From Thermogemmatispora sp. (GTDB lineage: Bacteria; Chloroflexota; Ktedonobacteria; Ktedonobacterales; Ktedonobacteraceae), in assembly GCF_019683635.1 (NCBI RefSeq), contig NZ_JADGIA010000018.1, positions 1 through 39,729 on the forward strand: a stretch of 39,729 nucleotides of DNA, read 5' to 3'. A program made the translations under genes and the position numbers. Below the pieces are notes generated by a model, which was given only the letters and a program-made list of their open reading frames with translations, did no database searches and was not told where the DNA came from. Position 1 is the stretch's first letter. Each line of letters starts with the position of its first letter. Positions 1 to 39,729 of this stretch are shown here, piece after piece.

Positions 1-133
1 TACTGCTAGCATCGTCAGTCCGCCCGCACCAGGGCCTTGCTACTTCCTGCTGTCACGGCCATCGCCAGATTGTTCTGGCCTCACTTTGAGCTGGGTGTTC
101 GTATTGACACTATCTGCCTTCCAAGGAGGTTGA

Positions 134-2386
134 ATGGTCTATTACATCTTGGTCCCCATCGGTGTGGGACTCCTCGCCGTGCTGTTTGCGGCCTTTTTGA
201 TCAATGACGTGCTGCGGAGAGATACAGGTACGCCTTCAATGCAGAAGATCGCGAATGCCATCTTCTCCGGCGCAACCGCCTTTCTCAATCGGCAGTATCG
301 CACCATCGCATTGCTGGCGATCGGTGCGGCTGTGCTGGTGGCAGCCGCCCTGGCGCTCCTTGGCCAGGGTACGCTGGCTGTACGGTTCAATCTGGCCTGG
401 CACACCGCTCTCGCTTTCCTGGTGGGAGCGCTCTGCTCTGGTATCTCGGGCTATACAGGCATGTACGTTGCCGTGAGGTCCAATAGTCGCACCGCCAGCG
501 CAGCACGTCGCAGCCTGGGCGAAGCTCTGGTTGTCGCTCTGCGCGGGGGAGCTGTCTCCGGCTTCCTGGTGGTGGCGCTTTCGATACTGGGTGTCTCTCT
601 GCTCTTCACCATCTTTGGCGGCCTCTCCAGCCCGGCCACGACGCCCTCGTTGATCGTTGGCTTTGGCTTCGGCGCCAGCTTCGTGGCCCTCTTCGCCCAG
701 CTCGGCGGCGGTATCTATACCAAGGCCGCCGATATGGGGGCGGATCTGGTCGGCAAGGTTGAGGCGAACATTCCCGAGGATGACCCACGCAATCCGGCAG
801 TGGTGGCTGATCTGGTGGGTGACAATGTGGGTGACTGCGCTGGGCGTGGTGCCGATCTCTTTGAGTCGACGGCGGCTGAAAATATCGGTACTATGATCCT
901 GGGCGCCACCCTCTATCAGGCCACCGGTAACATCGGCTGGATGCTCTTCCCGCTGGTGCTGGGCGCCTTCGGGCTGATCGCCTCGGCTATCGGTGTGCTT
1001 TCGGTCCGAGCTTCGGCTGTGATTGAACCCGAGAAGGCGGCTGGCCGCGATCCCGGCCAGATTGCTATGCAGCGCCTGAATATCGGCTACTATATTACCT
1101 GTGCTCTCTCGCTTATCGGGATGTTCCTGGGCTGCTATTTGCTGCTCGGACAGAGTTCGGTCTCGGCGAACTATGGCTTGCCCGCCTGGCTCTGGTTCGC
1201 CCTGGCTGGTACGGTCGGTATTGCTTTGAGCATCGCCTTCGTCTTTATCACGCAGTATTATACCTCCGGGACCTGGCGCCCGGTGCGTGAGATCGCGGCG
1301 GCGACTCTGACCGGCCCGGCCACAACGATTATTAGCGGCATTACGGTGGGCTTCGAGTGCATCGTCCCGCCCGTGTTGGCGATCAGCGCCGCCCTGGGCC
1401 TGTCTTACTTTTTCGGCAGCCAGGTTCACATCCCGCTGCCTGCCCTGGGGTCCATCAATGTCAGCGGGATCTTCGGTACGGCTGTGGCCACCGTCGGTAT
1501 GCTGATGAGCTGCGCCTACATCCTGACAATGGATACCTTCGGCCCGATTACAGATAACGCCGGCGGCATCAGCGAGATGAGTGGTCAGGAGGAGTCGGTG
1601 CGTGCCATTACGGATGCACTCGACAGCGTCGGCAATACTACCAAGGCTTTGACGAAGGGCTACGGCCTTGGGTCCGCTGCCCTGGCCGCCTTCCTACTCT
1701 TCAGCGCCTATCTGGATGTGCTCTATAGCTTCCGCCATGATGCGACGGTCTACCGCGTCGATCTGGCCAATCTGAGCACGTTCATCGCGGGTTTGCTTGG
1801 CCTCTCCTTGATCTTCTTCTTCAGCTCCCTGGCCATCCGGGCCGTGGGGAAGGCCGCCGGGCGCATGATCGAGGAGGTGCGCCGTCAGTTCCGCGAGAAT
1901 CCGCGTATTATGGCGGAGAACCCCGATGAGCGTGTCGATCCAGATTACGCACGCTGCGTGGACATCAGCACGTCGGGCGCTCTGCGCGCGATGGTGCTGC
2001 CCGGAACGATCGCGGTCTTGACCCCGATCGCTGTGGGCGTGATTCTCGGCCCCCAGGCGGCTGCCGGCCTGTTGATGGTGGCAACAATGGGCGGTATCGT
2101 GGTGGCACTCTTCTTGAACAACGGCGGTGGCGCCTGGGATAATGCCAAGAAATACATCGAGGCTGGCTATCTGCGTGTGAATGTGAAAGGGGAGATCGTC
2201 CCACCCGACGATCCCGAGGGGATCGTTCTGGGTAAGAAGAGCGAACCGCATAAGGCGAGCGTGATCGGCGATACGGTCGGCGATCCCTTCAAGGATACTG
2301 CCGGTCCATCGCTGCACGTGCTCATTAAGCTGCTCAGCACAATCACGCTGGTGCTGGCTCCTCTCTTCTACTTCCTGCATGTCTAG
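134..2386 (+). CDS. hppA: Membrane-bound proton-translocating pyrophosphatase, K+-independent type
   Basis: A 750-residue polytopic membrane protein that hydrolyses cytoplasmic pyrophosphate and pumps H+ out of the cell. It carries the family's substrate-site signatures: the DDPRNPAVVAD stretch near residues 217-227, then GDNVGDCAGRGADLFES, and a second acidic motif DNAGGISEMSG near 474. The sequence GNTTKALTKG has Lys504 and Thr507 where K+-dependent enzymes have Ala; this pair marks the K+-independent H+-pumping class in established work on the family. A GDTVGDPFKDTAGPSLH motif closes the protein near the C-terminus. An AAGGAGG ribosome site at 123-129 sets the ATG. The gene stands alone and converges on the ribonucleotide reductase gene through a shared terminator. 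Length and motifs are complete, so the call is firm; ion specificity rests on the Lys/Thr pair. Confidence 0.96.
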   Translation: MVYYILVPIGVGLLAVLFAAFLINDVLRRDTGTPSMQKIANAIFSGATAFLNRQYRTIALLAIGAAVLVAAALALLGQGTLAVRFNLAWHTALAFLVGALCSGISGYTGMYVAVRSNSRTASAARRSLGEALVVALRGGAVSGFLVVALSILGVSLLFTIFGGLSSPATTPSLIVGFGFGASFVALFAQLGGGIYTKAADMGADLVGKVEANIPEDDPRNPAVVADLVGDNVGDCAGRGADLFESTAAENIGTMILGATLYQATGNIGWMLFPLVLGAFGLIASAIGVLSVRASAVIEPEKAAGRDPGQIAMQRLNIGYYITCALSLIGMFLGCYLLLGQSSVSANYGLPAWLWFALAGTVGIALSIAFVFITQYYTSGTWRPVREIAAATLTGPATTIISGITVGFECIVPPVLAISAALGLSYFFGSQVHIPLPALGSINVSGIFGTAVATVGMLMSCAYILTMDTFGPITDNAGGISEMSGQEESVRAITDALDSVGNTTKALTKGYGLGSAALAAFLLFSAYLDVLYSFRHDATVYRVDLANLSTFIAGLLGLSLIFFFSSLAIRAVGKAAGRMIEEVRRQFRENPRIMAENPDERVDPDYARCVDISTSGALRAMVLPGTIAVLTPIAVGVILGPQAAAGLLMVATMGGIVVALFLNNGGGAWDNAKKYIEAGYLRVNVKGEIVPPDDPEGIVLGKKSEPHKASVIGDTVGDPFKDTAGPSLHVLIKLLSTITLVLAPLFYFLHV

Positions 2387-2681
2387 CTCCTGGCGGACAA
2401 GCAGAGCAGGCAGGGATAGATAAAGGAGGTCGGTCACGGATAGGCTCGTCCAGCCAAATCAGGGAGAAGAGGAGAGTGACGGGCCGGGTATGATCTTGCC
2501 AGGGTTGTCACCAGGCCCGATCTGGTGCTCGGGCGCTGCTTTGCCCGGGGCCCCCTCTGCGCTCGCCATGCATCATGTGGGAAGCATGTTCGGAAGGCAG
2601 ACATGGCCTGGCGAGCTTGCTCCGCGCCGATATTCCGCTGGCTGCGGACTGCAAGCACCGCCTGAGATGAGATAGAGAAAG
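2387..2681. other. Intergenic spacer after hppA, no gene seen
   Basis: This stretch between the two convergent genes holds no convincing ORF. A ribosome-site-like AAAGGAGG lies at 2421-2428 but no start codon follows at a usable distance. A six-pair hairpin CACCAG/CTGGTG lies at 2509-2527. The rest looks like 3' untranslated sequence of hppA leading to the terminator. Confidence 0.6.
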
Positions 2682-2728
2682 AAAGGGACGGAGGAAATTC
2701 CTTACGCGGAGTTCCTCCGTCCCTTTTT
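2682..2728. terminator. Bidirectional rho-independent terminator between hppA and nrdJ
   Basis: The arm at 2682-2696 (AAAGGGACGGAGGAA) pairs perfectly over 15 bp with 2712-2726, with a 15-base loop. It is followed by a T run (TTTTT, 2724-2728) on the + strand. On the - strand the A-rich left flank gives a matching T-rich tail. It can therefore stop transcripts of both convergent genes. Confidence 0.9.
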
Positions 2729-2752
2729 GCTCTGCCACCTGCTTTTCGCTGT

Positions 2753-2780
2753 CCTGCCAGCCTAAAAGCAGGCTGGCAGG
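2753..2780 (-). terminator. Second hairpin downstream of nrdJ
   Basis: A perfect 10-bp stem, CCTGCCAGCC at 2753-2762 with GGCTGGCAGG at 2771-2780, has an 8-base loop. It lies about 40 bases past the nrdJ stop. There is no clear T tract, so it is probably a 3'-end stabilising hairpin or an accessory to the strong terminator just beyond it. Confidence 0.5.
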
Positions 2781-2818
2781 GCAGGTCGGCTGAGGGAGGG
2801 TGATCCTCAAGCCTCAGC

Positions 2819-5800
2819 TTAGCATTCGCTGTGGCCGCAGCTATAGCACTTGCGACAGCCTTCTTCGTAGACCATCGTGTTGCAGCCGCATTGCGGGCAA
2901 AGGTTACCGGTGACATTGAGGTAACCGATATGCAAGGCTTCGCCAGCACTGTTGCTCTGGCCTTCGTTCTCTGGCTGATGATGGAGCGAGGCCGGAGTGT
3001 TCGAGCCGTTTTCGAGCATCTCTAGATGCAGCTCCAGCGCCCGGGCCACGGCGTCCGGCAGCGAGCGAATCTGCTGCGGACCGAAACCAACAGAGCGGCT
3101 GCCGGCAATGCCACGCAGCTGCTCGGCCACTTCACGCATGCGATCCACCTGCGAGAGCGGGCTGGGAATGCGCAGGATGAGCGAGATGAGTCGCCCCAGG
3201 GCTTCCGCCAGAGCCAGGATGTCGCTGCCGGCTTTGCCGACGTTGACGAAGACTTCCAGCGGGCCGTGCTCATCGCTGTTGATGGTGACGTTGACTTTGC
3301 CCTCGGGAGCGCGAATCTTGCGGGTGTAGCCATGCAGGACCTCGGGCGGGGGCTTGATCATCGGTCCGAGGCTCGCCCCTTGCTCAGACCTGCTCTCGCT
3401 CTGAGGCGGCTGTGCCTGCTGTTGTTGTTCCGCCTTCTTGTCTTCGATATGGGAGAGTACTCCAACTCGTGATCCGTCGCGCATATAGGTAATGCCTTTA
3501 CAGCCAAGCTCATAGGCCAGCGTGTAGAGCTTTTTGACGTCTTCGACCGTGTGGCTGTTGGGAGCGTTGACGGTCTTGCTGATGCTGGCGTCGGTATACT
3601 TCTGAATGGTGGCCTGGACACGCACATGCTGCTCTGGCGTGAGGTCGTTGGCAGCGACGAAGTAATCAGGGGTCGGTTCGCCCGGATGTTCATCACGCCA
3701 GGCTTTGAAGAGCGGATGGTAAAGTACATGCTCGCCTGTGCGATCGCGGCGCACCATAGCGAAGTCGTAGACCGGCTCAATGCCGGAGCTGACGCCGGCA
3801 AAGAGGCTGGTGGTGCCCGTCGGCGCCTGGGTCAGCAGAACGGCGTTACGGATGCCTTGCTTGCGAATCTTCTCCTGGATGGCTCTGGGCAGACGCTGGA
3901 TGAAACGCCCCTGCATGTATTTCTCGCGGTCGAAGCGCGGGAATGGCCCTTTTTCTGCAGCGATGTCCGCCGAGGCATCGTAGGCCGCGTCACGAATGGT
4001 GCGATAGATGCGCTCTATGACTGGGATGGAGCGGTCGCTGCCGTAGGGGACCTTCATCTTGATGAGGGCGTCGGCCAGGCCCATCGTGCCCAGGCCGGTG
4101 CGTCGCGTAGCCATTTGCGCCTGACGGTTCTCTTCGATAAAGTACTCGTTGGCGTCGATGACGTTGTCCAGGAAGCGCATGGCAACACGAGCAGTCTCGG
4201 CAAGCTGCTGATAGTCCATCTCGCCGTCTTTGACAAAGGCTGCCAGGTTGAGCGCCCCCAGGTTGCAGACGCCCCAGGGCGGTAAGGGCTGCTCTCCGCA
4301 GTTGTGCACAACGAGACCATTGGCGATGAAGAGGTGCCTCTGCGGTTCAACAAGGTCGTAAACCAGCTCTTCACCGTCGGGTTCCAGGCTCTCGAAGGTC
4401 GCCAGATAGTCGGCTGCTTCCTCGGCCTCGGAGAGCATGCTCTGGGAGGCCACGGCGCTCAAGAGGCGCTGACGACTGGCAGGCCGGAGGCCAATCTGGT
4501 CGCTGAAGCGCCGCAGATGGCTGCCGCTGATGCGGAGTTCGTCGCCCGCCTCCCCTGGCTGGCTCAGCGGCTGAGGCTGAATCGCGGAGAGAATGGCGAA
4601 GTTCAGGAGAAGACGCTGAACATCTTCGAGCAACGTGCGCGGGCATCCGCAGAGGCGCAGCGTGTAGCCGTTCTGGCTGTCGCAGCTGAGGCTTCCAGCC
4701 AGAGAGAAGAGCATCGCCAGGAAACCCTGCTGCATGGCGCGATTGCCACGCAGGATGGCGGCGGGCAGGCGCTGGCCTAGTGTTGATTCTTCGACGGCGC
4801 TGAGCGCCTGGGCCTGAGCCAGGGCGTCGCTGGTGAGCGTCGGGGCGGGGGCTGGTAGACCGTTAGCAGTGACGCTCAGCCAGGCCAGGGCCTGGCCCAC
4901 TTCGGCATTGCCTTCTGTCCCAAAGGCACCACCCTGCCGCAGCAGATAAAGCTGCTCGCCCGGACGGAGGTCAGCGGCAGCTTTCCAGCCGCTCGTGGTA
5001 AGGACCCGGTGATCAGCGGTGAGGCGCAGGCTGTAGCCTTCGCGCGTGCGCAGCCGGTAGACGGGCTTGATCCCCGTGGGGAAGACGGGGCTGGCCAGGC
5101 GAAGCCGACTGCTACGTCCTGACGCTCTCTGCTTGCCTCCACTGGCACGGGGAGCGCTACCGACAAGCGCCTCCGCTGGCAGGTCCACATCTTCTGAGAC
5201 GATCTGTACGGGCAGCCCGCTCTGGGCCAGCTCGCGTGCCGGAATGAGGCCCGCACTGGTGTAGATGAGCGTCTCACCGGTGACACAGGGGTTGACGCAG
5301 TTGATTTTTTCGTAGTACCAGGTATTGGCTTCTTTGTTGCAGCGGTCCATGAAGACGACGCCTGGCTCGGCGGACTCCCAGGCCGATTTGCAAATCAGGT
5401 CCCAGAGGTCGCGCGCGCGGACCGTCTTCTTGACTTCGCCCTGCCAGATCAGGTTCCACGGCTCGTCGTTCTTGACAGCCTGCATGAAGCGATCAGAGAT
5501 GCAGACCGAGAGGTTGGCGTGCTCGATCTTGCCTTCGGTGCGCTTGACAGTGATGAACTCTTCGACGTCAGGATGGGTGTCGTCCAGCATGAGCATGAGG
5601 GCGCCGCGCCGTGAGCCTCCTTGCTGGATGACATCGCCCGTGGCCACCGAGTAGAGCTGCGCCCAGGAGCAAGGGCCAGAGGCCGTGCCGTTGACGGTCT
5701 TGATGTAGGAGCCACGGGGCCGCAGGGTCGAGAGGTTGATGCCCACACCACCGCCACGGGCCATGATCTCGGTCATGATCTTGAGGTTGTCAAGGATACC

Positions 5801-6151
5801 CTGGCGGCTGTCTTCAGGGCTGGGAATGACGTAGCAGTTGTAAAAGGTCACCTGATGGCCAGAGCCAGCCCCGGCCAGAATACGCCCACCCGGTACAAAT
5901 TTGAAGTCGTCCATCGCCTCATAAAAGCGCTTCTCCCAGTAGGCACGCAGCTCCTCCGTCTTCTCCACCGCCGCGATTCCCCGCGCCACACGCGCCCACA
6001 GCTCTTCGGGATAGTGCTCCAGAGGCTGGCCACTGGCATCCTTGAGCGAATAGCGATCCAGAAAGACTTTGAGACGAATACCTTCTAGCTGTGTCCGCTT
6101 CGCTATATCACCAGGCGCTTTGGGAGTCTTCGACTCCTGCTGCTCTAACAT
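2819..6151 (-). CDS. nrdJ: Vitamin B12-dependent (class II) ribonucleotide reductase with an in-frame intein
   Basis: Reduces ribonucleotides to deoxyribonucleotides using adenosylcobalamin to make the thiyl radical. The precursor is 1110 residues; removing the 329-residue intein (residues 289-617) leaves about 781. Seen in order: the PGGRILAGAG motif (87-96); Cys106 in FYNCYVIP, one of the two reducing cysteines; NP then Cys618-GEQ, the radical cysteine, directly after the intein; Cys629 in GVCNLGALNL, the partner cysteine; APTGTTSLFAGVSSG; a TSCPD-like region; and a C-terminal zinc-ribbon-like set of cysteines (CPQCGC, CRKCYSCGHSEC) typical of long NrdJ proteins. A GAGGAG ribosome site lies upstream of the ATG. 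I found no cobalamin riboswitch upstream. The gene ends at the shared terminator. Firm call. Activity depends on splicing, because the intein interrupts the catalytic motif. Confidence 0.97.
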   Translation of the reverse strand: MLEQQESKTPKAPGDIAKRTQLEGIRLKVFLDRYSLKDASGQPLEHYPEELWARVARGIAAVEKTEELRAYWEKRFYEAMDDFKFVPGGRILAGAGSGHQVTFYNCYVIPSPEDSRQGILDNLKIMTEIMARGGGVGINLSTLRPRGSYIKTVNGTASGPCSWAQLYSVATGDVIQQGGSRRGALMLMLDDTHPDVEEFITVKRTEGKIEHANLSVCISDRFMQAVKNDEPWNLIWQGEVKKTVRARDLWDLICKSAWESAEPGVVFMDRCNKEANTWYYEKINCVNPCVTGETLIYTSAGLIPARELAQSGLPVQIVSEDVDLPAEALVGSAPRASGGKQRASGRSSRLRLASPVFPTGIKPVYRLRTREGYSLRLTADHRVLTTSGWKAAADLRPGEQLYLLRQGGAFGTEGNAEVGQALAWLSVTANGLPAPAPTLTSDALAQAQALSAVEESTLGQRLPAAILRGNRAMQQGFLAMLFSLAGSLSCDSQNGYTLRLCGCPRTLLEDVQRLLLNFAILSAIQPQPLSQPGEAGDELRISGSHLRRFSDQIGLRPASRQRLLSAVASQSMLSEAEEAADYLATFESLEPDGEELVYDLVEPQRHLFIANGLVVHNCGEQPLPPWGVCNLGALNLAAFVKDGEMDYQQLAETARVAMRFLDNVIDANEYFIEENRQAQMATRRTGLGTMGLADALIKMKVPYGSDRSIPVIERIYRTIRDAAYDASADIAAEKGPFPRFDREKYMQGRFIQRLPRAIQEKIRKQGIRNAVLLTQAPTGTTSLFAGVSSGIEPVYDFAMVRRDRTGEHVLYHPLFKAWRDEHPGEPTPDYFVAANDLTPEQHVRVQATIQKYTDASISKTVNAPNSHTVEDVKKLYTLAYELGCKGITYMRDGSRVGVLSHIEDKKAEQQQQAQPPQSESRSEQGASLGPMIKPPPEVLHGYTRKIRAPEGKVNVTINSDEHGPLEVFVNVGKAGSDILALAEALGRLISLILRIPSPLSQVDRMREVAEQLRGIAGSRSVGFGPQQIRSLPDAVARALELHLEMLENGSNTPASLHHQPENEGQSNSAGEALHIGYLNVTGNLCPQCGCNTMVYEEGCRKCYSCGHSEC
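4301..5287 (-). other. Intein inserted at the radical cysteine of nrdJ, endonuclease degenerate
   Basis: Precursor residues 289-617 form a self-splicing protein insert. It starts with Cys1 in CVTGETLIY (block A), has a TADH block B (Thr and His) in RLTADHRVLT, a block F in VYDLVEPQRHLFIANG, and ends in His-Asn just before Cys+1 of CGEQPL. All splicing residues are present, so it should splice. The middle resembles a LAGLIDADG homing endonuclease. The first motif reads LAWLSVTANGL, with Asn430 where the catalytic Asp is expected. The second reads FLAMLFSLAGSL (477-488), with Ser483 and Ala485 in place of the two Asp of the usual LFDADG. A downstream DELRISGSHLRRF segment still matches this domain. 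The endonuclease is therefore predicted inactive. Boundaries are exact from the flanking NP/CGE motif. Confidence 0.93.
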
Positions 6152-6299
6152 GCTGCCTTACTCCTCTCTTAAATTACAGCTCGTCAGTCGCCGCCCGCCT
6201 ACCACACACTACTACACCATGCGCTCGATGCGCCGCGTCTCCCGGTGCCGGACGCACGACAAAGAAAGGGCAGGTAAGAAATAGGACTCACCAAATCAT
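6152..6299. other. nrdJ leader and promoter region
   Basis: This segment between nrdJ and the palindrome-bounded element must hold the 5' leader of nrdJ, and perhaps its promoter unless transcription begins beyond the element. I see no good -35/-10 pair and no B12-box sequence. The last bases before 6300 (about 6284-6299) would be the guide if the neighbouring element encodes an omega RNA with a 5' guide. Confidence 0.4.
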
Positions 6300-6715
6300 G
6301 CGGCGCCGGAAGCCCCGGCGTTCACGCCTGGGGAGGAGGCGCCGCACCCTCCTTTCGTCTCCCCGGAAGGCCCGGCTGCCTCCTCTTGCCCAGCGCGCAA
6401 ACCATGATCCTTTCCTCCCTTACGGGACCCCTTACGGGGCTGGTGACGGGTCCGGGCGGACTCTCCCGGACCGCTCCCCTCGCCCATGTTGCCAGCCGGC
6501 CTCTGCCCCGACCCGTTTCGCCCACACCCCGAAGGTTGTCTGCAGCCGGGACTTCCAGGGTCCGGAACTGGGGAAGCATCCCGGAGTGGGTCGTTGACCT
6601 GCCGGCAACGGAGCGGCGTCCTCGCCTTGTCCTTCGGCTCAACCGCTTGGGCTGGTCAGAGACGGGCTTGTAAGATTCCCTGCAAGCCCCCGGCTTGAGC
6701 CGTGGGGTCTCTGAC
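6300..6715 (+). mobile_element. Candidate ORF-less IS200/IS605-type miniature element (IscB/HEARO-like)
   Basis: Two subterminal hairpins of the same unusual geometry and the same orientation bound this segment. Left: CCCC-GGCG-TTCA-CGCC-T-GGGG at 6313-6333. Right: CCCC-CGGC-TTGA-GCCG-T-GGGG at 6687-6707. Each has a 4-bp outer stem, a 4-bp inner stem, a 4-base loop and one bulged T on the 3' arm. Non-inverted imperfect palindromes with a bulged T are the ends recognised by TnpA of IS200/IS605 elements. The left hairpin sits inside an 8-bp stem (6300-6307 with 6338-6345). No transposase, TnpB or IscB frame lies between them. The interior has omega-RNA-like sequence (next entry). Exact cleavage points are not known. 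It could instead be a lineage-specific repeat; other copies in the genome would settle this. Confidence 0.55.
6300..6715 (+). ncRNA. Possible omega RNA (HEARO-like) encoded by the element
   Basis: The segment is full of perfect stems: 6300-6307/6338-6345, GGTCCGGG 6449-6456 with CCCGGACC 6465-6472, GTCAGAGAC 6655-6663 with GTCTCTGAC 6707-6715, and GGGCTTG 6664-6670 with CAAGCCC 6683-6689. CGGCTCAA (6635-6642) could pair with TTGAGCCG (6695-6702), which would compete with the right-end hairpin. The core around 6547-6590 contains GGGACTTCC followed by GTCCGGAACTG. From memory this resembles the GGGATTTCC...GGAACTG core of the OgeuIscB omega RNA. If so, the guide would lie 5' of the first stem, about 6284-6299. 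Related RNAs are known from Ktedonobacter, including copies without an adjacent protein gene. Moderate confidence; a covariance-model search would decide. Confidence 0.45.
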
Positions 6716-6859
6716 TTCTAGAGAACTTGTCCTGCAGGCAAGTTATCGGCTATGATTTCCCCGGTCGACCTTCCTCGGGACAGTATACTAGGAAACCTCC
6801 CCGATTACAAGCCTTTGTCCACAAGATATTGAGATTTTCCCATCTCCAGACACAACATA
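6716..6859. other. Spacer between the element and the cinA promoter
   Basis: No gene is seen. It holds a short ACTTG/CAAGT hairpin around 6725-6743, then a more AT-rich stretch that includes the first copy of the ATATTGAGA repeat. Confidence 0.45.
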
Positions 6860-6875
6860 TTGAGAGATATTGAGA
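6826..6875 (+). repeat. Three direct ATATTGAGA repeats upstream of cinA
   Basis: Identical 9-mers lie at 6826-6834, 6857-6865 and 6867-6875. The start-to-start spacings are 31 and 10 bases, about three turns and one turn of the helix, so all copies face the same side. The second copy supplies the likely -35 hexamer and the third lies in the spacer of the cinA promoter. This is the arrangement of an operator bound by a dimer or oligomer. Confidence 0.5.
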
Positions 6876-6886
6876 CGTGGTATGAT
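6860..6886 (+). promoter_or_regulatory. Promoter of cinA
   Basis: TTGAGA at 6860-6865 is a possible -35. TATGAT at 6881-6886 is the -10, preceded by TGG at 6878-6880 to make an extended -10. The 15-base spacer is short, so the extended -10 probably carries recognition. It leaves a leader of about 170 bases before the cinA ATG. Confidence 0.55.
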
Positions 6887-7060
6887 AAGGGGGTGTGGTC
6901 AGTTTAGCCAGCAAGCGCAGAGCGGGTGGAGAGCAAGGTCACGATGAGAGGGGGAAGACTGGGCCAGAAGGGGAGGCTCCCCGGCTGACCGCAGCTAGCT
7001 AGCTGGCTGGCCGGCCAGGCCGGATCATGTATTGCTTGCTCTGGAGGATTTGACAGCGTT

Positions 7061-8302
7061 ATGCGGGCAGAGATTATTTCCTGTGGCACCGAGCTGCTGC
7101 TCGGCCAGATCACTGATACCAATGCCACCTACCTGGCACAGAACCTGAGCGGTTTAGGGATCGATCTCTATTTTGTCTCCCAGGTCGGGGATAATTTAGA
7201 GCGTATCGTCGAGACGCTGCGCCGTGCCTGGGAGCGCTCTGAATTGATCATCATGACTGGTGGCCTGGGGCCAACCGAGGACGATCTGACGCGCGAGGCC
7301 ATCAGTACGCTCTTGGGTGAGCGCATGCAGGTTGACCCAACCCTGGAGGCTGAGCTGCGCGCCTGGTTTGCCGCCCGCGGCGTCCAGATGCCCGAGCGCA
7401 ACGTCAAGCAGGCCACCCTCATTCCCTCGGCGCGCCCCCTGCCGAATCCCCTGGGCACGGCGCCCGGCTGGTGGGTTGAGAAAGAGGGCCGCATCATCGT
7501 CGCCATGCCGGGGGTGCCGCGCGAGATGTATCGCATGTGGGAGGCTGAAGTAATTCCGCGCCTCAGCCCCTATACTGGGGGACTGATCTTCACGCGCATT
7601 CTCCGAGTAACCGGCCTGGGGGAGTCGACGGTTGAGCAGCGGCTGGAAGCCTTCATTCATGCAAGCAATCCGACAGTAGCCACCTATGCCAAGAGCGATG
7701 CCGTGGATGTGCGCGTGACTGCCAAAGCGGCCAGTCGCGAGGAGGCCGAGCGTTTAGTCAGAGAAACAGAGGCGCGCATTCGCGAGGTGCTGGGCGACTA
7801 CATTTTCGGAGTCGACAAGGAGACGCTCCCGAGCGTGGTCGGCACCATGCTGGCCCAACGCGGTCAGACCCTGGCGGTCATGGAGAGCTTTACAGGGGGA
7901 CTGCTCTCCAGCCTGATTACCGATGTACCTGGCAGCTCGCGCTACTTCCGCGGCGGTCTGGTAGTCTACAGCCGCCCTGCAGCTCTGGAGATGGGTCTCC
8001 TCTCTGAGCTCATCGAGCAGGCCGGCCTGGTCAGCGAGGAGACGGCGCGCGTCATGGCCCAGCTCGCCCGGCAGCGTCTGGGAGCAGACTACGGCATCGG
8101 GATTACCGGCGTGGCAGGTCCCGAGCCGTTCGAGCAGAAACCTGCTGGCACCCTGGTTATGGCCATCGCCGGACCTGCAGGTCTGGTGACTTCCAGCGGC
8201 AGCGGCTGGCGCGGCAGCCGCGAGGACCAGAAGTACCGTTCGGCCCTCGCCGCCCTGAATCTGCTCCGCCTCCACCTGCTGGGCATTAAGAAGGCGCAAT
8301 AG
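7061..8302 (+). CDS. cinA: CinA family protein with C-terminal NMN amidohydrolase (PncC) domain
   Basis: A two-domain protein of 413 residues. The N-terminal half (about 1-170) is a MoCF/COG1058 domain with the family opening IISCGTELLLGQITDTN and the MTGGLGPTEDDLTREA motif; this domain hydrolyses ADP-ribose in studied homologues. The C-terminal half (about 255-410) is the nicotinamide-nucleotide amidase domain of the pyridine nucleotide cycle, with YGIGITGVAGPE. The usual ESCTGG motif reads ESFTGG, so the Cys is replaced by Phe while the Ser is kept. GGAGG at 7043-7047 serves the ATG. The gene has an extended -10 promoter and repeat operator upstream and is followed on the same strand by the Nramp-like transporter after about 250 bases. 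Role in DNA uptake is not implied by the sequence. Confidence 0.93.
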   Translation: MRAEIISCGTELLLGQITDTNATYLAQNLSGLGIDLYFVSQVGDNLERIVETLRRAWERSELIIMTGGLGPTEDDLTREAISTLLGERMQVDPTLEAELRAWFAARGVQMPERNVKQATLIPSARPLPNPLGTAPGWWVEKEGRIIVAMPGVPREMYRMWEAEVIPRLSPYTGGLIFTRILRVTGLGESTVEQRLEAFIHASNPTVATYAKSDAVDVRVTAKAASREEAERLVRETEARIREVLGDYIFGVDKETLPSVVGTMLAQRGQTLAVMESFTGGLLSSLITDVPGSSRYFRGGLVVYSRPAALEMGLLSELIEQAGLVSEETARVMAQLARQRLGADYGIGITGVAGPEPFEQKPAGTLVMAIAGPAGLVTSSGSGWRGSREDQKYRSALAALNLLRLHLLGIKKAQ

Positions 8303-8555
8303 CAACGCCTGGCTGGGAGGCGGTCCACTTCTTCATCTCCCACCAGTCGGCAGTCTGCTTTTGCTGTCTGCCCCTTGCCAGAAGACCAGCCTGAGTGCTA
8401 TCATTACCACGCCCTGCAAGCGCGCTCAAATAGTAGGTCCGCTCCAGCCTGTAGAGGGCGCAAGCGATCGCAGGTGACACGACACATTGACGACTCCCTC
8501 TGGCTTGGGGCCAAGATTGATGGCACCTTGCTAGCTGAACTGATGCTGGTGCGCT

Positions 8556-9890
8556 ATGGAGAGATCTGGCCAGAAGACAACGGAGCTGCAGAGAAAGGAC
8601 CGCGCCACCCGCAGGAAACCGGCGCGGTCCCGTTTTCCTTTTCGCTTGAGCCGCTCATCGCCTCTGATCCGGCTACTGGCGGTCCTCGGCCCAGGTTTGA
8701 TTGCGGCCAACGCGGGCAACGACGCTGGGGGTATCGCGACCTACTCGTCTGCGGGAGCCAACTATGGCTATAACCTGCTGTGGGCCCTCTTCATCAGCAG
8801 CTTTTTTGTGGCCGTGATTCAGGAGATGTGCGCCCGCATGGGCGCGGTCACTGGCAAGGGGCTGGCCGATCTGATCCGCGAGGAGTTCGGGGTACGTTGG
8901 ACGGCGCTCGCTATGCTGGCTCTGCTGATCGCCAATACCGGCATCACGATTTCAGAGTTCCTTGGCATCGGCGCCAGCGTGCAGGTGCTGGCCCACGACG
9001 TGCACACACCCTGGCTCTATGTGACTGTCCCTGTCTGCGGCCTCTCACTCTGGTGGCTGGTGATCAAAGGGTCCTACCGGCATGTCGAGAAAGTCTTTAT
9101 TGCCATGTCCCTCGGCTTCCTCTCCTACATTCCCGCCGCCTTCGTTGCGCATCCTGACTGGGGGGCAATTGCTCATCAGAGTGTGATCCCCAACTGGAGC
9201 TGGGATAGCGGCTACCTGCTGATGGCGGCGGCCCTGGTGGGGACGACCATCAGCCCCTATATGCTCTTTTATGTGCAGTCCGCTGTCGCGGACAAGGGCA
9301 TTCATGCTGGCGAGTATATCTATGAGCAGATCGACGTCTACAGCGGGACGCTCTTCGCGACGATCATTTCTTTCTTCATCGTTGTGGCCACGGGGGCGAC
9401 GCTCTTCGTCTCTCATCACCCGGTGAGCACGGCTCTGGATGCGGCTTTCGCTCTGCGCAACCTGGCCGGCCCCTACGCCTCGCTCCTCTTCGGCATCGGC
9501 CTCTTTGGCGCTTCGCTGCTGGCGGCGGCAGTCTTGCCCCTCTCGACGGCTTACGCTATCTGTGAAGCTTTCGGGTTTGAGCGCAGCCTCTCGCGCAGCT
9601 TCCGTGAGGCGCCCGTCTTCCAGGGCCTTTTCACGGCGCTGATCGCGCTTGGTGTTCTGGTAACCTTGATTCCCGGCCTGCCCATCTTCCAGGTGCTGAT
9701 TGTACTCCAGGATATCAATACGGCCATGCTGCCGATTATCCTGGTCTTCATTATTCTCCTGGTCAATAATCGCCGCCTGATGGGTAAGCATAAGAATTCG
9801 CTGCTGTTCAATATCTTCGGCTGGGCAACCGTCCTGTTCGTCTCCGTCCTGACCCTGGTCTTGCTGATCGTCAATCTCTTGCCTCACTGA
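8556..9890 (+). CDS. Nramp-superfamily divalent cation transporter with divergent metal site
   Basis: A 444-residue membrane transporter of the Nramp family (COG1914). The first transmembrane helix has GPGLIAANAGNDAGGIATY where classical Mn2+/Fe2+ transporters have DPGN. Helix 6 reads TTISPYMLFYVQSAV where they have a metal-binding Met-Pro-His, so the soft-metal Met is replaced by Ser. About 11 hydrophobic helices can be counted. These changes make Mn2+/Fe2+ transport uncertain; loss of this Met is a feature of the Mg2+-transporting Nramp relatives, so Mg2+ is a reasonable alternative. The start is uncertain: the ATG at 8556 lacks a ribosome site, and a terminator-like hairpin lies inside the first codons. 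An in-frame TTG at 8646 (residue 31) would start just before SRSSPLIRLLAVLGPG and suits the family's usual length. Family firm, substrate not. Confidence 0.88.
   Translation: MERSGQKTTELQRKDRATRRKPARSRFPFRLSRSSPLIRLLAVLGPGLIAANAGNDAGGIATYSSAGANYGYNLLWALFISSFFVAVIQEMCARMGAVTGKGLADLIREEFGVRWTALAMLALLIANTGITISEFLGIGASVQVLAHDVHTPWLYVTVPVCGLSLWWLVIKGSYRHVEKVFIAMSLGFLSYIPAAFVAHPDWGAIAHQSVIPNWSWDSGYLLMAAALVGTTISPYMLFYVQSAVADKGIHAGEYIYEQIDVYSGTLFATIISFFIVVATGATLFVSHHPVSTALDAAFALRNLAGPYASLLFGIGLFGASLLAAAVLPLSTAYAICEAFGFERSLSRSFREAPVFQGLFTALIALGVLVTLIPGLPIFQVLIVLQDINTAMLPIILVFIILLVNNRRLMGKHKNSLLFNIFGWATVLFVSVLTLVLLIVNLLPH
8597..8640 (+). promoter_or_regulatory. Terminator-like hairpin at the 5' end of the Nramp-like gene
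   Basis: GGACCGCGCC (8597-8606) pairs perfectly over 10 bp with GGCGCGGTCC (8621-8630), with a 14-base loop, and is followed by CGTTTTCCTTTT. This looks like an intrinsic terminator or attenuator lying just upstream of the alternative TTG start at 8646. If functional, the 8303-8596 leader could hold a sensing element. I could not match that leader to the M-box, yybP-ykoY or NiCo aptamers. Confidence 0.4.
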
Positions 9891-10041
9891 GGTCTGAGCA
9901 GGGAAAGCAGGCAGGGACCTCTCTCCATTGCCCCATCCACCCCCAGCTCGCTCACACGCTTAATCTGACCCGCTGTAGACTCCCTCCACGATCTCAACAA
10001 TCGATCCCTCCTCTGGTAAACAAGCTTTTTTGGCCGACGTG

Positions 10042-10050
10042 TGCTAGAAT
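10042..10050 (+). promoter_or_regulatory. Extended -10 promoter of the site-2 protease gene
   Basis: TGC at 10042-10044 precedes TAGAAT at 10045-10050. No good -35 is present at 16-18 bases. Transcription would start near 10057, about 40 bases before the ATG, with AGGAGG at 10077-10082 as ribosome site. Confidence 0.5.
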
Positions 10051-10096
10051 AGTATTACATTAGTGCAGCAAGAAAAGGAGGAGAGAGGCCAGAAAC

Positions 10097-11155
10097 ATGG
10101 AGCGAGATCCAGGCCAGGCCCACAGCTATGCAGCCCAGGGCGATCGCAATGAGCCGACTGCCTCGCTCGAAGGGACCATTGACTATACCCATCCCGACTT
10201 TTACCGCCTCTCGCCTGATTGGCCCCCCAGCCCTGCCCCTGCAGCAATAGCAGGCCAGGCAGAGCTGCAGCCTTATCGTAGCCCGGCGGATGTGATGCGC
10301 TATACCTCCGACGAGGCTCAAGGTCAGGTTGAGAGCACTCTAGCAGGGACGACGGAAACAGGTCCATCCACGACGGGGATCAAAGGGAAGAAAGGACTGG
10401 CTGGCCTGGGCGGCAGCCTGGCAGCATTGCTGGCTCTGCTCCTGAAGTTTCAATGGCTCGGCTGGCTGCTGAAATTCGGCTGGGCCGGCATCTCAGCGCT
10501 GATCTCGCTGGCTTTCTATGCAATGATCTTCGGCTGGGCCTTCGGCCTGGGGATCGTGGTGCTGCTCTTCGTGCACGAGCTGGGGCACGCCATTGTCATT
10601 AAGGCCAAAGGTATCCCCCTCGGAGGCATGATCTTCATTCCTCTGCTGGGGGCTGCGGTGCTGATGAAGCGCCATCCCCAGAATGCCCGCGACGATGCTG
10701 AGATCGGTATCGCAGGACCAGTGGCCGGTGCGCTAGGCTCCGCCGTTTGTCTGCTGCTGGCCTGGCTCCATCCGGCGGGCGTCTGGGCGCCTCTCGCCTA
10801 CTTCGGCTTCTTTATCAACCTGTTGAATTTGATCCCTGCCCCGATGCTGGATGGCGGGCGCATCATAGGAGCAATCGATCGTCGCCTCTGCCTGGTCGGC
10901 CTGTTGCTTTTGCTGGCTTACCAGATCTGGCTCTGGATCAATGGCGACTTCTCTCCCTGGCTGTTCTTCTTGCTGGCCATCGGCGCCGTCGCCCTCTGGA
11001 CACAACATACCGAAGAGGCTTTTCGCCCGCGCCACTACTACGATGTCCCCCTGCGCTTCCGCATTGCCATAGCCGTGGCCTACTTCGGGCTGATTATCTT
11101 ACTCTCCCTCGCTATGACACTCGCACGCAGCCTGATTATCCCCTATAGCCTCTAA
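10097..11155 (+). CDS. Site-2 protease family (M50) membrane zinc metalloprotease
   Basis: A 352-residue intramembrane protease. The catalytic zinc motif HELGH lies in a helix (VLLFVHELGHAIVIKAKG, near residue 157). The third ligand is in NLIPAPMLDGGRI near residue 250, which fits the family NPxxDGG pattern. Six or so membrane helices are visible in the C-terminal two thirds. About 95 N-terminal residues are polar and probably cytoplasmic, unusual for the minimal family. Members of this family cut membrane-bound regulators or stress sensors, but no substrate gene such as an anti-sigma factor lies next to it. It stands alone with its own promoter. Family call is firm; target unknown. Confidence 0.88.
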   Translation: MERDPGQAHSYAAQGDRNEPTASLEGTIDYTHPDFYRLSPDWPPSPAPAAIAGQAELQPYRSPADVMRYTSDEAQGQVESTLAGTTETGPSTTGIKGKKGLAGLGGSLAALLALLLKFQWLGWLLKFGWAGISALISLAFYAMIFGWAFGLGIVVLLFVHELGHAIVIKAKGIPLGGMIFIPLLGAAVLMKRHPQNARDDAEIGIAGPVAGALGSAVCLLLAWLHPAGVWAPLAYFGFFINLLNLIPAPMLDGGRIIGAIDRRLCLVGLLLLLAYQIWLWINGDFSPWLFFLLAIGAVALWTQHTEEAFRPRHYYDVPLRFRIAIAVAYFGLIILLSLAMTLARSLIIPYSL

Positions 11156-11210
11156 TTAACCTCTTTGCCCTACCATCATCCAGATCCTTTCTTCCCACAA
11201 GCAGCGTTGT

Positions 11211-11423
11211 CTAACGCTTCGAAGAACGCGGTGGCAAGGGTCGAGGGCTTTTTGGCCCTGTGGGGACAGAAATGTCGGCGGCACCCAGACTGGTAACAAG
11301 GGAGAAGGAAGGGCACAGGCAGGCATCACTGCTGCGGCGTGCCTTAGATTGCTGCTCTTTCTTAAGCCGGCGCTCCAGCGCTACGATCCTCTCGCTGGCC
11401 TGTTCGTGAGCAAGCTGCTCCAT
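11211..11423 (-). CDS. Small hypothetical protein with a coiled-coil-like N-terminus
   Basis: A possible 70-residue protein starting MEQLAHEQASERIVALERR. The start is chosen because AAAGGAGG lies just upstream on the minus strand with good spacing to the ATG at 11423; a longer frame begins at 11456 without such a site. The first 27 residues have a charged heptad-like pattern (VALERRLKKEQQSKAR), consistent with a short coiled coil. The rest is Ser/Pro/Arg rich and looks disordered. I do not recognise a family. It lies downstream of the leucine-catabolism genes on the same strand. The ribosome site is the main support; the long tail could be chance. Confidence 0.42.
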   Translation of the reverse strand: MEQLAHEQASERIVALERRLKKEQQSKARRSSDACLCPSFSLVTSLGAADISVPTGPKSPRPLPPRSSKR

Positions 11424-11644
11424 CGTGATTCCTCCTTTTCGATTCTGCCCGGCCATCGTGCCTGCGCCCGGCTCCCCCGGAACTGAGAGCAGATCGCGAT
11501 GGAGTAGGCTGCGACTACAAATTCGTTCAGGCGTGCGCCTACGACTTCTTTCCAGGTAGACTGCGAGCCTGACCTGCTGGCCGTCCGTCGTGCCGGGTGA
11601 GAGTGATCCGCGCTCGACCGGGACGGCCTGGCACCCATTACTTT

Positions 11645-12586
11645 TTATTGGGCTTGCTCCTGGTTGAGGGTTGCACGACTACGCACTGCAACGCCGGCCA
11701 GGCGCTCTAAGACCTTGAGCAAAGCGGTATAGTCTTCGCGGCCATAGCCCTGGGCGCGGGCCATCTCATAGAGCTGGCGCGTCAGCCCCGTCAATGGCAG
11801 AGGCGTCTGATACTGCGCCCCCAGTTCGAGCGCAAGATTGAGATCCTTCTGCAAGAGATCGGTCATGAAACCGGGCTGAAAGCTGCCCGTAAAGGCGCGC
11901 ATGGGGAATTGATTGGCAAGCTGCCAGTTGGCTCCGGTGCTGACGTTGATAATGCTAGCCATCAGTTCGACATCGGCGCCGGCTTTGACTCCCAGCACCA
12001 GGGCCTCGGCGGTGGCCGCCGCAATCACTCCGGCCAGCATATTGTTGACCAGCTTGACAACCTCTCCAGCCCCCGAGGGACCCACATAGAAGATGCGCTC
12101 GGCCTTCCCCATCGCTTCTAGCAAGGGGCGGACCCGCTCGAAGATGTCGCGCTCGCCTCCGACCATAATGGCCAGCGTGCCAGCGATCGCTCCTTGCGAG
12201 CCTCCACTCACCGGCGCATCCAGAAAATAGACTCCGCGCTCACCAGCGAGCTGTGCCAGGCGTCGGCTCGTTGCTGGCGCAATGGTGCTCATGTCAATGA
12301 TGATCAATCCCTGCCGCGCCCCCTCCAGAATGCCATCGGGACCAGTGACCAGTTGCTCAACATCCTGCGAGGTGGGAACCATCGTGATGACGACCTCGAC
12401 TCCAGCGGCCAGCTCGCGCGGCGAAGGGACCAGCCTGGCCCCAGCCCCGAGCACTTCCTGAACACCAGGCTTCTCAGGATGACGAGCATACACCGCGACT
12501 TCATGCCCGGCCTTGAGCAGATTGAGCGTCATCGGACGCCCCATTGTCCCGATTCCAATGAAGCCGACCTTCATCCTAGATATCAC
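11645..12586 (-). CDS. 3-hydroxyisobutyrate dehydrogenase family oxidoreductase
   Basis: An NAD(P)-dependent beta-hydroxyacid dehydrogenase of 313 residues. The N-terminal Rossmann fold opens with [12 protein letters not shown] (dinucleotide binding). [11 protein letters not shown] near residue 124 is the substrate-loop signature, and VKLVNNML near 178 contains the catalytic Lys. The helical C-terminal domain ends [23 protein letters not shown], typical of the family. Candidate substrates are 3-hydroxyisobutyrate (valine catabolism), tartronate semialdehyde or other short hydroxyacids; the sequence alone does not decide. Its position 121 bases after the methylcrotonyl-CoA carboxylase alpha gene on the same strand favours a branched-chain amino acid role. 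The frame opens with GTG at 12586; an in-frame ATG at 12574, directly before KVGFIG, is an equally likely start. Confidence 0.88.
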
Positions 12587-12707
12587 GCCCTTTCTTCGTC
12601 AATCGATACAGCCCTGCCTGGCTGCGCTCCCCGGCATTCTCTTCCGACCCACCCCGATCGAGCCACATCGCGCCATTGGTGTGCCCGAGGCGTTCCTTCC
12701 TTTGGCT

Positions 12708-14735
12708 TCATTCTTCTGAGGTCGTCGCGAGAATCGCCTCGCTCTGGCCCATCTCGACCTCGACAACGACAGCCCCTCCCTGGACGACGTCGCCCTCATG
12801 ATAATAGATGCGCCGTACGACGCCATCGTAGGGAGCAGCGATGACATGCTCCATCTTCATAGCGCTCAGAATGACCAGCACCTGGCGCTGCCTGACAGGC
12901 TCACCCTCGCTGACCTGCACTTTGACAATGGTCCCCGCCATTGGGGCCGTCAGGCTCTGACCTCCGCGCTGGCCACGCCCCCGCAGGCTGCTCTCAATAG
13001 CCGGCGGCTGCGGTCGTAGCAGGCGATAGAGCCGTCCCCGCAGCATGACCTGCGTCTCACCAGGCAGGCGGAAGAGCTGGACACGCTCACGCCGCGCCCC
13101 ACGTTGCAGGCAGAGCGCCCCATCCGGCGCCAACTGCGGCAGCACTTCCTCCGGCTCGCCCCCGTCAATCTCGATCCTCCAGCTTCCACCGCTGCCAGGC
13201 AGGCGTTCAAGACAAACCTGATGCTCTTCTCCCTCATAGAGATAGCGCAGCAGTTGCCCATTCCCCCCCAGGCGCCAGGGGCCAAGCCGCCGCCAGGGAT
13301 TGCGCTCACCGCGCTTCTCATCCAGCACTTCGGCCAGGGCCGCCGCGCATAGCACCGAAGGCAAAGCCTCCCGCTCCCGTAAGGCCCCCGGCTCAAGCAG
13401 CCCCTGCTCTTCCAAAAAGCTGGTGTAGGTCAGGCCCTCGCGGAAGGCCGCGTTCTCAGTAATGGCATGCAGCAAGGCGCTGTTCGTCTTGACTCCGAAG
13501 ACCGCCAGCTCCTCCAGTAAGGCTCGCATGCGCGCGATGCTGGCCTCGCGATCTTCACCATAGGTGATCAGCTTGGCCAGCATCGGATCATAGAATTGAC
13601 TGACTTCAGAGCCGCTTTCCACGCCGCTATCAATGCGCACACCAGGCCGCTGCGGTGCAAAAAAACGGAATACCTTGCCAGTGGAGGGAAGAAACTGCTG
13701 CTCGGGATCTTCAGCGTAGAGGCGCATTTCAAGGGCGTGGCCACGCGCTACCAGCTCCTCTTGACGCAGACGCAACGGCTCGCCAGCGGCGATGAGAATC
13801 TGCTGGCGCACCAGATCGAGGCCCATCACCAGCTCAGTGATCGGGTGCTCAACCTGCAAGCGCGTGTTCATCTCCAGAAAATAAAAGTGCTGATCGCGGT
13901 CAAGCAAAAACTCAAGTGTACCGGCATTGACATAGCCCGCAGCGCGGGCAATCCGTACGGCAGCTTCCCCCATGCGGGCGCGCAGGGCCGGTGTTAGAGC
14001 CGGCGACGGGCTTTCCTCGACGATTTTCTGATGGCGGCGCTGGATCGAACATTCGCGCTCCCCCAGATGGACAACCTGACCGTAGGCATCAGCCAGTATC
14101 TGGAACTCGATGTGACGAGGCTGCTCCAGTAAGCGCTCCAGAAAGACCGTGCCATCTCCAAAGGCCGCCAGCGCCTCGCGCTGCGCTCCCTCCAGCTGAG
14201 CCGGGAGGTCTTCCAGCGAGCGCACCACGCGCATCCCCTTACCCCCACCGCCAGCCGCCGCCTTGATCAAGAGCGGCACCCCGATGCGTTCCGCTTCCTG
14301 CAGCAAACGCTGCGGGTCCTGTTGAGGACCATCATACCCCGGGACAGTCGGCACACCTACTTGCTGCGCCACCTGGCGCGCGGCAATTTTCGACCCCATG
14401 AGACGCATAGCCGAGGCAGGGGGACCGATGAAGACCAGGCCAGCCTCTTGGCAGGCTTCGGCAAAGGCCGGGTTCTCTGAGAGGAAACCATAGCCGGGAT
14501 GGATTGCCTCCGCCTCGGCCTGTCGAGCCGCCGCTATGATGGCCTCAATGCGCAGGTAGCTCTCGCTGGCAGGTGCAGGACCGATCGGATAGGCTTCATC
14601 GGCTTCGTAGACATGCGGAGCCTGGCGATCGGCCTCTGAGTAGACGGCGACGGTACGAATGCCCATTTCCCGGCAGGTGGCCATGATACGGCGCGCAATC
14701 TCTCCTCGATTGGCAATCAAAATCTTCTTGAACAT
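12708..14735 (-). CDS. Biotin-dependent acyl-CoA carboxylase alpha subunit, probably methylcrotonyl-CoA carboxylase
   Basis: A 675-residue biotin carboxylase plus biotin-carrier chain. It opens MFKKILIANRGEIARRI (biotin carboxylase), has the ATP-grasp glycine loop AAAGGGGKGMRVV, the EMNTRLQVEHPITE catalytic signature and a C-terminal biotinyl domain with AMKM (biotin Lys near residue 627). The start is set by the MFKK opening; its ATG lies one base after the stop of the upstream hydratase gene, so the two are translationally coupled. A longer frame reaches 14822 but runs into that gene. Alone the sequence could serve acetyl-, propionyl- or methylcrotonyl-CoA carboxylase. The nearby beta subunit is clearly of the methylcrotonyl type and the hydratase and lyase fit the same pathway, so leucine catabolism is the best reading. 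Confidence 0.9.
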   Translation of the reverse strand: MFKKILIANRGEIARRIMATCREMGIRTVAVYSEADRQAPHVYEADEAYPIGPAPASESYLRIEAIIAAARQAEAEAIHPGYGFLSENPAFAEACQEAGLVFIGPPASAMRLMGSKIAARQVAQQVGVPTVPGYDGPQQDPQRLLQEAERIGVPLLIKAAAGGGGKGMRVVRSLEDLPAQLEGAQREALAAFGDGTVFLERLLEQPRHIEFQILADAYGQVVHLGERECSIQRRHQKIVEESPSPALTPALRARMGEAAVRIARAAGYVNAGTLEFLLDRDQHFYFLEMNTRLQVEHPITELVMGLDLVRQQILIAAGEPLRLRQEELVARGHALEMRLYAEDPEQQFLPSTGKVFRFFAPQRPGVRIDSGVESGSEVSQFYDPMLAKLITYGEDREASIARMRALLEELAVFGVKTNSALLHAITENAAFREGLTYTSFLEEQGLLEPGALREREALPSVLCAAALAEVLDEKRGERNPWRRLGPWRLGGNGQLLRYLYEGEEHQVCLERLPGSGGSWRIEIDGGEPEEVLPQLAPDGALCLQRGARRERVQLFRLPGETQVMLRGRLYRLLRPQPPAIESSLRGRGQRGGQSLTAPMAGTIVKVQVSEGEPVRQRQVLVILSAMKMEHVIAAPYDGVVRRIYYHEGDVVQGGAVVVEVEMGQSEAILATTSEE

Positions 14736-14736
14736 C

Positions 14737-15528
14737 TTAGCTGACCACCCAGTTGGCTTTGCGCTTCTCCAGGAAGGCCCGCAGGCCCTCCTGCCCCTCG
14801 GGACTTGCCCGCAAGTCGGCAATCAGACTGGCAGTATAGTCACGCGCCTCCTCGCGGCTCAACGTGCCGACCTGCAGGGCCAACGCTTTGCAGGCCCGTA
14901 AGGCCCGTGGCCCACCGCGCAGCAGGTTGTGCAGCGCCTGCTCCACTGCCGCATCGAGTTCCTGGGCAGCCACTACTACATGCACCAGCCCCAGCTCACG
15001 TGCCCGCGCCGCTGTAAACTGCTCTCCCGTCACAAAGAGCGCCCGCGCCTGACCCTCGCCGATCTTGCGCACCACGTAAGGGGCAATCACCGCCGGGGCG
15101 ATGCCTAGACGCACCTCGCTAAAAGCAAAACGCGCCGTCTCGACCGCAATCACCAGATCGCAGGCCGCAATCAGCCCCAAACCGCCGCCCATCGCCGTCC
15201 CATTGACGCGGGCCACCACTGGGCAGGGAAACGTATTGATCGCCTCAAAGAGGTCAGCTAACCGCAAAGCCTCGGCCACATTCTCCTCGCGACTCACATT
15301 CACCGCCTGCTGCATCATCTTGATATCAGCTCCAGCGCTAAAAGAGGCACCCGCGCCGGTCAGGACGACAGCGTGTAGCTGCTCATCGTCACGCAAAGCG
15401 GTGAAGGCAGTTCGTAGTTCCTCGATCAACTGCGCATTAAAAGCATTGTGGACTTCGGGGCGCCGCAGCGTCACCGTCGCGACCCGGTTCTGAAAGCTGC
15501 GTTCAACACTGAGTAGGGTGTACTCCAT
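14737..15528 (-). CDS. Enoyl-CoA hydratase/isomerase family, probable methylglutaconyl-CoA hydratase
   Basis: A crotonase-fold protein of 263 residues. The oxyanion-hole segments are visible as FSAGADIKMM and NGTAMGGGLGLIAACD, and FAFSEVRLGIAPAVI follows as in true hydratases. It most likely adds water to 3-methylglutaconyl-CoA to give HMG-CoA, the step between the carboxylase encoded beside it and HMG-CoA lyase encoded at 23467. That substrate is inferred from context, not from residues. The ATG at 15528 is preferred over an in-frame TTG at 15546. It is the first gene of a minus-strand operon and its stop lies one base before the carboxylase ATG. Confidence 0.88.
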   Translation of the reverse strand: MEYTLLSVERSFQNRVATVTLRRPEVHNAFNAQLIEELRTAFTALRDDEQLHAVVLTGAGASFSAGADIKMMQQAVNVSREENVAEALRLADLFEAINTFPCPVVARVNGTAMGGGLGLIAACDLVIAVETARFAFSEVRLGIAPAVIAPYVVRKIGEGQARALFVTGEQFTAARARELGLVHVVVAAQELDAAVEQALHNLLRGGPRALRACKALALQVGTLSREEARDYTASLIADLRASPEGQEGLRAFLEKRKANWVVS

Positions 15529-15660
15529 TGTGACTATCCCTGACAAAGGCTCAGCTGCATACGAGGCGGAACCACTCAGGCGGCTCGCCCGCCAGCACCC
15601 GGCCCCCCACGAGCAGGGAGCCTCTCGCCGCCGCAGCTTCTCATTTGCTCATTGTTTTTT

Positions 15661-15669
15661 ATTATACCA
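15661..15669 (-). promoter_or_regulatory. Extended -10 promoter of the hydratase-carboxylase operon
   Basis: Read on the minus strand, TGG then a perfect TATAAT lies at 15669-15661. No strong -35 is seen. Start of transcription near 15654 gives a leader of about 125 bases before the hydratase ATG. Confidence 0.6.
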
Positions 15670-15727
15670 TCCTCTTGCCAGCGTACAGCCTGGGTTTCTT
15701 GTGTTGACCAGGCCCACACCACCCGCA

Positions 15728-16705
15728 CTAGAGCCAGCGCAGGCGACGGAAGATCAGCAGCAGGAGCAGTGAGATCACGGCCATCACCATCAGAGCCAGC
15801 GCATAGCCATAGGTCCAATGCAACTCGGGCATATACTCAAAGTTCATCCCCCAGATACCCGCCAGCAAGGCGTCGACCATCAAAACAATCGAGGCTGCCG
15901 TCAGCGTGCGCATCGTCTTATTGAGGTCATTGGAGACGATCGAGAGGTTCGCATCCATCGTCGAACTCAGCTGATCGCGATAGAGATCAACGGTGTCGGC
16001 GACGCGCATAACGTGATCGTAGACATCGCGGAAATAGAGCAAGGCATGCTCATTGAAGAGGGGGTTATCGCGATTCGTGAGCACATTGAGCACATCGCGC
16101 TCGGGACCGGCGATACGGCGTAGCGTCAGGAAGCGCTTCTTGAGGGCCAGCAGGTCCTGAGTAAAGGAGCGCTGACGCAGCTCACCGCTGAAGAGGCGAT
16201 CCTCCAGGGCCTCGGCCTGCTCGACCATCGCATCCAGCACCGGGAAATACTGATCGACGATCGTGTCGAGGAGGGAATAGAGCAGGACAATCACCCCGCC
16301 CTCAAGCTGGCGCACATTGCGCGTCCAGCGCTGCTCGGTCTCCTCCAGCTCGGGAATAGGCTCGCTATGCACCGTGATCAAATAGCGCTCCCCCAGAAAG
16401 ATCGACAACTCACAGACCCGCAAACGGTCTGTGGACGGCTCGGCCTGCACCGTATAAAAGACGAGCAGGTAGAAATTGTCATACTCCTCGATTTTGGGGC
16501 GCTGATGCTTATGACCGGCATCCTCTACGGCCAGCGGATGCAAATGAAAGGCCACCCCAACATCCTGCAGCTCCTCCTGACTCGGATTGAAAAGGTCGAG
16601 CCAGAGAACGGTCTGCGGCTCGGCCAGCGCCTGCTTGGCCTCGGCCAGCGAGGTGACGCGCTGAAAGCAATGCTCCAGGGAATTGCAGCGCAGCGCTTTC
16701 AACAT
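15728..16705 (-). CDS. corA: CorA family magnesium/cobalt transporter
   Basis: A 325-residue pentameric-type Mg2+ channel. The large cytoplasmic N-terminal domain includes the conserved LWLDLFNPSQEEL and YLITVHSEP segments. The C-terminus has two transmembrane helices with the family selectivity motif in GIWGMNFEYMPE between them, and a basic end RRLRWL. It is complete. It sits between the two halves of the methylcrotonyl-CoA carboxylase gene set on the same strand, about 200 bases upstream of the hydratase gene; that position has no obvious metabolic reason. Other divalent ions are possible substrates in this family. Confidence 0.94.
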   Translation of the reverse strand: MLKALRCNSLEHCFQRVTSLAEAKQALAEPQTVLWLDLFNPSQEELQDVGVAFHLHPLAVEDAGHKHQRPKIEEYDNFYLLVFYTVQAEPSTDRLRVCELSIFLGERYLITVHSEPIPELEETEQRWTRNVRQLEGGVIVLLYSLLDTIVDQYFPVLDAMVEQAEALEDRLFSGELRQRSFTQDLLALKKRFLTLRRIAGPERDVLNVLTNRDNPLFNEHALLYFRDVYDHVMRVADTVDLYRDQLSSTMDANLSIVSNDLNKTMRTLTAASIVLMVDALLAGIWGMNFEYMPELHWTYGYALALMVMAVISLLLLLIFRRLRWL

Positions 16706-16823
16706 AAGCGTGGGCCTTTCCTTCTTCCTTCATGAACTCAGGAGCTGCCAGCCGGCGCGTCTCCTGCTCCGCCTGCGGCCTATCTCGCTCTGCCGGCGCC
16801 AGAGGCTCCTCACCATGCCCATG

Positions 16824-18431
16824 CTACATGCGGAAGACGCCGAAAGGCGTCTCAGGCATGGGCGCATTGAGCGAGGCAGCGATCCCCAGAGCCAGCACCG
16901 TACGCGTCTCACAAGGATCGATGATCCCATCGTCCCACAGGCGAGCCGTACTGTAGTAGGGGTTGCCTTCGCGCTCATATTTCTCCAGAATTGGCTGCTT
17001 AAAGGCCGCCTCCTCTTCCTCGGTCATCGTCCCTCCGCGCGCCGCCAGGTTCTCCTTGCGGATCGTCGCCAGAACGCTGGCCGCCTGCTCACCTCCCATT
17101 ACCGAGATACGGGCATTGGGCCACATCCAGAGCTGGCGCGGCGAGTAGGCGCGCCCGCACATCGCATAATTGCCCGCCCCGAAGGAGCCGCCGATAATCA
17201 CCGTAAAGCGAGGGACCGGTGCGTTGGCCACCGCCATCACCATCTTCGCCCCATCCTTGGCAATGCCGCCGCTCTCATACTGGCGCCCCACCATGAAGCC
17301 GGTAATATTCTGCAGAAAGACCAGCGGGATCTGGCGCTGGGCGCACAGCTCAATAAAATGGGTCGCCTTGAGGGCGCTTTCCGAGAAGAGCACCCCATTA
17401 TTGGCAATAATGCCCACGGGATAGCCCATCAGGCGGGCGAAGCCGCAGACAATCGTCGTGCCATACAGCTCCTTGAACTCGTGGAAGCGGCTGCCATCGA
17501 CCAGGCGAGCAATCACCTCGCGCACATCGTAGCTCTTGCGATAGTCGCGCGGCACAATGCCATAGATCTCCTCGGGATCGTAGCGCGGCGGCTCCGGCTC
17601 AGTGATCTCCCAGGGAATGTACTTGCGCCGCTGCAGATTGGCCACAATGCTGCGGCAGATAGCGAGGGCATGCTCATCATTGAGGGCATAGTGATCAGCC
17701 ACTCCCGAGATACGGCAGTGGACATCGGCCCCCCCCAGCTCCTCGGCGCTCACCTCTTCACCAGTCGCCGCCTTCACCAGCGGTGGCCCACCGAGAAAAA
17801 TCGTCCCCGTGCCACGCACGATGATGGTCTCATCGCTCATCGCCGGCACGTAGGCCCCGCCCGCAGTACACGAACCCATCACCACGGCAATCTGCGGAAT
17901 ACGCTGGCTCGACATCCGCGCCTGATTGTAGAAGATGCGCCCAAAGTGATCGCGGTCAGGAAAGACCTCGGCTTGCAGCGGCAAAAAGGCACCGCCCGAG
18001 TCGACCAGATAGATACAGGGGAGACGGTTCTGTTCGGCAATCTCCTGGGCGCGCAAATGCTTCTTCACCGTCATCGGGTAGTAGGTCCCGCCCTTGACGG
18101 TGGCATCGTTCGCAATAATCATGCACTCCTGGCCCTCCACCACCCCAATACCGGTCACGATGCCCGCCGAGGGGGCCTCGTTCTCGTACATATCCCAGGC
18201 AGCCAGCGGACTCAGCTCCAAAAACGGGGTGTCGGGGTCACAGAGTAAACGAATGCGCTCGCGCGCAAGCAGCTTGTTGCGCTTCCGATGGCGAGCCACG
18301 GCATCAGCGCCTCCGCCCTGCTGCACCTGCTGCAGACGCTCCTTCAGCTCGGCCACAAGCTGACGGAAATAGCGTGCATTTTCCTGAAATTCAGGATTGC
18401 TGCGGTCAACATGCGTTTCAAGGACTCGCAT
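16824..18431 (-). CDS. Methylcrotonyl-CoA carboxylase carboxyltransferase (beta) subunit
   Basis: A 535-residue carboxyltransferase that moves CO2 from carboxybiotin to 3-methylcrotonyl-CoA, giving 3-methylglutaconyl-CoA in leucine breakdown. Length and sequence match the mitochondrial and bacterial MCC beta chain closely: [84 protein letters not shown] and [12 protein letters not shown]. Those features separate it from propionyl-CoA carboxylase beta chains. It is upstream of corA on the same strand and probably has its own promoter in 18432-18589, where a TGCCA-TTG-TGGCA palindrome lies at 18466-18478. Firm call. Confidence 0.95.
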
Positions 18432-18465
18432 GGGCGTTTCTTCTCTTCCTCTCTGAAGAAATCAC

Positions 18466-18478
18466 TGCCATTGTGGCA
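18466..18478. promoter_or_regulatory. Small palindrome upstream of the MCC beta gene
   Basis: TGCCA-TTG-TGGCA is a perfect 5-3-5 inverted repeat about 35 bases upstream of the start codon. It is placed where an operator for a catabolic repressor could lie. Such short palindromes also occur by chance. Confidence 0.25.
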
Positions 18479-18589
18479 TGAGGCGCTCCTCTTCGTCAAG
18501 ATGTTCCTTCTCGACGAAGACCGCCCTCTACACAAGCAGGGAGGCGCCCCAGGCCACAAAAAGGCCAGCTGAGGAGGAAGAGAAGAAGC

Positions 18590-19063
18590 TCAGGCCAGAG
18601 GCGCTGCTCGCTCAATGTGTTGCTGCGCCAGTACGTCATCGATCTGGGCCAGCAGCCGCCCGGCGGGGGCAAAGCCATAGTTGACCGCCTGGGCTTTGCC
18701 CTGGCCGTCGAGCACGACCGTCGTCGGAAGGGTCAGCACTCGATAGCGAGCCGTCAATTGGGGCTCAGTCGGCGCGTCCACCTCGATCACCCTGACGAGA
18801 TCACCGCGGGCCGCCTGCACCTGGCGCAACGCCGGCTTCTGCAAGCGATGACACTGCTGACACTCGGCGCTGCTGAAGAGCAAAATGCGTACCGGCGGGT
18901 TGGAAGTCCCCGAGCCACTCTGGAGACCGGTAGCCAGGGCCGGCGCCGCCAGGGCCGCCCGGCGCTGCCGTTCTACAAAACGCCGTCCGAGCACAATGAA
19001 AGCCCACAGGAGGGCGGCCAGCAGGACCAGCAAGGCCGCCCGCCAGAGCATCACGTTTAGCAT
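18590..19063 (-). CDS. Membrane-anchored thioredoxin-like protein
   Basis: A 157-residue protein with one N-terminal transmembrane helix (about residues 4-26, LWRAALLVLLAALLWAFIVL), then a thioredoxin fold. The active site reads SSAECQQCHRLQ, a CxxC, near residues 66-75, and the cis-Pro loop is VLTLPTTVVLDG. The redox domain should face the outside of the membrane. The gene follows the DUF4395 gene after 31 bases on the same strand, so the two are probably co-transcribed. The pairing suggests a disulfide relay between a membrane CxxC protein and an exported thioredoxin. Target proteins are unknown. Confidence 0.86.
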   Translation of the reverse strand: MLNVMLWRAALLVLLAALLWAFIVLGRRFVERQRRAALAAPALATGLQSGSGTSNPPVRILLFSSAECQQCHRLQKPALRQVQAARGDLVRVIEVDAPTEPQLTARYRVLTLPTTVVLDGQGKAQAVNYGFAPAGRLLAQIDDVLAQQHIERAAPLA

Positions 19064-19094
19064 CTCTCAGCTCTCTCCGTCTGCCCGCATTCTC

Positions 19095-19580
19095 CTACCT
19101 CACGCCGCGCCAGTGGAAGCCCCCCTCATAGCGCACTCGCGGGACAAGGCCGAGCTTCCCCAGATAGTAGTAGACCAGACAGCCAGCGCAGAAGCCAACC
19201 GTGAGATTAACAAAGGAGAGTACAAACACGAGCAGGTCCAGGACCCAGCCGACCGTTGTCGCCGCTGTCAACAGGAGCACCAGCCCAGCCACCAGCAGCA
19301 AGGTAGCTCCTACACCCTGAGCAAAACGATGGGGGGCAGGATCATCCTCGACAAGGCGTGGCTTCAACAGACCGCTCGGTACGAGCACATGCCGATAGAG
19401 CAAGGCAAATGGACCAACCGTCGGCCAGAGGGCACTCCAGGCCAGAAGCAGCCCGGTGATCAGCACGAGCGGCGGCCAATTCAACAGAAAGGCCAGGGCC
19501 GTCAGCACAACCACACTGCCCTGCGAAAACTTCGCCAGGTGCGTATCGACGCGCAAATCAGTTGCAGAAGCGGCTTCCAC
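19095..19580 (-). CDS. DUF4395 family membrane protein
   Basis: A 161-residue protein with four or so hydrophobic segments. It matches the DUF4395 family from memory: a conserved HRFAQGVGATLLL segment after the second membrane stretch and a CxxC (VGFCAGCLVYY) in the last helix. The function of this family is not established. Its frequent partnership with thioredoxin-like genes, also seen here, and its membrane CxxC support a thiol-redox role such as passing electrons across the membrane. It is the first gene of a two-gene operon transcribed from the AT-rich region near 19680-19715. Confidence 0.78.
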   Translation of the reverse strand: MEAASATDLRVDTHLAKFSQGSVVVLTALAFLLNWPPLVLITGLLLAWSALWPTVGPFALLYRHVLVPSGLLKPRLVEDDPAPHRFAQGVGATLLLVAGLVLLLTAATTVGWVLDLLVFVLSFVNLTVGFCAGCLVYYYLGKLGLVPRVRYEGGFHWRGVR

Positions 19581-19778
19581 AGCAGTTCCTCCTCCAGTTC
19601 AGATCAGGCTGAGGGACAAGCACCCACCTCCATCCAAGGAGATGAGCGCCTCTCGAACCGAGCCTTCACCTGGGTGAATGATAACATAGTGTATCTATTA
19701 AGTAAACAACCACTCCACAGTCTGCCGTATTCCCGCTGCACGGTAGAGCACAGCGACAGTCAGCTCCGCCATCCCCCC
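19581..19778. other. Divergent region upstream of the DUF4395 gene
   Basis: This non-coding stretch separates the minus-strand redox pair from the tRNA on the plus strand. The AT-rich segment 19680-19715 is the likely minus-strand promoter region: TTGTTT, a 17-base spacer and TGTTAT can be read there, a weak match. Confidence 0.4.
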
Positions 19779-19807
19779 TTGACAGGGCTGGCAAGAAAAG
19801 GTATCCT
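19779..19807 (+). promoter_or_regulatory. Promoter upstream of tRNA-Gln
   Basis: TTGACA (19779-19784) and TATCCT (19802-19807) are separated by exactly 17 bases. This is the best classical housekeeping promoter in the window. Transcription would begin about 150 bases before the tRNA, so a 5' leader must be trimmed. Confidence 0.65.
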
Positions 19808-19966
19808 GTTTTCGGACAGCTACAGACAAGGTGTCGCGTCCTGGCTTTACGCTATCGCCAGAGCATGCAACAGCGGCTAGGCGGGCAGAAGGCTAGTCGG
19901 CTGCCTGGAGTCGGAGAGCACGAGCCAGGCGAGACGCGACTGGAGCGGCTGAGCGTGCCGTCACTT

Positions 19967-20040
19967 TCGGGTGTGGCCAAGCGGTAAGGCAGCGGACTTT
20001 GGATCCGCGATCCCAGGTTCGAATCCTGGCACCCGAACCA
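19967..20040 (+). tRNA. tRNA-Gln (anticodon TTG)
   Basis: A full cloverleaf is visible: acceptor TCGGGTG/CACCCGA (19967-19973 with 20030-20036), D arm GCC...GGC, anticodon stem GCGGA/TCCGC with loop CTTTGGA (anticodon TTG), and T arm CAGG-TTCGAAT-CCTG. The CCA end is encoded at 20038-20040. A hairpin CTGCTCTC/GAGAGCAG follows within 30 bases and may mark the 3' end. Confidence 0.97.
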
Positions 20041-20285
20041 TCTGGCTCCTGCTCTCCGTCGGCGAGAGCAGGGATCGGTCCCTCACGACCAGGTTCAAGG
20101 GTTGATCGATATTCTCTATCGTGCTTGCGCAGGCAGCAAGCAAGGAAAAGGGGGAGCTTATTTCTTTCCCGCGCCTGAGCAGAAGGATAATCGACTCCTC
20201 TGTCTGGCTCAGCGCAGCTTAGCCCGGCGATTCGTGGCGCAGGGGCACGAATCGCTGAGGAGACAGCCATGAAACAAGAGGTTTT

Positions 20286-21752
20286 GTGAATTCAACAATG
20301 AAGACCTATGTGACCGTGGTCCTTGCAGCGGGCAAGGGCACGCGGATGCGTTCCGCCATTCCCAAGGTGCTCCATCCGCTGGCCGGGCTGCCGATGTTAG
20401 GCCATGTGCTCAATGCCGTGGAAACGATTCCTCTCACCTCTGCCTTTGCTCCACTGGCAGCCACCATTACCGCTCACCGCCCCATTGTTGTCGTCGGCTG
20501 CGAGGCCGCCCAGGTCCAGGCCGCCTTTGGTGAGCGCTGCTACTACGCTCTGCAGGCTGAGCAATTGGGCACCGGCCACGCTGTCCTGGCCGCCCGCGAG
20601 GCCGTCGAGGCCCTGACTCCTCCTCCTGAGACGGTGCTCGTCTGCTACGGTGATACTCCGCTCATCAGCGCCGAGATGCTGGCCCGCGTCCTGGTTCAGC
20701 ATGTGGAGAGCCAGGCCACCATCACCTTCTTAACGGCTATCACCGAGCAGCCCTCGGACTTTGGGCGCGTGGTTCGCGATACCTCGGGCGCCGTGGTGGA
20801 GATCGTCGAGGTCAAGCGCGCTACCGAAGAGCAGAAGCGCATTAAAGAGGTGAATTCGGGTGTCTACTGCTTCGAGCGTCGCTGGCTCTGGGAGACCTTG
20901 CCCCGCCTCGCGCGCAATCCTTTCAGTGGCGAGTACTATCTCACCGATCTGGTGGCCATTGCGCGCTCGCAAGGGCGCACCATCGCGACGGTAACCGGCG
21001 CTCTAGAGGAGACGGTGGGCGTGAACGATCGCGTGCAGCTGGCGGCGGCGGAGCAGATCCTGCGGCGCCGCATCCTGGAGCGTCACATGTACGCGGGCGT
21101 GACGATCGTCGATCCTGCGGCCACCTACATCGACGCCGAGGTCTCCATCGGACCCGACACGGTTATCCTGCCCGGCACCATGATCACTGGCCGAACGCAA
21201 ATCGGCTCCGGCTGTCGGATCGGCCCAGGAACTACCATCGAGTCGTCGATTATCGGAAACCGCTGTATCATTCGGAATTCGGCTCTTGAAGAGACTATTC
21301 TCGAAGATGATGTACGGATCGGCCCCTTCAGCCACTGTCGCCCCGGCGCCCATCTGGCTCGTGGCGTGCGCATGGGCAACTTTGGCGAGGTGAAGAACTC
21401 GTATATCGGTGCGGAAACAGACATGCATCACTTTAGCTATATCGGTGATGCCACTGTCGGGGCACATGTCAACATTGGTGCAGGAACAGTGACTTCCAAC
21501 TATAACGGGATCACACGCCAGAAGTACCGTACGGTCATCGAGGACGGGGCCTTCATCGGCTGCGATACGATCATCGTGCCGCCCGTGACCATCGGTGAGG
21601 GAGCCATGACGGGCGCCAACGCAGTGGTGAACCGCGACGTGTCTCCCCATGCGCTAGTGGTTGGTGTGCCCGCCCGTCTGCTGCGTATGCTCGATCCCGC
21701 GGCAGCAGCAGAACAGGCCTCCTCAGAAGCGGAAGGAGGCAAAAAGGAGTAA
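20286..21752 (+). CDS. glmU: Bifunctional GlmU: glucosamine-1-phosphate acetyltransferase / UDP-GlcNAc pyrophosphorylase
   Basis: A 488-residue enzyme that acetylates glucosamine-1-phosphate and joins it to UTP, giving UDP-GlcNAc for cell-wall and glycan synthesis. The N-terminal nucleotidyltransferase has LAAGKGTRMRSAIPKVLHP and CYGDTPLI. The C-terminal half is a left-handed beta helix of hexapeptide repeats with FGEVKNSYIG, the catalytic-His region MHHFSYIGDA, and NYNGITRQKYRT. The GTG at 20286 is preferred: AGAGG ends five bases before it, while the ATG at 20298 is 17 bases away. The corC-like gene starts 8 bases after the stop, so the two form an operon. Confidence 0.95.
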   Translation: MNSTMKTYVTVVLAAGKGTRMRSAIPKVLHPLAGLPMLGHVLNAVETIPLTSAFAPLAATITAHRPIVVVGCEAAQVQAAFGERCYYALQAEQLGTGHAVLAAREAVEALTPPPETVLVCYGDTPLISAEMLARVLVQHVESQATITFLTAITEQPSDFGRVVRDTSGAVVEIVEVKRATEEQKRIKEVNSGVYCFERRWLWETLPRLARNPFSGEYYLTDLVAIARSQGRTIATVTGALEETVGVNDRVQLAAAEQILRRRILERHMYAGVTIVDPAATYIDAEVSIGPDTVILPGTMITGRTQIGSGCRIGPGTTIESSIIGNRCIIRNSALEETILEDDVRIGPFSHCRPGAHLARGVRMGNFGEVKNSYIGAETDMHHFSYIGDATVGAHVNIGAGTVTSNYNGITRQKYRTVIEDGAFIGCDTIIVPPVTIGEGAMTGANAVVNRDVSPHALVVGVPARLLRMLDPAAAAEQASSEAEGGKKE

Positions 21753-21760
21753 CTACAACT

Positions 21761-23251
21761 ATGGACGCCGATGGCATACCCCTTGTCAGGATCGCCGCCG
21801 CTCTCAGCCTCTCTCTCCCCCAGCTCGACGGCGTGGCCTGGCTGCAGCTGATCATCTTGGTCATTGCGCTGATTCTGTGCGCCACAGCCTCCGCCGCCGA
21901 AACCGCGCTGACTTCGGTCAGCCGCATCAAGCTGAAAAACCTCGTTGAGGAGGGTGATCCCCAGGCCGCTGAGCTGGAGCGCTTGCTGGCTCACCCGAAT
22001 ACGTTCCTCTCGACGATCCTGGTGGTCAATAGCATCGCAGTGATCGTGGCCTCCAGCATGGCCACGGTCCTGGCCCTGCGTTTCTCGGCCACCTGGGGCG
22101 AGCTGATCGCCACTGTGCTCATCTCGCTGATCGTGCTGATCTTCTGTGAGATCACACCGAAAACTGCCGCTGTGCAGAACCCCCTGCGCTGGGCGCGCGC
22201 CCTCAGCGGCTTCGTACGCTCCGCCGCCTGGCTGTTGCGACCGCTGGTCTGGTTGCTCGGCGTGGTCACCTCTTCCCTGGCGAGCTTGCTCGGCAGCGAG
22301 CTAAAGCACGCAGGCCCCTTCGTAACAGAGGAGGAGCTGCGCCTGCTGGTCTCGGTCGGCGAGCAAGAGGGCGTCCTCGAAGAGGAAGAGAAGGAGATGA
22401 TCCATAGCATCTTCGAGTTCGCCGATACCCCGGTGCGCGAGGTGATGGTGCCACGCATCGACATGATTACGCTGGAGGCCGATACTACCGTCGATCAGGC
22501 CGTCGATGTGGCCTTGCAGGGCGGCCTCTCCCGTATTCCTGTCTATGAGGAGTCTCTAGACAATATCCTGGGCATCCTCTATACCAAGGATCTCCTCAAG
22601 GAGCTGCGCCAGGGCCACCATACGCGCCTGGTGCGCGAGTTAGTGCGTCCGGCCTACTTTGTGCCAGAAACGAAGAAGCTCGACGATTTGTTGCGCGAGA
22701 TCCGTCAGCGGCGCACACATATGGCCATCGTGGTCGATGAGTACGGCTCGGTCGCTGGTCTGGTGACAATCGAGGACCTGATGGAAGAGATCGTCGGCGA
22801 TATTAAGGATGAGTACGATCGTGAGGAGAACCTCTACGAGCGCATTAGCGATACGGAGTATATCGTCGACGCCAAGATGAATATCGACGACTTCAACGAG
22901 CTGATGGGAACAAAGCTTGATAACGAGGACTACGAGACGCTTGGCGGCTTCCTCTATGCTCAGCTCGACAAGATCCCAGTAGCTGGTGATACGATTACCT
23001 ATGGGGATTTGAATCTGACGGTGCTGGCAACACGTGGGCGACGCATCACGAAGGTGCGAGTGCTACGCCTGAGCAACCCAGGTGCCGAGGAGTCGTCGGC
23101 GGCCCCCGCCGAGCGGCCCAGGCTGCCGGCCCCACCGCCTTCGACGTCAACACCTGCGTTGGATAGCCCTGAGAAGCAACGAGCGCCCGCTCCAGCCCGG
23201 CAGGCAATGGCTCAGTCCCCCGTTATGAGGGAGGCGACCAACCTCTCCTGA
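21761..23251 (+). CDS. CNNM/CorC (HlyC) family protein with DUF21, CBS pair and CorC domain
   Basis: A 496-residue membrane protein. Domains in order: an N-terminal DUF21 transmembrane domain (about 30-200) with SAAETALTSVSRIKLKNL; an acidic linker EGVLEEEEKEMIHSIFEF; a CBS pair (about 225-350) with VREVMVPRIDMITLE and VVDEYGSVAGLVTIEDLMEEIVG; a CorC/HlyC domain to about 430 with YETLGGFLYAQLDKIPVAGD; and a Pro/Ala-rich disordered tail. Characterised relatives export or regulate Mg2+ in an ATP-linked way; haemolytic activity is historical naming only. It is in an operon with glmU. Confidence 0.92.
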   Translation: MDADGIPLVRIAAALSLSLPQLDGVAWLQLIILVIALILCATASAAETALTSVSRIKLKNLVEEGDPQAAELERLLAHPNTFLSTILVVNSIAVIVASSMATVLALRFSATWGELIATVLISLIVLIFCEITPKTAAVQNPLRWARALSGFVRSAAWLLRPLVWLLGVVTSSLASLLGSELKHAGPFVTEEELRLLVSVGEQEGVLEEEEKEMIHSIFEFADTPVREVMVPRIDMITLEADTTVDQAVDVALQGGLSRIPVYEESLDNILGILYTKDLLKELRQGHHTRLVRELVRPAYFVPETKKLDDLLREIRQRRTHMAIVVDEYGSVAGLVTIEDLMEEIVGDIKDEYDREENLYERISDTEYIVDAKMNIDDFNELMGTKLDNEDYETLGGFLYAQLDKIPVAGDTITYGDLNLTVLATRGRRITKVRVLRLSNPGAEESSAAPAERPRLPAPPPSTSTPALDSPEKQRAPAPARQAMAQSPVMREATNLS

Positions 23252-23267
23252 TCCAGTCCGCAGAACA

Positions 23268-23330
23268 CAAAGCCCGGGCGGCCTGGCGTACGCATGTCAT
23301 ACACCCAGGCCGCCCGCGACCTGCGCTTTG
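23268..23330 (+). terminator. Strong hairpin after the corC-like gene
   Basis: GGGCGGCCTGG (23276-23286) pairs perfectly with CCAGGCCGCCC (23305-23315). CAAAGC/GCTTTG (23268-23273 with 23325-23330) can extend the stem. No T run follows, so it may act as a pause or 3'-end hairpin rather than a classical terminator. Confidence 0.5.
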
Positions 23331-23466
23331 GCCAGCTGAGTCCAGACTCCCCGTTGGAGAAAGGAGCGAGCGGCTTCAGTCCCGAGCTGCCTCTCACCAC
23401 CCAGCCAGCAGCAGCGCTCGCTGTCGGGTCACAGGCGGTTTGGGTTAGATTGGGCCGCGTAGAGCG

Positions 23467-24408
23467 ATGAAGCTAGATCTCTCTACTTTACCACGCCAGG
23501 TGCGCGTGGTCGAGGTTGGACCGCGCGATGGTCTGCAAAACGAGAAAGTGCGTGTTCCCACGGAGCAGAAGATCCATTTCATTCGTCTGCTCGCTGAGGC
23601 GGGCTACTCAGAGATCGAGGTGACTTCTTTTGTCAGTCCGCGGGCTGTCCCACAGCTGAGCGACGCCAGCGAGGTTATGACGGGCCTGCGCGACCTGCCA
23701 GCGACACTGCGCCTGACGGCCCTGGTCCCGAATCTCAAGGGCATGGAGCGGGCTTTAGCCGCAGGACTGCGCTCGGTAGCCGTTTTTACGGCGGCCAGCG
23801 ACAGCTTCACGCGGCACAATATCAATGCCACGGTAGCCGAAAGCCTGGCCCAGTTCCGCCCTGTGCTGGCGCTGGCTCAGCGCGAAGGGGTGCGCGTGCG
23901 GGGCTATATCTCGACGGTCTTTGGCTGCCCCTACGAGGGACGTGTCGATCCCCGGCGTGTGCTGGCAGTAGCCCTGGAACTGCTGGAGATGGGCGTCGCT
24001 GAGCTATCGCTGGGCGACACCATTGGTGTGGCTACCCCCAATCAGGTAGTTGAGGTTCTGGATTTGCTGTTGAACGAAGGAGGCATTCCTCTTGAGCGGC
24101 TGGCTGTGCACTTCCACGACACGCGCGGCACGGCTCTGGCCAATGTGCTGGCCGCCCTCCAGATGGGCGTGAGCTGCGTGGATTCTTCCGCCGGTGGTCT
24201 GGGTGGCTGCCCTTACGCTCCCGGGGCCAGCGGCAATCTGGCTACCGAGGACTTGCTCTATCTGCTCCACGGCATGGGCATCGAGACCGGCGTCTCGCTG
24301 GAGCAGGTGGTCAGGGCCACACGCTTCATCGCCACGGTACTCGATCACCCTCCGACGAGCAAATATTACCTTGCTGCTACTGCTCAGGCTCCGTGCAGCG
24401 AGAGCTAG
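23467..24408 (+). CDS. mvaB: Hydroxymethylglutaryl-CoA lyase
   Basis: A 313-residue TIM-barrel enzyme that splits HMG-CoA into acetyl-CoA and acetoacetate, the last step of leucine breakdown. It opens with the family motif EVGPRDGLQNE, and has SLGDTIGVATPNQV, VHFHDTRGTALANVL (metal-binding His pair) and the lyase signature GGLGGCPYAPGASGNLATED, whose Cys is the catalytic-site cysteine. It is complete. The enzyme completes the route carried by the carboxylase and hydratase genes 5-9 kb upstream on the other strand, but is not in their operon. Confidence 0.94.
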   Translation: MKLDLSTLPRQVRVVEVGPRDGLQNEKVRVPTEQKIHFIRLLAEAGYSEIEVTSFVSPRAVPQLSDASEVMTGLRDLPATLRLTALVPNLKGMERALAAGLRSVAVFTAASDSFTRHNINATVAESLAQFRPVLALAQREGVRVRGYISTVFGCPYEGRVDPRRVLAVALELLEMGVAELSLGDTIGVATPNQVVEVLDLLLNEGGIPLERLAVHFHDTRGTALANVLAALQMGVSCVDSSAGGLGGCPYAPGASGNLATEDLLYLLHGMGIETGVSLEQVVRATRFIATVLDHPPTSKYYLAATAQAPCSES

Positions 24409-24504
24409 TTGACTGCCCCTTCCTCACTTTCTAAAATAGACACCTGTATCGATGGCTGATCCCATCGACCGGTTGCTGTCTTGTTCTGAGGAAGGAGCAA
24501 GTTG

Positions 24505-25032
24505 ATGACCCGATTGTTCTACTGGCTCTACCGCTTTCTCTCCAGGAGGGAGAAGCCGCTGTTGCAGCTTCTTGTGGGAGTCCTGTTGATTCCCGTGGGG
24601 GCTGTGGTTGCTTATGCTGCTTGTAGCGGCGAATATATCTATCCCTATTGGGTAATTCTGGGGGGTGGCCTGGCCTTTGTCGGCCTTGTCCTGCTCCTCA
24701 AAGGGCTGATCCTCCTGCTGAGTCGGAAGCGGGTTTCGGCAGCAGCTGCTGCCTCGTCAGCCGCGCGCGAGCCGGTCGCTGGGCGAGATGCGCACGCAAG
24801 CCTGGCAGGTCAAGCCTTCTCCACGACTGCCTCGCCCTCGGCTCGATCAGGAGGACCTCGTCAGAGGCCAGCAGGCTCGGCAGCTACGGCTGTTCCTGCG
24901 GCGATGGCCGGGTCTGGACAGCCGCCTGTGGCTCCCCCCCCACAGTTGTCCTGGTGGGGAGGCACCCCCTGGCCAGGGGAACCGCTGGACTATCCAGGCT
25001 ACCAGCCGCCGTCCCCATCTCAGCGACGCTGA
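24505..25032 (+). CDS. Small two-helix membrane protein with Ala/Pro-rich tail, unknown function
   Basis: A 175-residue protein I do not recognise. Two hydrophobic helices (about 18-42 and 48-73) are separated by a short loop SGEYIYPYW, after a basic N-terminus RFLSRREK. The C-terminal 100 residues are rich in Ala, Ser, Gly and Pro and end in a Trp/Pro/Tyr-rich piece (WWGGTPWPGEPLDYPGYQ). The ATG at 24505 has GGAAGGAG eight or so bases upstream; an in-frame TTG lies just before it. The hydrophobic part and ribosome site support a real gene. The tail may interact with the cell surface. Confidence 0.68.
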   Translation: MTRLFYWLYRFLSRREKPLLQLLVGVLLIPVGAVVAYAACSGEYIYPYWVILGGGLAFVGLVLLLKGLILLLSRKRVSAAAAASSAAREPVAGRDAHASLAGQAFSTTASPSARSGGPRQRPAGSAATAVPAAMAGSGQPPVAPPPQLSWWGGTPWPGEPLDYPGYQPPSPSQRR

Positions 25033-25681
25033 TCACCAGAGGTCTTCTTGTACCAGGAGTAGGGACGACCTCACCTAGTGAATCGAGGACGCTCCCAGCA
25101 ATCCAGCCAACAGGGTCGTCGCCTCTGGATTGCGCTAGCAATCTGTTTACCGCCTGATGAAGGTAGATTCATCACATCGGCCTACCGCTCTCTAGCAGGA
25201 TGCGAGAACGAACGGCGTGCAAGGGACGTCTGGCTGTCCGCCGGTCCGCCGCAAGAAGCTGCAGCTTTTCCCCTATCGATCTGGCGCTGGTTCTGGCGTA
25301 GGAAGCGCTGGCCATCGCCAAGGCGGCCCTGCCAGGATAGTGGCCATCCGAGAGGAAGCTGCCAGCCAGGACAAGGCTGTCTTCGCCTGGCTGTTCCACT
25401 CTGCCCTTGCCCGCTGGCTACTCCGGCTTCTGCCTTGACCATCTCGCCTCTCTGTTCGCCGCCGCCTCTCGTGGCGTGGCGGCGGACCAGGCAAACCTAG
25501 ACCGCCGCTCACCTTCCTTCGGCCCGCCTCTCTCTCAGCTCATTGGCTCACTGGCCTCGCCTTAGTCATCTGCAGGATCGCACTTTGCTGTTATTCTACA
25601 CTGTTGTTCCACGCTCTACTATTCTGATCTGAATGAACGGATCTGGCGCGCGCTGGCAGCCTCTGATTGAGGACACGTCTT
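25033..25681. other. 650-base intergenic region, no gene supported
   Basis: Several open frames cross this stretch but none has a ribosome site or recognisable protein sequence. A hairpin CCGCCGCC/GGCGGCGG lies at 25459-25485 and could end transcription of the upstream gene. It is flanked by convergent genes, so promoters are not expected. It might hold the decayed remains of a gene, but I see no family match. Confidence 0.5.
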
Positions 25682-27088
25682 CTAGTGCTGACCCTGTAGA
25701 TACTGGAGCGCGCGAATCAGCTGGCTATCGCCGCTTTGCAGAATCTGCTGATAGGTCATGTGGTCGCGATTCTCTGTTGCTGGCGTCAGGGGGCTTTGCC
25801 CTGCCTTCAGAGAGACCACAATATTGGGCTGGATGCCATTCTGGCGAATAAAGTGGCCATCGGGCGTCAGCCACTCAGCCGTGCCCAGCAACAATTCGGA
25901 GCCATCGGAGAGCGGGAACTGCTCCAGCACCGTCCCTGTACCATAGGTGCGCGTCCCGATAACTACCGCCCGATGGTTGTCTTGAAAAGCTCCCGAGACG
26001 ATCTCGGCGGCGCTGGCTGTTCCGTTATCAACGAGCACCACCAGCGGGATCTTCCCATCGACTACATGCCCCGTGACCTGATACGGTGTGCGCCTCCCCG
26101 AACTATCTTGCTCCAGGAAGACGGTGCCGCTGGCCTGGAACTCGCTGACTGTGTTGATGGCCTCCTCGACCAGGCCGCCAGGATTGCCACGTAGATCAAG
26201 CACAATGGCCTTGGCCCCCAGCTTTTTGGCCTGCTCAATGCTGCTGCGGAGCTGATCGCTGACCCCATCGGCAAACTGAACGATCTGAATATGGGCGACA
26301 TGGACCTCGGGGATATAATGCAAAATGACATTCGGGACAGTAATCTTGGCCCGCTTCAGGTGGAAGGTCAGCGTCTGATTCGTGCTGGGACGACGCACCG
26401 TCACCGAGACCGAGGTACCCTCTGGCCCCCGCAGCAGCGAGCTGATCGTCTCCAGATCTTTGCCTTGCACATTCTGACCATTGACCGAGAGGAGAATGTC
26501 GCCAGGCTTCAGACCAGCCTTCTCCGCCGGGGCCCCCGGCACTGTGTCGCTGATGACTACCTGCTTCGTAGTTGGATCTTGTTGGATGTAGACGCCGATG
26601 CCAACCAGGGTCGGGCTGAGCGACTGGTTAAAGGCCTGGACCTGATCGGGCGTGAGGAAGCGCGTGTGACCCTTGTCACCGAGGGTGTCGAGCATGGCCT
26701 GAATGGCGCTGTAGGCCATCTTCTGATAGTTTATCGCCTTGCGATCGACATACTTCTGATCAACCAGGGTCCAGGCCTGTTGGAACAACTGGGCATATTT
26801 TTGCGACTGGCTACTGGCGGGGAAGGAGCCAGAAGAGAAAAACTGGTGGCTGAACCAGCCGGCGATGAAAGCCAGGATGAGCAGCGCAGTCACTGTGACG
26901 GCACGGCGGACAGCAATGCGGCAACCAGGGGGCGCGGACTGATCAGCTGGAGCACTTGGAGCGTCGAGTGGAGGTGAGGCAGCAGCTTGCGGATCAGAGC
27001 CGGAGTCGGAGATGCTCCCGGTTGAAAACGAACTCTGACTGTGCCGCTCACCGTCTTCATACCAGCGCGGGTCATAGTAGTTGCTCAC
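25682..27088 (-). CDS. S41 family (C-terminal processing) peptidase with catalytic Lys and Gln replaced
   Basis: A 468-residue exported protein. Order: a polar cytoplasmic region, one transmembrane helix (about 61-83), a helical segment, a PDZ domain (about 155-240, with GAPAEKAGLKPGDILLSVNG), then the S41 fold with VLDLRGNPGGLVEEAI and VDNGTASAAEI, where Ser359 is the nucleophile. In CtpB-like enzymes a Lys follows 25 residues later in GKGTVQ with a Gln four further on. Here the matching stretch is TYGTGTVLEQ, giving Thr384 and Leu388. The Ser is kept but the known Lys/Gln partners are not, so either another base is used or it is a pseudo-protease. The start is a GTG with GGGAGG upstream. 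Confidence 0.9.
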   Translation of the reverse strand: MSNYYDPRWYEDGERHSQSSFSTGSISDSGSDPQAAASPPLDAPSAPADQSAPPGCRIAVRRAVTVTALLILAFIAGWFSHQFFSSGSFPASSQSQKYAQLFQQAWTLVDQKYVDRKAINYQKMAYSAIQAMLDTLGDKGHTRFLTPDQVQAFNQSLSPTLVGIGVYIQQDPTTKQVVISDTVPGAPAEKAGLKPGDILLSVNGQNVQGKDLETISSLLRGPEGTSVSVTVRRPSTNQTLTFHLKRAKITVPNVILHYIPEVHVAHIQIVQFADGVSDQLRSSIEQAKKLGAKAIVLDLRGNPGGLVEEAINTVSEFQASGTVFLEQDSSGRRTPYQVTGHVVDGKIPLVVLVDNGTASAAEIVSGAFQDNHRAVVIGTRTYGTGTVLEQFPLSDGSELLLGTAEWLTPDGHFIRQNGIQPNIVVSLKAGQSPLTPATENRDHMTYQQILQSGDSQLIRALQYLQGQH

Positions 27089-27288
27089 CAGATTCCTCCC
27101 AAGAATGCGTCTCTAGCTAGCTAGCAACCGACCAAACTTAACAGGTCAGAAAGAAACAGACAGCAGGTAGAGGCAAGCACAGGCAGGCAGGCCAGGCGGG
27201 GCAACTCCGGCGGGACCACCAGGTCAGTCCTTCTCGTATGGTAGTCGCCTTGCCAGGAAAAGTCAACCGCTCATGCGAATGAGGAAGA
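27089..27288. other. Upstream region of the S41 peptidase gene
   Basis: No gene seen. This spacer should hold the minus-strand promoter of the peptidase; a CTAGCTAGCTAG run lies around 27112-27123 and no clear hexamers were found. Confidence 0.4.
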
Positions 27289-27322
27289 AAAAGGACGTAG
27301 TTGCTGAGAACTACGTCCTTTT
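27289..27322. terminator. Perfect 14-bp terminator downstream of infC
   Basis: AAAAGGACGTAGTT (27289-27302) pairs with AACTACGTCCTTTT (27309-27322) around a six-base loop GCTGAG. The ends give T-rich tails on both strands. The only gene feeding it is infC on the minus strand, so it is the likely end of that transcript and isolates it from the S41 gene. Confidence 0.85.
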
Positions 27323-27664
27323 GCCTGCAGTGGTAGCTATTCTACTGTTCTACAGGAGAAGGGCATCCGCTCCTGATAGCCCAGGAAGGCGACAGTACCG
27401 TTTTCCAACGCTGTCCCGTGTAGGACAGGTTCAAGCCAAACGGCGGTCGGTCCGCTTCCTCCAGAGCAGTTTCGCTGTCAGAAGCTAGAGGGACCAACTC
27501 CTGACAGCCAGCATTCCCCTGTCTCTGTCCACAGGCGTGACTACTAATCCTGGGAAGCTCCTGGTACCGTAGTACCGTAGCCCTCTCCTCACTCCTTCTC
27601 TGAGCGGGTTTCCTGGCAGAGGAGGTTCAGGAGGAGTTTTTACTCCACAGGGCTACGCTTGTCA
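27323..27664 (-). other. Long 3' region after infC, no ribosomal protein genes
   Basis: In most bacteria rpmI and rplT follow infC. Neither is present here. The stretch contains a CTGTCAG/CTGACAG pairing at 27475-27507 and a GGAGT/ACTCC pairing near 27633-27646, but no credible ORF. It may be a structured 3' untranslated region reaching the terminator. Confidence 0.5.
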
Positions 27665-28354
27665 CTATTGCTGACGATCAGTGGCGTCCCCCACCTCTTG
27701 GCTCCCAGCAGCAGGAGCGGATGGGGAGGTTGGTGCCTGACTGCCAGCCACGGCGCCCGCCGTGGCCACCTGGCGTTTACCGGAGGGGGTAGGTGCCTGC
27801 TTCTTTGGCGGTTCCCACCCCGGCGCGCGCGAGACAATCATCGACATCACCCGGCCCTCCATTATAGGCGGGCGCTCGATGACAGCCGTCCCCTTCAGGG
27901 TCTCGGCGATGTTATCCAGCAGCCTACGGCCAATCTCTGGGTGGCGCAAGTCTGGTCCGCGGAACTGGACGCTGACCCGCACCTTATCGCCATCAGCTAA
28001 GAACTCCTGAATCTTGCGAGTTTTGACGCCGATATCGTGCTCATCGGTGCGAGGGCGCAGGCGAATCTCCTTCAGGGTAATCGTCTTCTGATGCTTGCGC
28101 GCCTCGCTCTCCTTCTTGGCCTGCTCGTACTTGTACCGTCCATAGTCCATCAACTTGCAGACCGGTGGTACAGCATTGGGCTGCACTTCGACTAAATCCA
28201 GATCCCTCTCACGGGCAATCTCAAGAGCGCGGGGCGTCGGCATCACGCCGATCATCTCGCCATTCTCATCAATGAGGCGTACTTCTCGTGCCCGAATGCG
28301 CTCGTTGACCCGTGTTTCGCGCGTCCGGTCATTCCCCCGAGGATCTCTGTTAAT
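27665..28354 (-). CDS. infC: Translation initiation factor IF-3, AUU start
   Basis: IF-3 binds the 30S subunit, prevents early 50S joining and proofreads the start codon. The protein is about 229 residues if it begins at the ATT at 28354-28352. GGGAGG lies eight bases before that ATT on the minus strand, and the N-terminal family sequence VNERIRAREVRLIDENGEMIGVM lies in the same frame downstream. No ATG, GTG or TTG exists in this frame between the ATT and the internal ATG at 28255, which would cut off the conserved N-terminus. An AUU start is known for infC in enteric bacteria, where it permits self-regulation. The C-terminal domain is complete, and about 45 Ala/Pro/Ser-rich residues follow as a lineage tail. 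The gene is not joined to rpmI-rplT. Confidence 0.93.
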   Translation of the reverse strand: MNRDPRGNDRTRETRVNERIRAREVRLIDENGEMIGVMPTPRALEIARERDLDLVEVQPNAVPPVCKLMDYGRYKYEQAKKESEARKHQKTITLKEIRLRPRTDEHDIGVKTRKIQEFLADGDKVRVSVQFRGPDLRHPEIGRRLLDNIAETLKGTAVIERPPIMEGRVMSMIVSRAPGWEPPKKQAPTPSGKRQVATAGAVAGSQAPTSPSAPAAGSQEVGDATDRQQ

Positions 28355-28421
28355 AGGCCAAACCTCCCTTTTCCTTTCCTGACTTGTGACAACCTGCTTA
28401 CCTGTTTATTCCAGGACCGGT

Positions 28422-28439
28422 GTCTATCCCTGGATAGAC
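28422..28439 (-). promoter_or_regulatory. Hairpin at the 5' end of the infC transcript
   Basis: GTCTATC (28422-28428) pairs with GATAGAC (28433-28439) with a four-base loop. It would form from about the first transcribed base given the promoter at 28446-28474, and could protect the mRNA end. Confidence 0.4.
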
Positions 28440-28445
28440 GGATTA

Positions 28446-28474
28446 AGTGTAGCATAAGGGGTGGGAGAAGTCAA
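28446..28474 (-). promoter_or_regulatory. Promoter of infC
   Basis: On the minus strand, TTGACT (28474-28469) and TACACT (28451-28446) are spaced by 17 bases, with TGC directly before the -10. Transcription near 28439 gives a leader of about 85 bases. Confidence 0.65.
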
Positions 28475-28814
28475 TTGATTTTGCGCACGTGCGCCGCCCT
28501 CGCGGGGCCTCCTGGCACCTTCCTTCCCCTCTCTTCTCCCAGCGCCTTAGCGCTGCCCACGACATGCTCTTAGCCCCGCCCCGTCGCCTTTCGCCGCCTG
28601 CAACTTCTCACCAGTCGGCAAGCCGCGACAGACTGACCCTTTCGTATGTTATACTTATTGAGGTAATGCGTTTGTTCGTTCTATCCTCTATGCATTCAGC
28701 AGACGCAGAAGATCTCTGGCTGCGTCCTTCTATGCGCATTGTCTGTGCTTCAGATGCTGCTTCCGCTCCGCTCTCCGCAACCTGCGGCAGCGGAAACTGC
28801 AAAGGAGGACCATT
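28475..28814 (+). other. Region upstream of two small ORFs
   Basis: No recognisable protein. The frames here have odd composition and no ribosome site. It contains the extended -10 promoter at 28647-28655, pointing toward the small ORFs at 28815 and 29107. Confidence 0.45.
28647..28655 (+). promoter_or_regulatory. Extended -10 promoter before the small ORFs
   Basis: TGT at 28647-28649 precedes TATACT at 28650-28655. No -35 match is clear. It would transcribe 28815-29003 and 29107-29415. Confidence 0.5.
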
Positions 28815-29003
28815 ATGAGCGGTTGCCTGGCAGCTGTCTCCATCTTCCCCGCCCCCACGCTGGCACCCCCAGTGATAGCACGTAGGAGCAGCCGGCTAGC
28901 CCGGCAGCTTCGCCTGTCGCTCTCACAGGCCGCCTGCAGGCTTACCTGTAGACACCTGGGCCAGCTTCTTCCAGCGCTCTCGCTCCCGGTACAGGTTCAT
29001 TAG
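28815..29003 (+). CDS. Possible 62-residue small protein with a strong ribosome site
   Basis: The ATG is preceded by AAAGGAGG with ideal spacing, one of the best ribosome sites in the window. The predicted peptide (opening MSGCLAAVSIFPAPTLAPP) is rich in Leu, Ala, Ser and Arg and has two closely spaced Cys (CRLTCRH). I recognise no family. It may be a real small protein or a regulatory leader. The composition is not typical of a folded protein, so confidence is low. Confidence 0.33.
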   Translation: MSGCLAAVSIFPAPTLAPPVIARRSSRLARQLRLSLSQAACRLTCRHLGQLLPALSLPVQVH

Positions 29004-29106
29004 CGTCTACTGCCTACAGCGACCGCCCCCCCGGCGCTGCTCGCAGTGGCGCTGGCTCTCAGGGTCCCTTGTGCATGTGCACAACCCCGGCAAAAGAGGC
29101 AAGCCC

Positions 29107-29415
29107 ATGCGAACGCTCTACACTGGTCACATCACTATTGGAAGACGCACCGTCCACTCATTCATCTATGCGGAGACGCTCTACGAGGCCGAAGAGCAAC
29201 TGGCCGATATCTTGCAGCGCTATATCAGAGATCGCTATCGGCTGGCGGCTTCCCTCGTCCTTCCTCGCATCAACGTGGTTTCGCGCCCTTACGGCTGGAA
29301 TCTGCCTGGCGGGCCATTCCTCCCCGGAACAAGCAGCCAGTATTTCCAGCGCTATCCGGCCCAGCCACGTCCTGATGGCCTCGTCTATGAGAGTGAGACC
29401 GCCAGCACTCCGTGA
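29107..29415 (+). CDS. Hypothetical protein of about 102 residues
   Basis: The frame opens MRTLYTGHITIGRRTVHSF and looks like a compact alpha/beta protein: two strands, then a helix YEAEEQLADILQRYIRDRYR, then a Pro/Gly/Tyr-rich tail. AAGAGG lies seven bases before the ATG at 29107; an in-frame ATG at 29071 has none. I do not recognise the family. It follows the 62-residue ORF on the same strand and may share its promoter. Natural-looking composition makes it more credible than its neighbour. Confidence 0.58.
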   Translation: MRTLYTGHITIGRRTVHSFIYAETLYEAEEQLADILQRYIRDRYRLAASLVLPRINVVSRPYGWNLPGGPFLPGTSSQYFQRYPAQPRPDGLVYESETASTP

Positions 29416-29678
29416 GCACGGCGAGGAGAACGCGCGAGACCGGCGGGGCCTTCTCCACCCAGGCGCCAAGACCCCAACCTTCTCCCTCCTGCGTTCTGCC
29501 GCGTACCTGACCCGTTTGCACCTGGCACCTGAGCGAGCGGCTCTCGCTGCCGCCGTGCTCTTTCTTTCATCTTTGTAGACAGACGCTTTACTGCCGCGGC
29601 GCCTGCCCCCGCCTGGCCAGCGCTCTGCTGTGCCATGCCTTTCCGTATGTGGAGTAGGCGGGCAAACAGATACTCAAT
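29416..29678. other. Convergent spacer, nothing recognised
   Basis: This stretch between the hypothetical gene and the end of the methyltransferase/reductase gene holds frames without support. No clear terminator hairpin with a T tract was found. Confidence 0.45.
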
Positions 29679-31685
29679 TCAGGCATTGGCAGGCGCTTCG
29701 CGCAGCAAGCGGGTGAGACGTCCAACAATATCGTAGCGTCGATAGGAAGGAAGCAGATAGACCCCCTGAACGAGGTCGCGCGCTTCCATCAGCAGCTCCT
29801 GAGCCAGCCGCAAGCCCTCCTCTGTGCCCTGGTCTCCCGCCAAGCGCATACGCTCGCGCACGCGCTCGGGAATAGTGACGCCGGCCACCTCATTGTGGAG
29901 GAACTCGGCATGGCGCCAGCTATGGAGGGGAATGCATCCCAGAATCACGGGCACCGGCGGCTTGCCAACTCGCTTGAGGAAGCGCTCTAGGGGAGCCAGT
30001 TCATAGATGGGCTGGGTCATGATAAAGTGGGCCCCGGCCTCCAGCTTGCGATAGTATTTCTCGATCTCACGCTCGGCCTCTTCTTCGCTGACATTGAGGT
30101 TAAGGGCGGCCCCTATATGGAAAGAGGCTTTGGCGCCGATGGAGCCACCTGCCGCATCGTGCCCCTCATTCATCCCACGCAGAATACGGATGAGTCCAAC
30201 CGAATCGACATCCCAGACGCCGGTTGTGTTGGGATAGTCGCCGACGCGCAGGGGATCGCCTGTCAAGGCGAGAATATTGCGCAGTCCCAGGGCGTGGGCC
30301 CCTAATAGCTCGGCCTGGAGCGCCATCAGATTGCGGTCGCGGGTGGTAAAGTGGATGATAGTCTCCATGCCCAGGTGATCCTGGATCAGGCGAGCCAGGG
30401 CGATGCAGCTCATGCGCACGCGGGCCAGCGGGCTATCGGCGATGTTGATGCAGTCGACGCCATCGCGCTGGAGCTGGGCGGCGCCGGCTAGAATCTTGGA
30501 AGGATTGAGGCCCATAGGCGGGTCTAACTCAACGCTGATAACGAATTCGCCAGCCTCTAGCTTCTGCTGAAGGCGTGTCTTGCTCCCCTCTTGGGGGAGA
30601 AGCACCTCTTCCTCGGGCAGCGTGCCGATCACGGAACGGCGCTCGCCACGCCCTGGCATCACCGTTGGGGCCGCGCGGCTGGCCTCCTGTCCCTGGGCGG
30701 ACGCAGACAGCCCATTCTGCTGCCCGGCCTCTTCCTTCTGGCCCACGGCTCCAGTCCCACCCCCGTAGTGGGCGTCGAGCGCCTTGCGCATGGCTTCGAT
30801 GTGGCGCGGTGTGGTGCCACAACAGCCGCCAATGAGCCGCACCCCAGCCTGGGCGAAGCGCAGGGCATAGTCAGCAAAGTAGTCGGGCGTCGAGACATAG
30901 AAGAAGCGGTTACCGATGCGCGTCGGCAGACCGGCATTGGGCTGGGCCGCAAAGAGCGGGGGACGCTTTCCCTGCTGTTCGGCGGCTTGAATCTCTTCGC
31001 CGAGGGCGCCAATCATCCCCTGCAGCGCCTCCAGAGTCATGGCCGGTCCAACGCAGCAGTTGGCCCCCATGACATCGACCCCCAGCTCATACAACTCTCG
31101 CGCTACACTGGCCGCCGACTGACCGGAGAGCGTGCGCCCATCCTCGTAGAAGCTGACTTGGGCCACGATCGGCAGCCCACCTACCTCCTGGGCCGCCAGA
31201 ATGGCCTGGCGCAGTTCGGCCAGACTGGTAAAGGTCTCTAAAATCAGCAGCTCGGCCCCCCCCTCCTGCAGGGCCTCGATTTGCTCTCGAAAGGCCGCCC
31301 GCACCTCGCTGAGCCGCCCGCTCTCGGGCGCCTGAAGCGGCTGTCCGCTTGGTCCAACTGCGCCCGCGATAAAGACCGGCAGACCGACAATTTCGCGCGC
31401 CTCTATCGCTCGCCGCACACCCTGAAAATTGATCTCGCGGACCCGATCTTCCAGGTTGTAGGCAGCCAGACGCAGACGGTTGGCGCCAAAGGTGTTCGTC
31501 TCGATGATCTGGGCCCCGGCGCTGATGTACTCGCGATGGATACCCTGAATCAACTCCGGACGCGTTACGTTGAGCAGATCGAAACATTGCTCGTAAGGCA
31601 CGCCACGCGCGTAGAGCAGGGTTCCCATCGCTCCATCACACAGCAGCGGACCCTGCCGCAATCGCTCCAACAATACGTGTTCCAT
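29679..31685 (-). CDS. Bifunctional homocysteine S-methyltransferase / methylenetetrahydrofolate reductase
   Basis: A 668-residue fusion. The N-terminal half (about 1-300) is a zinc-dependent homocysteine methyltransferase: LLCDGAMGTLLYARG, IETNTFGANRLRL, and the metal cysteines in GANCCVGP and GGCCGTTPRH. A Gly/Ala/Gln-rich linker (about 305-365) follows. The C-terminal half is a MetF-type reductase with SVELDPPMGLNPSKIL, LALTGDPLRVGDYP and FIMTQPIYELAPLERFL. The reductase makes methyl-THF; the first domain methylates homocysteine to methionine, with methyl donor not settled by sequence. ATG 31685 is preferred over an in-frame TTG at 31718. A minus-strand -10 TACAAT lies at 31743-31748. No SAM riboswitch was recognised. 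Confidence 0.92.
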   Translation of the reverse strand: MEHVLLERLRQGPLLCDGAMGTLLYARGVPYEQCFDLLNVTRPELIQGIHREYISAGAQIIETNTFGANRLRLAAYNLEDRVREINFQGVRRAIEAREIVGLPVFIAGAVGPSGQPLQAPESGRLSEVRAAFREQIEALQEGGAELLILETFTSLAELRQAILAAQEVGGLPIVAQVSFYEDGRTLSGQSAASVARELYELGVDVMGANCCVGPAMTLEALQGMIGALGEEIQAAEQQGKRPPLFAAQPNAGLPTRIGNRFFYVSTPDYFADYALRFAQAGVRLIGGCCGTTPRHIEAMRKALDAHYGGGTGAVGQKEEAGQQNGLSASAQGQEASRAAPTVMPGRGERRSVIGTLPEEEVLLPQEGSKTRLQQKLEAGEFVISVELDPPMGLNPSKILAGAAQLQRDGVDCINIADSPLARVRMSCIALARLIQDHLGMETIIHFTTRDRNLMALQAELLGAHALGLRNILALTGDPLRVGDYPNTTGVWDVDSVGLIRILRGMNEGHDAAGGSIGAKASFHIGAALNLNVSEEEAEREIEKYYRKLEAGAHFIMTQPIYELAPLERFLKRVGKPPVPVILGCIPLHSWRHAEFLHNEVAGVTIPERVRERMRLAGDQGTEEGLRLAQELLMEARDLVQGVYLLPSYRRYDIVGRLTRLLREAPANA

Positions 31686-31820
31686 AATAACAGACCACTC
31701 CACCGGCAATACTGACAATTGAGTTCGCTTCGTTGTCCTTCTATTGTACTCCCTCTCTGGCCTCTTCTTCCAGAGCGATGCGCCTGGGAAGGGCAGGCTG
31801 GCCGCGAGATAGGCGAGATA

Positions 31821-31829
31821 TGCTATACT
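31821..31829 (+). promoter_or_regulatory. Extended -10 promoter of the phosphoribulokinase-like gene
   Basis: TGC at 31821-31823 precedes TATACT at 31824-31829. The leader to the ATG is about 125 bases. No strong -35 is present. Confidence 0.55.
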
Positions 31830-31960
31830 TTTAACCAGCGAACCCTTGGGAAAGGTCCGCTTCCGGCGAGGTGGAACGGATGGTGTTCAGAGCACGCAGA
31901 TGCCAGGCAGCAGTACCCCGACTCGTCTTGCCTGCTTGTCTGCTAATCAGTGGCTAACTC

Positions 31961-33016
31961 ATGGAGAGACAGAAGACAGCTCACAAGCCTCTCATTGTCG
32001 CGGTCTGCGGGGACAGCGGGTCAGGGAAGAGCACTCTGACCGATGGAATGGTCCAGCTCTTTGGCCAGGATTCCGTGACGCATATTTGCCTCGATGACTA
32101 TCACACCCTGGATCGCGCGGCACGCATGCGCGCCGGCATCACCGCCCTTCATCCGTGCGCTAATAATTTTCCGCTGATGACAGAGCATTTGCAACGCCTG
32201 GCGCGCGGTGAGACGATTCTGAAGCCGGTCTACGATCACCGTACAGGCACCTTTGGCCCGCCCGAGGAGGTGAAGCCGGCGGAGATTATTTTCGTCCACG
32301 GCCTCCACGCGCTCTTTACGCCCGAGCTGCGCCGCCTCGCTCATGTGCGTATTTATCTCGATCCCGAGGCCGCCCTGCAGCAGCAGTGGAAGATTATGCG
32401 CGATAGCACCTCTCGCGGCTACACCGTCGAGCAGGTGCGGGAGCAGATCGCGCTGCGCCGCCGCGATAGTCGCCTCTATATCCAGCCGCAAAAGCGCTTT
32501 GCCGATATCATTGTTCATTTCTATCGTGGAAGCCTGTATTACCGCACGCGCGATCTGGCCCATCTCGATGTGCGCCTGATCGAGGCCAAGCATGCCCCCA
32601 AGATCGATCTCTCAGATGTGCTGGAAGCTTCCCACAACGGACGTAAGCCTGCCTTACGCCTGGTGGAGGAGGTCTACGACGGGGTGCTGCGCGATGTACT
32701 GGAGATCGACGGCGACATTAGCCATCAGAAGGCCTGTGAGCTGGAAAATTGTATCTGGGCCCATATGCAGGAGATCAATCACCTGCGTCCAGAGCGCCTG
32801 AGTATGCTCGGGCGCTTCTACGTCGGGAACGTGCTGCGCCAGAGCGACCCGCTGGCGCTGACACAGCTCATTATTCTTTACCACATTATTCAGGCACGAA
32901 ATCGTCTGCGGCAGAGCACTGAGGACGAGGAAGTTAGCGGGAGGGAACCCCCCGCCTCGGGGGAGCCGGTGGAGGGCTGCGGGGGCCGCGAACGCGAGCC
33001 GGAGCAACGATCATAG
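31961..33016 (+). CDS. Phosphoribulokinase/uridine kinase family protein, closest to phosphoribulokinase
   Basis: A 351-residue P-loop kinase. Walker A is CGDSGSGKSTL near residue 17. The stretch HICLDDYHTLDRAARM and then GITALHPCANNFPLM follow the pattern of cyanobacterial-type phosphoribulokinase (DDYHSLDR, GVTALDPRANNFDLM), including the catalytic Asp and Arg positions. KPVYDHRTGTFGPPE and FVHGLHALF continue the match. The C-terminal third has PLALTQLIILYHII and a charged tail. Phosphoribulokinase makes ribulose-1,5-bisphosphate in the Calvin cycle, but no RuBisCO is in the window. The true role may be in CO2 fixation or nucleoside/sugar salvage. No ribosome site is evident before the ATG. 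Family firm, substrate not. Confidence 0.82.
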   Translation: MERQKTAHKPLIVAVCGDSGSGKSTLTDGMVQLFGQDSVTHICLDDYHTLDRAARMRAGITALHPCANNFPLMTEHLQRLARGETILKPVYDHRTGTFGPPEEVKPAEIIFVHGLHALFTPELRRLAHVRIYLDPEAALQQQWKIMRDSTSRGYTVEQVREQIALRRRDSRLYIQPQKRFADIIVHFYRGSLYYRTRDLAHLDVRLIEAKHAPKIDLSDVLEASHNGRKPALRLVEEVYDGVLRDVLEIDGDISHQKACELENCIWAHMQEINHLRPERLSMLGRFYVGNVLRQSDPLALTQLIILYHIIQARNRLRQSTEDEEVSGREPPASGEPVEGCGGREREPEQRS

Positions 33017-33032
33017 GCCACTCTTGCCAGCC

Positions 33033-33080
33033 GCGCCTGCCCCAGCGCCTGCACCAGCGCCTGCACCCTCGCCTGCACCC
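33033..33080. repeat. Four tandem 12-bp repeats (GCGCCTGCACCA type)
   Basis: Units at 33033-33044, 33045-33056, 33057-33068 and 33069-33080 differ at one or two bases. They lie just after the stop of the kinase gene, between convergent genes. The frames across them (Pro/Ala or Gly/Ala repeats) have no gene support. Confidence 0.75.
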
Positions 33081-33253
33081 TCGGTTTGGAGAACATCTGG
33101 AGCGGTACGGCCTGGCCTGGGCAGATCTGGCCTACCAGACCACAAGGCTGGCCTGCGCCTGTGGACGCTCTCATCCCCAGTGGAAACTCGCTGCATGGCT
33201 GGGGACGGAGCTGGCGGGCCAGCCTTGCTGTGTCGCTGCGTGCTTCGCCCCGC

Positions 33254-33685
33254 TTAGCGGGTGTTGACTTTGACGGTGCGCGTGCGGGCCTGCTCGGCCT
33301 TGGGCAGGCGCAGGGTCAGGATGCCATTCTGATAGCTGGCCTCGGCTCGATCGGGATTGATCGGCGCAGGCAACGTGAACGACTGCTGATACTGCCCCTC
33401 GCCGAAGTTGCGCCAGTGGACCGTCGCGTTCTCCGGCGCTACAGGCTTTGTCTCCCACTTGACAGAGACTGTGTCTTGCTGCGCGGTGATCTCCACTTCC
33501 TCCGGCTTGACACCCGGCATGGGAATCTGCAGGATGAAGTCATCTTTCGTCTCGTAGAGATTCGAGGCAACACCCCGGCTCAAGAGGTTGCGCGGCGAAA
33601 TGAAGCTCTCCTCAAAGAGGCGATCCATCGCTTCGCGCAGCGAAATCATCTCCTGGAACGGATTGTAGCGGGTCAGATCCGGCAT
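33254..33685 (-). CDS. Hsp20/alpha-crystallin family small heat-shock protein
   Basis: A 143-residue ATP-independent holdase chaperone. The N-terminal part TRYNPFQEMISLREAMDRLFEESF is typical of bacterial Hsp20. The alpha-crystallin domain (about 40-140) includes LQIPMPGVKPEEVEIT and a variant of the usual GxLT near the end (NGILTLRLPKAE). It is complete, single-copy here, and divergent from tyrS. A -10 TATACT lies on the minus strand at 33914-33909. A stable hairpin (33846-33864) lies in the leader. I saw no CIRCE (HrcA) site. Confidence 0.94.
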   Translation of the reverse strand: MPDLTRYNPFQEMISLREAMDRLFEESFISPRNLLSRGVASNLYETKDDFILQIPMPGVKPEEVEITAQQDTVSVKWETKPVAPENATVHWRNFGEGQYQQSFTLPAPINPDRAEASYQNGILTLRLPKAEQARTRTVKVNTR

Positions 33686-34017
33686 AGGACTACCAACACC
33701 TCCTTCATTAACTGTGTCTTCTTGCCTGCCAATAGATCAAACAATGCTGCTGTCTCCGAGAACTTGCGGCCTCTCTCGCTCACATCATCTTCGTCCGTCG
33801 CTGCTGACGGCCCCATCCCTTCGGCTGCCAGGCTGCTATCCCAGGCTGGCCCGTTGAGGGCCAGTCGCCGGGCACCCGGCTCCGGGTTGGGCCCGTCTCT
33901 CGCCTTAGAGTATAGCGTGCTTTGTATTAGAGCAACGTTTGCGATCTATAAGAATTCTGTTAGAAAAGTTGATAATGATACTATCAAACTCAGCCTCTCG
34001 ACGCCACCCTCGCTTTC
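33686..34017. other. Divergent control region between hsp20 and tyrS
   Basis: Holds the hsp20 leader, with hairpin CTGGCCC/GGGCCAG at 33846-33864 and a second GC-rich pairing after it. Its minus-strand -10 TATACT is at 33909-33914. Further out is an inverted repeat TTGATA-N7-TATCAA at 33969-33987. No gene is seen. Confidence 0.55.
33969..33987. promoter_or_regulatory. Inverted repeat, Fur-box-like, between hsp20 and tyrS
   Basis: TTGATA-ATGATAC-TATCAA is a 6-7-6 inverted repeat in an AT-rich patch. It contains GATAATGATA, the first ten bases of the classical Fur box, but the second half differs. It is upstream of the tyrS promoter and near that of hsp20. Binding factor unknown. Confidence 0.35.
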
Positions 34018-34026
34018 TGTTACAAT
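34018..34026 (+). promoter_or_regulatory. Extended -10 promoter of tyrS
   Basis: TGT at 34018-34020 precedes TACAAT at 34021-34026. The leader to the GTG start is about 57 bases, too short for a T-box riboswitch. Confidence 0.55.
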
Positions 34027-34089
34027 GCAGGCAATACGCAAGCCATCTCATCTCACCAAATCCGTTAGAAGAGGAAGGGTGCAGAAGAC

Positions 34090-35349
34090 GTGACGGTGAA
34101 GCACTCACCAGAGCCAGCAGAGATCGAGCGGGTGCTCAAACGCGGCGTGGTGCTGGTGGAGAAAGAGGAAGAGCTGAGGCGCCTGCTGTTGGAAGGCAAC
34201 CACGGGGAGCCACTGCGGGTCAAGCTTGGCGTTGATCCCAGTCACTACGAGTTGACCATCGGGCATGCGGTGGTCTTCCGCAAGCTACGCCAGTTTCAGC
34301 GTCTGGGCCACAAGGCCGTGGTGGTGATCGGCGACTGGACGGCCCGCCTGGGCGATCCGAGCGGGCGAGAGAACGCGCGTAAGCCCCTGAGTGCCGAGCA
34401 GGTCAAGGCCAATGCCGCTACCTACCTCGACCAGTTCTACCGCATCGTTGATCGCGAGCAGACCGAGGTACGCTGGCAGAGCGAATGGTTCGATCAGTTC
34501 ACCCTGGCCGATGTCATGCGCCTGCTCAGCTACAAGACGGTGGCGCAGATGCTGGCCCGCGACGATTTTGCCAAGCGTTTCCACAGCGGCATCGAGATTT
34601 ATCTTTCAGAATTGATGTATCCGCTCTTGCAAGGCTACGATTCAGTGGCGCTGCGCGCCGATGTGGAGATCGGCGGCACCGATCAGACCTTTAATCTGCT
34701 GGTGGGTCGTGAGCTGCAGCCAATCTTTGGTCAGCCGCCGCAGCAGATTCTCACAGTCCAGCTGATCGTGGGGTTGGATGGTCAGCTGAAGATGGGCAAA
34801 TCGTTGAATAACTATATTGCCCTGACGGCCCCACCCAACGATATGTACGGCAAGCTGATGTCGCTGCCTGATCACGCTATGAGGAGCTACTTTGAGACGC
34901 TGACCGATGTCCCCGAGGAGGAGCTGGAGGAGATGAGCCGCAAGATGGCCGAGGGGACCCTCAATCCAATGGTGGTCAAGCGCCGCATGGCTCGTGAAAT
35001 CGTAAGCGAGTTCCACGGCCCCGAAGCCGCTCAGGCAGCCGAGGAAGCCTTTATTCGCCAGTTCTCGCAGCGACAGCTACCGGAGGAGATGCCACACTAT
35101 CCGCTGACGGAGCCGGTCAATATTGTCACCCTCCTGGTGGAAGCCAAGCTCGTTCCCAGCCGCAACGAGGCTCGTCGCCTGATCCAACAGGGAGGTGTAA
35201 GCTTCTTCCCCCACGGCGCTACCAGCGAGGTCCAAAAGATCGAGACGCCCGATTTCATGGTGCCTCCCAGCGAGGGCGCCGTACTCAAAGTTGGCAAGCT
35301 GCGCTACCTGCGCATTACTTCGCCTTCTTCTTCTTCAGTCCAGTCTTGA
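34090..35349 (+). CDS. tyrS: Tyrosyl-tRNA synthetase
   Basis: A 419-residue class I synthetase that charges tRNA-Tyr. The HIGH-type motif is in DPSHYELTIGHAVVF near residue 50. Tyrosine-site motifs include YLSELMYPLLQGYDS and EIGGTDQTFNLL. The KMSKS loop reads LKMGKSLNN, with Gly for the first Ser, near residue 235. A C-terminal S4 RNA-binding domain (about 335-410) has LVEAKLVPSRNEARRLIQQGGV. It belongs to the shorter TyrS group with the split signature. It starts with GTG; a GAGGAAGGG lies some 12 bases upstream. The gene for MTA phosphorylase follows after 101 bases. Confidence 0.95.
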   Translation: MTVKHSPEPAEIERVLKRGVVLVEKEEELRRLLLEGNHGEPLRVKLGVDPSHYELTIGHAVVFRKLRQFQRLGHKAVVVIGDWTARLGDPSGRENARKPLSAEQVKANAATYLDQFYRIVDREQTEVRWQSEWFDQFTLADVMRLLSYKTVAQMLARDDFAKRFHSGIEIYLSELMYPLLQGYDSVALRADVEIGGTDQTFNLLVGRELQPIFGQPPQQILTVQLIVGLDGQLKMGKSLNNYIALTAPPNDMYGKLMSLPDHAMRSYFETLTDVPEEELEEMSRKMAEGTLNPMVVKRRMAREIVSEFHGPEAAQAAEEAFIRQFSQRQLPEEMPHYPLTEPVNIVTLLVEAKLVPSRNEARRLIQQGGVSFFPHGATSEVQKIETPDFMVPPSEGAVLKVGKLRYLRITSPSSSSVQS

Positions 35350-35364
35350 GAAAGTCCGAAGCAG

Positions 35365-35406
35365 GTGGGCCTCCCAGCAGTGCCAGCGCCGCGCTGGGAA
35401 GCCCAC
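35365..35406 (+). terminator. Hairpin between tyrS and mtnP
   Basis: GTGGGC-C-TCCCAGC (35365-35378) pairs with GCTGGGA-A-GCCCAC (35393-35406), with one C/A mismatch. There is no T tract, so it may process or partly terminate the transcript rather than end it. Confidence 0.4.
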
Positions 35407-35450
35407 ACCCGACTTGATGATTTCTGCCAGCAAGGAGGAATGCGATCGCT

Positions 35451-36323
35451 ATGCCACAGGCAACCATTGGGGTGATTGGCGGCAGTGGACTGTACCGCAT
35501 GGAGGGAATGACTGATCTAGAGGAGGTGGCGGTAGAGACGCCCTTTGGCGCTCCCAGCGATGTGATTACCATCGGCAAGCTGGAAGGGGTGCCAGTGGCC
35601 TTCCTGCCGCGCCACGGACGGGGCCACCGCCTCAGCCCTACCGAGATTCCGGTTCGCGCCAATATCTGGGCCTTGAAGAGCCTGGGTGTGCAATGGGTGA
35701 TCTCGGTGAGTGCAGTCGGCAGCTTGCGCGAGCACATTGCCCCCCGTGATTTGGTCGTTCCCAACCAGCTCTTCGATCGTACGAAGAGCCGCGTGAACTC
35801 CTTCTTCGAGGGCGGCCTGGTGGTCCATTGCACCTTCGCTGAACCGTTCTGTCCCACACTGAGCCGGCTCCTGCTGGAGACAGCCCGCGAACTCGGCGAT
35901 GTGCGCGTCCATGAGGGCGGGACCTATGTCTGCATCGAGGGACCGCTCTTCTCGACGAAGGCGGAGTCTCTGGCTTACCGCAGCTGGGGCATGGACATTA
36001 TCGGCATGACAGCCCTGCCCGAGGCGAAGCTGGCCCGCGAGGCGGAGCTGTGCTATGCGACCCTGGCCTGTGTGACCGACTACGATTGCTGGCATGAGAG
36101 CGAAGAGTCGGTCTCGGTGGAGCTGGTGGTGCAGAATTTGAATGCCAATGTGACGAATGCGCAGCGCATCTTGCGCCGCCTGGTCAGTAAGATCCCTGCC
36201 GACCGCAGCACGGTGAGCTGCGATTGCTCCCAGGCGCTGGCTTCGGCCATCATTACCGACCGCGCCGTTATTCCCGAGGCCGTCCGCGAGAAGTATCGCC
36301 TGCTGATCGAGAAGTATCTGTAG
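35451..36323 (+). CDS. mtnP: S-methyl-5'-thioadenosine phosphorylase
   Basis: A 290-residue phosphorylase that splits methylthioadenosine into adenine and methylthioribose-1-phosphate, starting methionine salvage. It begins GVIGGSGLYRMEGM, then FLPRHGRGHRLSPTEIPVRAN (phosphate and base site), CIEGPLFSTKAES and the nucleoside-site ALPEAKLAREAELCYA, with the DYDCWHE motif of the MTAP group rather than purine nucleoside phosphorylase. AAGGAGG lies 13 bases before the ATG. The fused homocysteine methyltransferase/reductase upstream belongs to the same sulfur economy. Confidence 0.93.
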   Translation: MPQATIGVIGGSGLYRMEGMTDLEEVAVETPFGAPSDVITIGKLEGVPVAFLPRHGRGHRLSPTEIPVRANIWALKSLGVQWVISVSAVGSLREHIAPRDLVVPNQLFDRTKSRVNSFFEGGLVVHCTFAEPFCPTLSRLLLETARELGDVRVHEGGTYVCIEGPLFSTKAESLAYRSWGMDIIGMTALPEAKLAREAELCYATLACVTDYDCWHESEESVSVELVVQNLNANVTNAQRILRRLVSKIPADRSTVSCDCSQALASAIITDRAVIPEAVREKYRLLIEKYL

Positions 36324-36464
36324 TCAGTCAGTAGCTGCGTTTGTTCGGAGCGCTGGCCTGTCTGATGGCTTTGCTCGCTGTCCGGCAGTCTGGCGCAAGC
36401 TCATCCCCTGGCAGCGCAGGCCGCGCTCCGTCTTACTCCCAACCTTCCGCTGATGTGTAAGACC

Positions 36465-37931
36465 CTAGCCAAGCACGGTATGGAGATCTCTCTCTAGCAG
36501 GGCAATGGCTTCGACAGGACTGTGCTCGCCCCGCAAGGCGCCGTAGACTGCCGCTTGCACAGCACTGGAAAATTGCGCGTACTGCGTCAGGCGCGGACGT
36601 AACTGCCCGCGCCCTTCAATCATGTCCCGCAGACCGCTGTAGAAGGGTAGGTTGGCTTGCAGCTCAGGATCGTCATAAATCGCCTTCAGGACAGGCAGGT
36701 AGTTCTGGCTGCCGGCGAGCGCTTTCTGGGCGGAATCACATAGAAGCCAGCGAGCAAAGGTCAGGGCGGCTGCTCGCTCTCGTGGAGGGGTGTGAGCATT
36801 GATAGCAACCTGCCAACCGCCGATACAGGGGCGGGTTGCTCCTGGCAGAGGATAGACAGCTACCTGGTGGGCATGAACCTGCGATCCTAGCCCACGGACA
36901 TCGAGCTGGTTGTAGGCATAGGGCCAGTTGCGCATGAAGGCCGCAATCCCTTGATTGAAGTGGGCGATCGTCAACGGCTCATCCAGCCCCTGTATGTCTC
37001 CAGTACTCTCCAGGGCCTGCAGCGGGGTAATCGCACCCGGACCCTGGACCCAGGAAACCATCTCCCCTAAGGCTTGCTCCAATTGATCTCGATAGCGCTC
37101 AACAACCACTCGATAGGTTGGCCGCTTGTCTTGCTGGTCATCGTCCTCAGCAACCAGCTGGGCGCCGTAGCCTGAAAAGACTTCCAGAGCATTGCAGACA
37201 AGCCCTTCATAGCGAGCGTTCTGCCAAAGATAACCCCAGCCTGGGAGAACAGCAGTGACAGACTGTTTGGCTTGCGCCTCGCGTGCCATCGCGCTGAGCT
37301 GCCTCCAGGATGAGGGTGGCAGGCTCTCGCCCGTAGCATAGGGGATATCGCTGCGGCAGAAGAGCAGACCTACATCACTATGGAGAGGCAAGGCCCACAG
37401 CCTCCCTCCAGCAGTGGGATAGCTGGCAGCAGTAAGAGCCGTCTGCAGGTACTGCTCACCATCGCTCTGACAAAGCAGCTCATCTAGAGAAACGAGCCAG
37501 TGCCGCTCTGCAAATTCGGCAGTATAGATGATATCGAGTGAGAAGACCTGCGGGACCTCTCGACCCGCTTTGAGCTGCTGACGTAGCCACTGATGATAGT
37601 CATCGGTGCTGCTTTCTTGAGCCACTAAGGTGACCTGCACTCCAAAGCCTAACGCATTGAAGGTGTCTACCAGCGTTTTAAAGATCCCTTTGGGGTCCGG
37701 TTCAGCAGACCAGAAGATCTGCGTGGGTGAGGAGGAGTCGACTCCCCCCGTCGGCGAGCAGAGGGCGACCTGCGAGCTGCAGGCGCCCATGATCGGCTGG
37801 GAGACGTTACCGGAGACGCACGAGGAGAGCAGGGACCACGTCCCCCCGGCTAGCGCGGCCAAAAGCTGGCGCCGGCTCCAGCCTTGCTCGAACTTCGCGC
37901 TCAGGCCCGACAACTGCGGCAATTGCCTCAT
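36465..37931 (-). CDS. Extracellular solute-binding lipoprotein (ABC family 1 type)
   Basis: A 488-residue binding protein. The N-terminus has a twin-Arg signal-like SRRQLLAALAGG and a lipobox LLSSC with Cys38, so it is probably exported and lipidated. The mature part resembles sugar-type family 1 binding proteins: an opening QIFWSAEPDPKGIFKTLVDTFN, a central IAHFNQGIAAFMRNWPYAYN and a C-terminal GGWQVAINAHTPPRERAAALTFARWL. The substrate is not evident. CAGGAG precedes the ATG. It lies 19 bases after the next gene upstream, so they are co-transcribed. No permease or ATPase gene is visible here. Confidence 0.85.
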   Translation of the reverse strand: MRQLPQLSGLSAKFEQGWSRRQLLAALAGGTWSLLSSCVSGNVSQPIMGACSSQVALCSPTGGVDSSSPTQIFWSAEPDPKGIFKTLVDTFNALGFGVQVTLVAQESSTDDYHQWLRQQLKAGREVPQVFSLDIIYTAEFAERHWLVSLDELLCQSDGEQYLQTALTAASYPTAGGRLWALPLHSDVGLLFCRSDIPYATGESLPPSSWRQLSAMAREAQAKQSVTAVLPGWGYLWQNARYEGLVCNALEVFSGYGAQLVAEDDDQQDKRPTYRVVVERYRDQLEQALGEMVSWVQGPGAITPLQALESTGDIQGLDEPLTIAHFNQGIAAFMRNWPYAYNQLDVRGLGSQVHAHQVAVYPLPGATRPCIGGWQVAINAHTPPRERAAALTFARWLLCDSAQKALAGSQNYLPVLKAIYDDPELQANLPFYSGLRDMIEGRGQLRPRLTQYAQFSSAVQAAVYGALRGEHSPVEAIALLERDLHTVLG

Positions 37932-37950
37932 GGCTTAGCTCCTGCGAGAA

Positions 37951-39723
37951 TCAGCTATAGCGTCCACTGATGAGCATTTCTTGCTCGGTATAGGGGCCGG
38001 ACTGGGCGGGAGACGGTCCAGGGACAATTTTGAGGACGAGCACCGCTTTATCGATGGGATAGCCGTCGGGACCAAAAGCGATCTGACCACTGATCCCCTG
38101 CACTGGCAGCGCCGGGCTGATGCTCTTCAGCCCTTGCAGAAGCGCGCTCTCCGACCCTTCCCTCTGGAAGGCGGTGAAGACCACAGTGAGCGCATCATAG
38201 GACAGAATCACTTCGCTCTCCTCGCGACTTTTGCCATAGGTGATTGGTCCTTCGCTCTGTCCCGGCGGGCTAAATTCGTTGAGATAGTCTGCAAAGAAGG
38301 CCGGCGGCTGTTTGCCAGGTAGAAAGTAACTATATTCATCGGGGTAGGCAAAGCTTAGAAAATGTAGCCCGACCAGGGCCGCGCGATCCCTGGACGAAAG
38401 GAGATCCACATAATGATAGAGGATGTCTGTCCCCAGGACGACTAGATGAGAATAGCGCTGAGCGGCAAGGGCTTTCTGCAAAATGACAGCGCTGGGGGCC
38501 GCCCCAATAAAGACAAGTGCATCGTTCGTCGGCGTGATGAACTTTAGGCTATCTTGTATCCCCTCGGCAGAGTCGCCTGTGTAAGCCTGGGAAGGATAGA
38601 CTTGCTGCCGACGATTGGTGAGACTCTGCAGATCATGAGCCAGGGCCTGGGCAGAGGGCAGATTTTCATCATAGATGACATCAGGATTATGTGCTCCAAT
38701 ATGCTGCATATAGGCCACGAGGGCGGCGGCTTCGCCCTGGAGCGAGGGCACAACGCTGAAAAAGTTAGGGAGCAGGCCGCTCAGATCCGTCGGGACCGAA
38801 GCAACAATGGGAACCGGCATACTCGACAGCAGCTTCAGCAGGTCGCTGCTCATACCTTCCTGCACCACATCATCCCCCGCCAGCCCGAATGGCCAGCCAA
38901 TCAACGCCAGAGCATGCAGTCCTTTCACCTGGAGGCACTTCTGAGTCAGTCTGGCAGCTTCCAGAGCCGTCTCTGCGCTATAGCCACTATTCTCGATGAG
39001 AAGGACCAGCTTCATCCGCGACCCCTGACCTCTGTTATACTCCTTCTGATAGACGAGCGCCCCCTGTAGAATAGCTCGACTTTGAAGCGCATCCTGCTGC
39101 GCGTAGAGACCCCCTTGATGCGAGAAATGAACTCCTACCAGGAGGGAGAGATGCGGCTGAGAGAGGTAGAGCAGGTCCTCACTATAGATACCAGCTTCGG
39201 CATCCGTGGGATCAGTTCTACGAGCCAGCAGAAAGTAGGTCCGCGCCTGGCTGATACGGCCTGCTCTGAGTAGAGCCGCCGCCTGCAGCTTGGCGCTGAT
39301 TGTCAGACCATTGCCCTGGTCGAAGATCGATTGGCCGACACTGATCCCGACACAATCGCCATCCACCAGCTCGGTAGTCAGCCCTACTGCGCCAGGCATA
39401 CCTGCCTGGCTGCAGACTGCCATCGCCGCAGCAGTGTTGCCCGCGCGGATCCCTGTTGCCGGACGAGAGGTAGGCAGAGCCAGATAGCCAATAGAGACGC
39501 AGAGAACGCAGAAGAAGAAGAGAGCGAGTAGAGTCACGACCTTCCAGCTGGCGAACTGCCTCCAACGGTCCCTTCCCTCCACAGGAAGGACTGGCTGCAT
39601 CTCTGTCGCCGCCCCAGATCTGCCTCCTGTGACCTCCCTCTGTTCCTGCCGCAAGACAGGCACCTGTGCCGATTCTTCTGCAAGGGCAACCCCCACTGCC
39701 TCATCCTGGAGCTCCTGGCGCAC
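37951..39723 (-). CDS. Membrane-anchored type I (branched-chain amino acid-type) ligand-binding protein, 5' end may lie outside
   Basis: At least 590 residues. About 60 polar residues are followed by one transmembrane helix (about 61-83) and no signal cleavage site. A short TPR-like stretch (AALLRAGRISQARTYFLLARRTDPTDAEA) precedes a periplasmic-binding-protein fold of the Peripla_BP_6 type: GALVYQKEY, LLIENSGYSAETALEAARL, ALIGWPFG, PIVASVPTDLSGLLPNFFSVVPS, and a C-terminal ILSYDALTVVFTAF. The frame is open to the window edge, so the GTG at 39723 is not proven and a cytoplasmic domain (for example a protein kinase) could lie upstream. An anchored receptor role is as likely as transport. It is followed after 19 bases by the lipoprotein gene. 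Confidence 0.78.
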   Translation of the reverse strand: MRQELQDEAVGVALAEESAQVPVLRQEQREVTGGRSGAATEMQPVLPVEGRDRWRQFASWKVVTLLALFFFCVLCVSIGYLALPTSRPATGIRAGNTAAAMAVCSQAGMPGAVGLTTELVDGDCVGISVGQSIFDQGNGLTISAKLQAAALLRAGRISQARTYFLLARRTDPTDAEAGIYSEDLLYLSQPHLSLLVGVHFSHQGGLYAQQDALQSRAILQGALVYQKEYNRGQGSRMKLVLLIENSGYSAETALEAARLTQKCLQVKGLHALALIGWPFGLAGDDVVQEGMSSDLLKLLSSMPVPIVASVPTDLSGLLPNFFSVVPSLQGEAAALVAYMQHIGAHNPDVIYDENLPSAQALAHDLQSLTNRRQQVYPSQAYTGDSAEGIQDSLKFITPTNDALVFIGAAPSAVILQKALAAQRYSHLVVLGTDILYHYVDLLSSRDRAALVGLHFLSFAYPDEYSYFLPGKQPPAFFADYLNEFSPPGQSEGPITYGKSREESEVILSYDALTVVFTAFQREGSESALLQGLKSISPALPVQGISGQIAFGPDGYPIDKAVLVLKIVPGPSPAQSGPYTEQEMLISGRYS

Positions 39724-39729
39724 TGGCCA

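Follow-up and report, generated by a model that had tools for sequence, protein, structure and literature searches.

A mobile omega-RNA element upstream of nrdJ in Thermogemmatispora, derived by deletion from an IscB element

The nrdJ leader and its HEARO match

The window examined here, the whole 39,729-nucleotide stretch, corresponds to contig C213 in a draft genome of Thermogemmatispora sp. (5.4 Mb, 93% complete). The features of interest lie in and around the nrdJ-cinA intergenic region (Table 1). A 424-bp element is situated in the leader of nrdJ and contains a HEARO scaffold that starts at the border of the element distal to nrdJ. A candidate guide lies in host DNA just outside that border and, farther out, there is a promoter-like site followed by two repeats that we take to resemble NrdR boxes. 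The nrdJ product (1110 aa) appears to hold an in-frame intein; the reductase matches flank residues ~300 to 615, and this stretch matches intein-containing families and ends in VHNC.

TABLE 1 Features of the nrdJ leader and the inserted element in the window
Feature	Position	Strand	Basis or remark
nrdJ, next gene downstream, same direction	2819..6151	-	ORF; TIGR02504 NrdJ_Z, 579 bits
TCAC insertion target, putative TAM position (GTGA on the omega-RNA strand)	6288..6291	+	Empty-site alignment
Mobile element, 424 bp, noncoding	6292..6715	.	Absent from the site in five congeners; two further genome copies with the same ends
iscB 3'-end remnant with stop codon, ~70 nt	6296..6365	-	Second block, query 351-428 versus C62:18076-18153
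End hairpin CCCC.GGCG.TTCA.CGCC.T.GGGG, bulged T	6313..6333	+	Subterminal, imperfect
iscB start remnant, ~33 nt from ATG	6373..6405	-	C62 alignment; first block ends at query 343
HEARO/omega-RNA scaffold, 5' end at 6715	6468..6715	-	RF02033, 99.6 bits
Other end hairpin CCCC.CGGC.TTGA.GCCG.T.GGGG, bulged T	6687..6707	+	Subterminal, imperfect
Guide GACAAGTTCTCTAGAA, host DNA outside the element	6716..6731	-	5' of the omega-RNA; equals the empty-site flank
Promoter-like TTGTAA-17-TATACT, context outside the element	6782..6810	-	Consensus scan; conserved in five congeners; putative function
Two NrdR-box-like repeats, 32 nt apart, just beyond the promoter-like site	6818..6865	.	Sequence and conservation

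To identify structured RNAs, we compared the whole window with Rfam 15 by cmscan. Two matches passed the gathering threshold: one was a tRNA and the other HEARO (RF02033; gathering score of 83). The HEARO match, at 6468 to 6715 on the minus strand, covers the complete model (1 to 211) with 99.6 bits and an E value of 1.8e-19 for the whole window; the plus strand did not match the model. The original prediction, which had named this covariance model as a check, was therefore right about a stand-alone omega-RNA: the match is above the gathering score, the contig lacks iscB, and an intact IscB element is present elsewhere in the genome. It had the strand wrong, however, and the core letters by which it had recognized a real omega-RNA, GGGACTTCC...GTCCGGAACTG, correspond to the HEARO core in reverse complement.

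Two structural arguments made at the outset found no support. Long stems had been offered as evidence, but the minimum free energy is not below that of dinucleotide-shuffled sequence on either strand (z = −0.76 for the minus strand and −0.37 for the plus strand), so that folding energy is uninformative here. A switching structure had also been suggested. The 8-nt pairing involved, CGGCTCAA/TTGAGCCG, is indeed possible in the window omega-RNA; among 101 omega-RNAs, however, swapped or shuffled controls are almost as complementary in these segments, and only the window copy has the 8-nt pairing. We did not retain the switch, as the alternative pairing is not conserved.

HEARO, the IscB omega-RNA, belongs to the OMEGA systems described previously (PMC9640706, PMC9755519). 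The window element resembles these in matching the family model over its full length with a score above the cut-off and in having a 5' guide taken from the flank of the element. Unlike them, it has no adjoining iscB, and only the ends of that gene are left. Since the RF02033 family is defined by its RNA, the missing gene excludes an autonomous IscB element but not an omega-RNA.

Insertion site and origin by deletion

The nrdJ-cinA intergenic region lacks the element in all five Thermogemmatispora congeners searched (G001 to G005). Their sequence reads AATAGGA(C/T)TCAC followed directly by TTCTAGAGAACTTGTC, which corresponds to both window flanks with one TCAC; G002 and G004 deviate from this joint by one or two bases. 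Because the flanks are joined with a single TCAC, the mobile part is 6292 to 6715, and the exact empty site in five congeners indicates an IS200/IS605-style insertion 3' of TCAC without target duplication. The limits first proposed, 6284 to 6715, were thus nearly correct, although they took in the TCAC at 6288 to 6291. The two further copies of the element in the draft genome, on contigs C76 and C193, have empty sites of the same form: on the omega-RNA strand, GTGA stands between the two flanks, or CTGA in the case of the C76 site in two genomes.

Subterminal imperfect hairpins are present at both ends of the element on the same (plus) strand and follow the pattern CCCC-n4-loop-n4-T-GGGG. Such bulged-T end hairpins are expected of the substrates of IS200/IS605 TnpA. 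The element therefore shares with IS200/IS605 the insertion 3' of a tetranucleotide, the lack of target duplication, and the imperfect bulged-T hairpins at both ends; unlike these insertion sequences, it contains no tnpA or accessory gene within its 424 bp, and a cognate TnpA was not found in the draft genome. The sole tnpA of the draft genome, on C33, lies in a TnpB element without bulged-T end hairpins, and we rejected its product as the mobilizer for that reason. From the empty sites and the further copies, we conclude that the 424-bp feature is almost certainly a mobile stand-alone omega-RNA element. That the whole feature is mobile and sharp-ended is what the original prediction missed.

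The draft genome contains four HEAROs above the cut-off, on C193, C213 (the window), C76, and C62. For comparison of the elements, we used a query of 428 positions that includes the TCAC and whose numbering begins at the 5' end of the omega-RNA. The window element aligns with C76 over 428 of 428 positions with one mismatch and is 95% identical to C193. The C62 element is an intact IscB element of 1,639 bp and matches the window element in two blocks, query 1 to 343 and 351 to 428. The second of these corresponds to the far end of the C62 element and holds the iscB 3' end and stop codon; the short form is thus the long form minus ~1.2 kb of iscB. The deletion breakpoints are identical in all three short copies in the genome, two of which differ by one base, indicating that the deleted form has moved since the deletion occurred. 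A fourth short copy is found in Thermogemmatispora tikiterensis, at a site common to C193, and the omega-RNA core also matches NZ_MCIF01000002.1 of that species. A full-length IscB element is present in the congener G005. Collectively, these data show that the element is a nonautonomous, internal-deletion derivative of an IscB-bearing IS200/IS605-type element from which nearly all of iscB has been removed.

Palindrome-associated transposable elements (PATEs; PMC3119063) are an example of MITE-like IS200/IS605 derivatives. The window element is similar to MITE-like derivatives of this kind in that it is short, multicopy, and noncoding and carries the ends of an autonomous relative. It differs in holding a complete IscB omega-RNA and in acquiring a new guide with each insertion. 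T. tikiterensis also contains a different deletion derivative (G001:C2:4633868-4634282; L092, 1069-1483), which keeps the first 105 nt, ~250 nt including the iscB 5' part, and the 3' end, and lacks most of the omega-RNA.

A profile search of the genome with PF14239 identified IscB on C62 and C299 and fragments on C178, C342, and C348. It found none on C213, where only the start and 3'-end remnants within the element are left, in agreement with the original statement that no IscB gene lies nearby. A search for iscB elsewhere in the genome had also been proposed, and C62 supplies an intact gene: an open iscB lies downstream of its HEARO, and the 439-aa product matches NF040563 (guided_IscB) with 420.6 bits as well as the solved TbaIscB and OgeuIscB chains. 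The C299 IscB (L015, G000:C299:26500-30639) is divergent, with 44% identity to the C62 IscB, and lies near a contig end. No HEARO above the cut-off was found beside it, and one was possibly lost at the contig break.

The guide and possible retention in trans

IscB guides are located 5' of the omega-RNA and are ~16 to 17 nt in length (PMC9640706). With the HEARO on the minus strand, the guide is GACAAGTTCTCTAGAA, the complement of 6716 to 6731, and not 6284 to 6299 as first proposed. G001, G003, and G005 have the same 16 letters in their empty-site flank, and G002 and G004 differ by one change each. Being host DNA, the guide necessarily matches the empty site, in which GTGA follows it on the omega-RNA strand. 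An IscB carrying this guide would thus be expected to cleave a chromosome once the element has left it. The guide had been predicted to direct IscB to a matching site elsewhere. In a search of the genome, however, the only perfect match of the 16-nt guide was its own flank, and the target that it matches is the empty site of the relatives. The nearest other match, with a single mismatch, is at C280:15642, and it is followed by ACTA instead of GTGA, so we rejected it as a target; one further match has 2 mismatches. Known IscB TAMs include NTAAA with NWRRN variants for OrufIscB and NWRGNA sites for OgeuIscB (PMC13180657). The putative TAM GTGA agrees in general form with these motifs of other IscBs.

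Transcription of the guide must start outside the element, since the element does not include it. The promoter-like site precedes the guide by ~50 bp and is directed through the guide and omega-RNA toward nrdJ; it is conserved in the congeners, and guide and omega-RNA are thus probably transcribed with nrdJ as part of its leader. The C76 and C193 copies likewise have the sense orientation and lie 50 and 65 bp, respectively, upstream of a start codon.

RNA-guided retention of insertion sequences (peel-and-paste, cut-and-copy) has been proposed for TnpB and IscB. A related cycle may operate on the window element. In this cycle, a TnpA acting in trans would carry out single-strand transposition, and the nrdJ promoter would transcribe the guide and omega-RNA within the nrdJ leader. 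IscB from a full-length sibling (C62, possibly others) would bind the window omega-RNA and cut chromosomes that had lost the element by excision; the break would be repaired from a sister copy and the element thereby regained, which would amount to retention by cut-and-copy in trans. As in RNA-guided retention, the guide corresponds to the empty donor site, the adjoining motif is the target of the transposase, and the geometry is one that permits recutting. The case differs in that nuclease and guide would come from different copies. A trans-acting role of the window omega-RNA is plausible. As the best overall explanation, we favor with moderate confidence a nonautonomous derivative of an IscB element that has kept its omega-RNA and uses a sibling IscB in trans. 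For trans-guided retention of the element by the sibling IscB in particular, the sequence tips the balance slightly in favor. The leader segment at 6731 to 6754, which immediately precedes the guide, is able to base-pair with its 5' part (AACTTG/CAAGTT, minus strand) and is kept in congeners apart from one base; such pairing might mask this part of the guide and would then count against our reading, as does the failure to find a TnpA with matching ends in the draft genome.

The main alternative is that the omega-RNA is an inert passenger of a MITE-like deletion derivative that is moved by TnpA in trans, and that it persists solely owing to the terminal hairpin that it contains and to the recent origin of the copies. 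We consider this possible but not probable. The element does move without iscB, and the window and C76 copies are one base apart, which leaves little time for decay. TnpA would need only the ends, however, whereas the omega-RNA is complete in the mini-elements: the three copies score 99.6, 99.8, and 98.7 bits, at least as high as the full-length C62 element (93.5 bits). A passenger role is also at odds with a compensatory change that distinguishes the first stems of the copies (GTCATAG/CTATGAC in place of GTCAGAG/CTCTGAC; n = 1) and with IscB-less families that, at ~80% likeness between genera, still exceed the HEARO cut-off.

The element could instead be a domesticated regulator whose insertion in the leader controls nrdJ by folding or through a catalytically inactive IscB, a role that its sense orientation downstream of the promoter-like site and ahead of nrdJ would suit. 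We regard this as very unlikely, since five congeners lack the insertion and the alternative pairing is not conserved; in addition, near-identical copies precede unrelated genes. The arrangement first envisaged, a plus-strand omega-RNA with its guide at 6284 to 6299 and a target elsewhere, can be set aside, for although the plus strand also folds into many stems, the HEARO match is confined to the minus strand and 6284 to 6299 straddles the opposite end of the element.

IscB-less omega-RNAs in other Ktedonobacteraceae

HEAROs were present in 33 of the 61 genomes searched, which comprised the genome itself and its relatives. We sampled 100 HEAROs from eight other genomes of the family (G009, G011, G021, G022, and G024 to G027; L127 to L226). 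IscB sequence lay downstream in 75, and the remaining 25 had no adjacent iscB. Many of the IscB-less HEAROs form multicopy families of ~360 to 440 bp with sharp ends. One family of ~410 bp is common to G011, G024, and G026 (L147, L149, L176 to L181, and L188 to L191), with ~79 to 100% identity; compared with full-length IscB elements, it consists of the 5' block and the 3' end, as does the window element. G025 contains another such family, and G022 and G027 hold a related set. IscB-less omega-RNA mini-elements thus recur in other Ktedonobacteraceae. The omega-RNA was oriented with both neighboring genes in 51 cases and against both in 9 (binomial P = 3e-8, based on crude codon-usage gene calls). 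Such a bias is consistent with dependence on transcription by the host, but it could also result from a preference of TnpA for one replication strand.

Extending the use of a sibling IscB in trans beyond the window, we tentatively propose that the Ktedonobacteraceae mini-transposons are a recurrent class that would exploit sibling TnpA and IscB and borrow host promoters by sense-orientation insertion in gene leaders, each insertion arming the shared nuclease against its own empty site. If so, the guide here would be made from the promoter of a ribonucleotide reductase gene. Stand-alone IscB omega-RNAs are already in the literature and have been noted in Ktedonobacter racemifer; we found no description of IscB mini-elements in the titles and abstracts of the literature searched. 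HEARO omega-RNAs and nonautonomous IS200/IS605 elements are each known already, and the in-trans hypothesis is directly testable. The window element offers a clean natural test case of whether a nuclease-less transposon can rely on the RNA-guided nuclease of a sibling for its own inheritance, as the sequence provides the guide, the exact empty site, the adjacent motif, and a candidate IscB. Recurrence in several genera suggests a repeatable route by which the guide RNA is kept and the nuclease is lost; separation of guide and nuclease genes is also seen in CRISPR systems. The ~410-bp family of G011, G024, and G026 ends at its 3' side in TATAAA, which resembles the OrufIscB TAM NTAAA.
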